Shown: positions 1 through 64,000 of the stretch, in pieces
Position numbering within the stretch: the first letter of the stretch is position 1
Layout of the letters: each line of letters starts with the position of its first letter
Notes under the pieces: model-generated
Database searches by the model: none
Told to the model about the DNA's origin: nothing
The model's input: only the letters and a program-made list of their open reading frames with translations
Assembly: GCF_000242915.1 (NCBI RefSeq)
Contig: NZ_AFRZ01000001.1
Location: 1,550,001 to 1,614,000 of the forward strand
From: Sulfurimonas gotlandica GD1
Lineage (GTDB): Bacteria; Campylobacterota; Campylobacteria; Campylobacterales; Sulfurimonadaceae
Direction of reading: 5' to 3'
DNA length: 64,000 nucleotides
Program-made: the position numbers and the translations under genes

Positions 1-1
1 A

Positions 2-211
2 GAAAATGGTCAACTTGTAGAAGTTAACCATTCTGCAGACAAAGATGCTTTTGAGAATTTTAGTCAGTGTGCAGTTGTTGTAAATGACAATGAATATGTA
101 TGGCCATTTATGGAAAAAAATATGATGGTATTAGTTGCACACACTCAGAGAAGTATAGATGATATAGTTGAAGCTTATATATTTAAAGAGCTACACGATT
201 TAGCTTACTAG
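2..211 (+). CDS. C-terminal part of an unrecognised protein (5' end outside window)
   Basis: An open frame enters from the left edge and ends at TAG 209-211, giving the last 69 residues of a protein. The fragment is acidic with one aromatic patch (YVWPFMEKNM) and ends in an amphipathic helix. I do not recognise the family. It lies four bases upstream of the next gene on the same strand, so it is probably the upstream member of an operon with the 216-662 gene and mnmD. The coding call rests only on the open frame, its spacing to the next gene and its ordinary composition. Confidence 0.55.
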   Translation, partial: ENGQLVEVNHSADKDAFENFSQCAVVVNDNEYVWPFMEKNMMVLVAHTQRSIDDIVEAYIFKELHDLAY

Positions 212-215
212 AAAT

Positions 216-662
216 ATGAGCTTAGATAAATTTCTGCAGCTATTTAATCCTTTGCCAGGTAATCATTACTTACAAGTATGTTTGGAAAAAGATGATATAA
301 CCACAGCACTAGCATCTATGATTGAAAGCGTTGATGGTGTTTTAAATGTAGCCTTATACAATGATGACAATCTAAACTTTTCACAACCTTTTCGAGCTAT
401 GCCAAGAGATCATGACATGGTAATACTAAAAGATATTTTTCACAAACACGAAAACCCAAAAATGATTTTAAAATTAGCATATTTAACTCTTGCAAATACT
501 GCCCATGTAATAATCATGGAAAAAAAGGGAATTATGGACATAGAAGCTATTAAAGCTCTTTTAGAAGAGTTTGAATTCCGTGCACCTAATGAGATAGATA
601 TCGTGGATGGGTATGATTTAGTAATGGCAAAAAAGATGCATATGTGGGGTAACGGTCTTTAG
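216..662 (+). CDS. conserved-looking hypothetical protein, 148 aa
   Basis: A 148-residue soluble protein with no signal peptide or membrane segment and no motif I can name. It is alpha/beta in character, with a hydrophobic strand near residues 93-101 (TAHVIIMEK) and a C-terminal acidic helix. It starts at ATG 216, four bases after the previous stop, and its TAG shares one base with the GTG start of mnmD, so the three genes look translationally coupled. The coupling hints at a link to tRNA modification or to the upstream gene, but that is only inference. No classical Shine-Dalgarno is visible, which fits coupling to the upstream frame. Confidence 0.7.
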   Translation: MSLDKFLQLFNPLPGNHYLQVCLEKDDITTALASMIESVDGVLNVALYNDDNLNFSQPFRAMPRDHDMVILKDIFHKHENPKMILKLAYLTLANTAHVIIMEKKGIMDIEAIKALLEEFEFRAPNEIDIVDGYDLVMAKKMHMWGNGL

Positions 663-1414
663 TGAATAATTTTAATGATGAGCTACATGAAATAGTTCTG
701 AGTGAAGACGGTTCGTTTACAGCTTACTCTAAAGAATATGATGAACATTATCACTCTACAAAAGATGGAGCGATGAAAGAGTCACTGCAAAAGCATGTTT
801 TTCCAGCTTTTAAAATAATGCAAAAAAAAGACGAGATAAATATCTTAGATATCTGTTACGGCTTAGGTTTTAACACACTTGCAACGCTTTATTATTATAA
901 AAAAAATTCCCTTACTTCAAAACTAAATATCTATTCTCCAGAGTTAGATGCTACTCTTGTTTCTTCACTAAAAAACTTTACTTATCCAAAAGAATTCGAT
1001 GAGTTCAAGTATATTGTATTAGAATTATCTGAGAATGGTGTTTACTCCGATGACTTTTTTTATATAGAAATTTTCGTAGGAGATGCAAGAGAATATGTAA
1101 GATTATTTAAAAATAAGTTTGATATTGTTTATCAAGATGCATTTTCACCAAGTTCAAATCCTGCTCTTTGGACTTTGGAATATTTTAGTGATATAAGAGA
1201 AGCAATGAAAAAAGATGGAGTTTTAACAACTTACTCAATTGCCTTGAGTGTTAGGCTGGGACTCTTTAGCAATGGTTTTATTGTTTATATAAATAATATA
1301 GAAGGAATAAGAGATTCGACTCTAGCATCTCAGGTAGAGATACAAGAGTGTGTTAAAGTAGACATGAATCACAAAATATCTTGTAACCCTAATGCCAAGC
1401 CACTAATGGACTAA
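662..1414 (+). CDS. mnmD: MnmD-type tRNA (mnm5s2U) methyltransferase
   Basis: A SAM-dependent methyltransferase of the MnmC N-terminal-domain family (DUF752/Methyltransf_30), which adds the last methyl group to 5-aminomethyl-2-thiouridine at the tRNA wobble position. Seen: a SAM-binding motif I ([11 protein letters not shown], about residues 62-72), the family motif [12 protein letters not shown] at 159-170, and a C-terminal part matching the family end (residues ending in VEI). At 250 residues it is only the methyltransferase; the FAD oxidoreductase half of enterobacterial MnmC is absent, as in other MnmD-only bacteria. It starts at GTG overlapping the previous stop by one base. Its end overlaps the convergent chemoreceptor gene by 4 bp. 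mnmG, which acts earlier in the same modification, lies 4 kb downstream. Confidence 0.85.
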
Positions 1415-3624
1415 GTTTTAAACTTATCTAACTGAGTTTTCAGTGTTTTACTTATGCTGTGAAGTTCGTCTGAGCTCGTAGAAATATTTATAGCATTTTC
1501 TCTGTTTTGCTCAACAATTGTATTTATTTTTTCAATATTATTAAGAACAATTTGAGCTTTTACTTGAACAGCTTGAGTGCTTGATAGAGATGAAGAAGCT
1601 AAGTCGGCAGTGCTTGTAATAATATCTTTAGTGTACTGTAGCTTATCCCTCATTATTTCTGAGTCACTACTTAAAGCTCTTGTCTTTTGGACATTTGAGT
1701 TCATCTGATTATTAGCGTCCATGATTGATTGTGTGATTACACTGATTGTAGAGTTGATTTCCCCAACAGCTTTTTGTGTACTTTCTGCAAGCTTTCTAAC
1801 TTCATCCGCTACAACAGCAAAGCCGCGGCCATGTTCACCTGCACGAGCGGCTTCAATAGCTGCATTAAGTGCTAAGAGATTTGTCTTATCCGCAATATCT
1901 TCTATGATTCCTAGAACATCTTTTACAGATTGTGCATCGTTGGTTAGTTGATTTAAGTGGCTAGCAATATCCTCTTCAACTTGTGCATTTTCCTGAATCT
2001 TGTCTACAATATCTAATACATTGGCCTGTAACTCTTGAAGATTGTCTTCTGCTTGTGTAGTAACCTCCTGAGTCTTTTGAACATTATTTGTAGTTGTGAG
2101 AAGTTTTTCTTCCATCTCATCACTCATATTTTTTGTCTCATGTACTAATTCGAACTCATGTTCAGCCCCATCACTAATAGAAGAAGCACTTCTTCTCATA
2201 TCTTCTGTATGTGATGTGTTTCTATCTGATGAAGCTTTTGCTTCATTTAAAACTTCTTTAACTTCTTGAAGAAGTTTAGTAAATGCTTCAGATACTTCTC
2301 CTAATTCATCTTGGTTTTTGTATTTAATACTTTCATTTGAAAGGTCAAGCGACTGTAACGTTGAGACAATGTTGTCTCTAATTGTATTAATAGATTTTTT
2401 TATAAAGCCGTAGAGTCGAAGATTTAGTATAGTTGAAACAAGTACAAAAAATATAATTAAAATTAAAATATCGTAAAATGTTTTTAAAAGATTAGAAGAA
2501 GTGTCATTGTAGATATCTCTAATTTTCAGATTTACTTTTTGCTCTATTATATTGAACTGTTTATTTATAATTGCACTGGACAAAGCCCATTCATTAGATG
2601 CTAGCTTTTTTAAAGTTATTGGATCTTCTTTTGTATAAGCAATTTTCAATTGATCAAGCAGAGCATCCGAATTTTTGTACTCATTGATAATAACTTGAAA
2701 GTTTTTTTTGATATCTTCATCTTTATAAAATGAGCTGTTTTCAACATTTATTATTACTCTTTGCATATTACTTCTTGTCTGTTCTAGCGCAATTCTAGCT
2801 CCCTCAAAAGCTATAAGACCTGTCAGTGAATTTGATAGATTATTTGAAATTGAATTAAAGTCAGAAATAGCATGAAGCAGTTCATTATGTGGTTTGAAAT
2901 TTTCCTCATAAATAACATTGATTGCTTTTTTTCCATCATTAGATGCATTGAGAGAAAAGTAGCCGATAACTAGCATACTGATAGATACAACAAAGATATT
3001 ACTAAGTAGTTTTTTAGAAATTAGTAAATCTTGTTTATTGATTAGAATTTTAAATATGAAAAACAGAGCAATAAAAAGAAGAACTGCTAAAATAACTCTA
3101 GCCGTAATATGAGCTGAAATACTGTCATCAGTTTCCTGAATCTTTAATACAGGCATAATATTGATTCCATCAAGTTTAAAGCCATCTTTTTTCCATTGAC
3201 CAATCCCATCTTGAAGCCAGTATATATTTGTGTATCCATCTTTAGCTGACATTACTGCAGCTTTATATGACTTCCAGCACTTTGCACCGTTGCAGTAAAA
3301 AATTAGTTCTGCTTGTTTATTATTTGGGAGCCTAGAATTGTGATAAATATCATTGGAGTTGTCAAAGTCAACAATTTTATTCTCATTACCGCCTTTTTCA
3401 TCATAGTAGGCAGAAATTGCACCCTCTATATGCTCAATCGCATACTCAGGAACTTTTCTTGTATCAATAAAAATAGCACCACTCTTCTGTCTCTCTTGGG
3501 CTTGTTTAGTATTTAATAGTTTGACGTTATACTTTAAAGCAGTGTCAGCATCTGGAGTAATTGGTTTTGCAAGAACAGAAATTGATAGTAGAGTGAGTAG
3601 AAGTATTATTTTATTGATGTTCAT
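1411..3624 (-). CDS. methyl-accepting chemotaxis protein with N-terminal periplasmic rhodanese domain
   Basis: A 737-residue chemoreceptor of unusual build. Order seen: signal peptide (about 4-19); rhodanese domain 21-155 with active-site loop CNGAKCW starting at C111; transmembrane segment 173-195; short cytoplasmic loop; transmembrane segment 206-226; a helical periplasmic four-helix-bundle-like region 227-382; transmembrane segment 383-402; HAMP from about 403; then a cytoplasmic MCP signalling domain with the conserved hairpin tip ([16 protein letters not shown]). Topology is consistent: both sensory regions face the periplasm. Rhodaneses carry sulfane sulfur on their Cys, so sensing of sulfur compounds or redox is a reasonable inference. 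The gene is monocistronic in appearance, convergent with mnmD (4 bp overlap), with an ATG start at 3624 and a weak ribosome site. Confidence 0.93.
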
Positions 3625-3686
3625 TTAATATACCCATATGATTAAATTTCATTAAGTATATCAAAAATAAAATAAAATTTATATTT

Positions 3687-4307
3687 TTAATATCTCGCTG
3701 TAATGGAGTCTACATCATCCCATGTTATATTAGAATTATTCTTTGATTGATGAGATATTATATGTGAAACGTATCTTGCAAACATGTCTGTTTCAACATT
3801 CACTCTGTAGCCTTTACGATAGTTTTTAAATAGAGTTTCTTTCATGGTAATAGGAATGATTGTAAGTCTAAAGCTATCAGCATCTACATCATTTACAGTA
3901 AGGCTAACTCCATCTATTGTTATAGATCCTTTTGGCACAATGTATGGGATGAATTTTTTCTCAACATTTATAAAAACATCAAAAGAGTTTCCACTGTTTC
4001 TTATCTCTTTGATTGTTCCAATTGCATCTATGTGACCTTGTACTATATGACCTTCAAATCTATCACCCATCATCATCGCAGGTTCTATGTGAACTTCATT
4101 TTTATAGTTCTCTAAAGCAAGGTGTTTTTTAGATTCAGGAGATAACTCTACACTGAAGCCATCGTTTAAAACTTTTACAACACTTAAACATGCGCCATTT
4201 ATTGCAATAGAATCACCAAGTTTTGCCTTGTGTTTTGATTTTATACTCAACTCACTTCCTGAGAAGCTTTTAACTGTTGCGATTTCTCTGATTAATCCTG
4301 TAAACAA
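3687..4307 (-). CDS. ribE: riboflavin synthase, alpha subunit
   Basis: Converts two molecules of 6,7-dimethyl-8-ribityllumazine to riboflavin and a pyrimidine. The N-terminal MFTGLI signature is invariant in the family, and the protein shows the two tandem lumazine-binding barrels (about 1-88 and 89-185), with GDSIAINGACLSV in the first and KGSITIDGVSLTV in the second. Length 206 fits. The start is TTG at 4305-4307, supported by the family N-terminus and by the purine-rich ribosome site AAAGGAT seven bases upstream on the minus strand. It follows the Sel1-repeat gene by 15 bp and so is probably the last gene of a three-gene operon. Confidence 0.95.
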   Translation of the reverse strand: MFTGLIREIATVKSFSGSELSIKSKHKAKLGDSIAINGACLSVVKVLNDGFSVELSPESKKHLALENYKNEVHIEPAMMMGDRFEGHIVQGHIDAIGTIKEIRNSGNSFDVFINVEKKFIPYIVPKGSITIDGVSLTVNDVDADSFRLTIIPITMKETLFKNYRKGYRVNVETDMFARYVSHIISHQSKNNSNITWDDVDSITARY

Positions 4308-4322
4308 GTGCTATCCTTTAAT

Positions 4323-5009
4323 TTAGAATACAATTTTACCTTCTTCTTGTAGGCCTTTGATTATCTCTTTTGCTTTAACATGACCTTTATAAGCGGCTTT
4401 TCTACATAGGTCTAGTGCTTTATCATGGTCTTGAACACAGCCAAAACCTTGATCATATAGTTGCCCAAGATTGTAAAGGCCCTCAGCTAAACCACCATCT
4501 GCAGCTTTACTAAAACATATAAAGCATCTAGCTTCATCAAGAGGAACACCATGACCTTCTTTATAAAGAACACCAAGATTGTTGAAGCTCTCAAGATGGC
4601 CTCTCTTAGCTCCCTCCTCATACCAAAAAGCAGCCTCAGAATAGTTTTGAAGACAGCCAAGACCACGTTCCAGCATCAATGCAACTTCATACATAGCAGG
4701 AGGAACTTCTCTTGTAGCAGCTTCCATATGAAGTTCGTGTGCTTTAAACTGATCGTGTTGTACACCACCTAAGCCATTCATATATAAAATGGCTAAATTA
4801 AAAAGTGCATAGGGATGTTTTAGCTCTGCAGCCTTTTCATAATACTCTAATGCTTTTTTTTCATCCTTTTCACAGCCTTGAGCATTTTGATACATATAAC
4901 CTAAAGATGTCAAAGCATCTGCATTTGCATCAGATGCTAGCTGTGTATATAACTCTAATGCTTTCTCGAAATCACCGCTGTTATAAGCGTCGTGTGCTTT
5001 TTTTATCAT
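4323..5009 (-). CDS. Sel1-like repeat (SLR) protein
   Basis: A 228-residue protein made almost entirely of about six Sel1-type TPR-like repeats of 36 residues (pattern A-x-x-x-LG-x-x-Y-x-x-G-x-G ... KA-x-x-Y/W-x-x-KAA). It has no signal peptide, so it is probably cytoplasmic, unlike the secreted cysteine-rich Hcp proteins of Helicobacter. Four repeats carry a Cys after the glycine of the turn (QGC, LGC, FGC) rather than the Hcp-type paired cysteines. SLR proteins act as protein-interaction scaffolds; the partner cannot be read from the sequence. Its ATG overlaps the TAA of the upstream small gene (TAATG), and ribE follows closely. Confidence 0.88.
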   Translation of the reverse strand: MIKKAHDAYNSGDFEKALELYTQLASDANADALTSLGYMYQNAQGCEKDEKKALEYYEKAAELKHPYALFNLAILYMNGLGGVQHDQFKAHELHMEAATREVPPAMYEVALMLERGLGCLQNYSEAAFWYEEGAKRGHLESFNNLGVLYKEGHGVPLDEARCFICFSKAADGGLAEGLYNLGQLYDQGFGCVQDHDKALDLCRKAAYKGHVKAKEIIKGLQEEGKIVF

Positions 5010-5209
5010 TATTTCTCATTCTCAGTTCTAATAGGTTGTCTATAACTTCTTTTATTAGAGTTTTTATCCATAAGTTTTTTTAGAAGATCTTCTTTTGTAC
5101 TTAGATGTTCTTCTCTAATTTTATGTTCATCGCTTCCATCAATCTCTTCATCAAATTCTAAAACTTCTGGAACGTAATCTTTAAATAAATCTTTTTTATC
5201 TTCACTCAT
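5009..5209 (-). CDS. small acidic/basic hypothetical protein, 66 aa
   Basis: A short soluble protein, acidic in its first half and basic near its end (KNSNKRSYRQP). No family recognised. I chose the ATG at 5207-5209 (MSEDKK) rather than a TTG five codons upstream, because a GAGG ribosome site lies nine bases before the ATG. Its stop overlaps the ATG of the Sel1 gene, so the two are translationally coupled; this coupling is the best evidence that it is real. It is divergent from mnmG. Confidence 0.65.
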   Translation of the reverse strand: MSEDKKDLFKDYVPEVLEFDEEIDGSDEHKIREEHLSTKEDLLKKLMDKNSNKRSYRQPIRTENEK

Positions 5210-5264
5210 TTTGAAAAACCTCAAGTAATTCTATATATATTATGGTAATGATACTCAAATATGA

Positions 5265-5270
5265 TAAAAT
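5265..5270 (+). promoter_or_regulatory. candidate -10 box (TAAAAT) for mnmG
   Basis: TAAAAT preceded by a TG-like dinucleotide, 26 bases before the preferred mnmG ATG. No -35 is evident, as is usual for sigma-70 promoters in this phylum. Confidence 0.4.
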
Positions 5271-5296
5271 TCCGCTAAATAAATATGGATAAGTAT

Positions 5297-7180
5297 ATGA
5301 ATTATGATGTAATAATTATTGGTGGAGGACATGCTGGCGTTGAAGCAGCTCTAGCCTCTGCTAGAATGGGTAATAAAACTCTTATGATTTCGATGCTGGC
5401 TGAAAATGTAGGTGCTACAAGTTGTAACCCTGCAATTGGTGGTTTAGCAAAGGGGCATTTAGTTCGTGAGCTAGACGCTCTTGGTGGCGAGATGGGTCTT
5501 ATTACAGATGAGGCTGGAATACAGTTTCGTATACTTAACCAAACAAAAGGCCCGGCTGTTCGTGGCAGTCGTGCTCAGATAGATATGGATAAATATAGAA
5601 TTATTGCCAGAAATGTAGTGCTTAACACTCCAAACTTACATTTAGCACAAGAAACAGTAGAGTCTTTAATCATTGAAGATTCAACAGTTAAAGGTGTAAA
5701 AACTGATTTACTCAATGAATATAAAGCTAAAAAAGTAATTGTAACTTCAGGAACATTTTTAAATGGAATTATTCATGTAGGTGAAGTTCAAAAAAAAGGT
5801 GGACGCTATGGAGAAGAGAGAAGTGAGGGCTTAAGTGATTCACTTAAAAATGATTGTGGTTTAAATTTATCACGTCTTAAAACAGGAACTTGTGCGAGAA
5901 TTGACAGCTCAACTATTGACTTTTCTGTTATGGAAGAACAAGGCGGTGATGAACTTCCTAGTCCTTTTAGTTTCCGTACCGATAGAGAAGAATTTAGAGC
6001 TAGCAAAAAACAGCTTCCATGTTTTATAGCTTATACAAATGAGTTAACACATGAAATAATCTCTTCAAATTTTTATAGAGCACCACTTTTTACGGGTCAG
6101 ATAGCAGGTAAAAGTCCGAGATATTGCCCAAGTATAGAAGATAAAGTAAGTAAATTTGCAGATAAAGACAGGCATCACCTTTTTATAGAACCGCAAACTA
6201 TGGATAATACAGAGTGCTATATAAATGGTTTGTCAACTTCTCTTCCTCCAGAAGTGCAACGTGATATGATAAAGTCGGTAAAAGGACTTGAAAATGCAAA
6301 AATAGTTCGTTATGGATACGCTATAGAATATGACTTTGTAGATCCACGTGAACTTAAGCATTCTTTAGAAACTAAAAAAATATTAGGTCTTTATTTAGCA
6401 GGGCAAATCAATGGAACAACAGGTTATGAAGAAGCTGCAGCCCAAGGTCTTATGGCTGGTATAAACGCTTCACTTTCTCTACAAGAAAAAGAGCCTCTTG
6501 TTTTAAGACGTGATGAGGCTTACATTGGTGTTTTGATTGATGATCTTGTAACGAAGGGAACAAATGAGCCTTATAGAATGTTTACATCTCGCGCAGAGTA
6601 TAGACTTCTTCTTCGTGAAGAATCAGCAGATACAAGACTTTCCCGTTATGGCCACGAGCTTGGACTGTTAAGTGATGAGATGTATGAGAAAGTTCAAATA
6701 AAAGATAAACAGATAAAAGATGGTGCGCTATTGTTAGAAGAGACAAAGTTTACTCCAAACAAAGAGTTTATAGCATTCTTGGAATCAATGGGTGAGGTAC
6801 CAATCAAAGATATTTCTACAGCTCAACAGCTAGTGGCTAGAAAAAGTTTTGATGTCCATAAGATGATTAAAATAGTCCCAGAATTAGATAAGTATGATGA
6901 TTACATAAAAGAAGAGATACTTGTAGAAGGTAAATATGCCCGTTATATAGATAAGCAGAGTGAAGAGATCCAGAGAATGAAAAAATATCTTAAAATTGCT
7001 ATACCTGAAGGTTTTGATTTTAAAGGAGTAAGTGGTTTATCTAAAGAAATAGTAGAGAAACTTGAGATGTTTAACCCACCTACACTTCAATCAGCGATGC
7101 AAATAAGTGGGATAACACCAGCTGCTATAGAGATACTGCATATATATATAAGAATGGCTAGTAAGAAAAATAAACAATGA
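5297..7180 (+). CDS. mnmG: tRNA uridine-5-carboxymethylaminomethyl modification enzyme MnmG (GidA)
   Basis: FAD- and NADH-dependent partner of MnmE that installs the aminomethyl group at C5 of the wobble uridine of several tRNAs. Seen: the N-terminal dinucleotide-binding motif [14 protein letters not shown], the family signatures [13 protein letters not shown] and [12 protein letters not shown], the [12 protein letters not shown] motif and the C-terminal helical domain. I prefer the ATG at 5297, giving [11 protein letters not shown] and 627 residues, since the family begins just before the FAD motif and GGATAAG lies upstream; ATG 5285 would add four residues. Its TGA overlaps the ATG of the next gene (ATGA). 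MnmD, from the same pathway, is encoded 4 kb upstream. Confidence 0.96.
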
Positions 7181-8043
7181 ATACATACTACTATGTGCAT
7201 ACAGGTCACCGTATAGGATTGGATAGATTCAGAAGAGCTTGTACAATTATGCGTCTTTTAAAAGATGAAGATATTACTCTGCTTTGTTCAGATTTTAGAA
7301 TAGCACAAGTTGCATCTGAGTTTGGAGTTGAAAAAAGTGTTGGAATCGATGTAGTTAGAAATATTCCACAAATATCACATAATGGTGATAAGATTATATT
7401 TGATTCAGATGAAGCAAATCCAATAATGTTAGATGAAATGAGAAAATATTTTTCTAAGTTTATAAGGGTTACAGATAATAAGGATGATAAAAAAGAGAAT
7501 GGAGAGTTTCTTGTCTCTCCATACTTAAATGAAGCTGATGTATGTAATGTAGTTGTAATAGATGATAAATATTTTGAAAAAGAAGAAAAAACTATAGAAC
7601 TCTCCTTCTTTTTCGGAGATGATGACTATGACAAGCAGTTTGAAAAAAATTTCTCTCTTTTAGATGGATTAAATCCTGACTTACTTTTAGGCTTTTATTA
7701 CTTTTTTGATTATGAAGATATGCTAAAAGAGAAATTTAAAAATAATCATGAATTTGAAGATTATGACAATGTGATAAAAAAATCTAAGATTTTAATTACA
7801 GCATCTCCACAAGCCGCTTTAGAAAATTTAGCTTCAGGTGGCAAACCAATATATATTCAAAGGAAAGATTATTCAAGAGATTCCCAAGAATTATTTAAGA
7901 AACTAAATATTCCAACCGTAGAAAACTATGAAAATAGGCAATTACTGACAATATTAGAAGGCCTCTATAATCATGAGTATTACAAAGTGGAACATAATAG
8001 TAACTATTTAAAAGAATTTATAAAAGAGAACTTAAATTTATAA
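7177..8043 (+). CDS. hypothetical protein with weak GT-B glycosyltransferase/PseG-like character
   Basis: A 288-residue soluble protein coupled to mnmG by an ATGA overlap. The N-terminus ([18 protein letters not shown]) and a C-terminal stretch ([18 protein letters not shown], about 203-225) resemble the nucleotide-sugar binding end of GT-B fold proteins such as PseG or MurG-like enzymes, where a serine/glycine loop is followed by E-L-A-x-x-GKP. The middle is very acidic and low in similarity to anything I know. The fold guess is inference; the substrate is unknown. Position next to mnmG is probably an operon of convenience. Confidence 0.6.
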
Positions 8044-8064
8044 ATAATTAAAAGTAATTTGGGG

Positions 8065-8070
8065 TATAAT
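8065..8070 (+). promoter_or_regulatory. candidate -10 box (TATAAT) of the petABC operon
   Basis: A perfect TATAAT preceded by GGGG, 33 bases before the petA ATG, with no convincing -35. It implies a leader of about 27 nt. Confidence 0.55.
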
Positions 8071-8103
8071 CAGGCTTTAAAATTCACACTAAAGTGAGCA
8101 AAT

Positions 8104-8628
8104 ATGGAAAGTAATAGCCGTAGAGGTTTTATGGGGAAAGCGTTTGGTGCCGTCGCGGCAGTAGGTGCAGTAGGTTCATTGGTTGCAATGAAAAGTAGTT
8201 GGGATCCGCTTCCAAGTGTAAAAGCTGCAGGTTTTACTACTCTTGATATGTCAACATATGAAGAAAATGAGTTAATAACAGAGAAGTGGAGAGGGAAGCC
8301 AATCTTTGTTCTTAAGAAAACTGCTGCAATGGTTGCTAGTCAAACAGACGCACAAAAAGAGCGCGATGTTGTAGTTGATGGTATGCATTTTATGCTAGCG
8401 ATAGGTTTATGTACACACCTAGGCTGTATTCCGGCGTACAAGGGCGAAAAAGATGGTTTCTTATGTGCATGTCATGGTGGCCAGTTTGACTGGGCAGGTG
8501 CTGTAACAAAAGTACCACCACCACGTGGTTTTGATATACCTCCATTTAAAATTGACGGAAACAAGTTGGTTTTAGGTGAAGCTGGTCCAGAATACACTAA
8601 GATGAAAGAAACTGGCATTACGCTATAG
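8104..8628 (+). CDS. petA: ubiquinol/menaquinol-cytochrome c reductase, Rieske iron-sulfur subunit
   Basis: The 2Fe-2S subunit of the bc-type quinol oxidase complex, anchored at the periplasmic side of the inner membrane. It has a twin-arginine N-terminus (SRRGFMG, residues 5-11) and a hydrophobic anchor to about 29. Cluster ligands are C103 and H105 (CTHLGC) and C121 and H124 (CACHGG), with C108/C123 as the family disulfide. The second box reads CACHGG instead of the commoner CPCHGS. Length 174 is normal. First gene of petABC; 14 bp before petB. Confidence 0.96.
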   Translation: MESNSRRGFMGKAFGAVAAVGAVGSLVAMKSSWDPLPSVKAAGFTTLDMSTYEENELITEKWRGKPIFVLKKTAAMVASQTDAQKERDVVVDGMHFMLAIGLCTHLGCIPAYKGEKDGFLCACHGGQFDWAGAVTKVPPPRGFDIPPFKIDGNKLVLGEAGPEYTKMKETGITL

Positions 8629-8642
8629 AAAGGGGAAAGTAA

Positions 8643-9857
8643 ATGGCACATTTTACAAAGGCGACAAGTGTTAAAGATTGGTTAAACCAACGATTGGCAA
8701 TTGAAAAAGTTGAAAAAGTTATGGCATCTGAATATTGGATTCCAAAAAATATTAACTTCTTGTGGGCAATGGGTATGGTTCTTGTAATCACATTTGTACT
8801 ACTTTTAGTTTCAGGTATATTTTTATTGATGTATTATCAACCAAGTGTTGGTATGGCATTTGATAGTGTAAACTACACTATCATGAGAGAAGTTGGTTTT
8901 GGCTGGTTATGGAGACATGTACATGGTGTTGCGGCATCTGTTGTTTTCTTAATTATCTATATTCACATGTTTACGGGTATATATTACGGTTCTTATAAAA
9001 AAGGTCGTGAGATGATTTGGATTTCAGGAATGCTTTTATTCATTGCATTTTCAACTGAAGCATTTTCAGGTTATATGTTACCATGGGGACAAATGAGTTA
9101 CTGGGCTGGTATGGTTATTACTAATCTATTCTCTGGTGGTTCACTACATGCAGACGGTTTAGTTGAGTGGATTCGTGGGGATTATGTTCCTGCTCAAGCA
9201 TTCTTAACTCGTTTCTTTATGTTACACGTTCTTCTTGTACCGATCGCAATCATGGGTTTAATAGGGCTTCACTTCGCAGCTCTTCGTATACCACACGTTA
9301 ATAACCAAGATGGTGATGAGATTGACTTTGAAGCTGAATCTAAAAAATATTTAGATGGCGACAAAGCTGGTTCAAAAGTTATGAGATTTGCTAATGACTT
9401 TATGTCAAAAGATATGATGGTTGTTGGAGTTTACTTAGTATTCTTCTTTTATCTAGTATTTTATAATTATGGTTTCGCAATGGATCCAGTAAACTTTGAC
9501 CCTGCAGATGGTCTTAAGACACCTGCGCATATTTACCCTGAGTGGTATTTCCTATGGTCTTATGAGATTTTACGTCCTTTCAATATTGATCTTGGTTTAG
9601 CATTATTTGGATTTGCACAAGTTATTTTTGTTTTCTTACCTTTCTTAGATAGAAGTCCTAATTCAGTTCCTGCGTCTCGTCGTGGAGCATTTAAGTACTG
9701 GTTCTGGGGAATGCTTATTGTAATGATCGTTCTTACGGCTATGGGTAAACTACCACCAGAAGGTATGTTTAGTACTATTGGTCTTGTTGCAGCTATTATA
9801 TTTATAGCTATGTGGATTGCATTACCAATTATTACATCATTAGAAAAAAAGTTATAA
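8643..9857 (+). CDS. petB: cytochrome b subunit of the cytochrome bc complex
   Basis: Integral membrane subunit that oxidises quinol at Qo and carries two b haems. A single 404-residue chain holds both the b6-like and subunit-IV-like parts. Haem ligands are visible as H94 and H108 in one helix and H195 and H210 in another; the latter pair is 15 residues apart, as in cytochrome b6, rather than 14 as in mitochondrial cytochrome b. The Qo motif PEWY is at 299-302. A good ribosome site (AAAGGGGA) precedes the ATG. Sits between petA and petC with short gaps, so the three are one operon. Confidence 0.97.
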   Translation: MAHFTKATSVKDWLNQRLAIEKVEKVMASEYWIPKNINFLWAMGMVLVITFVLLLVSGIFLLMYYQPSVGMAFDSVNYTIMREVGFGWLWRHVHGVAASVVFLIIYIHMFTGIYYGSYKKGREMIWISGMLLFIAFSTEAFSGYMLPWGQMSYWAGMVITNLFSGGSLHADGLVEWIRGDYVPAQAFLTRFFMLHVLLVPIAIMGLIGLHFAALRIPHVNNQDGDEIDFEAESKKYLDGDKAGSKVMRFANDFMSKDMMVVGVYLVFFFYLVFYNYGFAMDPVNFDPADGLKTPAHIYPEWYFLWSYEILRPFNIDLGLALFGFAQVIFVFLPFLDRSPNSVPASRRGAFKYWFWGMLIVMIVLTAMGKLPPEGMFSTIGLVAAIIFIAMWIALPIITSLEKKL

Positions 9858-9867
9858 GGAGATAAAG

Positions 9868-10812
9868 ATGAAAAATAAAGAACCATTAATATTAGCAGTT
9901 GTAGTATTCTTTTCACTTGTAACTTATTATTTGGTTGAGCCTTACGCTCACCATGTAATGCACAAGCACGTAGAGAGTGAAAATTTTGCATATGCAGATT
10001 TACCGGCAATAACAAAAACTGGAAATGCAGCAAATGGTAAAGAGTTAGTGATGAATGCTGGTTGTGCTGGCTGTCACTCAATAGAAAAAGCTGGAATGCC
10101 TGCTCCAATGGACGCAGTTATGGCAGCACAAAGCTATGGTGTTAACCCACCTGATTTGAGTGATGCCGGTGCAATTTATGATGCTAAATTTTTAGCAGAT
10201 TTAATTAAAAACCCTGCACACGCTCTAAAAGTTGAGCACAAGTATGATGCTGCTCAAGGTAAAATGCACCCTATGGTTCCTTTTTATGGAATGGGTGGAG
10301 ATATGGACCAAGAAGTTGCTGATATGGTAGCTTACTTACAGTCTATTGCTATTAGCCCTGCTGATGTAACTCCAAAAATTGCATTCGAAAATGCTTGTGG
10401 TAGATGCCACTCTGTTAGTTATGAAAAATGGACACAGGTTGGTTCAAAACCAGCATTCAAACATAAAAAAGATGAGTTAGCATTTGATATTAAAGTATTA
10501 GAATATCAAGATTCACTTAAAGCATATATGGGTAAATTACCACCAGATTTAAGTATGTATATTCGTTCTCGTAATGAGCAGTTTATCAGTACTTTAATTG
10601 AAAATCCTCAAAATCACTTAGCTGGAACTGCTATGCCACGTGTTGGTGTAACTGCAGATACTGCAGATAAAGTTATTGAGTATATGAAAGATGCTGGTGA
10701 TACTAAGCGTCACGAAAGAGAATCAGTTGGTATGAATGTAATGATTTACATCGTTATTTTCGCTATCTTTGCACTTCTTTGGAAAAAACAAGTATGGAGA
10801 GACTTACACTAG
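9868..10812 (+). CDS. petC: dihaem cytochrome c subunit of the cytochrome bc complex
   Basis: Takes the place of cytochrome c1 in this phylum's bc complex. Two covalent haem sites are seen: C66-A-G-C-H70 and C177-G-R-C-H181, each in its own cytochrome c domain, with Met candidates in MVPFYGMGG and AMPRVG as sixth ligands. There is an N-terminal membrane anchor (7-24) and a second membrane helix at the C-terminus (about 290-306). The ATG has an ideal AGGAG six bases upstream. Last gene of the operon; followed by a series of hairpins and a strong terminator. Confidence 0.95.
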   Translation: MKNKEPLILAVVVFFSLVTYYLVEPYAHHVMHKHVESENFAYADLPAITKTGNAANGKELVMNAGCAGCHSIEKAGMPAPMDAVMAAQSYGVNPPDLSDAGAIYDAKFLADLIKNPAHALKVEHKYDAAQGKMHPMVPFYGMGGDMDQEVADMVAYLQSIAISPADVTPKIAFENACGRCHSVSYEKWTQVGSKPAFKHKKDELAFDIKVLEYQDSLKAYMGKLPPDLSMYIRSRNEQFISTLIENPQNHLAGTAMPRVGVTADTADKVIEYMKDAGDTKRHERESVGMNVMIYIVIFAIFALLWKKQVWRDLH

Positions 10813-10820
10813 TAAGTCCC

Positions 10821-10895
10821 GCAAAAGAGAGTAATCTCTTTTGCTCCGCTTTGACCGCTGAGGTCACTAAAGGGTGAAGCGAATGCTTCACTTTA
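10821..10895 (+). other. three consecutive RNA hairpins in the petC 3' untranslated region
   Basis: Directly after petC: a perfect 10-bp stem (10821-10830/10835-10844) closed by GTAA, a GNRA-type loop; a 5-bp stem (10852-10856/10862-10866); and a 7-bp stem (10874-10880/10885-10891) with loop GAAT. The base CGCTT at 10847-10851 could instead pair with AAGCG at 10877-10881, which would exclude the third stem, so two alternative folds are possible. None is followed by a T-run. Confidence 0.7.
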
Positions 10896-10899
10896 ATTT

Positions 10900-10935
10900 A
10901 AGGGCTGAGACTTTTTGTCTTAGCCCTTTTTTTTT
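10900..10935 (+). terminator. intrinsic terminator of petABC
   Basis: A 12-bp stem (10900-10911 with 10917-10928, one G-T wobble) with a five-T loop, followed by seven Ts. This is the clearest rho-independent terminator in the window. Confidence 0.9.
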
Positions 10936-11035
10936 GCAAAATTTTCTTAATCTTCTATATATTAATGTAAGCAATATGCCTTGCTTGTTTTAAACTTCTA
11001 GTTAGTGATGTATTAGTGGAAGATAATTATCTCTG

Positions 11036-11059
11036 GTTTCATCTCTTCTGAGATGAAAC
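11036..11059. repeat. perfect 10-bp hairpin, loop TTCT
   Basis: Inverted repeat GTTTCATCTC / GAGATGAAAC between petC and the RDD gene. No T-run on either side, so it is not a classical terminator; it looks like a REP-type palindrome or a structured RNA. The stretch 10936-11035 before it holds no gene that I can see. Confidence 0.65.
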
Positions 11060-11085
11060 ACATACCGAAGTAAATAAACATAATG

Positions 11086-11111
11086 CGTCACACCTCGGGA
11101 GAGGTGTGACG
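11086..11111. repeat. perfect 11-bp hairpin, loop GGGA
   Basis: CGTCACACCTC / GAGGTGTGACG with a GNRA-type loop (on the plus strand). Very stable, no T-run. Probably a REP-like intergenic palindrome or part of a folded transcript. Confidence 0.7.
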
Positions 11112-11164
11112 AGATTAGATAGACTTTTTGTTCACCCTCTCTTGAGGTGGAATCTATATAATCT
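11112..11164. repeat. long imperfect hairpin ending at the RDD gene stop
   Basis: Outer arms 11112-11123 and 11153-11164 pair over 12 bp with one mismatch, and an inner stem with one bulged C forms around CACCCTC / GAGGTG. It may act at the 3' end of the minus-strand RDD transcript. Confidence 0.5.
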
Positions 11165-11628
11165 TATTTCTTCTCAACTACAACAATAGTGCCGCATATC
11201 AAATCATGAAGAGCTTTTTTATCTTTTCTGTAAAATGGAAGAAGCAATCCTAAAAGAGTAGTAGCTGTAAATAAAAATGCTATAAATCTAAAAGATGCCT
11301 TGAAGAAACCTATATATTCTCCACTCTTATCATCTACAACTTTCATCTCATAAGCTTTTTTACCAGGAGTATGGCCAAATTTACTTAGTAGTAAAGCATA
11401 TATTACACCATATAGTGCAACACCTAGAAGTGGTGCTATCTCAGATGATTGAAAATCATCCTTACCATCCATTATCATGTAAGCCGTAACGTATAGTATT
11501 GGAGCATAAATCATAAACATATCTGTAATGAATGCTTTTACTCTATCTACATACCTTGCATATACATATTTTGGCTTGGATGCGTCAACAGCCTGTTTTT
11601 GGCGTTTTTTTATATTTCTGAATCTCAT
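11164..11628 (-). CDS. RDD family membrane protein
   Basis: A 154-residue protein of the RDD family (PF06271). Seen: the family start (RYVDRVKAFITD, about 26-37), the GHTPGKKAYEMKVVD motif in the middle, and the closing KALHDLICGTIVV motif. Three hydrophobic membrane segments (about 38-52, 66-82, 108-130). Function of the family is poorly known; some members relate to ion transport or membrane stress. It stands alone, convergent with petC and divergent from the porin. Confidence 0.9.
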   Translation of the reverse strand: MRFRNIKKRQKQAVDASKPKYVYARYVDRVKAFITDMFMIYAPILYVTAYMIMDGKDDFQSSEIAPLLGVALYGVIYALLLSKFGHTPGKKAYEMKVVDDKSGEYIGFFKASFRFIAFLFTATTLLGLLLPFYRKDKKALHDLICGTIVVVEKK

Positions 11629-11794
11629 GAGCTGATTATATCAAATTAATTCTTTGGCTTAAGTTTATAAGCTTTTATATAAGTTTTTCTACTAATTGTC
11701 TTCAAAATGCAAATAAACTGCTCTATAAGACCCCAAAAGTAAACAATTAGCTAATAAAAGCTATGGTTTAAACTTAATTTAAAAATTACCTCTG

Positions 11795-11800
11795 TACAAT
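11795..11800 (+). promoter_or_regulatory. possible -10 box (TACAAT) of the porin gene
   Basis: TACAAT about 30 bases before the leader hairpin. The rest of 11629-11829 is AT-rich and holds only short imperfect repeats; I see no gene in it. Confidence 0.3.
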
Positions 11801-11829
11801 ATGTAGTCTCAAAATGTATCACACAATGA

Positions 11830-11874
11830 GAAGTGATAGTGGAATAACAGATGCTGTTACTCTGCTATCACTTC
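11830..11874 (+). promoter_or_regulatory. 21-bp stem-loop in the porin mRNA leader
   Basis: Arms 11830-11850 and 11854-11874 pair at 20 of 21 positions (two G-T wobbles, one A-C mismatch) around a 3-base loop. It sits 39 bases before the porin ATG and is not followed by Ts. A 5' stem of this kind is known to stabilise ompA-type mRNAs; that role here is inference. Confidence 0.7.
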
Positions 11875-11913
11875 AATAAGGTGATAACATTTAAAAAAAA
11901 CAGGAGAATTAGA

Positions 11914-13200
11914 ATGAAAAAAACAATGGTTTCTTTAGCGGCAGCGTCGTTAATCGTTACATCTGCAATGGCAGCTGACAAAGGTATTGATATCGTAACA
12001 ACTGGTCAAGCAGTGGTTTACTATGAAACTCACCAATCAAATGGTACAAATGATAATATTCCAGCAACTGGTGATACTAAATTATTTGATCAACAAAGTT
12101 CAAATGCAAATGTTGGTGTTCAGTTAAACTTAGATGCTGATCTTAAAAACAACTTTACTTTTGGTTCTCAACTTACATACTTAGGTACTATGGGTTTAGA
12201 AAAAAATCTTGTTGGTGCTGTTAAGCAGGGTGGTGGTGTTACAACTACTTCAGATGCACGTGACCAAATAGCATTAACAAAAATCTTTGTTGCTAAAAAA
12301 ATTGGAAATACAACAGTTAAATTAGGTCGTCAAGAGCTTCCTAAATCACTTTCTCCATTTGCTTTCTCGGAAGGTTGGAATGTATTTAAAAATACTTTTG
12401 ATGCAGCATTATTAGTAAACACTGATATTCCAGATACTACTGTAGTTGGTGCATACGTTGGTGGTGGTAATTCAAGTACTAACATTCAAAATCTTACTGA
12501 CCTTGAGGGTGGAGCGGTTGATGGTACTGCTTATATGCTAACTGTAGCTAATAAGTCGATTCCTATGACTGCTATAACTCTTACATACTATAACTTAGCA
12601 AATGTAACTGCATTTACTGCTGGTGAAAATGGTTTAGCTGCTTATTGGGCTGATGCGAAAGTAGCTGGTAAAGATTTACCAATGGGACTTAAAATAGGTC
12701 TTCAAGGTGGTATGATGAGTCCAGAAGATAGCGCTTGGGCTTCAACTACAGCACTTGGTGCAGAAGTTTCTTTAGCTCCAATTGACGCATTAACTGTTGC
12801 TTTAGCATATACATCAGTTGATGGTGATGATAATAAAGCTGAAATGGCTATCAAAAATACTGGTGGTATCAAAACTCCTTTATATACTCAAATGGTATAT
12901 AATCAAGATGCTATTAAAGTAGATGCAAATACTTTTATGGTTAAAGGTGTTTACAACACTGGTGATTATGGTAAAATTATTGCTCAGTATGCTGGCACAA
13001 CTGCTGGTAAATCTAATGCTATGAACACTGGTCGTGATACTACTGGTACTGATTACGGTGAATTTGATTTAATCTATAAAATCAAAGCTAGTGGCGTTCA
13101 ATACTTCGCAGCTTACGTTAACCGTTCTTGGTCAACAGCAAATGCTGCAACAATGGATAACGATAATATAGTTCGTCTTTGGGCTCGTTTAAATTTCTAA
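11914..13200 (+). CDS. outer-membrane porin, Campylobacterota type
   Basis: A 428-residue beta-barrel with a clear signal peptide (MKKTMVSLAAASLIVTSAMA) and a C-terminal phenylalanine (RLWARLNF), the usual signal for outer-membrane assembly. The body alternates short amphipathic strands with Gly/Asn/Asp-rich loops and contains KLGRQELPKSLSPF, typical of OprD/MOMP-like porins of this phylum. I chose ATG 11914, preceded by AGGAG, over an in-frame ATG at 11851 that falls in the loop of the leader hairpin and would block the signal peptide. Codon use is regular and the leader is structured, suggesting high expression. Substrate cannot be read. Confidence 0.9.
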   Translation: MKKTMVSLAAASLIVTSAMAADKGIDIVTTGQAVVYYETHQSNGTNDNIPATGDTKLFDQQSSNANVGVQLNLDADLKNNFTFGSQLTYLGTMGLEKNLVGAVKQGGGVTTTSDARDQIALTKIFVAKKIGNTTVKLGRQELPKSLSPFAFSEGWNVFKNTFDAALLVNTDIPDTTVVGAYVGGGNSSTNIQNLTDLEGGAVDGTAYMLTVANKSIPMTAITLTYYNLANVTAFTAGENGLAAYWADAKVAGKDLPMGLKIGLQGGMMSPEDSAWASTTALGAEVSLAPIDALTVALAYTSVDGDDNKAEMAIKNTGGIKTPLYTQMVYNQDAIKVDANTFMVKGVYNTGDYGKIIAQYAGTTAGKSNAMNTGRDTTGTDYGEFDLIYKIKASGVQYFAAYVNRSWSTANAATMDNDNIVRLWARLNF

Positions 13201-13248
13201 TAAGTATTTAGCTTATAAGAAAGACGACACGTCGTAGAACAAAACCTC

Positions 13249-13272
13249 ATTCCCACGCCTATGCGTGGGAAT
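13249..13272. repeat. REP-like palindrome, 10-bp stem
   Basis: ATTCCCACGC - CTAT - GCGTGGGAAT. The core TTCCCACGC/GCGTGGGAA matches, from memory, a palindrome found many times in intergenic DNA of several proteobacteria. No T-run follows. It sits between the porin and the lipoprotein gene. A smaller inverted repeat, ACGAC/GTCGT, lies at about 13223-13235. Confidence 0.7.
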
Positions 13273-13308
13273 ACTTCTGATATTAATTTTAATCCAAAAA
13301 CTTTATGA

Positions 13309-13314
13309 TATAAT
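13309..13314 (+). promoter_or_regulatory. candidate -10 box (TATAAT) of the lipoprotein gene
   Basis: TATAAT preceded by TGA, 28 bases before the ATG, with a purine-rich ribosome site (AGAGAGAG) between. Confidence 0.55.
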
Positions 13315-13342
13315 CTCTATAATTTAAAAGAGAGAGAACTCC

Positions 13343-14023
13343 ATGAAAATAATCCAAATACTTCTTTTATCAGCAACTTTACTTCTTGTAACAGCATGCG
13401 GAAATAGAACACCATTTAAAAAACAAGAACCACTTGAGAATGCAGCTTTAGTCTATATCTATGCACTTGACAATGTTAGTTCAAGTGAATCTAGTACAGC
13501 AAGTGATTACAACATACGTATAAATAATAAACCTTACATGGAACGCATTAAACAAGGTGAATATATTGTGTTAAATTTAAAGCCACAAGCTATGACAATT
13601 TCGGCTACAAAAAAACAAGTAGAAGAGAAAGTACTAACGCTGGACTTTAAAACTGGGCATATATACTATCTTAAAATTAAAGATGACCTTGATAATGGTG
13701 CATTTGAATTTCAACAAGTAAATAATTCTATTGGTTCAAAAGAGATAATAAAAACTGGGCTTGCAGGTTCATCTGAAGAATCACAAGAAAATATAATCAC
13801 AGAGTTTGTAAATCCTAAAGAGACGGAATCTGTTGAAGTAAAGGCAGTAGTAGCTCCAGTTGTAGCTCCTATTGCTATTCCACAAGCTTCTACACCAGCT
13901 CAGAGCCTGAGTGCGCCTATGTCAAAAACTGATGAGATTATGAAAGCTTATGGTTTAAAAGAGAAAGGTATCATTAGTGATGAAGAGTTCAAGGCTCTGA
14001 AAACTAATATACTAAACAAGTAA
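13343..14023 (+). CDS. DUF2846 lipoprotein with C-terminal SHOCT domain
   Basis: A 226-residue lipoprotein: signal peptide with lipobox LVTAC (lipidated C19), a DUF2846-like beta domain (about 33-125, with ALVYIYAL and the ING-like INNKPY), a Pro/Ala/Val-rich linker (about 160-195), and a C-terminal SHOCT motif (about 200-226, [15 protein letters not shown]). SHOCT is a short oligomerisation or binding module. The combination is known but its role is not. No operon partner upstream; moaA starts five bases after the stop, so they may be cotranscribed. Confidence 0.85.
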
Positions 14024-14028
14024 ACAGT

Positions 14029-14994
14029 ATGCTAATTGACAGTTATGACAGAGTAGTTGACTATCTAAGAGTTTCAGTGACAGAACGCTGTAATTTTAGA
14101 TGTCAATACTGTATGCCTGAGAAGCCTTTTTCTTGGGTTCCAAAAGAAAATCTACTCAGCTTTGAAGAACTTTTTGAGTTTATGAAAATTGCCATGGATG
14201 AGGGTGTAAATAAAATCCGTATTACCGGCGGTGAACCACTTCTCAGAGAAGATCTAGATAAATTTATAAAAATGATCTATGACTATAAAAATGATGTAGA
14301 TCTTGCAATGACTACAAATGCATTTCTTTTAAAAGGTACTGCACGGAGGTTAAAAGATGCTGGACTAAAGCGTATCAATGTAAGTATTGATACTCTCAAA
14401 CCTGAAGTAGCGCAGCAAATTGCACAAAAAGATGTTTTAAAGAATGTACTTGAAGGTGTTGATGAAGCCTTAAGAGTTGGACTTAAAGTTAAAGTTAACA
14501 TGGTTCCAATGAAGAGCGTAAATGCGGATGAAATTATAGACGTTTTAGAGTATTGTAAAGAACGTAATATGAGCATTCGTTTTATTGAATATATGGAAAA
14601 CTCTTTTGCATCTAAAGATATAAAGGGCCTTAAATCAAATGAGCTTTTAGAAATCATAAGTGCAAAGTATGAGTTTAGCGATGATGGTTTTGATGGCTCT
14701 TCACCTTCTCATTACTACACTATGAAAGATGGCTACAGATTTGGAATAATTGAACCGTATGAAGATGATTTCTGTAAGAAATGTAATCGCATAAGGCTTA
14801 CTGCAGAGGGTAATCTTATCCCATGTCTTTATTTTGATGAAGCTATGAGTATATCTAAAGCCATTAAAGCTGGTGATATTAAAGCTGCTGCAGAGGTGCT
14901 TAGGGAAGTTGTTAGAACTAAGCCTGAGAAGAACAGATGGGGTGGAGAAGATGGTGAAGTCTCATCTCGAGCCTTTTATGAAACTGGTGGATGA
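14029..14994 (+). CDS. moaA: GTP 3',8-cyclase MoaA
   Basis: Radical-SAM enzyme for the first step of molybdopterin synthesis, making 3',8-cyclo-7,8-dihydro-GTP. Seen: N-terminal cluster C21-C25-C28 (CNFRCQYC), the GGEPLLR motif, a C-terminal cluster C249, C252, C266, and the essential C-terminal Gly-Gly. Length 321 is typical. Molybdopterin is needed by the formate-dehydrogenase-like protein 10 kb downstream. It is followed at once by queE and queD, the order I recall from C. jejuni. Confidence 0.97.
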
Positions 14995-14997
14995 TAG

Positions 14998-15759
14998 TTG
15001 CTATATCTTGTAGAACATTTCTATAGTATTCAAGGTGAAGGTCGTTATACAGGTGTACCTTCTCTTTTCTTTCGTTTTGGTGGCTGTAACATGAAGTGCG
15101 AAGGTTTTGGATGTGAAGAAGAAGCATCTGATGGAACCAAAGTACTTGGATGCGACACTGTTTATGCAGTAAACAAAGAGCATTTCTCTTTTAACTGGAG
15201 CCCTATACAAAAGACTCAAGAGCTTCTTAACGTCTTGGATCTTTACGAACTGCCGCAAAGACCTGTAGACATAGTCTTAACTGGTGGTGAACCACTAATA
15301 TATGCGAATGAAGGTATATTTGTAGAGTTCCTTGAAAAACTTCATGAAGAGGGTCATAAAATTACTTTTGAGACAAATGGCTCAATAGCAGTAGATTTTG
15401 AAAAATATCCAATTTATAAAGAGTGTATATTTGCTCTTTCTGTTAAGCTTTCAAACTCAAAAGAGCCTTTTAGAAAAAGAGTTAACGGTGATGTTATTTA
15501 TTCTATTGCTTCAAATGCGAAAGAGGCTTTTTTTAAATTCTCAATAGATGCTGACTCGATTAATCTAGGTCTTGATGAGGAAATATTTAACATAACTCTA
15601 CACTCTCCAAGAACGCAAGTTTATTGCATGCCACTTGGCGGGAACAAAGCTGAAGTAGAGGCTAATACAGAACCATTAATAGAATTTTGTAAAGCTAAAG
15701 GTTATAATTTTTCTGATAGACTTCACATAAGAATTTGGGATCAGAACAAGGGAGTTTAA
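14998..15759 (+). CDS. queE: 7-carboxy-7-deazaguanine synthase QueE
   Basis: Radical-SAM enzyme of queuosine/deazapurine synthesis, acting on the product of QueD. Seen: YSIQGEGRYTGVPSLFFRFGGC at the N-terminus with cluster cysteines C30, C34, C39 in a non-standard spacing typical of this family, and LTGGEPL for SAM binding. Length 253. The start is TTG 14998, three bases after the moaA stop; no ATG or GTG gives a family-like N-terminus. queD follows by 3 bp. Confidence 0.93.
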   Translation: MLYLVEHFYSIQGEGRYTGVPSLFFRFGGCNMKCEGFGCEEEASDGTKVLGCDTVYAVNKEHFSFNWSPIQKTQELLNVLDLYELPQRPVDIVLTGGEPLIYANEGIFVEFLEKLHEEGHKITFETNGSIAVDFEKYPIYKECIFALSVKLSNSKEPFRKRVNGDVIYSIASNAKEAFFKFSIDADSINLGLDEEIFNITLHSPRTQVYCMPLGGNKAEVEANTEPLIEFCKAKGYNFSDRLHIRIWDQNKGV

Positions 15760-15762
15760 ATC

Positions 15763-16344
15763 ATGATAATAAGAAAACTTTTTAAATTTGAAAATGCTCA
15801 TATTGTTCGTGGATGTTCTACTGTAAAATGTAGAAGTTCTCTGCATGGACATTCATACAAAGTTGAGCTGCTTTTTGAATCTAACTTCTTGGATAATGGT
15901 CAAATGGTTTATGACTTTGGACTAATGAAACAAAATATGAAAGCCTTAGTTGAGAGTTTTGATCATGGAGTTACTGTTTGGAGTGGAGATAGCTGGGAAT
16001 ACTTAGACAGTATGAAAAAACATTCCGATAGATGGGTAGAACTTCCAGTTTCTCCATCGTGTGAGCAGTTTTCACGTGTTATATTTGTTATGATAGACAG
16101 ACTCTTACAACTTACAAACAGTGTTAACGGCGAAAGAGAAGTAAAACTAAACAGTGTTATAGTTCATGAAACTGATACAGGTTATGCGCAAGCCTTTAGT
16201 TATGATGCTTATTCAAAAGATATGGGTTATATAGAGCTAGATTCTATAATCTTTTCTGATGAAGTTAAAAATAGTTGGCCTGATTGTGAGTTATGGGAGA
16301 GAGCTAAAAGAGGAGATAGTTTTATAAATCCTACAAGTGTTTAG
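15763..16344 (+). CDS. queD: 6-carboxy-5,6,7,8-tetrahydropterin synthase QueD
   Basis: Zinc enzyme converting dihydroneopterin triphosphate to 6-carboxytetrahydropterin for queuosine. Zinc ligands H13, H28 and H30 (HGHSYKV), likely catalytic C23, and ETDTGYA near the C-terminal part are seen. At 193 residues it is longer than the 120-residue E. coli enzyme, as in Campylobacter; the extra length lies in a central insertion around SGDSWEYLDS and at the C-terminus. Convergent with moeA, 8 bp apart. Confidence 0.92.
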   Translation: MIIRKLFKFENAHIVRGCSTVKCRSSLHGHSYKVELLFESNFLDNGQMVYDFGLMKQNMKALVESFDHGVTVWSGDSWEYLDSMKKHSDRWVELPVSPSCEQFSRVIFVMIDRLLQLTNSVNGEREVKLNSVIVHETDTGYAQAFSYDAYSKDMGYIELDSIIFSDEVKNSWPDCELWERAKRGDSFINPTSV

Positions 16345-16352
16345 CAGCTGCT

Positions 16353-17567
16353 TTAACAGCTTACTAAATTCATCTCTTTTTCGTTAGTAAAGCAAAATCT
16401 AATAGGCATAACTTTTACGATATCTCCAGATGCTATAAACTCAACACCTTCATTTACCATGATATAAGAGTTTGAAGATGCAAGTGGAGAAACCATCCCC
16501 GGTGCGAACTTCTTACACGGTTCAAAACAACTTCCATCAAAACTTCCAGGAACTAAAGTAATACGACCTTTTTTTAGTCTGTAATCGTTCTTCATCTTTG
16601 TTTCAATGGGATTGATAAATTTTTCATTGATACCACTTAGTGCTAATATTATATTTTGTCCAAATAGTTCAAAGTTTAGCGCTGCTGCCATAGGATTGCC
16701 AGGAAGATTCAGAACCAGTGTATTATTGATTCTTCCAAAAGTTGTTGGTTTACCTGGTTTTATCTCAACCTTATCAAAATAAGTCTCCATACCAAATGCG
16801 CCAAATGCTTCTTTTGTAAAGTCAGCATCTCCAACACTTACCCCGCCGGATGTAATAATAAGGTCACTATTCAATGCACTTTTTACGTGCGCTTTTAAAT
16901 CTTCTAAAGTGTCTTGTGCAGTACCGATGAAATCAACCTCGCATCCAAGCTCTTGAGCACGCGAGAGCAGGGTAGGAGTGTTTGTGTTGTATAGCTGATA
17001 AGCTTCTACATTTTCAAAGTGCATTTTAAGTTCACTTCCAGATGCAAAGAGTGCAACGTGAGGCCTTTTATAAACTTTTATATGACTAATACCCTGAGAT
17101 GCAAGAAGAGTTATTTGGTGAGCTTGCAGTTTTTGTCCACTCTTTAAAAGAGGCTCACCTTTTTTGATATCTTCACCACATAGACGAATATGTCTTCCAT
17201 CTGACAAATTATTAGGTAGGGTTACTCCATTGTAACATTCAGTTGTATCTTCAACCGGAACAATGCATTCACAACCATCAGGGATTTTAGCTCCTGTCAT
17301 TATTTTGATACCATTTCCTGAAGTAAGAACTTCATCAGAATTATCTCCGGCAAAGATAGTATGAGTTACTTTTACACAATTATCAGCATCTGCAACTTTT
17401 ACAGCATAACCATCCATAGCAGAGTTGTCATATGGTGGTAGATTGTGTGTAGCAATTATATCTTCGGCTAGTATTGAGCTTAAAGCTTGCTCGATTGGTA
17501 AAATTTTTAATGATTTTTTTCTAGTGTGTTTGTGTATTAATTCTAGTGCTTCAAGTATTGTAACTGC
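16353..17567 (-). CDS. moeA: molybdopterin molybdenumtransferase MoeA
   Basis: Inserts molybdate into adenylylated molybdopterin. Seen: PPYDNSAMDGYAV near the N-terminus, MTGAKIPDGCECIVPVE, the nucleotide-binding ITSGGVSVGDADFTKE motif, and PGKPTTFGR followed by LPGNPMAA. I start it at ATG 17567 (MAVTILEA, 404 aa), because a purine-rich ribosome site precedes it and the family has about 40 residues before the PPYDNSAMDG motif; a longer frame to 17609 would overlap the divergent gene's start. With moaA it shows molybdenum-cofactor synthesis is served locally. Confidence 0.94.
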   Translation of the reverse strand, partial: AVTILEALELIHKHTRKKSLKILPIEQALSSILAEDIIATHNLPPYDNSAMDGYAVKVADADNCVKVTHTIFAGDNSDEVLTSGNGIKIMTGAKIPDGCECIVPVEDTTECYNGVTLPNNLSDGRHIRLCGEDIKKGEPLLKSGQKLQAHQITLLASQGISHIKVYKRPHVALFASGSELKMHFENVEAYQLYNTNTPTLLSRAQELGCEVDFIGTAQDTLEDLKAHVKSALNSDLIITSGGVSVGDADFTKEAFGAFGMETYFDKVEIKPGKPTTFGRINNTLVLNLPGNPMAAALNFELFGQNIILALSGINEKFINPIETKMKNDYRLKKGRITLVPGSFDGSCFEPCKKFAPGMVSPLASSNSYIMVNEGVEFIASGDIVKVMPIRFCFTNEKEMNLVSC

Positions 17568-17607
17568 CATGTCTCTTCTTTTATTTAATTTATTGTAATA
17601 TTTCAGC

Positions 17608-18015
17608 ATGAATGAAATGTATGATATGAGTATTGTAACACATAACTATGGTGTTATTGGAATTTTAGGAACGATTTTTGTCAATATATTAATGCTTGTC
17701 AGAGCAAAAGATATTACAAAATATACAAGATCTATGAGCCTTTTTATGCCTATAGTTATGACAGTAATTGGCACAGTTATATTTACTGGAATCGTAATGA
17801 TGGCAGCTAAGCATCTAGAGTTTACAATAGAAAATATTCTAATGATAATGTTTGCTACAGCATTAATAATTTTAGAAAATATAAGATCAAAAAAATTACA
17901 ACAATTAGATAAAAGCCAAGAAAATGTCTTTAGCAACTACAAGTCTGAAGCATATAAAATATTTAAGATAGAAGTTTTAATGGTTCTTGCTATATCTACA
18001 TGGATGTGGATTTGA
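17608..18015 (+). CDS. small four-helix membrane protein, unknown function
   Basis: A 135-residue inner-membrane protein with four predicted helices (about 15-33, 46-66, 76-90, 119-135) and a basic cytoplasmic loop (residues 93-118). No catalytic motif. Its 3' end overlaps rsmE by 16 bp, so it is coupled to the rRNA methyltransferase gene. I do not recognise the family beyond its looking like a Campylobacterota-specific membrane protein. The start region is divergent from moeA. Confidence 0.75.
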   Translation: MNEMYDMSIVTHNYGVIGILGTIFVNILMLVRAKDITKYTRSMSLFMPIVMTVIGTVIFTGIVMMAAKHLEFTIENILMIMFATALIILENIRSKKLQQLDKSQENVFSNYKSEAYKIFKIEVLMVLAISTWMWI

Positions 18016-18683
18016 TATATATACTTCATGATGAGGCTTCAAAGAAAAGTCTTAGCATCAAGGGTGAACTGCATAAATATCTTGTTAAAATTCGTCGTCA
18101 TAGTGTAGGAGATGAGTTAAACTTCAGAAACAGAGATGATATAAAAACTCTTCATAAATATAGAGTAGTGCAGGTTGAATCAAGAGCTGTAGAGCTAGAA
18201 CTGATATCTTCCAAAGAAGAGATAACTCAGAGTGACAAGCAGCTGCATATTGCTTGGTGTGTAATAGACGCCAAATCAATAGAAAAAGTTTTACCATCAC
18301 TAAATGAGATAGGTGTTGAGAAGATTTCTTTTATCTATTGTGACAGAAGTCAAAATAATATAAAGTTAGACTTTAAAAGGTTTGAGAGAATCTTAGAAGC
18401 TTCGATGCAACAGTGTGGGCGAAGTTCCTATATGGAGTTTGATACATATAAAAGCATCAAAGAATTTATAACAGAGTTTGAAGATGTAAAAGTTTTTGAT
18501 TTTTGCGACAATATTTTAGACTCAGATGCTGATTTTGAGAGAGTATTAGTCGGCTGTGAAGGCGGCTTTTCACAAGTTGAGAGAGAACTTTTATCAAAGA
18601 AAGAAAACTTTAGACTTGATACTCCTATGGTTCTTCGTTCTGAAAGTGCTGCGGTAGCGATAGCAAGTAAGATTTTACTTTAA
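18000..18683 (+). CDS. rsmE: 16S rRNA (uracil1498-N3)-methyltransferase RsmE
   Basis: SPOUT-class methyltransferase. Seen: N-terminal PUA-like part (HKYLVKIRRHSVGDEL), the KSIEKVLPSLNEIGVEKISFIYCDRSQ strand region, and the knot motifs VGCEGGFS and LRSESAAVAIASKI. The usual GPEGG is GCEGG here. Length 227 is normal. The ATG lies inside the preceding membrane-protein gene; a 16-bp overlap implies coupling. Confidence 0.93.
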   Translation: MDVDLIYILHDEASKKSLSIKGELHKYLVKIRRHSVGDELNFRNRDDIKTLHKYRVVQVESRAVELELISSKEEITQSDKQLHIAWCVIDAKSIEKVLPSLNEIGVEKISFIYCDRSQNNIKLDFKRFERILEASMQQCGRSSYMEFDTYKSIKEFITEFEDVKVFDFCDNILDSDADFERVLVGCEGGFSQVERELLSKKENFRLDTPMVLRSESAAVAIASKILL

Positions 18684-18701
18684 AATTAAGAAATATTTTG
18701 A

Positions 18702-18707
18702 TATAAT
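18702..18707 (+). promoter_or_regulatory. candidate -10 box (TATAAT) for rpmE
   Basis: TATAAT preceded by TGA, 82 bases upstream of the rpmE ATG, giving a leader of about 75 nt. Confidence 0.55.
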
Positions 18708-18719
18708 TCGGGTTCCAAA

Positions 18720-18739
18720 AATCCGCACCCATACGGATT
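18720..18739 (+). promoter_or_regulatory. hairpin in the rpmE leader
   Basis: AATCCG / CGGATT six-base stem with an eight-base loop, between the -10 box and the rpmE ribosome site. A candidate for ribosomal-protein L31 autoregulation by leader binding, as known in other phyla; small and unproven. Confidence 0.35.
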
Positions 18740-18789
18740 AAAAAAATATATAGATATTCGCACATTAACGAGTATCAAAAGGCAATAAA

Positions 18790-18990
18790 ATGAAAAAAGA
18801 TCTTCACCCTAACTTAGTAACTTGCGCAGTGTCTTGTGCATGTGGAAACAGCTTTGAAACAAAAAGCCAAACTGACGCAATGCGTATTGATATCTGTAAT
18901 GAGTGTCACCCATTCTTCACAGGTTCTGAGAGAATGGTAGATACTGCTGGTAGAATTGAGAAATTCAACGCACGTTACGCTAAGAAATAG
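18790..18990 (+). CDS. rpmE: 50S ribosomal protein L31, zinc-binding form
   Basis: 66-residue L31 beginning MKKDLHPN. The zinc ligands are visible as C16 and C18 (SCACGN) plus C36 and C39 (CNECHPF), so this is the zinc-containing (C+) form rather than the zinc-free paralogue. AAAAGG lies upstream of the ATG. rsmI begins four bases after the stop. Confidence 0.97.
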
Positions 18991-18993
18991 TAA

Positions 18994-19812
18994 TTGCTAC
19001 AATTTGTTCCAACTCCGATTGGAAACATTGGCGATATATCGCTTAGAGCTATCGAAGCTCTAAGTAACGCTGATACTCTACTTTGCGAAGATACTCGCGT
19101 TACAAAAAAACTTATACATATTCTAAAAGAGAGATACAACACTGTTTTTAAACAAGATCAGCAGTTTATATCTTTGCACTCACACAATGAAAAATCTTTT
19201 GTTGAAAAATTAGAACCATCTTTTTTTGAGCAAAATATTGTTTACGCTTCAGACGCAGGTATGCCAGGTATAAGCGATCCTGGACAACTCTTAATTAAAT
19301 ATGCATTGGAAAATGATGTAAAATATGATGTACTTCCTGGGGCAAATGCACTTCTGACAGCTTTTGTTGCTAGTGGCTTTGTAGAGACACAGATGCTGTT
19401 TTGGGGCTTTTTACCACACAAGGGGAAAGATAGAGCTACTTCACTTCAAGGTGCACTTCATAGTGGATATACAACTGTGCTATATGAATCACCACATAGA
19501 TTGGAGAAGCTGCTTCTTGAGATAAAAGAAGAAGAGCCTTCTAGAAAGATATTTTTAGCAAAAGAGCTAACTAAAAAGTATCAAAACTATTTTAGTGGCA
19601 CAGCAGAAGAAATCTTAAGTGCGTTAAATGACAATATTCGTGGTGAGTGGGTTGTTGTAATTGAAGCCGGCGAGATACATAACAGCAGTGCTGTTTCACA
19701 AACTGACATTTTGGAACTTGACTTGCCAAAAAAAATACAAGCAAAACTTATTTCTAAAATAACAGGTGAAAATACAAAGTCTTGTTACCAAAGACTGCTA
19801 AAACTACAATAA
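18994..19812 (+). CDS. rsmI: 16S rRNA (cytidine1402-2'-O)-methyltransferase RsmI
   Basis: Tetrapyrrole-methylase-fold enzyme that 2'-O-methylates C1402. Seen: FVPTPIGNIGDISLRAIEAL at the N-terminus, the CEDTRVTKKL motif, SDAGMPGISDPG, LPGANALLTA and the YESPHRL motif. Start is TTG 18994, three bases after the rpmE TAG; the family N-terminus supports it. Length 272. Confidence 0.96.
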   Translation: MLQFVPTPIGNIGDISLRAIEALSNADTLLCEDTRVTKKLIHILKERYNTVFKQDQQFISLHSHNEKSFVEKLEPSFFEQNIVYASDAGMPGISDPGQLLIKYALENDVKYDVLPGANALLTAFVASGFVETQMLFWGFLPHKGKDRATSLQGALHSGYTTVLYESPHRLEKLLLEIKEEEPSRKIFLAKELTKKYQNYFSGTAEEILSALNDNIRGEWVVVIEAGEIHNSSAVSQTDILELDLPKKIQAKLISKITGENTKSCYQRLLKLQ

Positions 19813-19848
19813 AAATAATAAACTAACTCTATTATCACTTTTTTTTGC

Positions 19849-19854
19849 TAAAAT
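19849..19854 (+). promoter_or_regulatory. -10 box (TAAAAT) placed for a leaderless rlmB transcript
   Basis: A T-tract, then TGCTAAAAT; the box ends six bases before the ATG at 19861. With a normal 6-7 base spacing, transcription would begin at the A of the start codon. There is no Shine-Dalgarno. Confidence 0.45.
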
Positions 19855-19860
19855 GTCTTC

Positions 19861-20541
19861 ATGTTAATTTATGCTAAACAACCAGTCCAATATATAATAA
19901 AAAATTATCCAAATAAGATAAGAACTCTCTATCTTGCAAAAGACGTTGATAAAAAAGAGTATTCTGAATTAATGAAGATGAATTTTGAAGTAAAACGTAT
20001 ACCTGCAGATGCTGCAGGTAAGATGTGTAAGAATGCTAATCATCAAGGCATCCTAGCTGAAGTGGATGATTATGAACTACACCCATTTAACTCTTTTTTG
20101 GACAAAGATTTCGTTCTAGTTCTCTCCGGCTTAACAGATGTTGGAAATATTGGTGCAATCGTTAGAACTGCTTATGCGCTTGGTGTAGAAGCAATCGTAG
20201 CGTGTGGAATTAAAAAATTAAACTTTGAACCTGTCATGAGAACTAGCACCGGCGCTCTGTTTGATATGCCTTTTGCCTTGCAGCATAATATACATGATGT
20301 TATGAATGATTTAAAAACATCCGGCTTTTGCATCTATGGTGCAGATATGGGTGGAACAGACATAAGAGATGTGAAGATAAAACAAAAGAGAGCTTTAGTT
20401 TTAGGAAATGAAGGAGAAGGTTTAACTTCTCGTATAGTCTCAAAACTAGATGAAGTTGTTAGTATACAAATGTCACATGATTTTGATTCTTTAAATGTTA
20501 GTGTGGCAGGAGCTATTTTGATGGATAGGATGAGAATATGA
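19861..20541 (+). CDS. rlmB: TrmH/SpoU family rRNA 2'-O-methyltransferase (RlmB-like)
   Basis: SPOUT methyltransferase of the TrmH family, most likely modifying G2251 of 23S rRNA. Motif 1 (GNIGAIVRTAYALG), motif 2 (LVLGNEGEGL) and motif 3 (SLNVSVAGAILM) are all seen. At 226 residues it is slightly shorter than E. coli RlmB. The exact target base is by family analogy. It shares a 4-bp ATGA overlap with the next gene. Confidence 0.9.
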   Translation: MLIYAKQPVQYIIKNYPNKIRTLYLAKDVDKKEYSELMKMNFEVKRIPADAAGKMCKNANHQGILAEVDDYELHPFNSFLDKDFVLVLSGLTDVGNIGAIVRTAYALGVEAIVACGIKKLNFEPVMRTSTGALFDMPFALQHNIHDVMNDLKTSGFCIYGADMGGTDIRDVKIKQKRALVLGNEGEGLTSRIVSKLDEVVSIQMSHDFDSLNVSVAGAILMDRMRI

Positions 20542-21314
20542 GTGATGGACTTAGTAAGTTAAAAAGTATTGGTGCTCAAAAGATACATGAGCAAACCCAT
20601 ATAGCAAGACAGCATGTTCAAGCTGTGCTTCATGAAACTTTTGATGATCTTACTAAGATTCATCTTTTAGGTTTTATCTCAATTTTAGAGAGAGAATATA
20701 GCGTAGATTTGAGTGATCTAAAAGAAAAAGCTAAAATTTTTTATGCTGGAGAGAACTTATCTGATGAGCAGGATACAAAAGTTTTCGTATCACCTAAAAA
20801 GAAAAAAAATTATACACTTGTTTATATAGTAGTTGTTGCAGTAATATTTGCAGTAGCTGTCTCATTTACTCTAGACCTAACATCAACTGCATCAGACAAG
20901 TCTAAAAATCATGTAATTGATAATAGAGCAATAAACCATGCCAAAGACAGTATGTCTCAAAATGCTACAGTAGAAGAGATAAATGCTACTATACCTGTGG
21001 TTGTTGAGACAGAACCTGAACCAATAGAGATTGTAAAATCTTTTAAAATTATTACTTCATCACAGCTTTGGATAGGTTATATAGATTTATCAACATATAA
21101 AAAAAATCAAAAACTTTTTACGGGTGAGTTAGATCTTGATCCTAATAAAGACTGGATATTAACACTTGGACACGGTTATGTTAAAGTTGAGCTAAACGGA
21201 GAGGTCACAGAGTTCAAAGAAAAATTAAACATTAGACTTCTGTACAAAGATTCGAAATTATCAAAGATAAGTTTTAAAGAGTTTAAAGAATTAAACAAAG
21301 GTAGTAAATGGTAA
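20538..21314 (+). CDS. bitopic membrane protein with RodZ-like layout
   Basis: 258 residues: a helical cytoplasmic N-domain (about 1-70; IHEQTHIARQHVQAVLHE... LGFISILEREY) that resembles the degenerate helix-turn-helix of RodZ; a Lys-rich stop-transfer; one membrane helix (93-112); a flexible periplasmic linker; and a C-terminal beta domain (about 165-258). RodZ similarity is in layout only, so a cell-shape role is a guess. It overlaps rlmB by 4 bp and the next gene by 7 bp; this pair follows rlmB in C. jejuni too (from memory, Cj0152c/Cj0151c). Confidence 0.75.
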   Translation: MSDGLSKLKSIGAQKIHEQTHIARQHVQAVLHETFDDLTKIHLLGFISILEREYSVDLSDLKEKAKIFYAGENLSDEQDTKVFVSPKKKKNYTLVYIVVVAVIFAVAVSFTLDLTSTASDKSKNHVIDNRAINHAKDSMSQNATVEEINATIPVVVETEPEPIEIVKSFKIITSSQLWIGYIDLSTYKKNQKLFTGELDLDPNKDWILTLGHGYVKVELNGEVTEFKEKLNIRLLYKDSKLSKISFKEFKELNKGSKW

Positions 21315-22144
21315 AAGTCTTTTTTGCCATCCTACTCGCTTTTTCTATATCGTTAGGTGATGAAGTAAAAGAAGTAGATCTTTTAACACAAAAAATACAA
21401 ACTCTTATAGAACCACAAGTTTATAAGCAAAACAGTGCATATATAGATATTATATTTTCTCCTAAATCAGACTACTATTCAGGAGATAGAGTAGATGCTG
21501 TAAAAATTATACAGACACTAAAAGATAATGGACTTTTAAATCTATTTTTTGAAAAACCAAGTGAGGTGACACTGCATTTTAAAACGAGTGGCTCACCTCT
21601 GTTTTTTGTAAAAATTATGGGTGATACTCTAAATAACATAGGTTATTACAGATATGTAACAGAGGAATCAAACCTTAATAGCTCAGAGTTTACTTGGACT
21701 ATCAATTTAACTTCAGAGTATGCCACTGACCCTCTTATACTTCAACAAGAACTTTCTAAAAGTGGTTGTAATATTGTAAATATATATAGAAATTCTCCAA
21801 CAGACTGGACATACGTGGTTGACATGAGAGATGGTGAGTTAAATGTTGAAACTCTTATGGATGGTATGGAAGTAAAATTAAAAAGATCTCTATATGCTAA
21901 ATGGATAAATGTTTCACAAGTTAAAAAGCTATTAATTACATCTTCACCAAGAAATAGTTGGTATCCGTACATTGCTCTTTATGACAGCTCTTTGCATCTA
22001 TTAAAGGTGATAAAAAGAGATAGTAAGAGAAGTAATATATCACTAAAATTTAAAGATAATGTACACTACGTAAAAATTTCAGATATTTACACTCTCAAAA
22101 ATATACGTGATGACCTCGTTTTAACTCCCATAGGTGCAAGATAG
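21308..22144 (+). CDS. conserved periplasmic protein, unknown
   Basis: 278 residues with a signal peptide (cleavage near LGDEV, about residue 18) and an otherwise beta-rich periplasmic body without membrane segments. The lone Cys near 154 and the TWTINL/DWTYVVDM strands show no known motif. It overlaps the preceding bitopic membrane protein by 7 bp, so the two are probably made together and may interact in the periplasm. Start ATG 21308. Confidence 0.75.
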   Translation: MVKVFFAILLAFSISLGDEVKEVDLLTQKIQTLIEPQVYKQNSAYIDIIFSPKSDYYSGDRVDAVKIIQTLKDNGLLNLFFEKPSEVTLHFKTSGSPLFFVKIMGDTLNNIGYYRYVTEESNLNSSEFTWTINLTSEYATDPLILQQELSKSGCNIVNIYRNSPTDWTYVVDMRDGELNVETLMDGMEVKLKRSLYAKWINVSQVKKLLITSSPRNSWYPYIALYDSSLHLLKVIKRDSKRSNISLKFKDNVHYVKISDIYTLKNIRDDLVLTPIGAR

Positions 22145-22179
22145 ATAAATTATATTAGTAAAGTATAAACATTTTTCGC

Positions 22180-22185
22180 TAAAAT
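22180..22185 (+). promoter_or_regulatory. candidate -10 box (TAAAAT) for the aminotransferase-hom operon
   Basis: TTTTTCGCTAAAAT, 30 bases before the preferred ATG; T-tract before the box is typical for the phylum. Confidence 0.45.
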
Positions 22186-22214
22186 ACCATCAATAATTTA
22201 ACCAGGAATATTTG

Positions 22215-23435
22215 ATGTTTGATGAAATACAGTTTGACAGAATAAAAAAGTTACCGGAGTATGTTTTTGCTGAGGTAAATGGGCTTAAAATGGCTGCACG
22301 TAGAGCAGGTGCAGATGTTATTGATTTTTCAATGGGAAATCCTGACGGAGATACCCCAGAACACATTAGAGAAAAGCTTATTGAGTCTGCCCAAAAAACA
22401 AAAACTCATGGTTACTCTACTTCAATAGGTATTCCTAAACTTCTTATAGCAATCTCAGATTGGTATAAAAGAAGATATGACTGCGATTTAGATCCAATGA
22501 AAGAGTGTGTCGCTACGATTGGTTCTAAAGAGGGTTATGCACATTTAACTTATGCTATTACAAACCCAGGTGATGTTGCTGTTATGCCAGATCCTACTTA
22601 CCCTATTCATGAATTTTCTTTTATCTTAGCAGGTGGTAATGTTGTTAAGTTTGCAATTGAGTTTGATGAAGATTATAAAGTTAAAGAAGATAAATTTTTT
22701 GAAGATTTAACAAGAGTTTTTAGAGAATGCTCACCAAAACCAAAATATGTCTTAGTTAACTTTCCTCATAATCCGACAACAGCAACAGTGACACAAGAAT
22801 TTTATGTTCGTTTAGTTGCTATGGCAAAAGAGAAAAGATTTTATATTATAAGTGATATAGCATATGGAGATATCAGTTTTGACGGTTATGTAACACCTTC
22901 AATTATGAGTGTTCCAGGAGCAAAAGATGTTGCTGTTGAGAGTTTCACTCTTTCAAAAAGTTATAACATGGCGGGTTGGCGTGTTGGCTTCTTTGTTGGA
23001 AATAAAAAGCTAATTGGTGCTCTTCAAAAAATCAAATCTTGGTTGGACTATGGAATGTTTACTCCTATTCAAGTTGCAGCTACAGTTGCATTAAATGGAG
23101 ACCAGCAATGTGTGAAAGATATTACCGATAAGTATAACCATCGTCAGGAAATACTCTTAGAAGCATTCAATAGAGCAGGTTGGCATATGCGAAAAAATCA
23201 GGCGAGTATGTTCGTTTGGGCAAAATTGCCTGAATGTTGTGCGCATTTAGGTTCGTTAGAGTTTTCAAAAAGACTTCTAACTGAGGCTGGTGTTGCAGTA
23301 GCTCCTGGAATAGGTTTCGGTGAGGCTGGTGAAGGATATGTTCGTATTGCTCTAATTGAAAACGACAACCGTATTCGTCAAGCAGCAAGAAATATCAAAG
23401 AGTTTTTAAAACAGTTTCAAGAAGAAGAGAAGTAG
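22215..23435 (+). CDS. PLP-dependent aminotransferase, alanine/LL-DAP aminotransferase class
   Basis: Fold-type I aminotransferase, class I/II, 406 residues. Seen: SMGNPDGDTPEHI, the GSKEGYAHL loop, PDPTYPIHEF, the NFPHNPTT motif, and the PLP lysine in SKSYNMAGWRVGF. It belongs to the group annotated as AlaC or LL-diaminopimelate aminotransferase; which amino acid it makes is not decidable by eye. ATG 22215 is chosen over a TTG one codon upstream, because AGGA stands eight bases before it. hom follows by one base, so a role in the aspartate family of amino acids is likely. Confidence 0.9.
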   Translation: MFDEIQFDRIKKLPEYVFAEVNGLKMAARRAGADVIDFSMGNPDGDTPEHIREKLIESAQKTKTHGYSTSIGIPKLLIAISDWYKRRYDCDLDPMKECVATIGSKEGYAHLTYAITNPGDVAVMPDPTYPIHEFSFILAGGNVVKFAIEFDEDYKVKEDKFFEDLTRVFRECSPKPKYVLVNFPHNPTTATVTQEFYVRLVAMAKEKRFYIISDIAYGDISFDGYVTPSIMSVPGAKDVAVESFTLSKSYNMAGWRVGFFVGNKKLIGALQKIKSWLDYGMFTPIQVAATVALNGDQQCVKDITDKYNHRQEILLEAFNRAGWHMRKNQASMFVWAKLPECCAHLGSLEFSKRLLTEAGVAVAPGIGFGEAGEGYVRIALIENDNRIRQAARNIKEFLKQFQEEEK

Positions 23436-23436
23436 A

Positions 23437-24696
23437 ATGATTAAAGTAGGAATAATAGGCGTTGGAACTGTTGGAACAAGTGTAGTAAATATTTTAAAAG
23501 ACAATGCTGATGTTATTTCTGCTCGTGCCGGTCAAGACATAGTTGTTAAGAGTGGAGTTGTTAAAAATCTTTCTAAAGATAGAGGTATAGATATAACACT
23601 TACAGACAACGTTGATGATATTTTAAATGACCCTGAAATAGATATAGTAGTAGAGCTTATGGGTGGAGTTGAAGAGCCGTTTGAAATTGTTAAACGTGCA
23701 CTAAAAAGTGGTAAAGCGGTAGTTACTGCAAACAAAGCACTTTTAGCATATCACCGTTATGAGCTTCAAAGTCTGGCAAATGATATTGCATTTGAGTATG
23801 AAGCTAGTGTTGCTGGCGGTATCCCTATTATCAATGCTCTTCGTGATGGATTATCTGCAAATCATATAGAGTCCATTATGGGAATTATGAATGGTACTTG
23901 TAACTATATGTTGACAAAGATGGCAAATGAAGGTGTTTCATATGACGCTATCTTAAAAGAAGCACAAGAGCTAGGTTATGCAGAATCTGATCCTACATTT
24001 GATGTTGGTGGATTTGATGCGGCGCATAAACTTCTCATTCTTGCTTCTATTGCTTATGGCATAGATGCAAAACCTGAAGATATCTTAATCGAAGGTATTG
24101 AGAATGTAACTTCAGATGATATAGCATTTGCAAAAGAGTTCGGTTATGCGATTAAGCTTTTAGGAATCGCAAAGAAAGATGGTAATGAAGTTGAGCTTAG
24201 AGTTCATGCTTGTCTAATTTCTAAAGATAAAATGATTGCTAAGATTGATGGTGTTATGAACGGAATCTCTGTTGTTGGAGATAAGGTTGGTGAAACACTA
24301 TACTATGGTCCTGGTGCTGGTGGGGATGCTACTGCAAGTGCTGTTGTCGCTAATATTATTGATATTGCCAGAAGTGGCAAATCTAGACCAATGCTTGGAT
24401 TTGATAAACCTTTAGAAGGCAAATTAACTCTAAAAGCAACCCAAGATATAAACTCAAAATACTATATTCGTATAAATGTTTCTGACCGTACAGGTGTGCT
24501 TGCAAAAATTACTAAAGTATTTGAAGAAAATAATATTTCTGTTGAGACTATGCTTCAGCGTCCAGCTACAGCAGCCTCAGCAAATCTTCTTTTTTCTACG
24601 CATATTGCACTAGAAAAAGATATTCAAAATATGATAAAAAGTATTGAAGCATTAGAATTTGTAAACATGACTCCGGTGATGATTAGGATAGTATAA
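23437..24696 (+). CDS. hom: homoserine dehydrogenase
   Basis: Reduces aspartate semialdehyde to homoserine for threonine and methionine. N-terminal NAD(P) motif VGIIGVGTVGTS, the catalytic region NGTCNYMLTKM and AQELGYAESDPTFDVGGFDAAHKL, and a C-terminal ACT domain (about 345-419, RINVSDRTGVLAKI), which usually gives threonine feedback control. Length 419 is standard. Cotranscribed with the aminotransferase. Confidence 0.97.
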   Translation: MIKVGIIGVGTVGTSVVNILKDNADVISARAGQDIVVKSGVVKNLSKDRGIDITLTDNVDDILNDPEIDIVVELMGGVEEPFEIVKRALKSGKAVVTANKALLAYHRYELQSLANDIAFEYEASVAGGIPIINALRDGLSANHIESIMGIMNGTCNYMLTKMANEGVSYDAILKEAQELGYAESDPTFDVGGFDAAHKLLILASIAYGIDAKPEDILIEGIENVTSDDIAFAKEFGYAIKLLGIAKKDGNEVELRVHACLISKDKMIAKIDGVMNGISVVGDKVGETLYYGPGAGGDATASAVVANIIDIARSGKSRPMLGFDKPLEGKLTLKATQDINSKYYIRINVSDRTGVLAKITKVFEENNISVETMLQRPATAASANLLFSTHIALEKDIQNMIKSIEALEFVNMTPVMIRIV

Positions 24697-24705
24697 AGGA
24701 CTATT

Positions 24706-26775
24706 ATGGAAAATATTGAGACAATAGACAGCGTATGTACTTACTGTGGGGTTGGTTGTGACATAGCAGCCAACGTTGATACCAAAGAGAATAAAATTAA
24801 GAGTATATTTGCACATCCAGATGGTGTAGTTTCTCAAGGTAAACTTTGTATAAAGGGTAAGTATGGCTTTGACTTTGTCGATGCTCCAGATAGACTTCGT
24901 ATTCCTCGTATCCGTAAAAGTTTCTTAGAAAAAAATCCGACAATTAAAGATGCTATAGGTTCATCTCTTGTTGAGTTAGATGATATTTGGTATGAGACAA
25001 ACTTGGATGATGCTACTACAGCGGCATCTATGAAATTAAAAGAGATTCAAGCCAACTATGGTCGTAAATCAATAGCGTCTATTGGTGGAGCTAGAACATC
25101 TTGTGAGTCTGTTTATCTTTTTCAAAAATTTACACGACATACGCTAAATAGCCCTCATGTGGACAATTGTGCTAGAGTTTGTCACTCTCCATCACTTAGT
25201 GGGATGAAACGTACTATAGGTGAGGGAGCTGCAACTAACCCTTACAACGATATTTATAATGCTGAGTTTATGATAGTTATAGGTTCAAACACTACAGAAG
25301 CTCATCCTATCATTGCAAACCGTATAATAGACGTTGCACGTGATCATGATAATTTAGCAGTTTTTGATATTCGTGAGATAAAGCTACATAGATTTTCTAA
25401 GTACAAAGGTATCATGCCACATGAAGCTAACCTACTTACTCTAAATATGCTTGCATATGTAATCATAGATGAAGAGTTATATGATGAATCTTTCTTAGAA
25501 AACCGTACTAAAGGATTTGATGATTTTAAAGAAAAAATCATGAATGACCCTTATGCTAACCCTAATTATTACAACGAAATAGAAGGCTATGAGTATCTTT
25601 CTAAAATGATAAGAAAAGTGGCTAGGGAGTATGCACTTAAAAAGTCCATGATTTTCTGGGGACTTGGTATCACTGAGCATATTGATGGTTCATACGCTGT
25701 TATGGCGATGGTGCACCTTGCACTTATGACTGGAAATATTGGAAAAAGTGGAGCAGGTCTTATGCCTCTTCGCGGTCAAAATAATGTTCAAGGTGCTTGT
25801 GATATGGGGATGCTTCCATATTTTGATCCAGATTATCAAGAACCAAAAGAGGTTGGTCTTATGACTCCTCAGTTAGTTGATGAAATGCTTGAAGATAAAG
25901 TAAAAGCAGTTTTAAATATTAGTGAAGATTTAACACATATACATCCAAATCTCAACAAAGTTAATAAGGCTTTTGAAAAGTTAGAACTTTTAATGGTTCA
26001 AGATTTGTTTATGACAGATGTAGCACAGAGAGCTGATATAGTTATTGGTGTAAAATCAGCGTATGAGAAAACAGGTGTATACATAAATGCTATGCGCCGT
26101 CTGCATCTTTCTCAACCACTTGTAAAATCAGACCTTCCAGATGACTGGGAAGTAATACAGTTAATGGATAACAAGATGGGCGGAGATGCCTCATATGTTA
26201 GTTCTGAGGAGATATGGAGAGAAGTTCAAAAGGTAGCTTATAGACGTTTTTCTGGAGCAGACTATCATAGACTTGAGAAACATCGTAAACGTGGACTTCA
26301 GTGGCCAGTACATACCGAAGACACACCTATACTTCATCAACTAGACTTCCGTACAGATGATGGATTAGGTCATTTTCACTATAACCAGTATAAACTTCGT
26401 GGAATGATAAAAGAGATAAAAGAGAAAAAACTTACAGGTTATCATTTAAGTACAGGTAGAACAATCGCTCACTATAATAATGCAGCACAAACTTCAAGAA
26501 GTGAAAGCTTAATGAAACGTTATGATGAAGATGTTTTACTGGTTTGTGAAGAAGATGCTGCGGACTTTACAAGTGACAGAGTTATTTTAAGAAGTGAATT
26601 TGGAGAAACAACGCCACTGACTATTAAAATAACAGATAAAGTTCAACCAAAAACATTGTTTTCGACATTCCATCATGCAAAAAGTAAAATCAATGCACTC
26701 TTTGGAGATGCACGAGACGAAGTTATTATGACTGCCGCATTTAAAACTATAAAAGTAGAAGTAATTAACTGCTAA
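24706..26775 (+). CDS. formate dehydrogenase-like molybdopterin oxidoreductase, Cys form
   Basis: A 689-residue relative of E. coli FdhF. Seen: 4Fe-4S ligands C11, C14, C18, C48; active-site C159-H160 (NCARVCHSPS), where many formate dehydrogenases have selenocysteine; and RGQNNVQGACDMG with the catalytic Arg. No twin-arginine signal, so it is cytoplasmic. Differences: the usual GE(N/D)P motif reads ISEDLTH, and the PxxxWxExxGT motif reads GVKSAYEKTGV, so cofactor or substrate contacts may differ. No beta or gamma subunit gene is nearby. AAGGA precedes the ATG. It stands between hom and yraN, which I recall as adjacent in C. jejuni, suggesting insertion. Confidence 0.85.
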   Translation: MENIETIDSVCTYCGVGCDIAANVDTKENKIKSIFAHPDGVVSQGKLCIKGKYGFDFVDAPDRLRIPRIRKSFLEKNPTIKDAIGSSLVELDDIWYETNLDDATTAASMKLKEIQANYGRKSIASIGGARTSCESVYLFQKFTRHTLNSPHVDNCARVCHSPSLSGMKRTIGEGAATNPYNDIYNAEFMIVIGSNTTEAHPIIANRIIDVARDHDNLAVFDIREIKLHRFSKYKGIMPHEANLLTLNMLAYVIIDEELYDESFLENRTKGFDDFKEKIMNDPYANPNYYNEIEGYEYLSKMIRKVAREYALKKSMIFWGLGITEHIDGSYAVMAMVHLALMTGNIGKSGAGLMPLRGQNNVQGACDMGMLPYFDPDYQEPKEVGLMTPQLVDEMLEDKVKAVLNISEDLTHIHPNLNKVNKAFEKLELLMVQDLFMTDVAQRADIVIGVKSAYEKTGVYINAMRRLHLSQPLVKSDLPDDWEVIQLMDNKMGGDASYVSSEEIWREVQKVAYRRFSGADYHRLEKHRKRGLQWPVHTEDTPILHQLDFRTDDGLGHFHYNQYKLRGMIKEIKEKKLTGYHLSTGRTIAHYNNAAQTSRSESLMKRYDEDVLLVCEEDAADFTSDRVILRSEFGETTPLTIKITDKVQPKTLFSTFHHAKSKINALFGDARDEVIMTAAFKTIKVEVINC

Positions 26776-26776
26776 T

Positions 26777-27106
26777 ATGAGTAGAGCCAAGGGAGATTTA
26801 GCCGAAGACAGAGCGTGCAAATTTCTCTATGAAAACGGCTTTATGCTTGTAGATAGAAACTTTTACTCTCGTTTTGGCGAGATAGACATCATTGCTACCA
26901 AAGATGAAGTTCTACACTTCGTTGAAGTAAAAAGCGGACTTGACTTTGAGTCCGCTATACAAAACATAACTCCAAAAAAATTATCAAGACTTATAAGAAC
27001 AGGCAACGTTTATATGAAGAAAAATAAGCTTGATGTAAACTTTGTTTATGATGCCATTGTTGTGACACCAAAAACTGTAGAGATTGTCGAAAACATCACT
27101 ATTTAG
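26777..27106 (+). CDS. yraN: YraN/UPF0102 family protein
   Basis: 109 residues of the UPF0102 family with a restriction-endonuclease-like fold. Seen: KGDLAEDRACKFL, then the nuclease-like acidic residues in FGEIDIIATKDEVLHFVEVKSG (E-I-D ... E-V-K). The biological role is unsettled. One base after the formate-dehydrogenase-like gene; convergent with the DUF3108 gene two bases away. Confidence 0.93.
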   Translation: MSRAKGDLAEDRACKFLYENGFMLVDRNFYSRFGEIDIIATKDEVLHFVEVKSGLDFESAIQNITPKKLSRLIRTGNVYMKKNKLDVNFVYDAIVVTPKTVEIVENITI

Positions 27107-27108
27107 CT

Positions 27109-27858
27109 TTATTTTACTCTTCTGACTCGTGCATTTCCAAAAAATAATATGCCATCGATTCTACTCTCTTGGAGAATGTTGTCTGCATCTAAAATAAATG
27201 TAGCATCGTTTGAGCCGCCACTAAGATAATCTTTTTCTACACTTACCGTATAGATATACTTGTCTTCTTCGTGCTTGATGTGTTTTACAATTACACCCTC
27301 CTGAGTGTCCTTGCTTCCAAGAGCAGTCATACGTTTTAGTTCATTTTTTTTCATTGATAAGAGATTGTTTTTTTTGTTGAAAAACATACTTATCATATCA
27401 TCACCAAAGATAGTATCCAAAACTTCTTTTTTGTTAGTTTCAACATCTTCATAACTGGTATCATAGCACACACGAATAAGATTGAATGTAGATGTTTCCA
27501 CTCTCTCTTTCTTATACTCACTCACATAGGTTTTATTTTTAGCATAGTCAAACGTATATGTTTTTATCTTTTTAAAATCCTGAGCATACTCAGAGTTAAT
27601 ATATTTTTGAGGAATAAGCACGCCATCCTTTACTTGACCGATACTCTGCATAACATACTTCTTATGATTTGTGAGTGCACCGACTATACCTGAACCAGTA
27701 CCAATAATGGTAATATTATATTCCTGCCCATTATTTGCATAAGTAATTTCAGCATCTGCAATCTTGCCAAACAGGGACAACTCACCCACATAGTCCATCT
27801 TTATGCTACTAGCCGACAGAGTTAAAGAAATCAGTATCAATAATATTGTTTTTTTCAT
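27109..27858 (-). CDS. DUF3108 periplasmic protein
   Basis: 249 residues with a signal peptide (to about residue 16) and a beta-rich body typical of DUF3108: VGELSLFGKIADAEITY at the start, LDTIFGDDMISMFF in the middle, DADNILQESRI at the end. Probably an exported beta-barrel-like or lipid-binding fold; function unknown. A strong ribosome site (AGGAGG) precedes the ATG. Convergent with yraN. Confidence 0.8.
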   Translation of the reverse strand: MKKTILLILISLTLSASSIKMDYVGELSLFGKIADAEITYANNGQEYNITIIGTGSGIVGALTNHKKYVMQSIGQVKDGVLIPQKYINSEYAQDFKKIKTYTFDYAKNKTYVSEYKKERVETSTFNLIRVCYDTSYEDVETNKKEVLDTIFGDDMISMFFNKKNNLLSMKKNELKRMTALGSKDTQEGVIVKHIKHEEDKYIYTVSVEKDYLSGGSNDATFILDADNILQESRIDGILFFGNARVRRVK

Positions 27859-27919
27859 ACATACCTCCTCTTTATTATTAAAATATCAAAATATTATGTA
27901 GATTAAATGTGATGATTCT

Positions 27920-28315
27920 TTAAGGCTCTTTTTTTAGTTCAACTTCATCAAGCATATCATAAAAGCCAGCGGGTTCTCTGCTGCCTCTGTCATCATGAAT
28001 TATTTTACCTTGTGGAGTAAGAAAGTAATGTCTTGGAACACCTTTAATAGCAAACTGTTTAGGGATTTTATGTTGATCTCTTGAGAGGTATAAAAGTATA
28101 TACTCTTTTTTTAGCCTACTGATGACTTCATTTTTTGAGAGAGTTAGTTGTTTAAACCTATCGCAAAATCTGCACTCATCTGCACCAACAAATAAGTAAA
28201 TATCTTTGTGCTCCTTTTTTGCCTGAGATAGTGCTTTATCATAGTCGTGTAACCAGTTAAGTTCGTAGCTGTAAAGAGACGATATAAAAAATATAGTAAA
28301 TATTAGAATTTTCAT
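27920..28315 (-). CDS. exported thioredoxin-fold protein, CxxC type
   Basis: 131 residues: short signal peptide (1-16), then a thioredoxin-like domain of the DUF255/SoxW kind with the motif ADECRFCDRF and the cis-Pro region KGVPRHYFLTPQGK. Likely a periplasmic thiol reductase or part of cytochrome or sulfur-enzyme maintenance; substrate unknown. Upstream of, and in the same direction as, the DUF3108 gene with a 61-bp gap, so possibly one unit. Confidence 0.82.
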   Translation of the reverse strand: MKILIFTIFFISSLYSYELNWLHDYDKALSQAKKEHKDIYLFVGADECRFCDRFKQLTLSKNEVISRLKKEYILLYLSRDQHKIPKQFAIKGVPRHYFLTPQGKIIHDDRGSREPAGFYDMLDEVELKKEP

Positions 28316-28347
28316 AGATGTATTCTACAAGATAATATTTAAAATGA

Positions 28348-28353
28348 TATAAT
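28348..28353 (+). promoter_or_regulatory. candidate -10 box (TATAAT) for the aldehyde dehydrogenase operon
   Basis: TATAAT with an upstream TGA, 70 bases before the ATG. Confidence 0.5.
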
Positions 28354-28423
28354 TTTTAAAAATAAATTACAGATAGTATGAAGTAATTAAAGATAATTTA
28401 ACTTTTTTTGGTAAGGAAACTAA

Positions 28424-29839
28424 ATGGATGCAAATATATTTTTTGGCTCAACAGAGCTTACAAGTAGCAGTTATAGTGAAAGAAAAAGTCCTTACAGTGG
28501 ACAAGTTGTTTCTCGTGCTTGTGTATGTTCTCAAGAAGATGCAATAAAAGCACTGAATATAGCTGATAAAGCTGCAAAAGAAGCGAAAAAATCAACTCTT
28601 TCTCAGAGATGTAACTGGCTTTTAGATGTTGCAAGTAAGTTAAAAGAAAATAGAGAAGATATGGCTCAAACTATTACAGATGAAGTAGGGAAGCCTATAG
28701 CTTTTGCTCGCATCGAGGTTGACAGATGTATAGAGACTGTAACACTTTCTGCAGAAACTATGCGTACTATGCATGGTGAGACTATAAACACGGATGCTAT
28801 GGTTAGCGGTAAAAAGACGACAGCATTTTTTACTCGTGAACCGGCCGGTGTTGTTGTCGCGATAACTCCTTTTAACTTTCCGCTAAACCTTGTCGCTCAT
28901 AAACTTGCACCAGCTCTTGTTGCAGGTAATGCGGTAGTTTTGAAACCTACTCCAGAAGCACCTTTAACTGCATATAAATTTGCAAAACTATTCATAGATA
29001 GTGAGTATGCAATAAAAGATGCTCTAAGTGTTGTTTACGGAGATGCTGAGGTAGGAAGTGCTTTAATATCCAGTGATATACCTAGGGTAATCAGTTTTAC
29101 AGGTTCTGTTCCTGTTGGGAACATCATTACGAAAATTGCTGGAATAAAAAAAGTATCGCTAGAGCTTGGCGGAAATGCAGCAACCTATATAGATGCAAGT
29201 GCTGATTTAAACCTTGCAGCCGCTCGTTGTGCCTTTGGTGCTTTTGTAAATTCCGGTCAGGTTTGTATATCTCTTCAGCGCATATATGTAAATACTGATA
29301 TCTATGATGAGTTTGCTCTTAGAATGGCAGAAGAAACAAAAAAACTCGTTGTCGGTTCACCTTATGATGATGATACATTTTTAGGCCCACTTATAGATGA
29401 TGAATCTGCTTCTCGTGCAATGCGCTGGGTTGAAAGTGCCATGACAGAAGGTGCAAAACCTCTTCTTCCTTTGCAGCGTGATGGAAGAATGTTTAATCCT
29501 TGTGTAATGGCTGATGTAAGAGATGATATGTCTATAGTTTGTGAAGAGGTTTTTGCCCCTATTGTTTCTTTGATAAAAGTTGATAATTTTGATGATGCTC
29601 TTCCTCGTATGAACAACTCACCTTATGGTCTTCAGTTCTCTGTCTTTACAAATGATTTACGCATAACTCAGCGTGCAATTTCTGAGTTGGAAGCTGGTGG
29701 GATAGTTATAAATGACATACCTACACTTAGATTTGATATTCAGCCTTATGGCGGTATAAAACTTAGTGGAGTAGGGCGTGAAGGACCTAAGTTTGCAATA
29801 GAAGAGATGACAGAAGTAAAAAGCGTTATCATCTGCTAA
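28424..29839 (+). CDS. NAD(P)-dependent aldehyde dehydrogenase
   Basis: 471 residues of the ALDH superfamily. Seen: PFNFPLNLVAHKLAPALVAGNAVVLKPTPEAPLTA (split in reading into PFNFPLNLVAHK and NAVVLKPTPEAP), the Glu in SLELGGNA, and the nucleophile Cys in SGQVCIS. The SGQVC form groups it with lactaldehyde, phosphonoacetaldehyde and non-phosphorylating glyceraldehyde-3-phosphate dehydrogenases; substrate uncertain. Good AAGGA ribosome site. Its TAA overlaps the ATG of the DUF523 gene. Confidence 0.9.
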   Translation: MDANIFFGSTELTSSSYSERKSPYSGQVVSRACVCSQEDAIKALNIADKAAKEAKKSTLSQRCNWLLDVASKLKENREDMAQTITDEVGKPIAFARIEVDRCIETVTLSAETMRTMHGETINTDAMVSGKKTTAFFTREPAGVVVAITPFNFPLNLVAHKLAPALVAGNAVVLKPTPEAPLTAYKFAKLFIDSEYAIKDALSVVYGDAEVGSALISSDIPRVISFTGSVPVGNIITKIAGIKKVSLELGGNAATYIDASADLNLAAARCAFGAFVNSGQVCISLQRIYVNTDIYDEFALRMAEETKKLVVGSPYDDDTFLGPLIDDESASRAMRWVESAMTEGAKPLLPLQRDGRMFNPCVMADVRDDMSIVCEEVFAPIVSLIKVDNFDDALPRMNNSPYGLQFSVFTNDLRITQRAISELEAGGIVINDIPTLRFDIQPYGGIKLSGVGREGPKFAIEEMTEVKSVIIC

Positions 29840-30279
29840 TGCGTAAAAAAGTCATAATATCTGCATGTTTGCTTGGGCATCTATGCCGTTATGATGGTAA
29901 GACCAAAAAAACAAATGAAATCGTAGAAGCATTTAAGGCTTATGAAATCATTCCTTTTTGTCCTGAAGCACCTATCTTTGGTACTCCAAGACAAAGAATA
30001 TCAGTAGTCCAAATTGATGGAAAAAATCTAATAATCACTGATGAAACAAACGAAGATGTAACTCAAAAATTAGAGGATGAAATCAACTCGTTTATAAAAA
30101 AATATCCAGATGCACATAATATAATTTTAAAGTCAAAAAGTCCAAGCTGCGGATTTGGAACTACACCTATTTTAAATGAACAAAGAGAGATATTAAATTA
30201 CTCAAATGGAATTGCTGCTCAAATATTCCAAAATAACTACATAAACACCAAAATAGAAGATGAAAACTCTTACCTTTAA
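29839..30279 (+). CDS. DUF523 family protein
   Basis: 146 residues of DUF523: N-terminal IISACLLGHLCRYDGK with the paired cysteines, FCPEAPIFGTPR, and the conserved KSKSPSCGFG. Cysteines suggest metal or cluster binding. Function unknown. Coupled to the aldehyde dehydrogenase by TAATG. Confidence 0.9.
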   Translation: MRKKVIISACLLGHLCRYDGKTKKTNEIVEAFKAYEIIPFCPEAPIFGTPRQRISVVQIDGKNLIITDETNEDVTQKLEDEINSFIKKYPDAHNIILKSKSPSCGFGTTPILNEQREILNYSNGIAAQIFQNNYINTKIEDENSYL

Positions 30280-30302
30280 CTAATTTTATCCCCATTTTTA
30301 GA

Positions 30303-30308
30303 TATAAT
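30303..30308 (+). promoter_or_regulatory. candidate -10 box (TATAAT) for alaS
   Basis: TATAAT 28 bases before the alaS ATG; a purine-rich AAAAGAG ribosome site lies between. Confidence 0.55.
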
Positions 30309-30336
30309 CGCGTAATTTTATAAAAGAGAATAATAG

Positions 30337-32886
30337 ATGGATATTAGAGAAGAGTACTTAAAATTTTTTGAGTCAAAAAACCATGACAGAATAGCATCGG
30401 CACCGTTGGTTCCAGATGATGCTTCGCTTCTTTTCAACAACGCTGGTATGGTGCCTTTTAAGTCAATATTTACAGGTGAAATCCCGAGACCTGCCAACCC
30501 AAGAGCTACTTCATGTCAGACATGTTTAAGAGCCGGCGGAAAGCATAACGATTTAGAGAATGTTGGGCACACTGCAAGACACCATACATTTTTTGAGATG
30601 CTGGGTAACTTTAGTTTTGGTAATTACTTTAAAGAAGAAGCTATAGATTATGCATGGGAATTTATTACTGAGGTAATTAAACTTCCTGTTGACAAGCTTT
30701 GGGTTACAGTCCATGAGAGTGATGATGAAGCTGAACTTCTTTGGCAAAAACATGTAAGTAAGGACAGAATCCTTCGTCTTGGAGATGATGATAACTTCTG
30801 GCAGATGGGTGATACTGGGCCATGTGGACCGTGTAGTGAAATCTTTTATGATCAAGGTGCTGAGAATTTCTCAGGCGAAGAAGATTATCTTGGTGGCGAT
30901 GGTGACAGATTTTTAGAGATTTGGAATCTCGTTTTCATGCAGTATGAAAAAAGTGCTGATGGAACAATGACAGAACTTCCAAAACCTTCTATTGACACAG
31001 GTATGGGGCTTGAACGTGTTGTAGCTATTAAAGAAGGTGCTCTTAGTAACTATGGTTCATCTCTTTTTATGCCAATCATTGTTGATGTACAAAAACTAAT
31101 TGGCAAAGAATATGAGTATGTATCTGGTGCTTCATACCGTGTAATTGCTGATCATATCAGAACTACAGTTTTTCTTTTAGCTCAAGGTATCAACTTCTCA
31201 AATGAGGGTCGTGGTTATGTACTTCGTCGTATTCTTCGCCGTGCAGTAAGACATGGTTACCTTCTTGGATTTAGAGAAGCATTTATGTACAAGCTTGTTG
31301 ACACAGTTGTAGAAATTATGGGTGGTGAATATGACTACTTAACGGTTAAAGCTACTGCTGTTAAAGAGCAAATAGAACTTGAAGAGGCTAGATTTTTTAA
31401 GACTATTGAGTCTGGAATCGCTCTATTTGAAGAAGAAGTTTTAAGCACTAAAGAGACTTTTTCAGGAGAAGTAGCCTTTAAACTTTATGATACTTTTGGT
31501 TTCCCACTTGATCTTACAGAAGATATGTTAAAAGGTAAAAACCTTAAACTTGACTCTGCTAAATTTGAAGAGTTGATGTTAGAGCAAAGAACTCGTGCAA
31601 AAGCTGCTTGGAAGGGTAGTGGAGATGCAGATACTCATGGTGACTTTAAAGAACTTTTAGAGAAGTTTGGTGAAAACACTTTTGTTGGTTATGAGTTTAT
31701 GGCTCACTCATGTAAAGTACAAGCACTTCTTGATGAAAATTTTAAAAGTGTGAGCTCACTATCACCTGACACAAAAGGCTGGGTTCTTTTAGATATCACT
31801 CCTTTTTATGCTGAGAGCGGTGGGCAGACAGGAGATTGTGGAGAGCTAGAAGGTTTTGCAAAAGTAGAAGATACAAGAAAATTCTTTGGTCTTAACCTTT
31901 CTCAAATCTCTGTGATTGACGAGTTGAAAATTGGTACAGTTGTAGATGCTAAGGTAGATATTTCAAGAAATGAAATTACTAAACATCACTCAGCCACTCA
32001 CCTTTTACACGCAATTTTATATGATGTTTTAGGAGATCATATCTCTCAGGCAGGATCACTTGTTGAATCTGATAGACTTAGATTTGACTTCTCTCATCCA
32101 AAAGCCTTGACTCAGACTGAGTTAGTAGAAATTGAGACAAGAGTCAACAATGATGTTCTAAGAGCAATACCTGCAAATACTCAAGTTATGGGTATTGAAG
32201 ATGCTAAAAATAGTGGTGCTAAAGCTCAGTTTGGTGAGAAGTACGGTGATGAAGTTCGTGTTGTTAGTTTTGACAGAGCATCTGTAGAGTTTTGTGGTGG
32301 AGTCCATGTTGACAATACTGCAAATATTGGCTCATTCATCATCACAAAAGAGAGTGGTGTAAGTGCCGGTGTTAGAAGAATCGAAGCAGTTTGTGGTCAA
32401 GCTGCATACAAATACTTTTGTGAGCAAAGAAGCTTAGTAAAAGAAGTAGAAGCTGAAGTTAAAAACCTTGATGTTTTAGCAGGTATATCAAGACTAAAAT
32501 CAAATATAGCAGAGTTAAAAACAGAGCTTAAAGAGGCTCAAGAGAGTTCAAAAGTAGAAATAACTGCTAATGAGATAAATGGTGTAGCCGTTGTAGTTGA
32601 AGAGCTTGCATCTGGCGATATAAAAGAAAAAATTGATGAACTTAAAAACCAAAATGAGAAACTTTGTGCAATGCTTTTTCAAGTAAAAGGCGATAAGGTT
32701 CTTATAGCTGCAGGTATTAAAAATGCAGATGCTAAAGCTGGTGATTGGATTAAAGAAATTGCTCCTATTTTAGGCGGCGGTGGCGGCGGTCGTCCAGATT
32801 TTGCACAAGCTGGCGGAAAAGATAAGACTAAATTACCTGAAGCGAAAGTTGAAGCTCTAAAATTTATTACAGAGGTTCTTTCTTAG
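30337..32886 (+). CDS. alaS: alanyl-tRNA synthetase
   Basis: Class II synthetase, 849 residues. Seen: N-terminal [16 protein letters not shown] and [16 protein letters not shown] of the catalytic core, [12 protein letters not shown], the editing-domain [12 protein letters not shown] and zinc-type CGGVH motif, and the C-terminal DHHA1-like glycine-rich [15 protein letters not shown]. Complete and full length. Its TAG overlaps the GTG start of the next gene by one base. Confidence 0.98.
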
Positions 32887-33368
32887 TGCAAGATTTTTTC
32901 TTAAATTATAAAACTATAATAGTTTTTTTACACGTTATTTCAGCTGTAGTGTGGGTTGGTGGCATGATAGCTATGCGTTACGCTGCTCATCCATCATTTA
33001 TGGAGATAGAGTCTCCAGCTAAAAGATTAGAACGTATAGCGCATGCACTGAAGAGATTATTTACTATAGTTCTTCCTTTTGTAATTATTCTGATTCTAAC
33101 TGCTGTCGTTATGATAAAAGGCTATGGTCTCTCACAAAGTGAATATAGTGTTTTTTCACATGCTAAAGAGGGAATCTGGTCTATTATGTTTATCAATCTT
33201 GTTGTAATGATGAAGAGAAGAAATAGAGCTGATAAGATGTTAAATGATGGTAACTTTGCTGGCGCTAAGGGACAATTAGAACTTATTGGAAAATATATGG
33301 TTCCGACAAATATCATTTTAGGTGTAATTGCTATTTTTATTGGAACGTATTTTTCTTCTACTCTTTAA
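32886..33368 (+). CDS. four-helix membrane protein, CopD/HemJ-like
   Basis: 160 residues with four membrane helices (about 9-31, 58-78, 96-110, 139-156) and histidines H16 and H35 in the LHVISAVVWVGGMIAMRYAAHPSF segment, a pattern like the CopD and HemJ haem/copper membrane families. Whether it binds haem or copper is unknown. GTG start, coupled to alaS by a one-base overlap. Confidence 0.7.
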   Translation: MQDFFLNYKTIIVFLHVISAVVWVGGMIAMRYAAHPSFMEIESPAKRLERIAHALKRLFTIVLPFVIILILTAVVMIKGYGLSQSEYSVFSHAKEGIWSIMFINLVVMMKRRNRADKMLNDGNFAGAKGQLELIGKYMVPTNIILGVIAIFIGTYFSSTL

Positions 33369-33413
33369 CATTTTTTGGTTAGAATAATAGATAATTAGAG
33401 CAAAGGAATTTCA

Positions 33414-33893
33414 ATGGAAACAAAATTTGATATGTTTTATGAGACAGAAGTACCAGAAGATGAACTTATAGTATCTCGTGCAGATTTTTCGGGAATAATA
33501 ACTTACGTGAATGAGACTTTTGCGGATATTTCAGGATATGAGCCTGATGAGCTTATTGGTCATCCACACAACATCATACGACATCCAGATATGCCAAAGT
33601 CCATTTTTGCTGATTTGTGGGATACTCTTCAAAGAGGAGATATTTGGCATGGTTATGTGAAAAATCGTCGTAAAGATGGTGGCTATTACTGGGTATATGC
33701 TAGGGTTTCAACTGTTATGAAAGATGGAGAACCTGTAGAATATAAATCTGTTAGAGAACCTGTTTCAAGAGAAAAAGAGATAGAAGTGCAAAATCAATAT
33801 GATAAGCTTCGCTCCCAAGAAGAAGGAATAACTAGAGTTGTTTTGTATGTTAAAAATGACAAACTTGATTTAGCTAAGAAACTTGAAGAATAG
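33414..33893 (+). CDS. CetB-like PAS aerotaxis protein
   Basis: 159 residues, essentially one PAS domain (about 15-130) of the Aer/CetB type: SGIITYVNETFADISGYEPDELIG, NIIRHPDMPKSIFADLW, GYVKNRRKDGGYYWVYA. This PAS subtype binds FAD and senses redox or oxygen. No transmitter or MCP domain is attached, so like C. jejuni CetB it must signal through a partner receptor, which is not encoded beside it. AAGGA ribosome site. Confidence 0.88.
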   Translation: METKFDMFYETEVPEDELIVSRADFSGIITYVNETFADISGYEPDELIGHPHNIIRHPDMPKSIFADLWDTLQRGDIWHGYVKNRRKDGGYYWVYARVSTVMKDGEPVEYKSVREPVSREKEIEVQNQYDKLRSQEEGITRVVLYVKNDKLDLAKKLEE

Positions 33894-33917
33894 TTATTTT
33901 CTAAAGCACTTATTATC

Positions 33918-34463
33918 ATGATAAGATTGGCATCAGGTTCTGTAACTCGTGCTCAACTTCTACGCGCGGCCGGAATAGAGTTTATTCAAGAAGCAATAGA
34001 CTTCGATGAAGACTCTATCATAGCAACTTCTCCAAAAAACTTTGTATATCAAGCTACACTCGGAAAGTATGAGGTAAATCTAAAAGAGTTCGGATATGAA
34101 GATTATCCACTTTTAGTTGCCGATACTGTGGTAACTGCAAAAGGTCAAATCCTTAGAAAAGCAAAATGCGCTGATGATGCCAGAAATATTTTGATGACCC
34201 AAAGTGGAAATATAACTTCTATTGTTACATGTATGATCTACCATTCAAAAGAGAAAAAAATTATAGATATATCTCAAACTGACTATATATTTGATGAGTT
34301 CAATTTTGATGATTTAGATGCTTATTTGGCAAGTGGTGAGTGGAGAGGAAAAGCCGGAGCTTGCATGGTTGAGGGTTTTTGCAAAGCCTACATAAAAGAA
34401 GTTAGAGGCTTTGAGAGTACTGCAATGGGATTAAATACAGAAGTTTTAAAAGCTTTTATTTAG
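33918..34463 (+). CDS. maf: Maf-like nucleoside triphosphate pyrophosphatase
   Basis: 181 residues of the Maf/Ham1 fold, hydrolysing non-canonical or particular NTPs. Seen: N-terminal LASGSVTRAQLLRAAG, catalytic VADTVVTA, and the closing KAGACMVEGFCKAYI. The family usually has QG/IEG before the last strand; here VEG. Overlaps the convergent diguanylate cyclase gene by 4 bp. Confidence 0.92.
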   Translation: MIRLASGSVTRAQLLRAAGIEFIQEAIDFDEDSIIATSPKNFVYQATLGKYEVNLKEFGYEDYPLLVADTVVTAKGQILRKAKCADDARNILMTQSGNITSIVTCMIYHSKEKKIIDISQTDYIFDEFNFDDLDAYLASGEWRGKAGACMVEGFCKAYIKEVRGFESTAMGLNTEVLKAFI

Positions 34464-36784
34464 TCGTTTACGCAAACTCTGTTTCTACCACCATCTTTAG
34501 CCTTGTAGAGTAAGTCATCTGCTTCTCTGTAAAGCTCTTCTTCGTTCGTTATAGCTGAATCTTTTACTACTAAACCAAATGAAGATGTTACATACTGGCT
34601 AGCAGTGTTGTTTGCATGTTCAATTTTTAGATTCTCTATGTTTTGTCTAACCTGTTCTATTAGCTCTAAAGATTGTTCTTTATCCAAGCCTTTAAACAAA
34701 ATACCAAACTCTTCTCCCCCAAGTCTAAAGCAGTAATCGTCTGCTCTGCTTAGAGATGATTGCATAGACTCAGCTATCTTTTGAAGGGCTTCATCACCAC
34801 TGATATGGCCATATGTATCGTTATAAAGTTTGAAATAATCTATATCCAAAATAGCAAAAGATACATGCTTTTTTTCACGTTTGGCACTGTTGATGAGCTG
34901 TGGAAATTTTTTGTTGAAATATCTTCTATTGTAAAGATGTGTTAACTCATCAGTTATAGAAATCTCTTGGAGTTTTCTCTCAGTCTCTTTACGTGTTCTT
35001 ATTTCTAGTTTTAGTTTTTTATTTATTCTCAAAATTATAAACAGGATAGAGCTAAAGATAAGCATAATCACAGCTAGCCATTGTAAAATAGGTTTATAGT
35101 TTACATTTCTGTCATAGTTTACAGAAATCCATTTATTTAAAATCTCTTGTTTTTTATCGGGTGAGATTTGAGCTATGGCTTTGTCAAATATATCTTTTAA
35201 TATTGGCTCATCATTTCTGACTCCAATCCCTAATTCCCATTTTTCATCAAACTTACCTGCAATTTTCAACTGACCTATATAATCTTTTTGAATGTGGTAA
35301 CCGGTAGTAGCCAGTGTGCCTATAAGGCCAAAAATATTTCCTTCTTTTACCTGCTCAAGTCCATCCTTTACATTTTGTACTTCGACAAAATTCATGGTAG
35401 GATATTTTTCTCTTAAAATCTCTCCATAAGCATAACCTTTTACAATTCCTATATTTTTATCAATAACTTTGCTAATATCACTTATAAAAAACTCATCTAA
35501 ATTTGTTACGATTACCAATGGAATACTCAAATATGGTTTAGTGAATTCCAGCCATTCTCTTCTCTCTTTAGTTGGCATAACCAGAGAAAAAATATCGCAC
35601 TTTCTTGCTTTAGCGACCTCAAGAGATTCTCCCCATGTTTTTGTGTTAATCATTCTTATAGGTATGTTAATTTCATCTTTTAACACATCAATATAATCAG
35701 CACTCATCCCGATATGTTTTCCATTTTCATTTTTTTCAAATGGCATCCAGTCAGGGTCAATACACATAGTGATTACTTTTTTATTTTTCAAATAATCGCT
35801 TTCTTCATCTGTGAAAAGCTTGTTCTTCTGTGTATCATTTAGAACAGAATTTTCATTGAACGGTTCAAAGATATAATCATTTGTAGGAATATCATTTTTA
35901 ATCAATCCATGTCTTTTATATATTTGAAGAGTATATTTTATTCTTCCCTTATCCAGAGTACCGATAGGAATAGATTTATGTTGTATAACTTCTTCTATAG
36001 CATTTGCCTCATATCTAAGGTGCTCTATAGATTTGTTTTTTGCATATTTTTCTTTAATGATTTTTATAATCTCTTCTTTATGCTCTAGTGCGTAATACCA
36101 GCCTTTTATAGTTGCTTGTTTAAATTTTTCTACTCTTTGTGGATGATTTTTTGCCTCTTGTAAATTTGTAAAAAGCATGTCGCCATATAAGTCAAGACCA
36201 TAGTTCGCAGGATTTATAATGTTTATATCTACCCCTTTTTCTCTAAAGTAAAAAGGTTCATTTGTAAGATAGCCAGCATAGGCATCTGTTGTTTTACTTA
36301 TCAGTGAAGTATAGTCTTCTTTGTCCTTGACTCTATCAAGAATAGGAGTCACACTGATGTTTTCAAGCATAGACAAAATTCCAAAACCATCTGTGTCTTT
36401 TTTGTAGAACATTAATTTTTTATTCTTAAGCTTATATGGAGAATCTATGCCACTGCTTTTGAGTGTAAGTATTACACCTGGAGAGTGTTGAAAAATAGGT
36501 GTTACAATAGTCACAGGTTCTTTTTTTGCCTTATAAAGAAGCAGTACAGAATCAGATATGCCATATTCTGCTTCACCGCTTATAACCTGTTGTATATTAT
36601 TTTTTACTCTATTTCTCTCTCGTATCTCTACATCAAGCCCAAGCTCGCTGTAAAAACCTTTTTCCTTTGCAGCATAGTAACCTGCAAATTGAAATTGGTG
36701 TAACCATTTTAGTTGTAAGGCTACTTTTTCATTGGCAAAAAGAGAGACAGAAGCGGTAAAAAATAAAATAAAAAATAGTCTCAT
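34460..36784 (-). CDS. diguanylate cyclase with two periplasmic solute-binding domains (NMT1-like + SBP3-like)
   Basis: 774 residues: signal peptide (1-17); an NMT1/THI5-like periplasmic binding domain (about 20-240, LQLKWLHQFQFAGYYAAKEKGFY); a second, SBP_bac_3-like binding domain (about 335-555); one membrane helix (about 568-588); coiled linker; and a GGDEF domain with active-site GGEEF. Binding of an extracellular solute would thus control c-di-GMP synthesis. NMT1 domains bind pyrimidine or nitrate/sulfonate-like ligands, SBP3 polar amino acids; the ligands here are unknown. Divergent from the next cyclase, convergent with maf. Confidence 0.92.
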   Translation of the reverse strand: MRLFFILFFTASVSLFANEKVALQLKWLHQFQFAGYYAAKEKGFYSELGLDVEIRERNRVKNNIQQVISGEAEYGISDSVLLLYKAKKEPVTIVTPIFQHSPGVILTLKSSGIDSPYKLKNKKLMFYKKDTDGFGILSMLENISVTPILDRVKDKEDYTSLISKTTDAYAGYLTNEPFYFREKGVDINIINPANYGLDLYGDMLFTNLQEAKNHPQRVEKFKQATIKGWYYALEHKEEIIKIIKEKYAKNKSIEHLRYEANAIEEVIQHKSIPIGTLDKGRIKYTLQIYKRHGLIKNDIPTNDYIFEPFNENSVLNDTQKNKLFTDEESDYLKNKKVITMCIDPDWMPFEKNENGKHIGMSADYIDVLKDEINIPIRMINTKTWGESLEVAKARKCDIFSLVMPTKERREWLEFTKPYLSIPLVIVTNLDEFFISDISKVIDKNIGIVKGYAYGEILREKYPTMNFVEVQNVKDGLEQVKEGNIFGLIGTLATTGYHIQKDYIGQLKIAGKFDEKWELGIGVRNDEPILKDIFDKAIAQISPDKKQEILNKWISVNYDRNVNYKPILQWLAVIMLIFSSILFIILRINKKLKLEIRTRKETERKLQEISITDELTHLYNRRYFNKKFPQLINSAKREKKHVSFAILDIDYFKLYNDTYGHISGDEALQKIAESMQSSLSRADDYCFRLGGEEFGILFKGLDKEQSLELIEQVRQNIENLKIEHANNTASQYVTSSFGLVVKDSAITNEEELYREADDLLYKAKDGGRNRVCVND

Positions 36785-36870
36785 GTAGCACCTGATATGT
36801 AATTAGTTCAATTGTAGTACAAATGTCCTGATAAGTCATTAAACTTTGCACTTTGTAATATATCTCACAG

Positions 36871-36889
36871 AATAAAATAAGATTTTATT
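36871..36889. promoter_or_regulatory. AT-rich inverted repeat between the two diguanylate cyclases
   Basis: AATAAAAT / ATTTTATT 8-bp arms around a 3-base spacer. Could be an operator; composition makes chance likely. A TAAAAT -10 candidate for the plus-strand gene lies at 36911-36916. Confidence 0.3.
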
Positions 36890-36936
36890 TAGGATAAAAC
36901 TATTTAGTGATAAAATAGTAACAAAAAAGGCTAGCT

Positions 36937-38748
36937 ATTTTAAAACACTATAAATTATATCTACTAATATCGGCAGTGTTCTTGTTACTCTTATATACTA
37001 GTTGGCAGTATATAGATTTTTTAAAATCTAAAAGAGATGCTCTGGCTGCATCAAAGCACAAAATCCAAGCACTCTCTATGCATGAAAAAGTAAGTAGTAT
37101 GATTTTACAAAAGCAAAAGTCTACTGTTGCTATGGCTTTGAGTATAGCAAGTGATCGGTATTTAGCAGAGAATATTAAAAATAGGCATATTAAAAGAGAT
37201 TATTACAAAGAGCTTATTGAGAAATTTAGAGAAAATACACTATATAAAAATATATGGATACAACTTCTAGATAAAGATATCAACTCACTCTACAGAAGTT
37301 GGAGCCCAAAAAGAGGTGACAGTCTTAAAAATATTAGACAAGATTTAGTAAATGTTGCCTTAACTAAAAAGGTGGCTTACTCTGTAAGTGTCGGCAAGTT
37401 CAATTTAACCATCAAAGCTATAGTTCCACTTTTTATAGGTGAAGAATTTATAGGTATTATTGAGGTAATTTCACACTTTAACTCTATCTCAAAGCAGTTA
37501 AAAAAATCAAATATAGACTCTGTAGTAGTACTCAAAAAAGAGTTTAAAAAACAGCTTGAGTATCCATTTACAAAACTATTTATTGATGACTACTACGTAG
37601 CAAACTTTGACGCACCACATGAAGCTCGTGATTACTTAAAAGAAAATGGAATTGAGAAGTATTTCAATAATTCATATAAGATAGAAAACGGCCAAATAAT
37701 AGCTTCTTATGAGCTGAAAAACAAAGATGAAAACCCTGTTGGTTACTACATTATGTTTAAGAAAATAGATACTATCTCAAATATGGATTTAGACTTTTTT
37801 ATGTTTAAGTGGCTTACACTTGGCATTATCGTTATAATGAGTATAGCTATAATCGTAAGTACAATGCTCTTTTTTGCAAACAGAAGACAGAAAAAATACT
37901 TTCACAATATTATAAACTCTGCTACAAATATTGTACTTATAAATAATAGAAAAACACTCTTAGATGTAAATATGATATTTTTTAAATATTTTGACAGATA
38001 TAAGACTCTTGAAGAGTTCAAGAAAGATAATGAGTGCATCTGTGACTTTTTTGTAGAAGAAGAAGGATGTATCAAGGCAGATATGGATGGCGTTAAATGG
38101 GTTGATTATCTTGTAGAAAACCACTCTAAAGTTCACAAAATAAAAATAGATATTTTTGGTAAGGTCTATTATTTTTCTGTAAGTGCTTCTAAGGTTTTAA
38201 AAGAGAAAAATTACTATAGCATCGTACTAACCGATATCACTGAACAAGAAAATTATAAAAAAGAGCTCGAGCATCTGAGTGTTACAGATGCCCTCACTGG
38301 CATCGGAAATCGCAGATATTTTCATCAAAAGATAGAAGAAGAGATACATCGCGCCAAGAGATATCAGCATCCACTCTCTTTAATCATGTTTGACATTGAC
38401 TTTTTTAAGCATGTTAATGACAAGCACGGACACAGTGTTGGTGATGAAGTTCTTATAGAGTACACTAAACTAATAAATTCCCTTCTTCGTGAAGGAGATG
38501 TGTTTTGTAGAATTGGTGGTGAAGAGTTTATAATCATACTTCCACACGCTTTAAGAGATGAGGCACAAAAAATTGCTGAAAAATTAAGAGCTAAGATAGA
38601 GTTTTGTCAAAAAGTTATTCCGATTACTATGAGTTTTGGCGTTGTTGAATACATAGTTGGTGAGGAAATAGAGTTTATCTTTAAAAGAGTAGATGACGCA
38701 CTTTATAAAGCTAAAGAGAGCGGAAGAAATATAGTTGTTGTTGGGTAG
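36937..38748 (+). CDS. membrane diguanylate cyclase, probable ATT start
   Basis: 603 residues if started at ATT 36937: membrane helix (about 8-26), periplasmic sensor of the double-Cache kind (about 30-270), second helix (about 293-314), a PAS-like segment (about 325-435), then GGDEF with active-site GGEEF. The first canonical start, GTG 36976, lacks a ribosome site and cuts the helix and its basic N-flank. The in-frame ATT has AAAAAAGG six bases upstream and gives an N-terminus of Leu-Lys-His-Tyr-Lys followed by an intact helix; a stop lies just upstream at 36919. bioF follows by 2 bp. Confidence 0.85.
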   Translation: MLKHYKLYLLISAVFLLLLYTSWQYIDFLKSKRDALAASKHKIQALSMHEKVSSMILQKQKSTVAMALSIASDRYLAENIKNRHIKRDYYKELIEKFRENTLYKNIWIQLLDKDINSLYRSWSPKRGDSLKNIRQDLVNVALTKKVAYSVSVGKFNLTIKAIVPLFIGEEFIGIIEVISHFNSISKQLKKSNIDSVVVLKKEFKKQLEYPFTKLFIDDYYVANFDAPHEARDYLKENGIEKYFNNSYKIENGQIIASYELKNKDENPVGYYIMFKKIDTISNMDLDFFMFKWLTLGIIVIMSIAIIVSTMLFFANRRQKKYFHNIINSATNIVLINNRKTLLDVNMIFFKYFDRYKTLEEFKKDNECICDFFVEEEGCIKADMDGVKWVDYLVENHSKVHKIKIDIFGKVYYFSVSASKVLKEKNYYSIVLTDITEQENYKKELEHLSVTDALTGIGNRRYFHQKIEEEIHRAKRYQHPLSLIMFDIDFFKHVNDKHGHSVGDEVLIEYTKLINSLLREGDVFCRIGGEEFIIILPHALRDEAQKIAEKLRAKIEFCQKVIPITMSFGVVEYIVGEEIEFIFKRVDDALYKAKESGRNIVVVG

Positions 38749-38750
38749 AT

Positions 38751-39845
38751 ATGTATTATGAAAATGAATTAAAAGCTTTAAAACGCTCGGCTAGATATAG
38801 AACTAGAGAAGTAGTGGACAACAATGTTTTAGACTTTGCATCTAATGACTACTTAGGTCTTTCACACAACAAAAAACTGCATAACCGAACTTGCCAAACA
38901 CTATCAGAACTCCCCATTCACAGTTCAAAAGCTTCTCTTTTGGTAAATGGTTACCATCAGATACATAAAGATTTTGAAGACTCTTTAAAAGAGGCAAATG
39001 GATTTGAAGATGCAGTAGTGTTAGGGAGTGGTTTTAATGCTAATATAGCTCTTATAGAAGCACTTGTCAGACGTGGCGATGATCTTTTTATGGATGAGCT
39101 TTATCATGCCTCAGGAGTGCTAGCATCTCAGATAAACGGTATAAATGTAAAGTATTTTAAACATAATGATATGAAAGAACTATCTGAGATGTTAAAATCT
39201 TCAGATGCTAAGAGAAAGGTAGTCGCAGTTGAAGGCATCTACTCTATGGATGGTGACTTAGTAGACTCTGAGGTTTTTAGCATCTGCGACAATGAAGATG
39301 CTATTCTTATCGTGGATGAAGCGCACAGTAGCGGTGTTGTTGGAGATAAACTTATGGGTGTTTTTGATCTTTACAACATAGATGCAAAACCAAACCACAT
39401 AAAGATGGGAACTCTTGGTAAAGCATACGGAAGTTTCGGTGCATACATTTTAGCATCTGAGCATATAGTTGACTACCTTATAAACCGTGCAAAACCGATC
39501 ATCTACGCTACGTCACTATCTCTTTATGATACTTTACTGGCTCATAATTCTCTGAAGTACATACTCTCAAACATAAACTCTTTAAAGGGCGAAATAGCAG
39601 TTCGTCAAAGAGTTGTTAGTGAGGAGCTTGGCATCAGTGTTGAGGGTCTAATAGTCCCAATACTAATCGGTGATAATGCAAAGGTAGTAGAGATTAAAAA
39701 CAGACTTTTTGCAAACGGTTATGCAGTCGGTGGCATCAGACAGCCAACTGTCAAGAGTGCTATTATCAGACTTATTGCCAGACTTGGACAGAGTGAAGAG
39801 GAACTAAGAGCTTTGTGTAAATCAATAAAAAGTATGACAGTTTGA
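38751..39845 (+). CDS. bioF: 8-amino-7-oxononanoate synthase BioF
   Basis: PLP enzyme of biotin synthesis joining pimeloyl thioester and alanine. Seen: NDYLGLSHN, SKASLLVNGYHQIH, the DELYHASGV loop, VDEAHSSGVVG and the PLP lysine in GTLGKAYGSFG. 364 residues, slightly shorter than E. coli BioF. The related KBL and serine palmitoyltransferase families share these motifs, but the N-terminus and length fit BioF best. Two bases after the cyclase gene. No other bio gene is near. Confidence 0.9.
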   Translation: MYYENELKALKRSARYRTREVVDNNVLDFASNDYLGLSHNKKLHNRTCQTLSELPIHSSKASLLVNGYHQIHKDFEDSLKEANGFEDAVVLGSGFNANIALIEALVRRGDDLFMDELYHASGVLASQINGINVKYFKHNDMKELSEMLKSSDAKRKVVAVEGIYSMDGDLVDSEVFSICDNEDAILIVDEAHSSGVVGDKLMGVFDLYNIDAKPNHIKMGTLGKAYGSFGAYILASEHIVDYLINRAKPIIYATSLSLYDTLLAHNSLKYILSNINSLKGEIAVRQRVVSEELGISVEGLIVPILIGDNAKVVEIKNRLFANGYAVGGIRQPTVKSAIIRLIARLGQSEEELRALCKSIKSMTV

Positions 39846-39875
39846 AATATTTAACAAGAGAGGCGCATTTTTTTT

Positions 39876-39887
39876 GTACAATTGTAC
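39876..39887. promoter_or_regulatory. 12-bp perfect palindrome upstream of the restriction-modification operon
   Basis: GTACAATTGTAC, 24 bases before the methylase start. It also contains a TACAAT -10-like box, so a protein bound here could control the promoter. Confidence 0.45.
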
Positions 39888-39910
39888 CAATAAAAAGTTG
39901 GAGATAACTC

Positions 39911-40924
39911 TTGTATAAAATATCGCAAAGAAGATACCTAGGCAATAAAAACAGAATTTTGGATTTTATAGCCGAGATCATAAAAGAAGAAGTCGGAAAT
40001 TTTAACTCTCTATGCGATATCTTCTCTGGAACAGGTGTCGTCGGAGAGTATTTTAATACAAAAAACAAGAAGATAATCTCTAACGATCTTCTTTACAATA
40101 ACTACGTTTCACTAAACGCTTTTTTAAATCCAGAGCCTTTCAATGAAGTAAAACTCCTAAAAATTATAGATGATTTTAACAAGCTTGATGTTGATGAGAG
40201 CAACTACTTTTCAGATAACTTTGGAGATAGATATTTCTCAATGAAAGTAGCTAAAAAGATAGGCTACATCAGAGAAAATATCAGAGACCAGTTTGTAAAT
40301 AATTTTATTAGCCAAAAAGAAAAAAATATACTTTTAACATCTTTGATGTACTCAGTTGATAGAATTGCCAATACTGTCGGACACTATGATGCATACATAA
40401 AAAAAGATATAAAAAAGCAAGAACTTGTTATGAAGATGCTTGAAATTTATAATGATAAAAACAGTAAAAATGAAGTACATAACAAAGACGCAAATCTTCT
40501 TGTAAGAGATATAGAATGTGATGTTTTATACCTTGACCCACCGTACAACTCTAGACAATACTGTGATGCCTATCACCTTCTTGAAAACCTCTCTTTATGG
40601 AATAAACCTGAGGTCTTTGGAGTGGCGAAAAAGTTTGACAGAACTAAGATAAAAAGCGACTACTCAAAGATTAGCGCAGCAGAGAGTTTTGATGACCTTA
40701 TCCAAAACGCAAAGTGCAAATATATCTTACTTTCATACAACAACATGGGAGAAAAAGGCAACTCCAGAAGTAACGCTAAAATAAGTGATGAAGATATCAT
40801 AAAAAGTATGTCTAAGCGTGGTGAAGTCAAGATTTTCGAGAAAGATTATAAGGCTTTTACAACAGGAAAAAGTAAGCATAGCGACAATAAAGAGAGAGTG
40901 TTTTTTGTTAAGGTCAAAGTTTGA
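39911..40924 (+). CDS. DNA adenine methyltransferase of a type IIS system (motif order I-IV)
   Basis: 337 residues. SAM motif I (DIFSGTG, 36-42) precedes catalytic motif IV (DPPYNSRQY, 209-217), placing it in the alpha-like D12 group of N6-adenine methyltransferases. Start TTG 39911 with GGAG seven bases upstream. It overlaps the nuclease gene by 4 bp (TTGA). Taken with the next two genes it would methylate one strand of an asymmetric site. Base composition is like the neighbours. Confidence 0.88.
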   Translation: MYKISQRRYLGNKNRILDFIAEIIKEEVGNFNSLCDIFSGTGVVGEYFNTKNKKIISNDLLYNNYVSLNAFLNPEPFNEVKLLKIIDDFNKLDVDESNYFSDNFGDRYFSMKVAKKIGYIRENIRDQFVNNFISQKEKNILLTSLMYSVDRIANTVGHYDAYIKKDIKKQELVMKMLEIYNDKNSKNEVHNKDANLLVRDIECDVLYLDPPYNSRQYCDAYHLLENLSLWNKPEVFGVAKKFDRTKIKSDYSKISAAESFDDLIQNAKCKYILLSYNNMGEKGNSRSNAKISDEDIIKSMSKRGEVKIFEKDYKAFTTGKSKHSDNKERVFFVKVKV

Positions 40925-42690
40925 GAAAAGCCTGGTCTATCTCAACGACTGTACGGAATCCAGAAAGACTGCGTAATTTTCTAATAACTCTAAAAGAGAT
41001 TGAAAATGAAGAGTGGAATCATAAAACACAAATAGAGTTTCAAGCTAGACTTGTTAAAAATAGATATTATGGATTTGGGAGTACTCAATTTTATAATAAT
41101 TTACCATCACATCTTGTTGAGCATATTCAAGATATTAATCATATTATTACTTTGGATGAAGCTGTACATATTTTAGAGGAAAGAAATTATCCAGAGGGAA
41201 TAGCTATAAGAGGCAGAACATCATATAAGCCTCTTGAAAAAATAGGATTAGCTTCTATTGTAGATAGAAAAATAAAATTAACCTCACTTGGCAAATATTT
41301 ATTAGAAGATGATTATGATTTAGGTGAAATGTTTTTCAAAAGCTTTTTAAAATGGCAGTATCCAAACCCAGTGGACAGAGATTTCAGAGATGCCAAGATT
41401 TATAATCTAAAGCCGTTCATCTTGACTCTGCATCTTATAAATGAAGTAAACAAAATTTGCAGATTCAAAGATATGAAAGAGGTTGGCATCTCTAAAACAG
41501 AGTTTGAGATTTTTGGACAGACACTTCTGAACTACAAAGATTTAGAGACTCAAGCTAAGACTTTAGTTGAGTTTAGATTGGCACTAAAAGCGATTAAACC
41601 TCACAAAGAAAAAAAAGAGTTCATTCAAAAAAATATAGAAGAATTTTTAGCAGATTTTACAAATATAGATAACAATAATCTAAGTGATTATGCAGATAAC
41701 ACTATAAGATACTTTAGACTTACAAGACTCATTCACATTCGTGGTAATGGTTTTTACATAGACCTTGAACCAAGAAGAATGGTAGAGATAAATGCACTCT
41801 TAGAGACTTATGATGGAAGCAGTGATGAGTTTAGTAAGAAAGATTATATAGATTATATATCAGATATTAATCTACCTGTTTTACCGTGGCAGAGTGAGCA
41901 AGAGCAGAAGAAGATATCAGATGCGATAAAAGTGGAGGTAGAAGCTTTAGAGTTTGAGTTAGAGATGCAAGAATTTCTAGATGCAAAGAGTGTAGAAGAA
42001 CTTAGAGAATACCGAAAAAAACTCCAAAATATAAAGATAAAAAAAGAGCTTCAAAATCTCTCTAAAATAGATGAGACCATAGATGCACTAAACAACATAA
42101 GAAACTTAGATTTAAAGCCTAGTATAGCTCTTGAGAAGTACATAACGATGGCTCTAAACATCATCAACGATGCGAAAGAGATAAGAGCAAATTCTTTGGT
42201 TGGTGATGATAATGAGTTTATATTTACAGCTCCCGCAAACAAGCCTGATATAGAGTGTTACTATGAGAGTTTCAATAGTATCTGTGAAGTTACGATGTTA
42301 AATGGAAGAGATCAGTGGCATAATGAAGGTCAACCTGTTATGAGACACTTTAGAGATTTTGAGAACTCTTCATCTAATAAATCTAACTACTGTCTGTTTG
42401 TAGCTCCAAAACTTCATAGGGATACTATAAATACTTTCTGGTTTTCGCTAAAATACGAATACGAAGGAACCAAGCAAAAAATAGTTCCATTTACGATAAA
42501 TCAAATAATAGAAATTTTAGAAGTTATTAAAAAGTTAAAAGAAAAAGGTAAGCTCTTTTCGCATTTGCAGTTTCAAAATATACTAGATGAAATCGTCGCC
42601 TTAAAAGATGAAGATAGTGTAAATAATTCTGATGATTGGCTAAGAGCCATACCAGAGTCAATAAATAAATTTAGGAGAGAAGTTTTATGA
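40921..42690 (+). CDS. AlwI/BstNBI-family type IIS restriction endonuclease
   Basis: 589 residues. The N-terminus (KAWSISTTVRNPERLRNFL) is the hallmark of the AlwI/PleI/MlyI/BstNBI DNA-recognition part. The C-terminal catalytic part shows D443, E456 (CEVT), E469 and H476 (PVMRH), with the 13/13 spacing that I recall for N.BstNBI. Family members cut a few bases outside GAGTC or GGATC; the site here is unknown, and it could be a strand-specific nicking enzyme. Start TTG overlapping the first methylase; ATGA overlap with the second methylase. A weak start may keep nuclease level low. Confidence 0.9.
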   Translation: MRKAWSISTTVRNPERLRNFLITLKEIENEEWNHKTQIEFQARLVKNRYYGFGSTQFYNNLPSHLVEHIQDINHIITLDEAVHILEERNYPEGIAIRGRTSYKPLEKIGLASIVDRKIKLTSLGKYLLEDDYDLGEMFFKSFLKWQYPNPVDRDFRDAKIYNLKPFILTLHLINEVNKICRFKDMKEVGISKTEFEIFGQTLLNYKDLETQAKTLVEFRLALKAIKPHKEKKEFIQKNIEEFLADFTNIDNNNLSDYADNTIRYFRLTRLIHIRGNGFYIDLEPRRMVEINALLETYDGSSDEFSKKDYIDYISDINLPVLPWQSEQEQKKISDAIKVEVEALEFELEMQEFLDAKSVEELREYRKKLQNIKIKKELQNLSKIDETIDALNNIRNLDLKPSIALEKYITMALNIINDAKEIRANSLVGDDNEFIFTAPANKPDIECYYESFNSICEVTMLNGRDQWHNEGQPVMRHFRDFENSSSNKSNYCLFVAPKLHRDTINTFWFSLKYEYEGTKQKIVPFTINQIIEILEVIKKLKEKGKLFSHLQFQNILDEIVALKDEDSVNNSDDWLRAIPESINKFRREVL

Positions 42691-43463
42691 AGTTAGACCA
42701 AGTTTATAACGCCGACTGCATCAAAACTTTAAACGATACAAAAAAGATTGCAAAAGAGAGTGTTCAGCTTATTTTTGCAGACCCTCCTTACAATCTCTCT
42801 GGAAATGCTTTGAAGTCTACAGGTAGTAAAACCGGTGGTGATTTTACTATGGTAAATGAAGATTGGGACAAAATGGAAGAACAAGAGTTTATCACTTTTA
42901 CTAACGAATGGGTGAAATCTTGTAAGGATATCTTAAAACCAAACGGTTCTATCTTTATTGCCTGTTCTTATCACAACATGGGCGAGTCTATTATGAGTCT
43001 GAAGTTGAATGGTTTTGATATAAAAAATATCATAACTTGGAACAAATCAAATGCGATGCCAAACCTAACACGAAGAGTTCTGACGCATACTACAGAGTTC
43101 GTTATCTGGGCTGTTAAAGGCAAGGGTTGGATTTTTAACTACGATATTTTAAAAGAGTTAAATCCTGAGAAACGTCAAGATGGAACAGATAAGCAGATGC
43201 GAGATATCTGGACATTGCCACTTTGTCAGGGTAAAGAGAGATTGCGTGATGCGGATGGGAAAAAAGCTTTGCATCCAACGCAGAAACCAGAAGAACTTTT
43301 AAAAAGAATAATTTTAGGATTTTCAAATGAGGGCGACCTAGTACTAGACCCTTTTGGCGGTAGCGGTACAACACCTTTTATAGCTAAAAAATACAAGAGA
43401 AATTATATAGCAATAGAGCGTGAGAAAAAGTACGCAGATGCGATAAGGCAAAGAGTAAGTTAA
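42687..43463 (+). CDS. DNA methyltransferase of a type IIS system (motif order IV-I)
   Basis: 258 residues of the N6/N4 beta class: motif IV (DPPYNLSG, 32-39) comes first and motif I (LDPFGGSGTT, 220-229) near the end, as in HinfI-type and MboII-type methylases. Its class differs from the first methylase, so the two were recruited separately, each for one strand of an asymmetric site. Start ATG overlaps the nuclease stop. Confidence 0.92.
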   Translation: MKLDQVYNADCIKTLNDTKKIAKESVQLIFADPPYNLSGNALKSTGSKTGGDFTMVNEDWDKMEEQEFITFTNEWVKSCKDILKPNGSIFIACSYHNMGESIMSLKLNGFDIKNIITWNKSNAMPNLTRRVLTHTTEFVIWAVKGKGWIFNYDILKELNPEKRQDGTDKQMRDIWTLPLCQGKERLRDADGKKALHPTQKPEELLKRIILGFSNEGDLVLDPFGGSGTTPFIAKKYKRNYIAIEREKKYADAIRQRVS

Positions 43464-43492
43464 GTATTACTAGAAATTGGATAGAATAAAAA

Positions 43493-44182
43493 ATGAATAT
43501 TTCCAAGCTGCATATTACTTTCAAAGATAAAACTTTAGTAGACATAGCCTTTGACATATCTTCATCTTTAGCTCTTGTAGGGCAGAGTGGAAGTGGAAAA
43601 AGTTTGACATTAAAAGCACTTTTGGGAATGTTGCCAAGCAGTATGGCGTGTGAGTTAGAAGTAGAAGCAGGCTTTGAGGTAAAAGCTGGAGAGAACATCT
43701 CCTTTGTTCCACAAAACCCTTTCACTGCTCTTTCTCCATTGACGAGAATCAGAAAACAGTTTTTTGTAGATGAAAAAAGAATAGAAGAACTTTTCGCTCA
43801 GGTTGATTTAGACATGGAGTTAGCTGATAGATTTGCTCCTGAACTCTCAGGCGGACAGCTTCAAAGAGTTGTTATTGCCATGGCGCTTGAACAAGATCCA
43901 AAACTCATCCTTTTAGATGAGCCGACTACAGCACTAGATCCTGAGACTAGAGTTTTAATCTTAGATTTGTTAAGAGAGTTGCAAAAGAAGCATGGATTTA
44001 AAATGCTTTTTGTCACACACGATATGTACTCGGCAAAACTTATCTGCGATGAGATATGTGTGATTAAAGACGGAAAAATAGTAGAGAGCGGAAACATGGA
44101 AACTATCTTAAATGCTCCACAAGAAGAATATACAAAAACTTTAATTGATGCAAATTTTGCAAACAGGGAATTTAGAAAATGA
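43493..44182 (+). CDS. ABC transporter ATP-binding protein, OppD/NikD-like
   Basis: 229 residues: Walker A GQSGSGKS, signature LSGGQLQR, Walker B LILLDEP, H-loop VTHD. Similar to DppD/OppD/NikD peptide or nickel importers but without their C-terminal extension. No permease or binding protein is next to it, so it is an orphan ATPase here. No clear ribosome site. ATGA overlap with the PBP gene suggests cotranscription. Confidence 0.88.
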   Translation: MNISKLHITFKDKTLVDIAFDISSSLALVGQSGSGKSLTLKALLGMLPSSMACELEVEAGFEVKAGENISFVPQNPFTALSPLTRIRKQFFVDEKRIEELFAQVDLDMELADRFAPELSGGQLQRVVIAMALEQDPKLILLDEPTTALDPETRVLILDLLRELQKKHGFKMLFVTHDMYSAKLICDEICVIKDGKIVESGNMETILNAPQEEYTKTLIDANFANREFRK

Positions 44183-46185
44183 TGAGAACTAAACTAAAAA
44201 ATATTTTTTTTAGTATTTTACTGCTGGGGTTTTTAACTCCATTTCTGGTACTGGGATATTTTTTAACTGCACACAGTTATGATATCTCTCCGCTTACAAA
44301 CTATAATCCAGATGTAACAACTAGAATTTATGATAAAAACGGCGATAAAATAGCAAACATATTTGACGAAAAACATAGATATTATGCATCTTTTTCAGAG
44401 ATTCCTCCAAGAGTTATTGAAGCTCTTGTAGCCATAGAAGACACAACATTTTTTGAACATCCAGGTATAAATATAGATGCTATCTTTCGTGCGGGTATTA
44501 AAGTGATTAAGGCCGGAAAAGCGGTAGAGGGAGCAAGTACAATTACTCAACAGCTTGTAAAAAACGTACTGCTAACAAGAGAGAAAAAACTATCACGTAA
44601 GATAAAAGAAGCTATATTTGCTCTAAAAATAGAACGGGCTCTTACAAAAGAGCAGATCTTAGAGTGTTACTTAAATGAGATTTATTATGGACATGGATAC
44701 TACGGCATCAAAACGGCTGCTGATGGTTATTTTCATAAAAAACTAGATGACTTGACTCTGAAAGAGATGGCCATTTTAGTTGGTCTGCCAAAAGCACCAA
44801 GTACTTATGCACCTACAAAAAATTATGAAATATCTATGGGAAGAGCAAACCGTGTAATATCCAGAATGCACATACTTGGCTGGATAGATGAAGATACATA
44901 CACAGAAGCTTTGCTTGAAAGTCCTAAAGTTTTCGATGACACACTTACTCAAAACAAAGCTCCTTTTATAGTTGATGAAGTTGCCAGACGTGCATCTGGA
45001 CTTGGCATCCAGGATATGAAAACAGGTGGATATGAGATATATACAACTATTGATATCAGACTTCAAGAAGCAGCAAGAGATGCGCTGAAGAATGCTTATG
45101 ATAATTCACTAGAGCGCATAGAGGGTTACAAGGTAAGAGAAGCAAAGATACTAGAAACAAATCCAGAATACGAAATATCTCAGGATGTAAACACAACTCT
45201 TTTAAATGGTTCACTGGTTTCACTTGATTCAAAAACAGGAGATATTTTGGCTCTTGTTGGAAGTGTTGATTATAAGACTTCATCTTACAATCGTGCAACT
45301 CAAGGAAAAAGACTTCCAGGTTCTGCATTTAAACCGTTTATTTATCAAGTCGCTGTTGATCTTGGTTACTCAGGAGCCACTGAACTTGTAGATATTGCCA
45401 GAACTTATACTTATGAAAAAGATGGTGAAGAGATGAAATGGCAGCCTAATAATTATGAAAAAAACTATAAGGGTCTAATTAGTTTAAGAGAGGCTCTCAT
45501 CCATTCTAGAAATCTGGCAACAATCAATCTTGTAAATGATATAGGACTGGAGCAACTACTACGAGAGTTGAAAAAATTCGGCATAGAAAATCTTCCTCAT
45601 AACCTTTCAATTTCTCTTGGAACGATTACACTTTCACCTTTAGAGCTTGCTAAATATTACACATCTTTTGCAAATCATGGTTTGCAGGTAGAACCGCATC
45701 TCATTATCTCGATAGACAAAAATGCTAAGACTATATATGAAAAAACACAAAGTACTAACTATATAACAGCACCAACTCAAGCCTATATAATGACGACAAT
45801 CTTAAGAGATGTTGTTAACAGAGGAACTGGAAGAAATGCTAGAGCCAAAGGCATTGAGCTAGCAGGGAAAACAGGAACTACAAATAATAATATAGATGGT
45901 TGGTTCGCCGGTTACTCTCCTACAATAGAGACTATAGTATGGTTCGGAAACGATGATAATACCCCAATGCACAGATGGGAAACCGGCGGTAAAATAGCAG
46001 GTCCTGCATTTTCACAGTTTTACGAAAATGTACTAAGATTATATCCTCAAATACAAAGAGAGTTTGTAGCTCCTGAGGGAATTGTCGAAGTTGATATTGG
46101 CGGTAGAAAAGAATATTTTAGTGATATTTCTAAGCCACCAAGAGCAGAAAAAGAAGCAAATGCAGAAGAGGAGTTGTTGTTTTGA
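44179..46185 (+). CDS. class A penicillin-binding protein 1A
   Basis: Bifunctional peptidoglycan polymerase, 668 residues. Membrane anchor (10-30); glycosyltransferase GT51 with catalytic E87 (EDTTFFEHPG), GASTITQQLVKN and NEIYYGHG; transpeptidase with S382-x-x-K385 (GSAFKPF), S443-R-N445 and K564-T-G-T567. Complete. Close to E. coli MrcA in layout but shorter, as in other Campylobacterota. The stop overlaps the start of the next gene by one base. Confidence 0.96.
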   Translation: MMRTKLKNIFFSILLLGFLTPFLVLGYFLTAHSYDISPLTNYNPDVTTRIYDKNGDKIANIFDEKHRYYASFSEIPPRVIEALVAIEDTTFFEHPGINIDAIFRAGIKVIKAGKAVEGASTITQQLVKNVLLTREKKLSRKIKEAIFALKIERALTKEQILECYLNEIYYGHGYYGIKTAADGYFHKKLDDLTLKEMAILVGLPKAPSTYAPTKNYEISMGRANRVISRMHILGWIDEDTYTEALLESPKVFDDTLTQNKAPFIVDEVARRASGLGIQDMKTGGYEIYTTIDIRLQEAARDALKNAYDNSLERIEGYKVREAKILETNPEYEISQDVNTTLLNGSLVSLDSKTGDILALVGSVDYKTSSYNRATQGKRLPGSAFKPFIYQVAVDLGYSGATELVDIARTYTYEKDGEEMKWQPNNYEKNYKGLISLREALIHSRNLATINLVNDIGLEQLLRELKKFGIENLPHNLSISLGTITLSPLELAKYYTSFANHGLQVEPHLIISIDKNAKTIYEKTQSTNYITAPTQAYIMTTILRDVVNRGTGRNARAKGIELAGKTGTTNNNIDGWFAGYSPTIETIVWFGNDDNTPMHRWETGGKIAGPAFSQFYENVLRLYPQIQREFVAPEGIVEVDIGGRKEYFSDISKPPRAEKEANAEEELLF

Positions 46186-46682
46186 TGAAAAATATATTAC
46201 TAGCTTTGTTACTACTTAGCAGTATGGCAAGCGCAGAACTGTTTAAAAAGTCAAATGTAGGAGTAGGTGTAGCTATCGGTGGTGGTACTGTAACTACGGT
46301 TAGAGACGGACAGCAAAACTACACAATACTTGGTGTTAATGCTGATTATTTCGTAATAGATAACTTGTCTGTAGGTATTGGTTTTATGAGTTGGTTAGGT
46401 GCTACTCCTACACTAAACCAAATTACAGTTCCGGTTACTTACTACATACCTCTAAATGAAAAATTGCGTCCATATGTTGGAGCATTTGTAAGAAAGACTT
46501 ATGTAAGTGATGGTTATGAAGATTTTGAGTCGTATGGTGGAAAACTTGGTGTGGCTATGATTTTATCTCCGAACTCTTATATCGGTGCGGGGATGATAAG
46601 CGAACACCAATCATCTTGCTCTAAATGGCAAGATAGTTGCTCAAGAACATACCCTGAGTTTGTGTTCGCTTTCTCTTTTTAG
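46185..46682 (+). CDS. small outer-membrane beta-barrel protein
   Basis: 165 residues: signal peptide ending at ASA (about residue 18), alternating beta strands (VGVGVAIGGGTVTTV, LGVNADYFVI, YVGAFVRKTYV), C-terminal Phe (FVFAFSF). Resembles OmpW/OmpX-size 8-strand barrels. Two Cys near the end (SSCSKWQDSC) could form an extracellular-loop disulfide. I use ATG 46185 rather than a TTG one codon before. Coupled to PBP1A; convergent with the TSP3 barrel gene. Confidence 0.82.
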   Translation: MKNILLALLLLSSMASAELFKKSNVGVGVAIGGGTVTTVRDGQQNYTILGVNADYFVIDNLSVGIGFMSWLGATPTLNQITVPVTYYIPLNEKLRPYVGAFVRKTYVSDGYEDFESYGGKLGVAMILSPNSYIGAGMISEHQSSCSKWQDSCSRTYPEFVFAFSF

Positions 46683-47491
46683 AAGTAGTAGCCAACTCTT
46701 AGCGATGCGTAGTTGTCACTCGCTGTATCGCTAAGTCCATAAGCGTAGTTTAGAGTTGTAAACCAGTGAGCATCTATGTTGTAAAAAGCATTAATCGAGA
46801 CGGTGTTGATAGTCTCTACATTTTTGTAGATGCTGTCACTGCTGTTGTAAGCTCCACTTATATATATTTTTGAAGTTGGGTAAAACCCCAAACCAAAATT
46901 ATATGATGAAGTATTTTGATACGCTACATTCTCTGCAACTATATCATCATCATTTACAACCGTATAACTGTACCCTCCAAAAATATTTGCATTTTTCATC
47001 ATATAACTAAGACTCGCAGATGCAGTTAAGTCTGTGTTGTTATTGTTTAGGTCAGATTTATATGTCGGGATGATTGCACCAGCACCTAGACGAAGAGTCA
47101 GATTATCTGCAGGATTTAGTTTATAGTAAGCTCCTAGAAATGAATCATTTGTCCCACTGTTGTTATATGTTGCGCTTTGAGAGTTGTAGTATGAAGTACT
47201 TGCTTGAAGTGAAAAGTTTTTATAGTAGTAGTCTATCTGCAGGCTTTGAGAGATAGTATCTGAATTTTCAAGAGTCTCATAGCTAGTCTGTGAGTAGTTG
47301 ATGCCAAATATAATATCAAAGTGATGCGGTGATTCTAAACTTTTGACGGTACATCCGCTTGTATTAACAAGATCACTAAAGGGTGTGTTTGGACATTTGT
47401 CAGTTTTATCGTCCACTCCATCCATATCATAATCACTATAGGCAATAAGAGATATTGATATGGCTAGAAGGACAAGCAGTATCTTAGTCAT
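46679..47491 (-). CDS. outer-membrane beta-barrel with N-terminal thrombospondin-3-type calcium motif
   Basis: 270 residues: signal peptide (1-18), a single TSP3-like calcium motif (DYDMDGVDDKTDKCPNTP, 20-37) closed by a second Cys, then a beta-barrel ending in RVGYYF. The TSP3 motif is typical of OmpA-like proteins, but no peptidoglycan-binding domain follows. Downstream of the small Gln/Arg-rich exported protein and the two-component genes on the same strand, so possibly part of the same regulon. Confidence 0.8.
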   Translation of the reverse strand: MTKILLVLLAISISLIAYSDYDMDGVDDKTDKCPNTPFSDLVNTSGCTVKSLESPHHFDIIFGINYSQTSYETLENSDTISQSLQIDYYYKNFSLQASTSYYNSQSATYNNSGTNDSFLGAYYKLNPADNLTLRLGAGAIIPTYKSDLNNNNTDLTASASLSYMMKNANIFGGYSYTVVNDDDIVAENVAYQNTSSYNFGLGFYPTSKIYISGAYNSSDSIYKNVETINTVSINAFYNIDAHWFTTLNYAYGLSDTASDNYASLRVGYYF

Positions 47492-47508
47492 TATATATCC
47501 TTTGCTGC

Positions 47509-47524
47509 CGCTGCTTTAGCAGCG
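47509..47524 (-). other. hairpin between the exported small protein and the barrel gene
   Basis: CGCTGC - TTTA - GCAGCG six-base perfect stem, no T-run. It lies within the 44-bp gap; may tune expression of the downstream gene. Confidence 0.45.
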
Positions 47525-47535
47525 ATAGCTTTCAT

Positions 47536-47940
47536 TTATTTATTACCCATAAATCTGTTTTGACCTTGTCCGCCTGCACCAGTTTTGTTCTGTTGCATAG
47601 CTTGAGAGCCTGCCTGTTTTTGTTGCATCTGTTGCACTCTTTGCATCTCCTCTGTTTGTTCCATCTGGTTTACACGGCTTCTTTCTCTTGTTCTCTCTCT
47701 TGTTTGAGTTTGAAGTTGTTCACCGTCTTTACTCATAGTTGCACGAAGTTCTGCTATAGCAGCAGCTCTCTCATCTGCACTTAGAGCAGAGATAGTTTCC
47801 TTAAACTCATTTACCAGTGCTACTCTTTCATCTGGAGTTGCAGCAGCTCCAATCGCAGCTATTTGCTCATCTATAGTAGCTGCACCTAATGTCAATGCTC
47901 CTAGCAACATCAAAGTCGCTGTAAGTTTTAAAGTTCTCAT
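47536..47940 (-). CDS. exported helical protein with Gln/Arg/Met-rich tail
   Basis: 134 residues: signal peptide (1-20, ending GAA), an Ala/Glu-rich helical segment (about 22-70), then a low-complexity tail rich in Gln, Arg, Thr and Met (RTRERSR, MQQKQ) ending Gly-Asn-Lys. No Cys. It has the size and helicity of CpxP/Spy-like periplasmic stress proteins, without their LTxxQ motifs; Met-rich tails may bind metal. AAAAGGAT precedes the ATG. Four phased repeats lie upstream (47991-48034), so it is the best-predicted target of the adjacent two-component system. Confidence 0.75.
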   Translation of the reverse strand: MRTLKLTATLMLLGALTLGAATIDEQIAAIGAAATPDERVALVNEFKETISALSADERAAAIAELRATMSKDGEQLQTQTRERTRERSRVNQMEQTEEMQRVQQMQQKQAGSQAMQQNKTGAGGQGQNRFMGNK

Positions 47941-47990
47941 CTTAAATCCTTTTCATTTGTTTTTTTGATACTGTTATTGTCGCATAAGAG

Positions 47991-48034
47991 TGTTAGTCAT
48001 ATGTAAGTCAATTGTTAGCGAAGTGTTAGTTTAG
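47991..48034 (-). promoter_or_regulatory. four 11-bp phased direct repeats, response-regulator operator
   Basis: On the plus strand TGTTAG (47991), TGTAAG (48002), TGTTAG (48013), TGTTAG (48024), exactly 11 bp apart, i.e. one helical turn, as in OmpR/PhoB-family sites. A -10-like GACAAT for the minus-strand small gene lies 9 bp from the array (47976-47981). The last two repeats reach into the kinase 3' end. Confidence 0.75.
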
Positions 48035-49070
48035 ATAGATCAAGAGAGAATGTTGTACCACTCTCCAGTTTACTCTCGACACCTACCTTGATTCCAAGTT
48101 CATCGCATAGTTTTTTAACTATATGAAGACCTATTCCGATGCCTCTATCTTGCTCTTTATAAAATCTATCAAAGATTTTTTTTGGATTTTGTATACCTTT
48201 TCCTGAGTCGATGATATTTAGAATCATAGAACTTTTCTCATAGACTACTTTCACAAAACCATTTTTCTTGTTGTATTTAGCTGCATTGGTGATTATATTG
48301 CTTATTATTCTTGTGAAAGCTTCTTTGTTTGTTAAGAGTTTTATGCCTTTGGCGTCTGCGCTAAAGTCTATGTCAGTATAGTTTTTCTCTACTAAAGAGA
48401 TTTGCTCTCTTAGTATAGTCCCTAGTTCAAACTCCTCTTTTTGCATATCGTGGTTTTTCAAGTATGAGCGTAGATGCTTTTGAAGTGAGAGTATATTTTC
48501 TACGCTTTGCTCGATTCTGTCTACTTTTTCGTTTTTACCTATCTCTCTTTTTAACATGGAACTATTTAGGCGTAAAGTTGAAAGCGGAGTGTTAAAATCA
48601 TGCAGTATATCTTTGATAAACTCTTGCGTTAGTAGCAGGGCATTTCTAAGAGGATAAAGAGCGTAGAAGGAAAAAAGGATAGATAGTATAAGAACTACTC
48701 CAAGAACTGCTATAAAGTACCCTATATCACTCTTTTTTAGCTCATATACTTCTGCGCTGTATTTTTGGCTGTCAAGTTGTAAAAGCATGATGTTTTTTGT
48801 AGAACCTGGTATAGGGTAGTAGCTAGTCAATCCTCTCTCATCTTTATATAAAGAGTATAGTTTCTCATCTTTGTGCTCTACAAAGTCTATGTGAAACTGC
48901 TCACACTTCAGATCAAAACTACATACCCGCATTTCAGACAAAAGTCTCTCATCAAGTGTCTGTACTTCTTTTGTGAAGTTTATATAAAAAAGAGTTGCAA
49001 TGAGCAGACCAAGTGAAATAAAAAAAAGTAAAAAGCTTTTTAAAAATGATTCTCTCTCAACTTTATTCAA
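48015..49070 (-). CDS. sensor histidine kinase
   Basis: 351 residues: membrane helix (11-31), short periplasmic sensor (32-114) with two Cys, C50 and C56, membrane helix (116-138), phospho-acceptor H157 in ILHDFNTPLSTL, and the HATPase with N box (ISNIITNAAKYN), G1 (DSGKGI), and G2 (GIGIGLHIVKKL). There is no clear HAMP. The two close cysteines could make a redox or metal sensor; inference only. Start overlaps the regulator's end by 8 bp. Confidence 0.94.
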   Translation of the reverse strand: MNKVERESFLKSFLLFFISLGLLIATLFYINFTKEVQTLDERLLSEMRVCSFDLKCEQFHIDFVEHKDEKLYSLYKDERGLTSYYPIPGSTKNIMLLQLDSQKYSAEVYELKKSDIGYFIAVLGVVLILSILFSFYALYPLRNALLLTQEFIKDILHDFNTPLSTLRLNSSMLKREIGKNEKVDRIEQSVENILSLQKHLRSYLKNHDMQKEEFELGTILREQISLVEKNYTDIDFSADAKGIKLLTNKEAFTRIISNIITNAAKYNKKNGFVKVVYEKSSMILNIIDSGKGIQNPKKIFDRFYKEQDRGIGIGLHIVKKLCDELGIKVGVESKLESGTTFSLDLSKLTLR

Positions 49071-49695
49071 GAATATATCCTACGCCTCTAAGATTTTTGA
49101 TATTCAGACCTGTTGTTTGTTTTAGTTTTGTTATGGCTACTCTTAGTCCTGTTGGAGATGGTTTTTCTAAACACTCCATGAGGATGTCTTTATCTAAAAC
49201 TTGACCAATGTTTTGTATGAAGATACTAAAGAGTTTTTCCTGTGTCTCACCAAGTGCAAGAGCATGACCATCTTTTTTTAGCAGTTTTTTTTGCGGGTTA
49301 TACTCTATAGTTTTGTATTTGATATTTGAGCTTTTAATTGCTAGTTTAGCGTTTACTCTTATGAGTAACTCTTCTGGAAAAAAAGGTTTTTTTATGTAGT
49401 CTTGGGCCCCAATCTCAAAGGCTTTTGCAATTGAGTTCAAATCAACTAAGGCACTGATAAAAATAGCTTGTGTGTTATCATCAGCATCTCTGAGGCTTTT
49501 GAGAAGTTCAAGGCCATTTATATCAGGTACGTTGATGTCAAATATATATAAATCAAAACTATGCTCATAACTCTCATCTATTGCTGAGTTTCCAGATGTC
49601 ACAAGCGTGACATCGTAACCCTCAGATTCTAAGAGTTCATGCAGAGTTTGTGCTAATAATAAGTCATCTTCAAGTAGTAGTATTTTTTTGCTCAT
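49063..49695 (-). CDS. OmpR/PhoB-family response regulator
   Basis: 210 residues: receiver with acidic D10/D11, phospho-acceptor D53 (YIFDINVPD), KKPF lysine, and a C-terminal winged helix (about 125-210). First gene of the pair. A TATAAT lies just upstream on the minus strand (49701-49706), so close to the ATG that the mRNA may be leaderless, and a phased repeat pair at 49716-49737 suggests autoregulation. Confidence 0.94.
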   Translation of the reverse strand: MSKKILLLEDDLLLAQTLHELLESEGYDVTLVTSGNSAIDESYEHSFDLYIFDINVPDINGLELLKSLRDADDNTQAIFISALVDLNSIAKAFEIGAQDYIKKPFFPEELLIRVNAKLAIKSSNIKYKTIEYNPQKKLLKKDGHALALGETQEKLFSIFIQNIGQVLDKDILMECLEKPSPTGLRVAITKLKQTTGLNIKNLRGVGYILE

Positions 49696-49715
49696 ACCTT
49701 ATTATAAGATATGAG

Positions 49716-49737
49716 TATTAGCGGAGTGTTAACGAAG
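49716..49737 (-). promoter_or_regulatory. 11-bp phased repeat pair upstream of the response regulator
   Basis: TATTAGCGGAG then TGTTAACGAAG, 11 bp apart; the second differs by one base from TGTTAGCGAAG in the 48013 repeat. It is 9 bp from a minus-strand TATAAT (49701-49706), the same spacing as at the small-protein promoter. Confidence 0.65.
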
Positions 49738-49742
49738 GATTA

Positions 49743-50585
49743 TTAGTCTTTTTTATCTTCTGGTTTTTTAAGAGATTTGATATTGATTTTTCTTCCAACT
49801 TTTTTTGGAGGAAAACTTGCATCTCTTTGTGTTCCGTCATGACGGTGATTTCTTTCTCCAGATTTCCCTGAGAAGATAGCTTTACCGTTTTCATCTTTTC
49901 CTAGATATTTGTTAGGCTCTTTTTTAGTTTTTGCCCATTTGTCATCTTTCTTAAAATCTTTTTTGTCACCAGGCTTGAAATCTTTTTTTGGTTTGTCAAA
50001 AGATTTTTTGTCATCACTCTTGTAATCTCTCTTTGGTTTGTCAAAAGATTTTGGTTTTGGTTCACCTGTTTGTTCGTCATAACGTTTTTTAGCTTCATCT
50101 TTGATGTCTTTTTTTGACATTGATTTCATAGCTGGTCTTGAATCTGTCTTTGGCTTTTCTTTAACTTCATATTCAAAACCCTCTATAATGTCTTGTTTTA
50201 TAACACGACCTAAAAGAGTTTCTATTGGATAAAGTAGTTTTTGCTCACTCTCATTAATAAGTAAAACAGCTTTAGTAGTGTGAGCCAGTCTAGCCATATA
50301 GATAATAGCCTTAGAAGGTACATCAAGACTTATTAGAAAGTCACAAGTTAAACTTTCATCTTTGATAAGAGTTTTGTCATCTAAAACTTGTACATTCTCT
50401 AGAGCTTGAGAGTTTTCATTTTGTAAAAATTCCTCAACAACTTTAGCATCTGTAGATGTGACTACGATGATTTTATCGTTTCTATTCTCAGATATTAGCT
50501 TGTTAACTAGAGATAATTTCTTATCATTAGGACATGGAAGAACGCGGTGGTTGTTTGGTTTGATGGCAGTTTGGTTTGATGACAT
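49743..50585 (-). CDS. RecA2-only DEAD-box-helicase relative with basic tail
   Basis: 280 residues. Residues about 20-135 read like a shrunken second helicase domain: KIIVVTSTDAKVVEEFL, then CDFLISLDVPSK, IIYMARLAHTTKAVLLINESEQKLLYPIETLL, in the order of motifs IV, V and VI of RhlE (compare [23 protein letters not shown]). The catalytic arginines of motif VI are not kept (MARLAHTTK), and there is no first domain, so it cannot be an ATPase alone. The tail (140-280) is Lys/Asp-rich with KSFDKPK repeated. A non-catalytic RNA-binding partner is the simplest reading. Divergent from rhlE. Confidence 0.75.
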   Translation of the reverse strand: MSSNQTAIKPNNHRVLPCPNDKKLSLVNKLISENRNDKIIVVTSTDAKVVEEFLQNENSQALENVQVLDDKTLIKDESLTCDFLISLDVPSKAIIYMARLAHTTKAVLLINESEQKLLYPIETLLGRVIKQDIIEGFEYEVKEKPKTDSRPAMKSMSKKDIKDEAKKRYDEQTGEPKPKSFDKPKRDYKSDDKKSFDKPKKDFKPGDKKDFKKDDKWAKTKKEPNKYLGKDENGKAIFSGKSGERNHRHDGTQRDASFPPKKVGRKINIKSLKKPEDKKD

Positions 50586-50637
50586 AAGAGGTCCTAATGA
50601 GGCAATTTGTAATTATAGTTTGGATTATATCTCATAT

Positions 50638-50654
50638 TAGCATAAATTATGCTA
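50638..50654. promoter_or_regulatory. inverted repeat between the RecA2-only gene and rhlE
   Basis: TAGCATAA-A-TTATGCTA, perfect 8-bp arms, 31 bases before the rhlE ATG. It is a good position for a shared operator or for an RNA hairpin in the rhlE leader. Confidence 0.5.
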
Positions 50655-50684
50655 TTATGGAACAATATTAAGACTAGGAAATTT

Positions 50685-51956
50685 ATGTCATTCAACACAC
50701 TCGGATTATCAGCTCCGCTTCTTAAAGCTATAAAAGAGCAAGGTTATACTGAACCTACACCAATTCAAAAACAGGCTATACCTGTAATATTAAATAGAAA
50801 AGACATCCTCGCGGGTGCACAAACGGGAACAGGTAAAACAGCAGGTTTTACTCTTCCGATGTTAGAGTTATTAAGTCGTGCAAAACATACATCGGGTAAG
50901 CACCATGTAAAAGCACTTATCCTAACTCCGACAAGAGAGTTAGCTGCACAAGTTGCAGAGAGCGTTGAGGTATACGGAAAACATCTTCCATTTAAGTCTT
51001 GTGTGATTTTTGGAGGGGTGAAAATAAACCCTCAGATAGTACAACTCCGTAAAGGAATAGATATTGTAATTGCAACTCCGGGGCGACTTTTAGACCATAT
51101 TTCTCAAAAAACTATTGACTTATCTAAAGTTGACTTCCTTATCTTGGATGAAGCGGACAGAATGTTAGATATGGGTTTCATAAATGATATCAGAAAGATT
51201 TTAGAGATTCTTCCTAAGCAGAGACAAAACCTGCTTTTCTCAGCAACATATTCAGATGAGATAAAAAAATTATCAGACCGCCTTTTGAATTCTCCGACGC
51301 TTATAGAAGTAGCTCGCAGAAATACTGCATCTGAGACTGTAAAACAAGCTGTTTATCCTGTTGACAAAGAGAGAAAACGTGAACTTCTTACTCATCTTAT
51401 TAATGATGGAAAATGGAAACAGGTTTTAGTCTTTACTAGAACAAAGCATGGAGCAAATCGTTTAAGTGATCAGCTTGAAAAAGATGGTATCACATCTGCG
51501 GCAATTCACGGAAACAAAAGCCAAAATGCAAGAACAAAAGCACTAGCAGACTTTAAAAAAAGTGAAGTTAGAGTTCTTGTCGCAACAGATATCGCTGCTC
51601 GTGGAATAGATATAGATCAGCTCCCTCATGTTGTAAACTATGAGCTTCCAAATGTTAGTGAGGATTATGTTCACCGTATCGGTAGAACAGGCCGTGCCGG
51701 AAATGAGGGTGAAGCAATCTCTCTAGTTTGTGTTGATGAGCTTGAATATCTTGCAAATATTGAAAAACTAATCAACAAAGATATACCGAAAATACATTTA
51801 AAAGGCTTCAAACCAGACCCTTCTATAAAAGCAGAGCCTATCAACCAAGGCGGTGGCTCAAGAGGTAAGGGTGGTGGAAACTCGAGAAACAGACCCCGAA
51901 ATAAGCCTACACAAGGTGGTAGCACTTCAAGAGGCAACTCAAACGGAAGAAGATAA
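50685..51956 (+). CDS. rhlE: DEAD-box RNA helicase RhlE-like
   Basis: 423 residues: Q motif ([14 protein letters not shown]), motif I (AQTGTGKT), Ia (PTREL), II (DEAD), III (SAT), IV, V ([10 protein letters not shown]) and VI ([10 protein letters not shown]), followed by a Gly/Arg/Asn-rich tail that binds RNA. Start ATG 50685 (MSFNTLGLS) has AGGA five bases upstream and fits the family; an ATG 12 codons earlier does not. Probably acts in ribosome assembly or mRNA decay. Convergent 18-bp overlap with the PII-like gene. Confidence 0.95.
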
Positions 51957-52253
51957 ATCCGGCAAAGAGTATTTAGTAGACTTAGCTACAGCTTCTTGGT
52001 ATATCATACCTTGATGTGGCTGGTCTAACTCCAACTCACTATATAAAAAATAAAAAATATCATCCGCCTCACTTGCATCTACTAAAACAGTCAAAATCTC
52101 CTCAGCTTTCATCATATACTCTGACTTAGAGCTTGTTCCTCTGGCATGTGTAGTGTTTGCAGTTATGATTCCTTTTTCTTCTTTTAGTCTCGTTATCATC
52201 TCAATAGCTACAGGCTTTGTCAAGATGCAGGTTATAAGTTTATATCTACTCAT
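51939..52253 (-). CDS. PII-like protein (second of pair)
   Basis: 104 residues with the PII/GlnB ferredoxin-like pattern: [24 protein letters not shown], then a loop ([17 protein letters not shown]), [22 protein letters not shown]. The T-loop lacks the Tyr51 uridylylation region of GlnB, so it is a PII-like, not a classical, regulator. It follows the first PII-like gene with an ATGA overlap. Confidence 0.8.
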
Positions 52254-52615
52254 GATACTCTCGACTCTAGTTTTTCTAGAACTTCTTGAGGGATGTACGT
52301 TCCTGCTTTTTCAAGTCTTGTCACATACATAAAACCCATACCAGGAGTGTCTAACTCAGCCGCCAAGTAGATAGCATCGAAGATGCGGTCGACTTGCTCG
52401 GTAGAGACGATTATCTGAAGTACTTCTTTCTCAGCTTCAACTGCAACGCCAAGTACTCCAAGTCTTTCACGAACACCGCTTCCCTGAGCATAGTGGATAG
52501 TCGCACCTTGTGCTCCAGCTTCCACGGCTACTTTTGTTATCTTGTCTGCGAGACCTTTTTGTAAGATACATGTTATAAGTTCTACATCCGTTAAGATGGT
52601 TATATTTCTGTTCAT
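52250..52615 (-). CDS. PII-like protein (first of pair)
   Basis: 121 residues. Closer to GlnB than its neighbour: LITCILQKGLADKITKVAVEAGAQGATIHYAQGSG, a shortened T-loop (VRERLGVLGVAVEAE), VLQIIVSTEQVDRIFDAIYLAAELDTPGMGFMYV, and the end EKAGTYIP. No Tyr51. PII folds bind ATP/ADP, 2-oxoglutarate or other nucleotides and dock on channels and transporters. Overlaps the DUF1538 gene by 4 bp, so the transporter is the likely target. Confidence 0.87.
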   Translation of the reverse strand: MNRNITILTDVELITCILQKGLADKITKVAVEAGAQGATIHYAQGSGVRERLGVLGVAVEAEKEVLQIIVSTEQVDRIFDAIYLAAELDTPGMGFMYVTRLEKAGTYIPQEVLEKLESRVS

Positions 52616-54348
52616 GCATTTTCCTTAATAGCTTTTTTGCGTTTTTGTCCTACCCAGAGACCAGTTATGAGAACTGAGATAATTGGCCCGATAGATGCCA
52701 TAGAGAGTATCCCAAACCCTTCAATCGACCCGACTGCATCTCCAAAGCCAAGCCCCATAGCCAGAACAAGCGGAACGGTAATAGGTCCGGTTGTAACACC
52801 TGCACTGTCCCATGCTATATTTACATAGGCTTCATCAGACATATAGGTAAGTAGTACAGCTACAGAGTAGAGCGGGATGATGATATATCCAAGTGGAAGA
52901 TTAAAGATAATCTTGACAATCCCAAGTGCTATACCTGTTCCCACTCCAAGAGATACCGCATACATCAAAGTACGCTTTTTAAATACACCCTGAGTAAGAT
53001 TTTCCACAGTCATTCCAAGAGCGTTTAGAGCAGGCTCTGCCAGAGTCGCACCAAAGCCGAGTATCCAAGCAAATAAAATGGCTACACTAAGACCTATAGC
53101 ATAAGGATAGAGAGCATCTATGATACTCCCATCCGCTGTGGTGATGGTGTTAAATGCCGCGGGGATTAGGCTTCCTGATTGTGAACCTAGTTTTGCTAAG
53201 CCGTAAGTCAGACCTACGTTAAAGATTATCATTCCTAAAACTGCTAGTATGATTCCATAAAAAATAGTACCAGCATTTGGAACATTTGCTTTTAGGACGA
53301 TTTTAAGCACAAAGAGTAAAAATAATACTAATGGGACAATGGCTCGGATGCCAAGGACTACTTCTTCACCTGGAGTCGTCTCATACCAAGCTAGAGTCTC
53401 TACAACTCCACCACTACTTTGTGCCAAAGCAATAATCTCAGAAGGAGTGATTATAAAAGAGAGGTAGATGCCAAGACTCATAACTCCGATGATAGGAAAT
53501 ATAGATGCCAAAGTCACGATGCCAAAGCCTGAGAGAGAACTGTCACCTTTTCCAGATGCTGCTGCTATCCCTATACCAAGAGCAAGAACAAGAGGGACTG
53601 TCACAGGTCCAGTAGTAACTGCTCCGCTGTCCCAAGCAAGCCCGAGAATGGAAACTAAGTCGGAGTTAAACATCACATAGATAGTAAGTAAGATAGTCGG
53701 TATAAGTGAGATGTAGATATATGGCTTTAGGCTCCAGCCGTAGATAAAACGCATAGTTCCAAGAACTGCGGCAAGTCCTACTCCGATGCCGACAATGAGA
53801 ACAAGAGCGTTTGAGTAGTCGTTAAGCATTGCATATAGATATGGAGCTTTTTGCACTTCTACAAGTGAACCTGCAGCTTTAAGTGCTCCGATGGCAGGTT
53901 CGGCAAAAGTTACTCCGATGCCAAGTAAAAAAGCTATGAGAAGAACAACACTAAGTGAGACTTTTTTTGGAAGAGTATTTCCTATGATCTCGCCAAATGG
54001 CATCAGCCCTTGTTTGATGCCTTCCATAAAAAACATCAGACCTAGTATGACGGCAAAAAGACCCGCTGAGATAGTGGAAGCATCTGTGACTGATTGTCTG
54101 AGCATAAAAATCTGAAAGAGAACCAAGTAGATGGCTAGAGGCATCAGCCCGTAGACTTGCTCCATAAAACGAACACTCACGTATGGCTTTACCAGACGAT
54201 AGACATCAAGTGAGCGGAGTTGGATTTTTTCTTCTCTTTGTCTGCTTGTTTGGTTGGTTATGTCGTTATAACTTATCTGAGTATAGTTAGCCTGAACATC
54301 ACGTGTATAGTCACCGAAACGAATCTGTTTTGGCGGGAGGTTTTGCAT
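52612..54348 (-). CDS. DUF1538 tandem-repeat membrane protein, probable ion transporter
   Basis: 578 residues. A soluble N-terminal part (1-65) then many membrane helices in two homologous halves. Half 1 has FAEPAIGAL (148-156), WDSGAVTTGPVTVP (239-252) and SGFGIVTLAS; half 2 has LAEPALNAL (436-444), WDSAGVTTGPITVP (513-526) and EGFGILSMAS. I recall DUF1538 proteins UmpA/UmpB of Halomonas described as a two-subunit cation/proton antiporter; here the two halves are in one chain. Two PII-like genes follow with 4-bp overlaps. Function as a PII-controlled transporter is inference. Confidence 0.88.
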   Translation of the reverse strand: MQNLPPKQIRFGDYTRDVQANYTQISYNDITNQTSRQREEKIQLRSLDVYRLVKPYVSVRFMEQVYGLMPLAIYLVLFQIFMLRQSVTDASTISAGLFAVILGLMFFMEGIKQGLMPFGEIIGNTLPKKVSLSVVLLIAFLLGIGVTFAEPAIGALKAAGSLVEVQKAPYLYAMLNDYSNALVLIVGIGVGLAAVLGTMRFIYGWSLKPYIYISLIPTILLTIYVMFNSDLVSILGLAWDSGAVTTGPVTVPLVLALGIGIAAASGKGDSSLSGFGIVTLASIFPIIGVMSLGIYLSFIITPSEIIALAQSSGGVVETLAWYETTPGEEVVLGIRAIVPLVLFLLFVLKIVLKANVPNAGTIFYGIILAVLGMIIFNVGLTYGLAKLGSQSGSLIPAAFNTITTADGSIIDALYPYAIGLSVAILFAWILGFGATLAEPALNALGMTVENLTQGVFKKRTLMYAVSLGVGTGIALGIVKIIFNLPLGYIIIPLYSVAVLLTYMSDEAYVNIAWDSAGVTTGPITVPLVLAMGLGFGDAVGSIEGFGILSMASIGPIISVLITGLWVGQKRKKAIKENA

Positions 54349-54446
54349 CTAAACTCCTTCTTTTATCTTTTTTAATTATAACTATTTTTACATACTGTTT
54401 ATCTTTAATGCCGATATATTCTTTATAAGAACACGGAGGTTGTATT

Positions 54447-55481
54447 ATGAAAATAGAGCAATCAGAAGTCTCCTTTTTATCTTCTCACAGAAAAAGTCAT
54501 GAACTTTATGAGAGTGAGAGTTTAGAGATGTGGAACAGGGAAGAAGATGCACCACAGCGACTTCGTCGCGGTGACAGACTGGAACTTACAGAAGATTTTA
54601 AAAAGTTTCACAAGCCTATGAGTGAGGTAGCAAAACTTGAAGATGAGATGTTTGATGAGTCACTTGATCCAAAACTTATGGCGATAGTCAGAGCACTTGA
54701 AGCGTTGACAGGCAGAAAAATAAATATATCATTTATGCACAATCTAAAAGCTAGTGAGTCAGTAGAAGCTACGGACGATGGTAAAAAAGTGCAGGAAAAT
54801 GAAGTAGAACGTTTAGGCTGGGGAATAAACTATCATTACGAACGTACAGAGATTAAAAAAGAGTCCTTGCACTTTTCAGTATCTGGCAGTGTAAAAACAG
54901 CCGACGGCAGAGAAACTGAGTTTGCACTTGCATTTAGTATAAAACAAGAGTTTCAATCACACGAGAGTATTAGCATAAAAGCCGGAGATGCACTAATAGA
55001 CCCATTGGTACTTAACTTCGGCTCAAATATTGTGACTATCAGCGATGTAAAACATAACTTTGATTTGGACTTGGATGGCAAGAGTGATGAGTTCTCTTTT
55101 GTTGGAAGCGGAAGCGGTTTTTTAGCACTGGATAAAAATAAAGACGGCATCATAAATGACGGTAGTGAGCTTTTTGGTCCAAAAAGCGGTAATGGATTTA
55201 ACGATTTAAAAGCTTATGACAGTGACAACAATGGCTGGATAGATGAAAATGATGCGGTCTTTGAGCAGCTAATTATCTGGACAAAAGATGCAGACTCTAC
55301 AGAACATCTCTTCTCACTAAAAGATAAAGATGTAGGAGCACTCTATCTTGGTAGAGAAAAAACCCCTTTTGAGTTGAAAAGTTCAAACGGAACTATGCAA
55401 GCACTTATAAGAGAAAGTTCTATTTACTTAAAAGAAGAAGGTGGAGTAGGAACACTACAAGAGTTAGATTTAGTGGTATAA
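54447..55481 (+). CDS. protein with calcium-binding block, no signal peptide
   Basis: 344 residues, acidic. The C-terminal half (about 195-290) contains a chain of Asp-rich turns: DLDLDGKSDEF, LDKNKDGIINDGSELFG, DSDNNGWIDENDAVF, like the calcium block seen inside large RTX and adhesin proteins of proteobacteria. The N-terminal half is charged and unrecognised, with no signal peptide or repeats, so export, if any, would need a C-terminal or type I signal. A perfect ribosome site (GGAGG) precedes the ATG. Upstream, 54349-54446 shows no other feature. Confidence 0.75.
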   Translation: MKIEQSEVSFLSSHRKSHELYESESLEMWNREEDAPQRLRRGDRLELTEDFKKFHKPMSEVAKLEDEMFDESLDPKLMAIVRALEALTGRKINISFMHNLKASESVEATDDGKKVQENEVERLGWGINYHYERTEIKKESLHFSVSGSVKTADGRETEFALAFSIKQEFQSHESISIKAGDALIDPLVLNFGSNIVTISDVKHNFDLDLDGKSDEFSFVGSGSGFLALDKNKDGIINDGSELFGPKSGNGFNDLKAYDSDNNGWIDENDAVFEQLIIWTKDADSTEHLFSLKDKDVGALYLGREKTPFELKSSNGTMQALIRESSIYLKEEGGVGTLQELDLVV

Positions 55482-55506
55482 TAAAAGAAAAGATTTAGGT
55501 TATCAC

Positions 55507-57261
55507 ATGGATTTCAAAAAATATATCTATCCACTTTTTTTACTTGCTTTGGCATATCTCCTATTTTCGAGCGATGATGCTAAGTTGATTGTCGCTGGAA
55601 TTACAATCTTTTTAATCGGTATGGTTTTTATGGAAGATGGTTTCAAACTCTTTAGCGGCGGAGTCATGGAGAAAGTTCTAAAAAAAACTACTTCTTCTGT
55701 ACCTAAGGCAATTGGTGCAGGGTTTTTAGCTACTGCAATTCTTCAAAGTTCTTCTCTACTCACAATTATTGTTATCTCATTTTTAAGTGCAGAGCTTATC
55801 ACCCTTAGTGGTGCAATCGCTCTTATTTTTGGATCAAATATTGGAAGCACAACTACAGCCTGGATAGTAGCAGCTTTTGGTGTAAAAATAAAAATTGCAC
55901 AATTTGCTCTGCCTATGATAATCTTTGGTGTAGTTTTTAGATTCAATAACAATAAGTCATATCAGGGATTAGGAACTATTTTAGTTGGACTTGGGTTTGT
56001 GTTTTTAGGTATCGCATACATGAAAGATGGATTTGATGCCTTAAGCAATGGCATCAACTTGGCCTCATATGCAATGGATGGTTACTTAGGTGTTTTAGTT
56101 TATGTCCTTGTAGGTGCCGTTGCAACCGTAGTTATTCAATCTAGTGCTGCGACTATGGCTCTGATTATAACAGCACTTGCTACAGGGCAGATTGAGTATT
56201 TTAATGCCTTAGAACTTGCAATAGGTGCAAATATTGGAACAACAGTTACCGCCGTACTTGGATCACTCAACTCCAATGCAAATGGAAAAAGACTAGCAGT
56301 TGCACACTTGATTTTTAACCTTGTTACAGCTTTTGTGGCCATAGTCTTCTTGTATCAACTAGCATCTATGGTTACTCTTCTTTCTGGTTTTATAGGCATA
56401 GATGCCAAAGACTACGCAATGCAGTTGGCACTGTTTCATACTATTTTTAATGTTTTGGGCATACTTCTTGTTGCTCCATTTACCTCCTATCTGGTTAAGT
56501 TTTTAGAGTCTATCTTTGTTACAGTGGAAAATATTGACAAGGCAAAATATCTTGATGATGTAGTAATAAATGTTCCAGAAGCTGCCCTAGAAGCAATAAA
56601 AAAAGAGGTCGAACATCTTTATGATAATGCCGTAGAAGTACTTTCTCATGCTCTCTTCCTTCATAGACATCAGTATTTGGGATGTAAAGACATGTCTAGT
56701 GTTATTAAACACTCAGATAAGGATATAAATACAGATATAAACATTTTTTATGACACAAACATTAAAGAGGTATATGGTCAGATAATCTACTATGCAACTC
56801 TTGCTCAAGAAAATATGAGCGAGGAACAAAAGCATAAAGTATATGATTTAAAAGTATCATGTAAGGATATTGTTGAATCCATAAAATACGTTAGAGAGTT
56901 ACAAAAAAATATTAGAATTTATCTGAATTCAAGCAATGAAGTAATGAAAGATGAATATAACTTTCTAAGAACAGAAATAGCCGAGACAATAGACTCTATA
57001 AACAAGATTAGAAATTTTGAAGATGATTTAGACATTCTATCTAGAATTGAACTCTTAAAGAAAGAAGTTGATAAATTGAACTTGATAGAGAGCGGTAAAA
57101 TAGATTCACTTATTAGAACTAATCAGATAAATAAAAAAATGGCGACATCGCTTATAAATGACAGTTCGTTTGCCTATGATATATCTAAAAACCTGATTCA
57201 TACAGCATCAGTACTTTGGATAAAAGATAGTGATATACAAGACTTAAGGGAGAGTTCATGA
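55507..57261 (+). CDS. Na/Pi cotransporter family protein with PhoU-like C-terminus
   Basis: 584 residues: two Na_Pi_cotrans repeats with the duplicated QSSS motif (TAILQSSSLLT about 80; VIQSSAATMAL about 205) and GSNIGSTTTAW / GANIGTTVTAV, then a cytoplasmic helical PhoU-like region (about 350-584). Imports phosphate with sodium, as in NptA and YjbB; YjbB-type proteins may also export. ATGA overlap with the next small gene. Confidence 0.92.
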   Translation: MDFKKYIYPLFLLALAYLLFSSDDAKLIVAGITIFLIGMVFMEDGFKLFSGGVMEKVLKKTTSSVPKAIGAGFLATAILQSSSLLTIIVISFLSAELITLSGAIALIFGSNIGSTTTAWIVAAFGVKIKIAQFALPMIIFGVVFRFNNNKSYQGLGTILVGLGFVFLGIAYMKDGFDALSNGINLASYAMDGYLGVLVYVLVGAVATVVIQSSAATMALIITALATGQIEYFNALELAIGANIGTTVTAVLGSLNSNANGKRLAVAHLIFNLVTAFVAIVFLYQLASMVTLLSGFIGIDAKDYAMQLALFHTIFNVLGILLVAPFTSYLVKFLESIFVTVENIDKAKYLDDVVINVPEAALEAIKKEVEHLYDNAVEVLSHALFLHRHQYLGCKDMSSVIKHSDKDINTDINIFYDTNIKEVYGQIIYYATLAQENMSEEQKHKVYDLKVSCKDIVESIKYVRELQKNIRIYLNSSNEVMKDEYNFLRTEIAETIDSINKIRNFEDDLDILSRIELLKKEVDKLNLIESGKIDSLIRTNQINKKMATSLINDSSFAYDISKNLIHTASVLWIKDSDIQDLRESS

Positions 57262-57479
57262 ATATAGAAAAGTTGTTTAATAAAGTAGAGAAGTTTTTTG
57301 CACTAGAAGAGAGTGAGCAAGAGAAAAAAGAAAACAAAAGAGATAAACTGAGTAACTCATTGGAAAAGAAGATCACATCTCTGAAAAAGAAGATTAAAAA
57401 AGCAAAAGATGCTGATGAGAAAGAAGATTTTAAAAAACAGCTTGGAGTACTCAACGAGTTCCTTGAAAAACTAGAATAG
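57258..57479 (+). CDS. small coiled-coil protein, 73 aa
   Basis: A short, highly charged helical protein (Lys/Glu heptads across most of its length), no membrane segment. Coupled to the Na/Pi gene by ATGA. Unknown function; could bind the PhoU-like domain of the transporter. The overlap and composition support it as real. Confidence 0.65.
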   Translation: MNIEKLFNKVEKFFALEESEQEKKENKRDKLSNSLEKKITSLKKKIKKAKDADEKEDFKKQLGVLNEFLEKLE

Positions 57480-57519
57480 TCCTTGTTCTAGTTTCATCAT
57501 TTTTAAATAATTATGGTGT

Positions 57520-57525
57520 TACAAT
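57520..57525 (+). promoter_or_regulatory. candidate -10 box (TACAAT) for the CBS-GGDEF gene
   Basis: TACAAT 33 bases before the ATG, with AGGAG at the expected ribosome-site distance. Confidence 0.4.
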
Positions 57526-57558
57526 AGTAGTATATAGGTACTATAAAGAGGAGTGCAT

Positions 57559-58893
57559 ATGATGAAATTTCCCACAGTAAGTGATATCTCTACAAAAGAT
57601 GTTCTTTGTATAAGGGACTCTAAAACGATTCAAGAAGCTATTGAGCTTATGTACGAAAACAATCATAGGGATATCGTCATAAAAATCGAGGACAAGCGAG
57701 AGTTTGGACTTTTGAAAGTTAATGATGTAATCCGCCTTAAGCTCCAAGATATTGATTTTTCTCAGCAAATAAAAACTATAAAGTATGACATAGTGCCATC
57801 AGTTAATGATAATGAATCAGTGCTTGATTGTCTGAAGGAGATAGACAGTGTCAACAACTGTCTGTGTGCAGTGGATGATAATTATAACCTTACCGGATTT
57901 GTATCATACTATGACATAGTCTCAAGCATAGACCCTCAGCTGATGCTGGAAAAACGTCCCGTGAGTGAGATACTGCTGACTTCACACATCAAACAGGCTT
58001 ATGTAGTTACTCCTGCATCTGAGGTTGTGAGAATGATGGACAGCATACTTTATGACTGCGTAATAGTCCATGAAGAAGAGACTCCTGTAGGAATCGTAAC
58101 TACGAAAGATGTTATGCAGATGTTAGGGAACAAGGAAGACTTAACTAAACCAATCTCACAATATATGTCATCTCCACTTCAAACCGTACGTTATGACACT
58201 TCTATAAAAGAAGCTCTGGATTTTATACAGCAAAAACATTTTAAAAGACTTATAGTAGAAAACTATGACAGTAAGATAATAGGTCAAGTAACCCAAGAAG
58301 AGATAGTAGCAAAGGTTTACTCGCGATGGGCCGAAAACATGAGAGATAATGACGCGCAACTAAGAGAGATAAACAAACTCTTGGCTGCTCGCGCAATGAA
58401 ATATGAAGAGCTTTCAACTATAGATAATCTTACAGGTATTTTTAACAGATCAAAATTTGAGATGGAACTTAGAAATGAGATAAAGAGGATAGAGAGATAT
58501 ACAACAGATACCTTCTCTCTTGTCTTTTTAGACATAGACCACTTTAAAAATATAAATGATAAATACGGTCATCTAGAGGGTGATAACACACTCAGAGACA
58601 TGGCAAGACTAATCGAGAAAAACCTTAGAAGTACGGACACCTTGGCTAGATGGGGTGGTGAAGAGTTCGTCATTGTTATGCCTTTGACTCCTTTAGCCTT
58701 AGCAAAAGAAGTTACAGAAAAGTTTCGCAAGATTATTGAGCAAGAGCAGTTTTACGTAGTAGGCAATGTAACTTGTAGTTTTGGCATCAGTGAGTTTAAA
58801 AAAGGGGATAATGCCCAGTCTATTATCCTGCGAGCAGATCAGGCGATGTATAAAGCTAAAGCTAATGGCAGAAACAGAGTAGAAGTAGTATAG
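57559..58893 (+). CDS. cytoplasmic diguanylate cyclase with tandem CBS domains
   Basis: 444 residues: four CBS motifs in two pairs (about 5-260), a short helical linker, then a GGDEF domain with active-site GGEEF (ARWGGEEFVIV). No membrane segment. CBS pairs bind adenine nucleotides or SAM, so c-di-GMP output may depend on energy or methyl status. Two adjacent ATGs follow AGGAG; I use 57559. It precedes the LolA-like gene by 13 bp and may be the head of that operon. Confidence 0.9.
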   Translation: MMKFPTVSDISTKDVLCIRDSKTIQEAIELMYENNHRDIVIKIEDKREFGLLKVNDVIRLKLQDIDFSQQIKTIKYDIVPSVNDNESVLDCLKEIDSVNNCLCAVDDNYNLTGFVSYYDIVSSIDPQLMLEKRPVSEILLTSHIKQAYVVTPASEVVRMMDSILYDCVIVHEEETPVGIVTTKDVMQMLGNKEDLTKPISQYMSSPLQTVRYDTSIKEALDFIQQKHFKRLIVENYDSKIIGQVTQEEIVAKVYSRWAENMRDNDAQLREINKLLAARAMKYEELSTIDNLTGIFNRSKFEMELRNEIKRIERYTTDTFSLVFLDIDHFKNINDKYGHLEGDNTLRDMARLIEKNLRSTDTLARWGGEEFVIVMPLTPLALAKEVTEKFRKIIEQEQFYVVGNVTCSFGISEFKKGDNAQSIILRADQAMYKAKANGRNRVEVV

Positions 58894-58906
58894 TAAAAGG
58901 ATTTGT

Positions 58907-59635
58907 ATGAGTAAGATTTTTGTAGTGTTTTTTATGATTTACAGTATTTTATTTGCTAATGAAGCAGATGAGATTATTAAAAAGTTAGACCAAAACATGC
59001 GCGGTGAAAACGTCTCTATGAAGCTTACTATGAAGATAATATCCATGGGGCATGAGAGAACTATGAAGATGCAGAGCTGGTCTGATGGGACAAAGAAAAG
59101 TTTTACAAAAATTCTCTATCCGCCAAAAGATAAAGGAATCACTTTCCTCTCTCTTGACAACCAGATGTGGCAGTATGTACCAAAGATAGAAAGAACCATA
59201 AAAATCCCAGCATCTATGATGCTTCAAAATTGGATGGGAAGTGACATCACAAACGATGATGTAGTAAAGCAGAGTTCAGTAGTCCAAGACTACGATGCAA
59301 AAGTGCTAAAAAAAGATGGCAAGCTTGTCACCATAGAACTCATTCCAAAAGAAGATGCAGCTGTTGTCTGGGGAAAGATAGTCTCTCTTATAGACACAGA
59401 GACTTACACATCCCAAAAAGATATATTTTACGATGAAGATATGAAAGAGGTAAGAATCTTTCTCTACAAAGATGTAAAAAAATACGGAAAATATTTTATT
59501 CCTACATACTGGAAAATCCAACCTTTAGAGAAGAAAGACAACTACACTGAGATGCTACTTGAAGATGTAAAGTACGACACGGAAATATCTGCACAGTATT
59601 TTCAAAAGAGTGCTTTGAAACGGTTTTCGAGGTAG
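58907..59635 (+). CDS. LolA-like outer-membrane lipoprotein-sorting protein
   Basis: 242 residues: signal peptide (1-17, ending FAN), then a beta-sheet scaffold of the LolA/LolB superfamily: MKIISMGHERTMKMQSWSDG, KSFTKILYPPKDKGITFL, MWQYVPKIERTIKIPASMMLQNWMGSDIT. This last block is typical of the 'outer membrane lipoprotein-sorting protein' group that sits beside FtsX-type ABC transporters. It would bind a lipidic cargo in the periplasm. Not the housekeeping LolA. Confidence 0.87.
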   Translation: MSKIFVVFFMIYSILFANEADEIIKKLDQNMRGENVSMKLTMKIISMGHERTMKMQSWSDGTKKSFTKILYPPKDKGITFLSLDNQMWQYVPKIERTIKIPASMMLQNWMGSDITNDDVVKQSSVVQDYDAKVLKKDGKLVTIELIPKEDAAVVWGKIVSLIDTETYTSQKDIFYDEDMKEVRIFLYKDVKKYGKYFIPTYWKIQPLEKKDNYTEMLLEDVKYDTEISAQYFQKSALKRFSR

Positions 59636-59642
59636 TAGCTAG

Positions 59643-60863
59643 ATGTTTAACCTAGCCCTAAAAAACATCTTTTTTTACAAGGGTCGTTCTATTACGACTT
59701 TCATCCTTACTCTTGTATCTACAATGCTATTTGTAGTATTTGTATCATGGCAGGACGGCTCCCACAATGCTATGCTTGAAAACTCACTTAAAATTTATAC
59801 AGGGGCTATTGAGATTTATCATAAAGATTATCGTGATGTTGGAGGGAATGAGTATCTTATTCGTGACGTTAAAACAATTACAGATAAACTCTCAAACATT
59901 AATGGCATTGAGGCTTTTAGCACAAGATATGAGACTTATGGGTTGTTGTCTAGCAAAGAATACTCTGCAGCTTCTATGGTAGCTGGCATAGAGCCTCAAA
60001 AAGAGAAGCTTCTAAGTTCCATCGCTATAGCACTTAAAGAGGGTGAGTTTTTGGATGTTAACTCAGGTAATTGCCTCTACGCGGGTAGTGAATTAGTTAA
60101 TAAACTCAAGTTAAGTATTGGTGATGAGGTGACTTTTATAGGCGGTGCCAGTGATAATTCCTTTGCGGCTGATATTTTCAAGTTATGCGGAACATTTAAA
60201 ACCGGTTCATTTGAGTTTGATTCCAGTGCTTCGTTTGTCAGCAGGGCATACTTTGACGAGCTGATGTATGCAAAAAACATGGCTTCATATATAACAATCA
60301 AGGTAGAGAATTTAGATAATGTTGAGATAGTAAACAGTGAAATTTTAAAAGTTCTGGATGATGAAAACTTGGAGTCTCTTACATGGAAGACATTGATGAA
60401 AACCATGGTTGAAGCGATGGAGGTTGATAACATATTTGGATATATTTCTCTCTCTTTGTTCTTGGTAGTAATCTTTTTTGTTATTATGATTTATGGCTTT
60501 ATAAATGTGAGTTCGCGTATAAAAGAGTTTGGAGTTCTTAAATGTGTTGGATTATCAAAGTCTAAGATATTTGCACTTTTGTTTTATGAGATATTTATAC
60601 TCACAAGCGCAGCCTTCATCATAGCTGTACCAATAGCAACATATATCTGTTACTACTACAGTATAAATCCTATCGTAATAGAAGGAATAGCTGAGATGTA
60701 CAAAGATTACGGGATTGTCTCGGATGAGATGCCGTTTAATTTTAACATGTATACAATTGCTTGGAATATTGCTCTTATATATATACTGAATTTTTTAAGT
60801 ATTGTATATCCATATCTGTTTATAAACTCTTTTGAACCGATTGAAGCGAGTAGACATGTTTAA
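59643..60863 (+). CDS. FtsX-like ABC permease (first)
   Basis: 406 residues: N-terminal helix (about 15-35), large periplasmic domain (about 40-260), three C-terminal helices including FGVLKCVGLSKSKIFALLFYEIF. MacB/LolCE-type mechanotransmission permease. Seven bases after the LolA-like gene; the next permease overlaps by 8 bp. Confidence 0.92.
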   Translation: MFNLALKNIFFYKGRSITTFILTLVSTMLFVVFVSWQDGSHNAMLENSLKIYTGAIEIYHKDYRDVGGNEYLIRDVKTITDKLSNINGIEAFSTRYETYGLLSSKEYSAASMVAGIEPQKEKLLSSIAIALKEGEFLDVNSGNCLYAGSELVNKLKLSIGDEVTFIGGASDNSFAADIFKLCGTFKTGSFEFDSSASFVSRAYFDELMYAKNMASYITIKVENLDNVEIVNSEILKVLDDENLESLTWKTLMKTMVEAMEVDNIFGYISLSLFLVVIFFVIMIYGFINVSSRIKEFGVLKCVGLSKSKIFALLFYEIFILTSAAFIIAVPIATYICYYYSINPIVIEGIAEMYKDYGIVSDEMPFNFNMYTIAWNIALIYILNFLSIVYPYLFINSFEPIEASRHV

Positions 60864-62067
60864 ACTAATACTTAAAATGGCTTGGAAAAACTCATTTTTA
60901 CGGATTTCACGTACACTCTTGGTAATAATAATGATAGCTGTGAGTATGAGTATGATGCTTAGTATTCAGGGTCTTTATGACGGTATGGCTTTTAATATGT
61001 TAGACAAAAACAAAAGAAGCGGTAGCGGAGATATCAGCATCTATGCAAAAGAGTATAGAATAGACAAAGATATAAAGCATAGTGTTAAAAATGCACAAAA
61101 GATAAAAGAAGAGATAGAGCAGATGCCTGGAGTAAAGGCTGTTGTTTTGAGATTAAAAACAGAAGGTCTTGCCGCTACGGCTAGAAAGTCATCTTTTGCA
61201 TCTATAGTCGGGATGGACTTAAAAGATGAAGAAGCATTTGGAAAATTTAGTGAGTTTTTAAAAGAGGGCAAAATAGACCTTAAAAAAAGAGGCGCACTTA
61301 TAGGAATAGAACTTGCAAAAACACTTAAAGTAGGTGTAGGCTCAAAACTCATCTTCTCAACTCAAGACAGTACAGGTGAAATAAACTCTATCTCGGTAAG
61401 AATAAGAGCGATAGTTCAGACAACAAACATCTCACTAGATACGAATGCTATCTTTGTAGATATCAAATACCTGCACAAGTTCTTAGCAACTGCTTCCGGT
61501 GAAGCTACTCAGATAGCCATAATGGGCGATGATGAAAAACTATATGAAGCTCTTAAAATAAAATATTCTGACTATGATGTGAAGAGTTTTTTAGAACTGC
61601 AACCTATGATGAAGCAGATGCAAGATCTGATGGTGATATTTAACTCCATAACTTTTTTCATAGTTATGAGTGTTGTTTTCATCGGTATCTTTGGCGTTAT
61701 GTATGTCTCAATCTTAGATAGAATCCGTGAGTTTGGTATTGTTCTTAGCATCGGGATGCACTACAAGTACATACGACTTCAGATAATTATGGAGTCAGTT
61801 ATAGTTGGACTTCTTGGTTATCTGAGCGGTGCAGTTTTGGGAGCAGTGTTGCTACTTTACATCCAAAGTAACGGTCTTGATCTAAGTTCTTTTTCTGATG
61901 CCTTAGAGATGTGGGGATATGAGTCAATAATATATGGAACTATAAAAGTCTCCTACTTTACAAACACTTTTATTGCGATAATAACGGCCTCCCTTCTTAG
62001 TGTTTTGATACCACTAAGAAAAATAAAAAAACTAAATCCTATAGAAGTTATAAAGGCTGAGAAATGA
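60856..62067 (+). CDS. FtsX-like ABC permease (second)
   Basis: 403 residues, same layout as the first: N-terminal helix, periplasmic domain, three C-terminal helices with FGIVLSIGMHYKYIRLQII, ending in PLRKIKKLNPIEVIKAEK. Start ATG 60856 (MFKLILKMAWKNSFLR) fits the family better than a TTG eight codons upstream. The two permeases differ enough to form a LolC/LolE-like heterodimer. Confidence 0.93.
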   Translation: MFKLILKMAWKNSFLRISRTLLVIIMIAVSMSMMLSIQGLYDGMAFNMLDKNKRSGSGDISIYAKEYRIDKDIKHSVKNAQKIKEEIEQMPGVKAVVLRLKTEGLAATARKSSFASIVGMDLKDEEAFGKFSEFLKEGKIDLKKRGALIGIELAKTLKVGVGSKLIFSTQDSTGEINSISVRIRAIVQTTNISLDTNAIFVDIKYLHKFLATASGEATQIAIMGDDEKLYEALKIKYSDYDVKSFLELQPMMKQMQDLMVIFNSITFFIVMSVVFIGIFGVMYVSILDRIREFGIVLSIGMHYKYIRLQIIMESVIVGLLGYLSGAVLGAVLLLYIQSNGLDLSSFSDALEMWGYESIIYGTIKVSYFTNTFIAIITASLLSVLIPLRKIKKLNPIEVIKAEK

Positions 62068-62735
62068 TAAAACTTGAAAATGTTAACAAGTACTTTTTTA
62101 AAGATGACCCTAGAGAGGTTCATGCTCTTCGTGATATTAATCTAACTATAGAAGATAGTGAATTTTCGCTATTTAGCGGACCTTCTGGATGCGGAAAGAC
62201 TACTCTCTTAAATGCCATTGGTGCACTTGACAGCATAGACAGCGGTGAGATTTACTTGGACGACAAAGAGATAAGTTCTCTTAGTGAAGAGCAGCGTACA
62301 GAGCTTAGACTTACTCAAATGGGTTTTGTATTTCAGGCATATAATCTTGTTCCTGTTTTGAGTGTTGAAGAGAACATAGGTTTTATTATGAAGCTTCGTG
62401 GATTTAGCGATAGCGAGATAAAACAAAGAGTCTTTGAAGTAGCATCTATGTTAGAGATAGACAACAAACTAAGCTCACTCCCAAATGCTCTAAGCGGTGG
62501 ACAGCAACAACGTGTCGCAGTTGCCCGCGCTGTCGCTGCAAAACCAAAGATTATCTTAGCGGATGAGCCTACAGCAAATCTGGACTCGAAAAATTCTCAA
62601 AGTTTGATGGATATGATGCGAGAGTTGAACGAGAAAGAGGGTGTTAGCATCTTGTTTGCATCTCATGACGATATGGTTATGCAGAGCGTAAAGAGAATCA
62701 TAAGACTAAACGACGGTGCTTTGGTAGATGCGTAA
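62064..62735 (+). CDS. LolD/MacB-type ABC ATPase
   Basis: 223 residues: Walker A GPSGCGKTT, Q-loop FVFQAYNLVP, signature LSGGQQQR, Walker B IILADEP, ATANLDS D-loop region and H-loop SHD. The MacB/LolD/FtsE class energises FtsX-type permeases. ATGA overlap with the permease and 8-bp overlap with the next gene confirm one operon. Confidence 0.95.
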   Translation: MIKLENVNKYFFKDDPREVHALRDINLTIEDSEFSLFSGPSGCGKTTLLNAIGALDSIDSGEIYLDDKEISSLSEEQRTELRLTQMGFVFQAYNLVPVLSVEENIGFIMKLRGFSDSEIKQRVFEVASMLEIDNKLSSLPNALSGGQQQRVAVARAVAAKPKIILADEPTANLDSKNSQSLMDMMRELNEKEGVSILFASHDDMVMQSVKRIIRLNDGALVDA

Positions 62736-63876
62736 AATAGTCCTACTCTTAGTTTTACTTACACCTGCACTATTTGCAGAGTTTGAGTACAGAGTAGACA
62801 ATACCAACTTTACAATCTCACAAGGTAGTATAGAACCAAACACAGATAAGACCTATGTCTACAATTACGATAGATTGAGGTTTCGTGGAGACTACACAGA
62901 GGGAAATTATTTTGTTACTTTAATAGGTGATGGAGTGAATTACTTTGGACATGACTATGTAAGTTCAAATGATTTTAACTATGTGAAAGAGATAAAATCA
63001 GATACACCTTTTAGTACACAGACTAATCATCATGACTACTATGAGGGAAGTGTTTATGCAAAGCTATATAGACTCTATGGCGGTTATGAAGACAACAAAA
63101 ACAGAGCAGTTGTAGGTCTGCAAAATATCTCCATGGGAGTAGGTCGCATCTGGACTCCAACGAACCTTTTTAATCCTAAAAACATCTACTCACTTGAACC
63201 TGATGAGACATTTGGAGTAGCAGCTCTTTCATATACAAGACACATAAACGATACTTCGCATCTAAGTGCAGTGGCATCCCAAAATGCTGACTACACTTTC
63301 AAGTATGGAGCTAGATATAAAGCTTTTTTAGACTTTGCAGATTTTGCCATAGATGCTGTAAGCTCTGATGATACTAAGATGCTGGGAGTGGAACTTGAAG
63401 GAAATCTAGGTGACACGGGAGTTGAGGTTAGAAGTGAGGGAGCATATATAAAAAATACTCTTAAGACCTTATCCGGTTTAGATGAAAAAGAGTTTTTTCA
63501 AGGAATCATTGGAGCTGATTATGGTTTTGTAAATGGTCTTACTGTTATAGGTGAAGCACTTTACTCATCTGAGAAATTTACACGTGGTGAGATACTTCTA
63601 AACAGAGACTCCGAGATACTCTCAAATCTTGTTAGTTCAAACTTTTACACAGCAATTTCTGCGACTTACACTTTCAATATATTTTTAGACGGAGGGCTTG
63701 TTTACATAGAGAGCTTTAATGATAAAAATTCACGTTTTATATCACCGACTCTTACATATACTATGAATGATTACAATACATTTGTACTTGGTGCGATGAT
63801 TCAAAATGGTCCTAGCGGAAGTGATTTTGGAGACTATGAAAATACATATTATTTTAAGTATGCACTCTCATTTTAG
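62728..63876 (+). CDS. outer-membrane beta-barrel protein of the export operon
   Basis: 382 residues: signal peptide (about 1-17, FAE), then a long series of amphipathic strands and C-terminal Phe (FKYALSF). Not a known porin by eye. Overlap with the ATPase gene ties it to the export system, where it would be the outer-membrane receiver or exit. Last gene of the operon. Confidence 0.85.
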   Translation: MRKIVLLLVLLTPALFAEFEYRVDNTNFTISQGSIEPNTDKTYVYNYDRLRFRGDYTEGNYFVTLIGDGVNYFGHDYVSSNDFNYVKEIKSDTPFSTQTNHHDYYEGSVYAKLYRLYGGYEDNKNRAVVGLQNISMGVGRIWTPTNLFNPKNIYSLEPDETFGVAALSYTRHINDTSHLSAVASQNADYTFKYGARYKAFLDFADFAIDAVSSDDTKMLGVELEGNLGDTGVEVRSEGAYIKNTLKTLSGLDEKEFFQGIIGADYGFVNGLTVIGEALYSSEKFTRGEILLNRDSEILSNLVSSNFYTAISATYTFNIFLDGGLVYIESFNDKNSRFISPTLTYTMNDYNTFVLGAMIQNGPSGSDFGDYENTYYFKYALSF

Positions 63877-63893
63877 GTTTGTTTTCTTAAGAT

Positions 63894-63931
63894 AGTAGTG
63901 GCCACAAAGAGGAAGCAAAGTGACCACTACT
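63894..63931. terminator. bidirectional hairpin after the export operon
   Basis: Arms 63894-63905 and 63920-63931 pair over 12 bp with one mismatch, loop 14 bases. No T-run on the plus side. It lies between convergent ends, so it may act for both transcripts. Confidence 0.5.
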
Positions 63932-63938
63932 AAAATCT

Positions 63939-64000
63939 TTACATCTGTTTACCGATGCCTTTTGTAAGGTTTAACATAAATGCTAATCCTTTTCTAGTGT
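63939..64000 (-). CDS. possible C-terminal end of a minus-strand gene
   Basis: On the minus strand an open frame enters from the right edge and stops at 63939-63941 after 19 residues ending in LNLTKGIGKQM. It is too short to judge by itself; position just behind the hairpin supports a real gene end. Family not recognised. Confidence 0.3.
   Translation of the reverse strand, partial: TRKGLAFMLNLTKGIGKQM

Follow-up and report, generated by a model that had tools for sequence, protein, structure and literature searches.

The pho box of PhoB/OmpR-type regulation consists of 11-bp direct repeats, which stand in tandem as two to four units about 10 bp upstream of the -10 element in promoters that lack a -35 element, and such regulators can act on their own genes. 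The same 11-bp period is found in TTCAC-N6-TTCAC, the repeat of DccR in Campylobacter jejuni. CpxRA with CpxP and Spy, and ZraSR with ZraP, are envelope sensors that control themselves together with a small periplasmic helical protein. In Sulfurospirillum, the OmpR-type regulator PceP has CTATA repeats with 6-nt gaps that overlap the -35 element; it controls its own operon, and the published consensus, CTATW-N17-CTATW, skips the middle repeat (PMC7755780). According to a review, the OmpR-type DccR of C. jejuni raises the expression of a few genes whose products are putative periplasmic and membrane proteins (PMC9449129).

Here, a stretch of 64,000 nt from the genome of Sulfurimonas gotlandica GD1 (hereafter the window; positions 1550001-1614000 of the 2.95-Mb single contig) was analyzed, in which an OmpR/PhoB-type response regulator (RR), a sensor histidine kinase (HK), a small exported protein and a TSP3-repeat outer-membrane barrel are accompanied by two arrays of repeated boxes (Table 1). 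A sequence-only reading of this DNA had proposed an autoregulated OmpR/PhoB-type system that controls the small protein and perhaps also the barrel, and this proposal is supported by phylogenetic footprinting. We consider it highly probable that the arrays serve as operators for the adjacent RR, through which the RR-HK and small gene-barrel operons would be activated in a PhoB-like, class II manner; the module very probably represents a familiar type of cell-envelope response that is conserved and controls itself.

The 11-bp direct repeats in tandem units of two to four, their position about 10 bp upstream of the -10 element, the absence of a -35 element and the apparent autoregulation are all shared with PhoB/OmpR regulation. 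The box here is CTAACA, however, the regulator has only 210 aa, no phosphate genes are present and activation is putative. DccR/DccS likewise combines an OmpR-type RR with the same period, but its motif is unlike CTAACA. The likeness to CpxRA and ZraSR lies in a self-controlling envelope sensor with a small protein, and the array-led genes of two relatives (L163 and L170) include a Met-rich protein of the LTXXQ/Spy family; in contrast, the small protein of the window is not LTXXQ/Spy by sequence, and a TSP3 barrel is added here. PceP/PceS comes from a related bacterium and agrees with the present system in its OmpR-type RR, the period of 11 and the control of its own operon, whereas its box sequence differs and its targets serve organohalide respiration (PMC7755780). 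Neither the operator type nor an autoregulated sensor paired with a small periplasmic protein is thus new in kind; PceP and DccR are near analogues, and a literature search found no description of this RR/kinase/small-protein system. What appears to be unusual is a lineage-specific regulator mRNA that is predicted to be without a leader.

Table 1. Coordinates of the genes and putative regulatory elements of the module in the window
Feature	Position	Strand	Remark
TSP3-repeat outer-membrane barrel, 270 aa	46679..47491	-	second gene after array 1
Intercistronic hairpin, small gene/barrel, no T-run	47492..47535	-	just before barrel Shine-Dalgarno; z -3.3
Small exported Gln/Arg-rich protein, 134 aa, probable distant DUF1104 relative	47536..47940	-	
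Predicted -10 element GACAAT, small-gene promoter	47976..47981	-	9 bp from last array 1 box
Putative operator array 1, four CTAACA/CTTACA boxes, 11-bp period	47991..48029	-	upstream of small gene
Sensor histidine kinase, 351 aa	48015..49070	-	small periplasmic domain with C50 and C56
OmpR/PhoB-type response regulator, 210 aa	49063..49695	-	receiver domain
Predicted -10 element TATAAT	49701..49706	-	9 bp from array 2, 5 nt from RR start codon
Putative operator array 2, TTAACA and CTAATA, 11-bp period	49716..49732	-	upstream of RR

Upstream of the small exported protein, four boxes exactly 11 bp apart had been reported, ending 9 bp from a -10-like box on the minus strand, and both the positions and the -10 box, GACAAT, were confirmed. 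On the plus strand the boxes start at 47991 (TGTTAG), 48002 (TGTAAG), 48013 (TGTTAG) and 48024 (TGTTAG); on the minus strand they read CTAACA (48029-48024), CTAACA (48018-48013), CTTACA (48007-48002) and CTAACA (47996-47991). The 9-bp spacer that follows is CTCTTATGC, and the TATGc ahead of GACAAT resembles an extended -10. The whole promoter reads CTAACActtcgCTAACAattgaCTTACAtatgaCTAACActcttatgcGACAAT on the minus strand, and the gene begins at 47940, its leader of 35 nt after the -10 element carrying a Shine-Dalgarno sequence. Across most loci this leader varies from 24 to 70 nt and includes a Shine-Dalgarno sequence of the AAGGA type. When four-box scores were calculated with box weights hand-set from the RR promoters, and hence as descriptive values, the best score in the window was 44.3, at array 1, whereas 20 shuffled versions of the window reached no more than 33.4. 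The three-box pattern without mismatches was matched at array 1 only in the whole genome. Thus, the four-box array is beyond chance.

A point absent from the sequence-only reading is that the two distal boxes of array 1 overlap the last codons and the stop codon of HK (CTA ACA CTT CGC TAA, i.e., L-T-L-R-stop), and the repeats could in principle be kept by the coding of the kinase C-terminus and by shared ancestry instead of regulation. Neither array 2 nor the last boxes of array 1 encode protein, however, and arrays stand before the small gene away from the kinase end elsewhere. In four relatives (L039, L040, L044 and L047) the operon runs small gene-barrel-RR-HK, with an array before the small gene and none at RR, and the arrangement in L029 is similar; in L158, RR and the small gene are divergent and have one array each. 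Arrays also occur in further families of the order, where the boxes shift to CTAACG, GTAACA or GTAACG and many loci keep period and gap. Since the arrays follow the promoter in rearranged loci, kinase coding and simple neighbourhood are removed as explanations, and we give hardly any credence to this alternative.

For RR itself, two boxes had been claimed, again in an array 9 bp from a -10 element, and one of them was said to differ by a single change from TGTTAGCGAAG; the TATAAT element and the box, TGTTAACGAAG, bear this out. The boxes on the minus strand are TTAACA (49732-49727) and CTAATA (49721-49716), followed by 9 bp to the -10 element; the promoter reads TTAACActccgCTAATActcatatctTATAATaaggtATG, and the RR ATG is at 49695. 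A single box pair with two mismatches was found 12 times as compared with 10 expected, which is the level of chance, so array 2 alone is not significant and the comparative evidence decides. The RR search yielded 80 loci, about 40 of which hold orthologues by identity and gene order. The consensus TTAACAcTTCaCTAACAcTTnTnnACTATAATnnnnnATG recurs upstream of RR in about 20 of the 22 close orthologues, and in L012 and L030 the boxes are weak or absent. Over the last 50 bp of the RR upstreams the mean pairwise identity is 54%, and information is concentrated in the boxes and the -10 element. Downstream of the kinase, most loci have two to four boxes, the same gap, and then a -10 element and the small gene. 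An array with a -10 element stands before the small gene in about 30 loci.

Furthermore, 416 kb around the RR homologues were scanned for all combinations of periods 8-15 and gaps 5-13, which gives a map independent of prior knowledge of either value. Period 11 with gap 9 gave 47 matches, as compared with 0-8 for nearly all other combinations, and the only secondary peaks, of 23 and 15 matches, share period 11. Among the 281 gene upstreams at the RR loci, those with a score of at least 20 are almost all RR or small-gene promoters.

Several loci hold other genes behind an array. In three (L038:2218, L042:2695 and L045:2393), the place of the small gene behind the post-kinase array is taken by a gene for a lipoprotein with the motif VDSAVEGVxYxCG; a second array accompanies a second small paralogue at L030:8976; and an extra short Gly/Gln-rich exported protein lies between array and small gene at L012:1799. 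Small cytochrome c genes are array-led at L163:5160-6178, L168:2511-3532 and L170:5081-6180, the last judged by its CxxCH motif only.

The -10 element of RR stands very close to the start codon. Leaderless mRNAs of Epsilonproteobacteria are marked, in the sections of the report considered here, by gnTAnaAT-N5-9-ATG and no Shine-Dalgarno sequence (PMC3847290). The RR gene has the same -10-to-ATG layout, with TAnAaT 5-9 nt before the ATG and no Shine-Dalgarno sequence as in the published criterion, and the examples in those sections name no response-regulator gene (PMC3847290). In all 22 close orthologues a -10 element with at least five of six matches lies 5-6 nt ahead of the RR start codon, and a Shine-Dalgarno-like motif at -18 to -4 is found in none; among 163 control ORFs, a -10 element so placed occurs in 12 and a Shine-Dalgarno-like motif in 77. 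A start codon further into RR would cut off the acidic residues of the receiver domain. A leaderless RR mRNA is therefore predicted for the Sulfurimonas group. In L158, L159 and L165, which lie outside this group, RR has a leader with a Shine-Dalgarno sequence behind its promoter, so the leaderless state looks lineage-specific.

Within the source genome, scans for tandem boxes with a -10 element, as the sequence-only reading had suggested, made only the two sites of the module stand out. Two boxes and a -10 element with one mismatch gave 10 matches as compared with 8 in the reversed control, and the three-box pattern with up to three mismatches gave 7 as compared with 7. The module appears to be the only clear regulon in this genome. 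The strongest candidate outside the module is a repeat of the TAACA type, CTAACActatcGTAACAatttttttgTAAAAT, which also has an 11-bp period and lies 9 bp from a TAAAAT element before a NosL-like gene (G000:C1:2478909-2478940; L097 1501-1532). This label derives from a DCGMVI motif and the adjoining DsbD_2 gene, as Pfam assigns no family. The repeat recurs in relatives with the same geometry, including genomes that lack the kinase (G114 and G126), and is missing in several genomes with the kinase. On these grounds the NosL-like gene was rejected as a member of the RR regulon, and its repeat probably belongs to another OmpR-type regulator. The geometry, but not the whole code, is thus shared.

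This raises the question of whether the module arrays themselves serve a paralogous OmpR-family regulator, or several, so that the linked system is only co-regulated. These genomes commonly encode RR homologues at 36-41% identity, and the TAACA-type box of the same geometry before the NosL-like gene, in relatives with and without the kinase, means that a paralogous regulator may share or recognize the motif. Against this, the second box of the NosL-type motif differs (GTAACA), the arrays precede RR itself or its operon, and the small gene is nearly confined to kinase-bearing genomes. A survey of 299 genomes from the order found the small protein in 85 and the kinase sensor domain in 111. The two occur together in 84 genomes, and the only genome that has the small protein without the kinase is 65% complete. 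The P-value of this association (5e-49, Fisher's exact test) overstates the evidence, because the genomes are related and the counts are not independent. Control by a paralogue is considered improbable, and the adjacent RR is kept as the most likely ligand of the arrays.

Under the favored explanation, the kinase, upon its putative signal, would phosphorylate the OmpR/PhoB-type RR, which would then line up head-to-tail on two to four CTAACA-N5 direct repeats, one helical turn apart. PhoB-like class II promoters have direct repeats spaced by 10-11 bp that stop about 10 bp short of the -10 element and replace the -35 element, and the layout here agrees with this. With its end 9 bp upstream of the -10 element, the array would replace the -35 element, and because it takes this place, RR most likely recruits RNA polymerase like PhoB. 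The first target would be the RR-HK operon itself, whose mRNA in the Sulfurimonas group is predicted to lack a leader; the second would be the operon of the small exported protein and the barrel. As a variant of this explanation, RR could bind the arrays as a repressor that blocks RNA polymerase until the signal relieves it. The array reaches from just upstream of the -10 element to about 50 bp beyond, and the geometry also fits repression because promoters of this phylum often function without a -35 element. The arrays nevertheless sit where PhoB-type activators sit, and the strongly conserved 9-bp gap suggests contact with the polymerase, not simple blocking. Repression is thus considered unlikely, and activation is retained as the preferred mode.

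The assignment of RR is based on its receiver domain (PF00072, E 2.7e-26, 92.3 bits against a cut-off of 30.2). Residues 144-209 resemble the winged-helix DNA-binding domain PF00486 at E 5e-4, with 20.5 bits, below the cut-off of 26.2, and the NCBIfam models RprY and PhoB match over the whole length, both below their cut-offs. In the kinase, a long first helix is followed by a periplasmic domain of about 50-60 residues (structure model, pLDDT 81), and comparison of the sensor domain with solved structures gave no significant match. M47, C50, S51 and C56 are invariant across 30 aligned kinase sensors (M-x2-C-S-x4-C). A universal role of C50 and C56 as a redox or metal sensor was nevertheless rejected, since the pair is replaced in L158, L161-L164 and L166-L172; with the pair lost in several lineages, it is not an essential signal site everywhere.

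The small protein, for which a signal peptide was predicted by eye, has a conserved helical core (VDxQIxxIxxAxxxERVxLMNEFKxxLSTLSxEERxxAIxxLR) and a helical, Gln/Arg/Met-rich tail. Its AlphaFold model has a pLDDT of 65.7 overall and 81-87 in the core, and a fold search with this model returned nothing significant. No Pfam or NCBIfam family was found above cut-off, and the source genome holds no paralogue of the gene. None of 31 members matches PF07813 or PF13801 (LTXXQ, Metal_resist), and alignment with the Spy-type protein of L170 gave an hhalign probability of 2.5. The profile does align, at an hhalign probability of 90.8 and E 1.2e-6, with the L158 small protein, which passes the cut-off of DUF1104 (PF06518), whereas the window protein has no direct Pfam match; the structure of HP0721 (2xrh) gave a weak profile match over the same core (E 0.38). 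DUF1104 takes in HP0721 of H. pylori (PMC11394524). The small protein is thus probably a distant DUF1104 relative. In the periplasm it may act as a CpxP/Spy-like feedback partner of the kinase or as a stress or chaperone factor; because the LTXXQ test failed, this likeness to CpxP is an analogy from the gene setting and not one of membership.

The barrel, with its TSP3 repeat at the N-terminus, lies directly 3' of the small gene in most loci. Beside it in the window, at 46182-46682 on the plus strand, is a convergent gene for another outer-membrane beta-barrel. Among 16 loci with a small gene-barrel gap longer than 40 nt, all have a hairpin with a stem of about 6-13 bp and no T-run just before the barrel start region; the sequences differ, and z is below -2 in 15. 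A tiny ORF between the two genes (MKAIAAKAAAAKDI) was rejected as a candidate, being present in the window only; it is the hairpin that recurs. We infer that the hairpin acts as a 3' stabilizer that ends the small-protein message, or as a partial barrier, so that the small protein would possibly be made in excess of the barrel.

A broader reading is that of an envelope-stress system throughout the Campylobacterales, in which a fixed operator code of CTAACA-N5 repeats placed 9 bp from the -10 element drives fast-evolving small exported proteins (DUF1104-like, LTXXQ/Spy and cytochrome c) and the RR mRNA became leaderless in Sulfurimonas. We offer it tentatively, as conceivable though somewhat short of probable; if true, autoregulation would act on a leaderless RR transcript that escapes leader-dependent translational control. 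With the present analysis, an unstudied but widespread sensor system gains a defined putative operator and a small candidate regulon, with testable predictions. DUF1104 and its relatives, together with the TSP3 barrel, would be tied to an envelope-response regulator throughout the order to which Helicobacter and Campylobacter belong as well, and RR may offer a clean case of how a regulator's own mRNA becomes leaderless.
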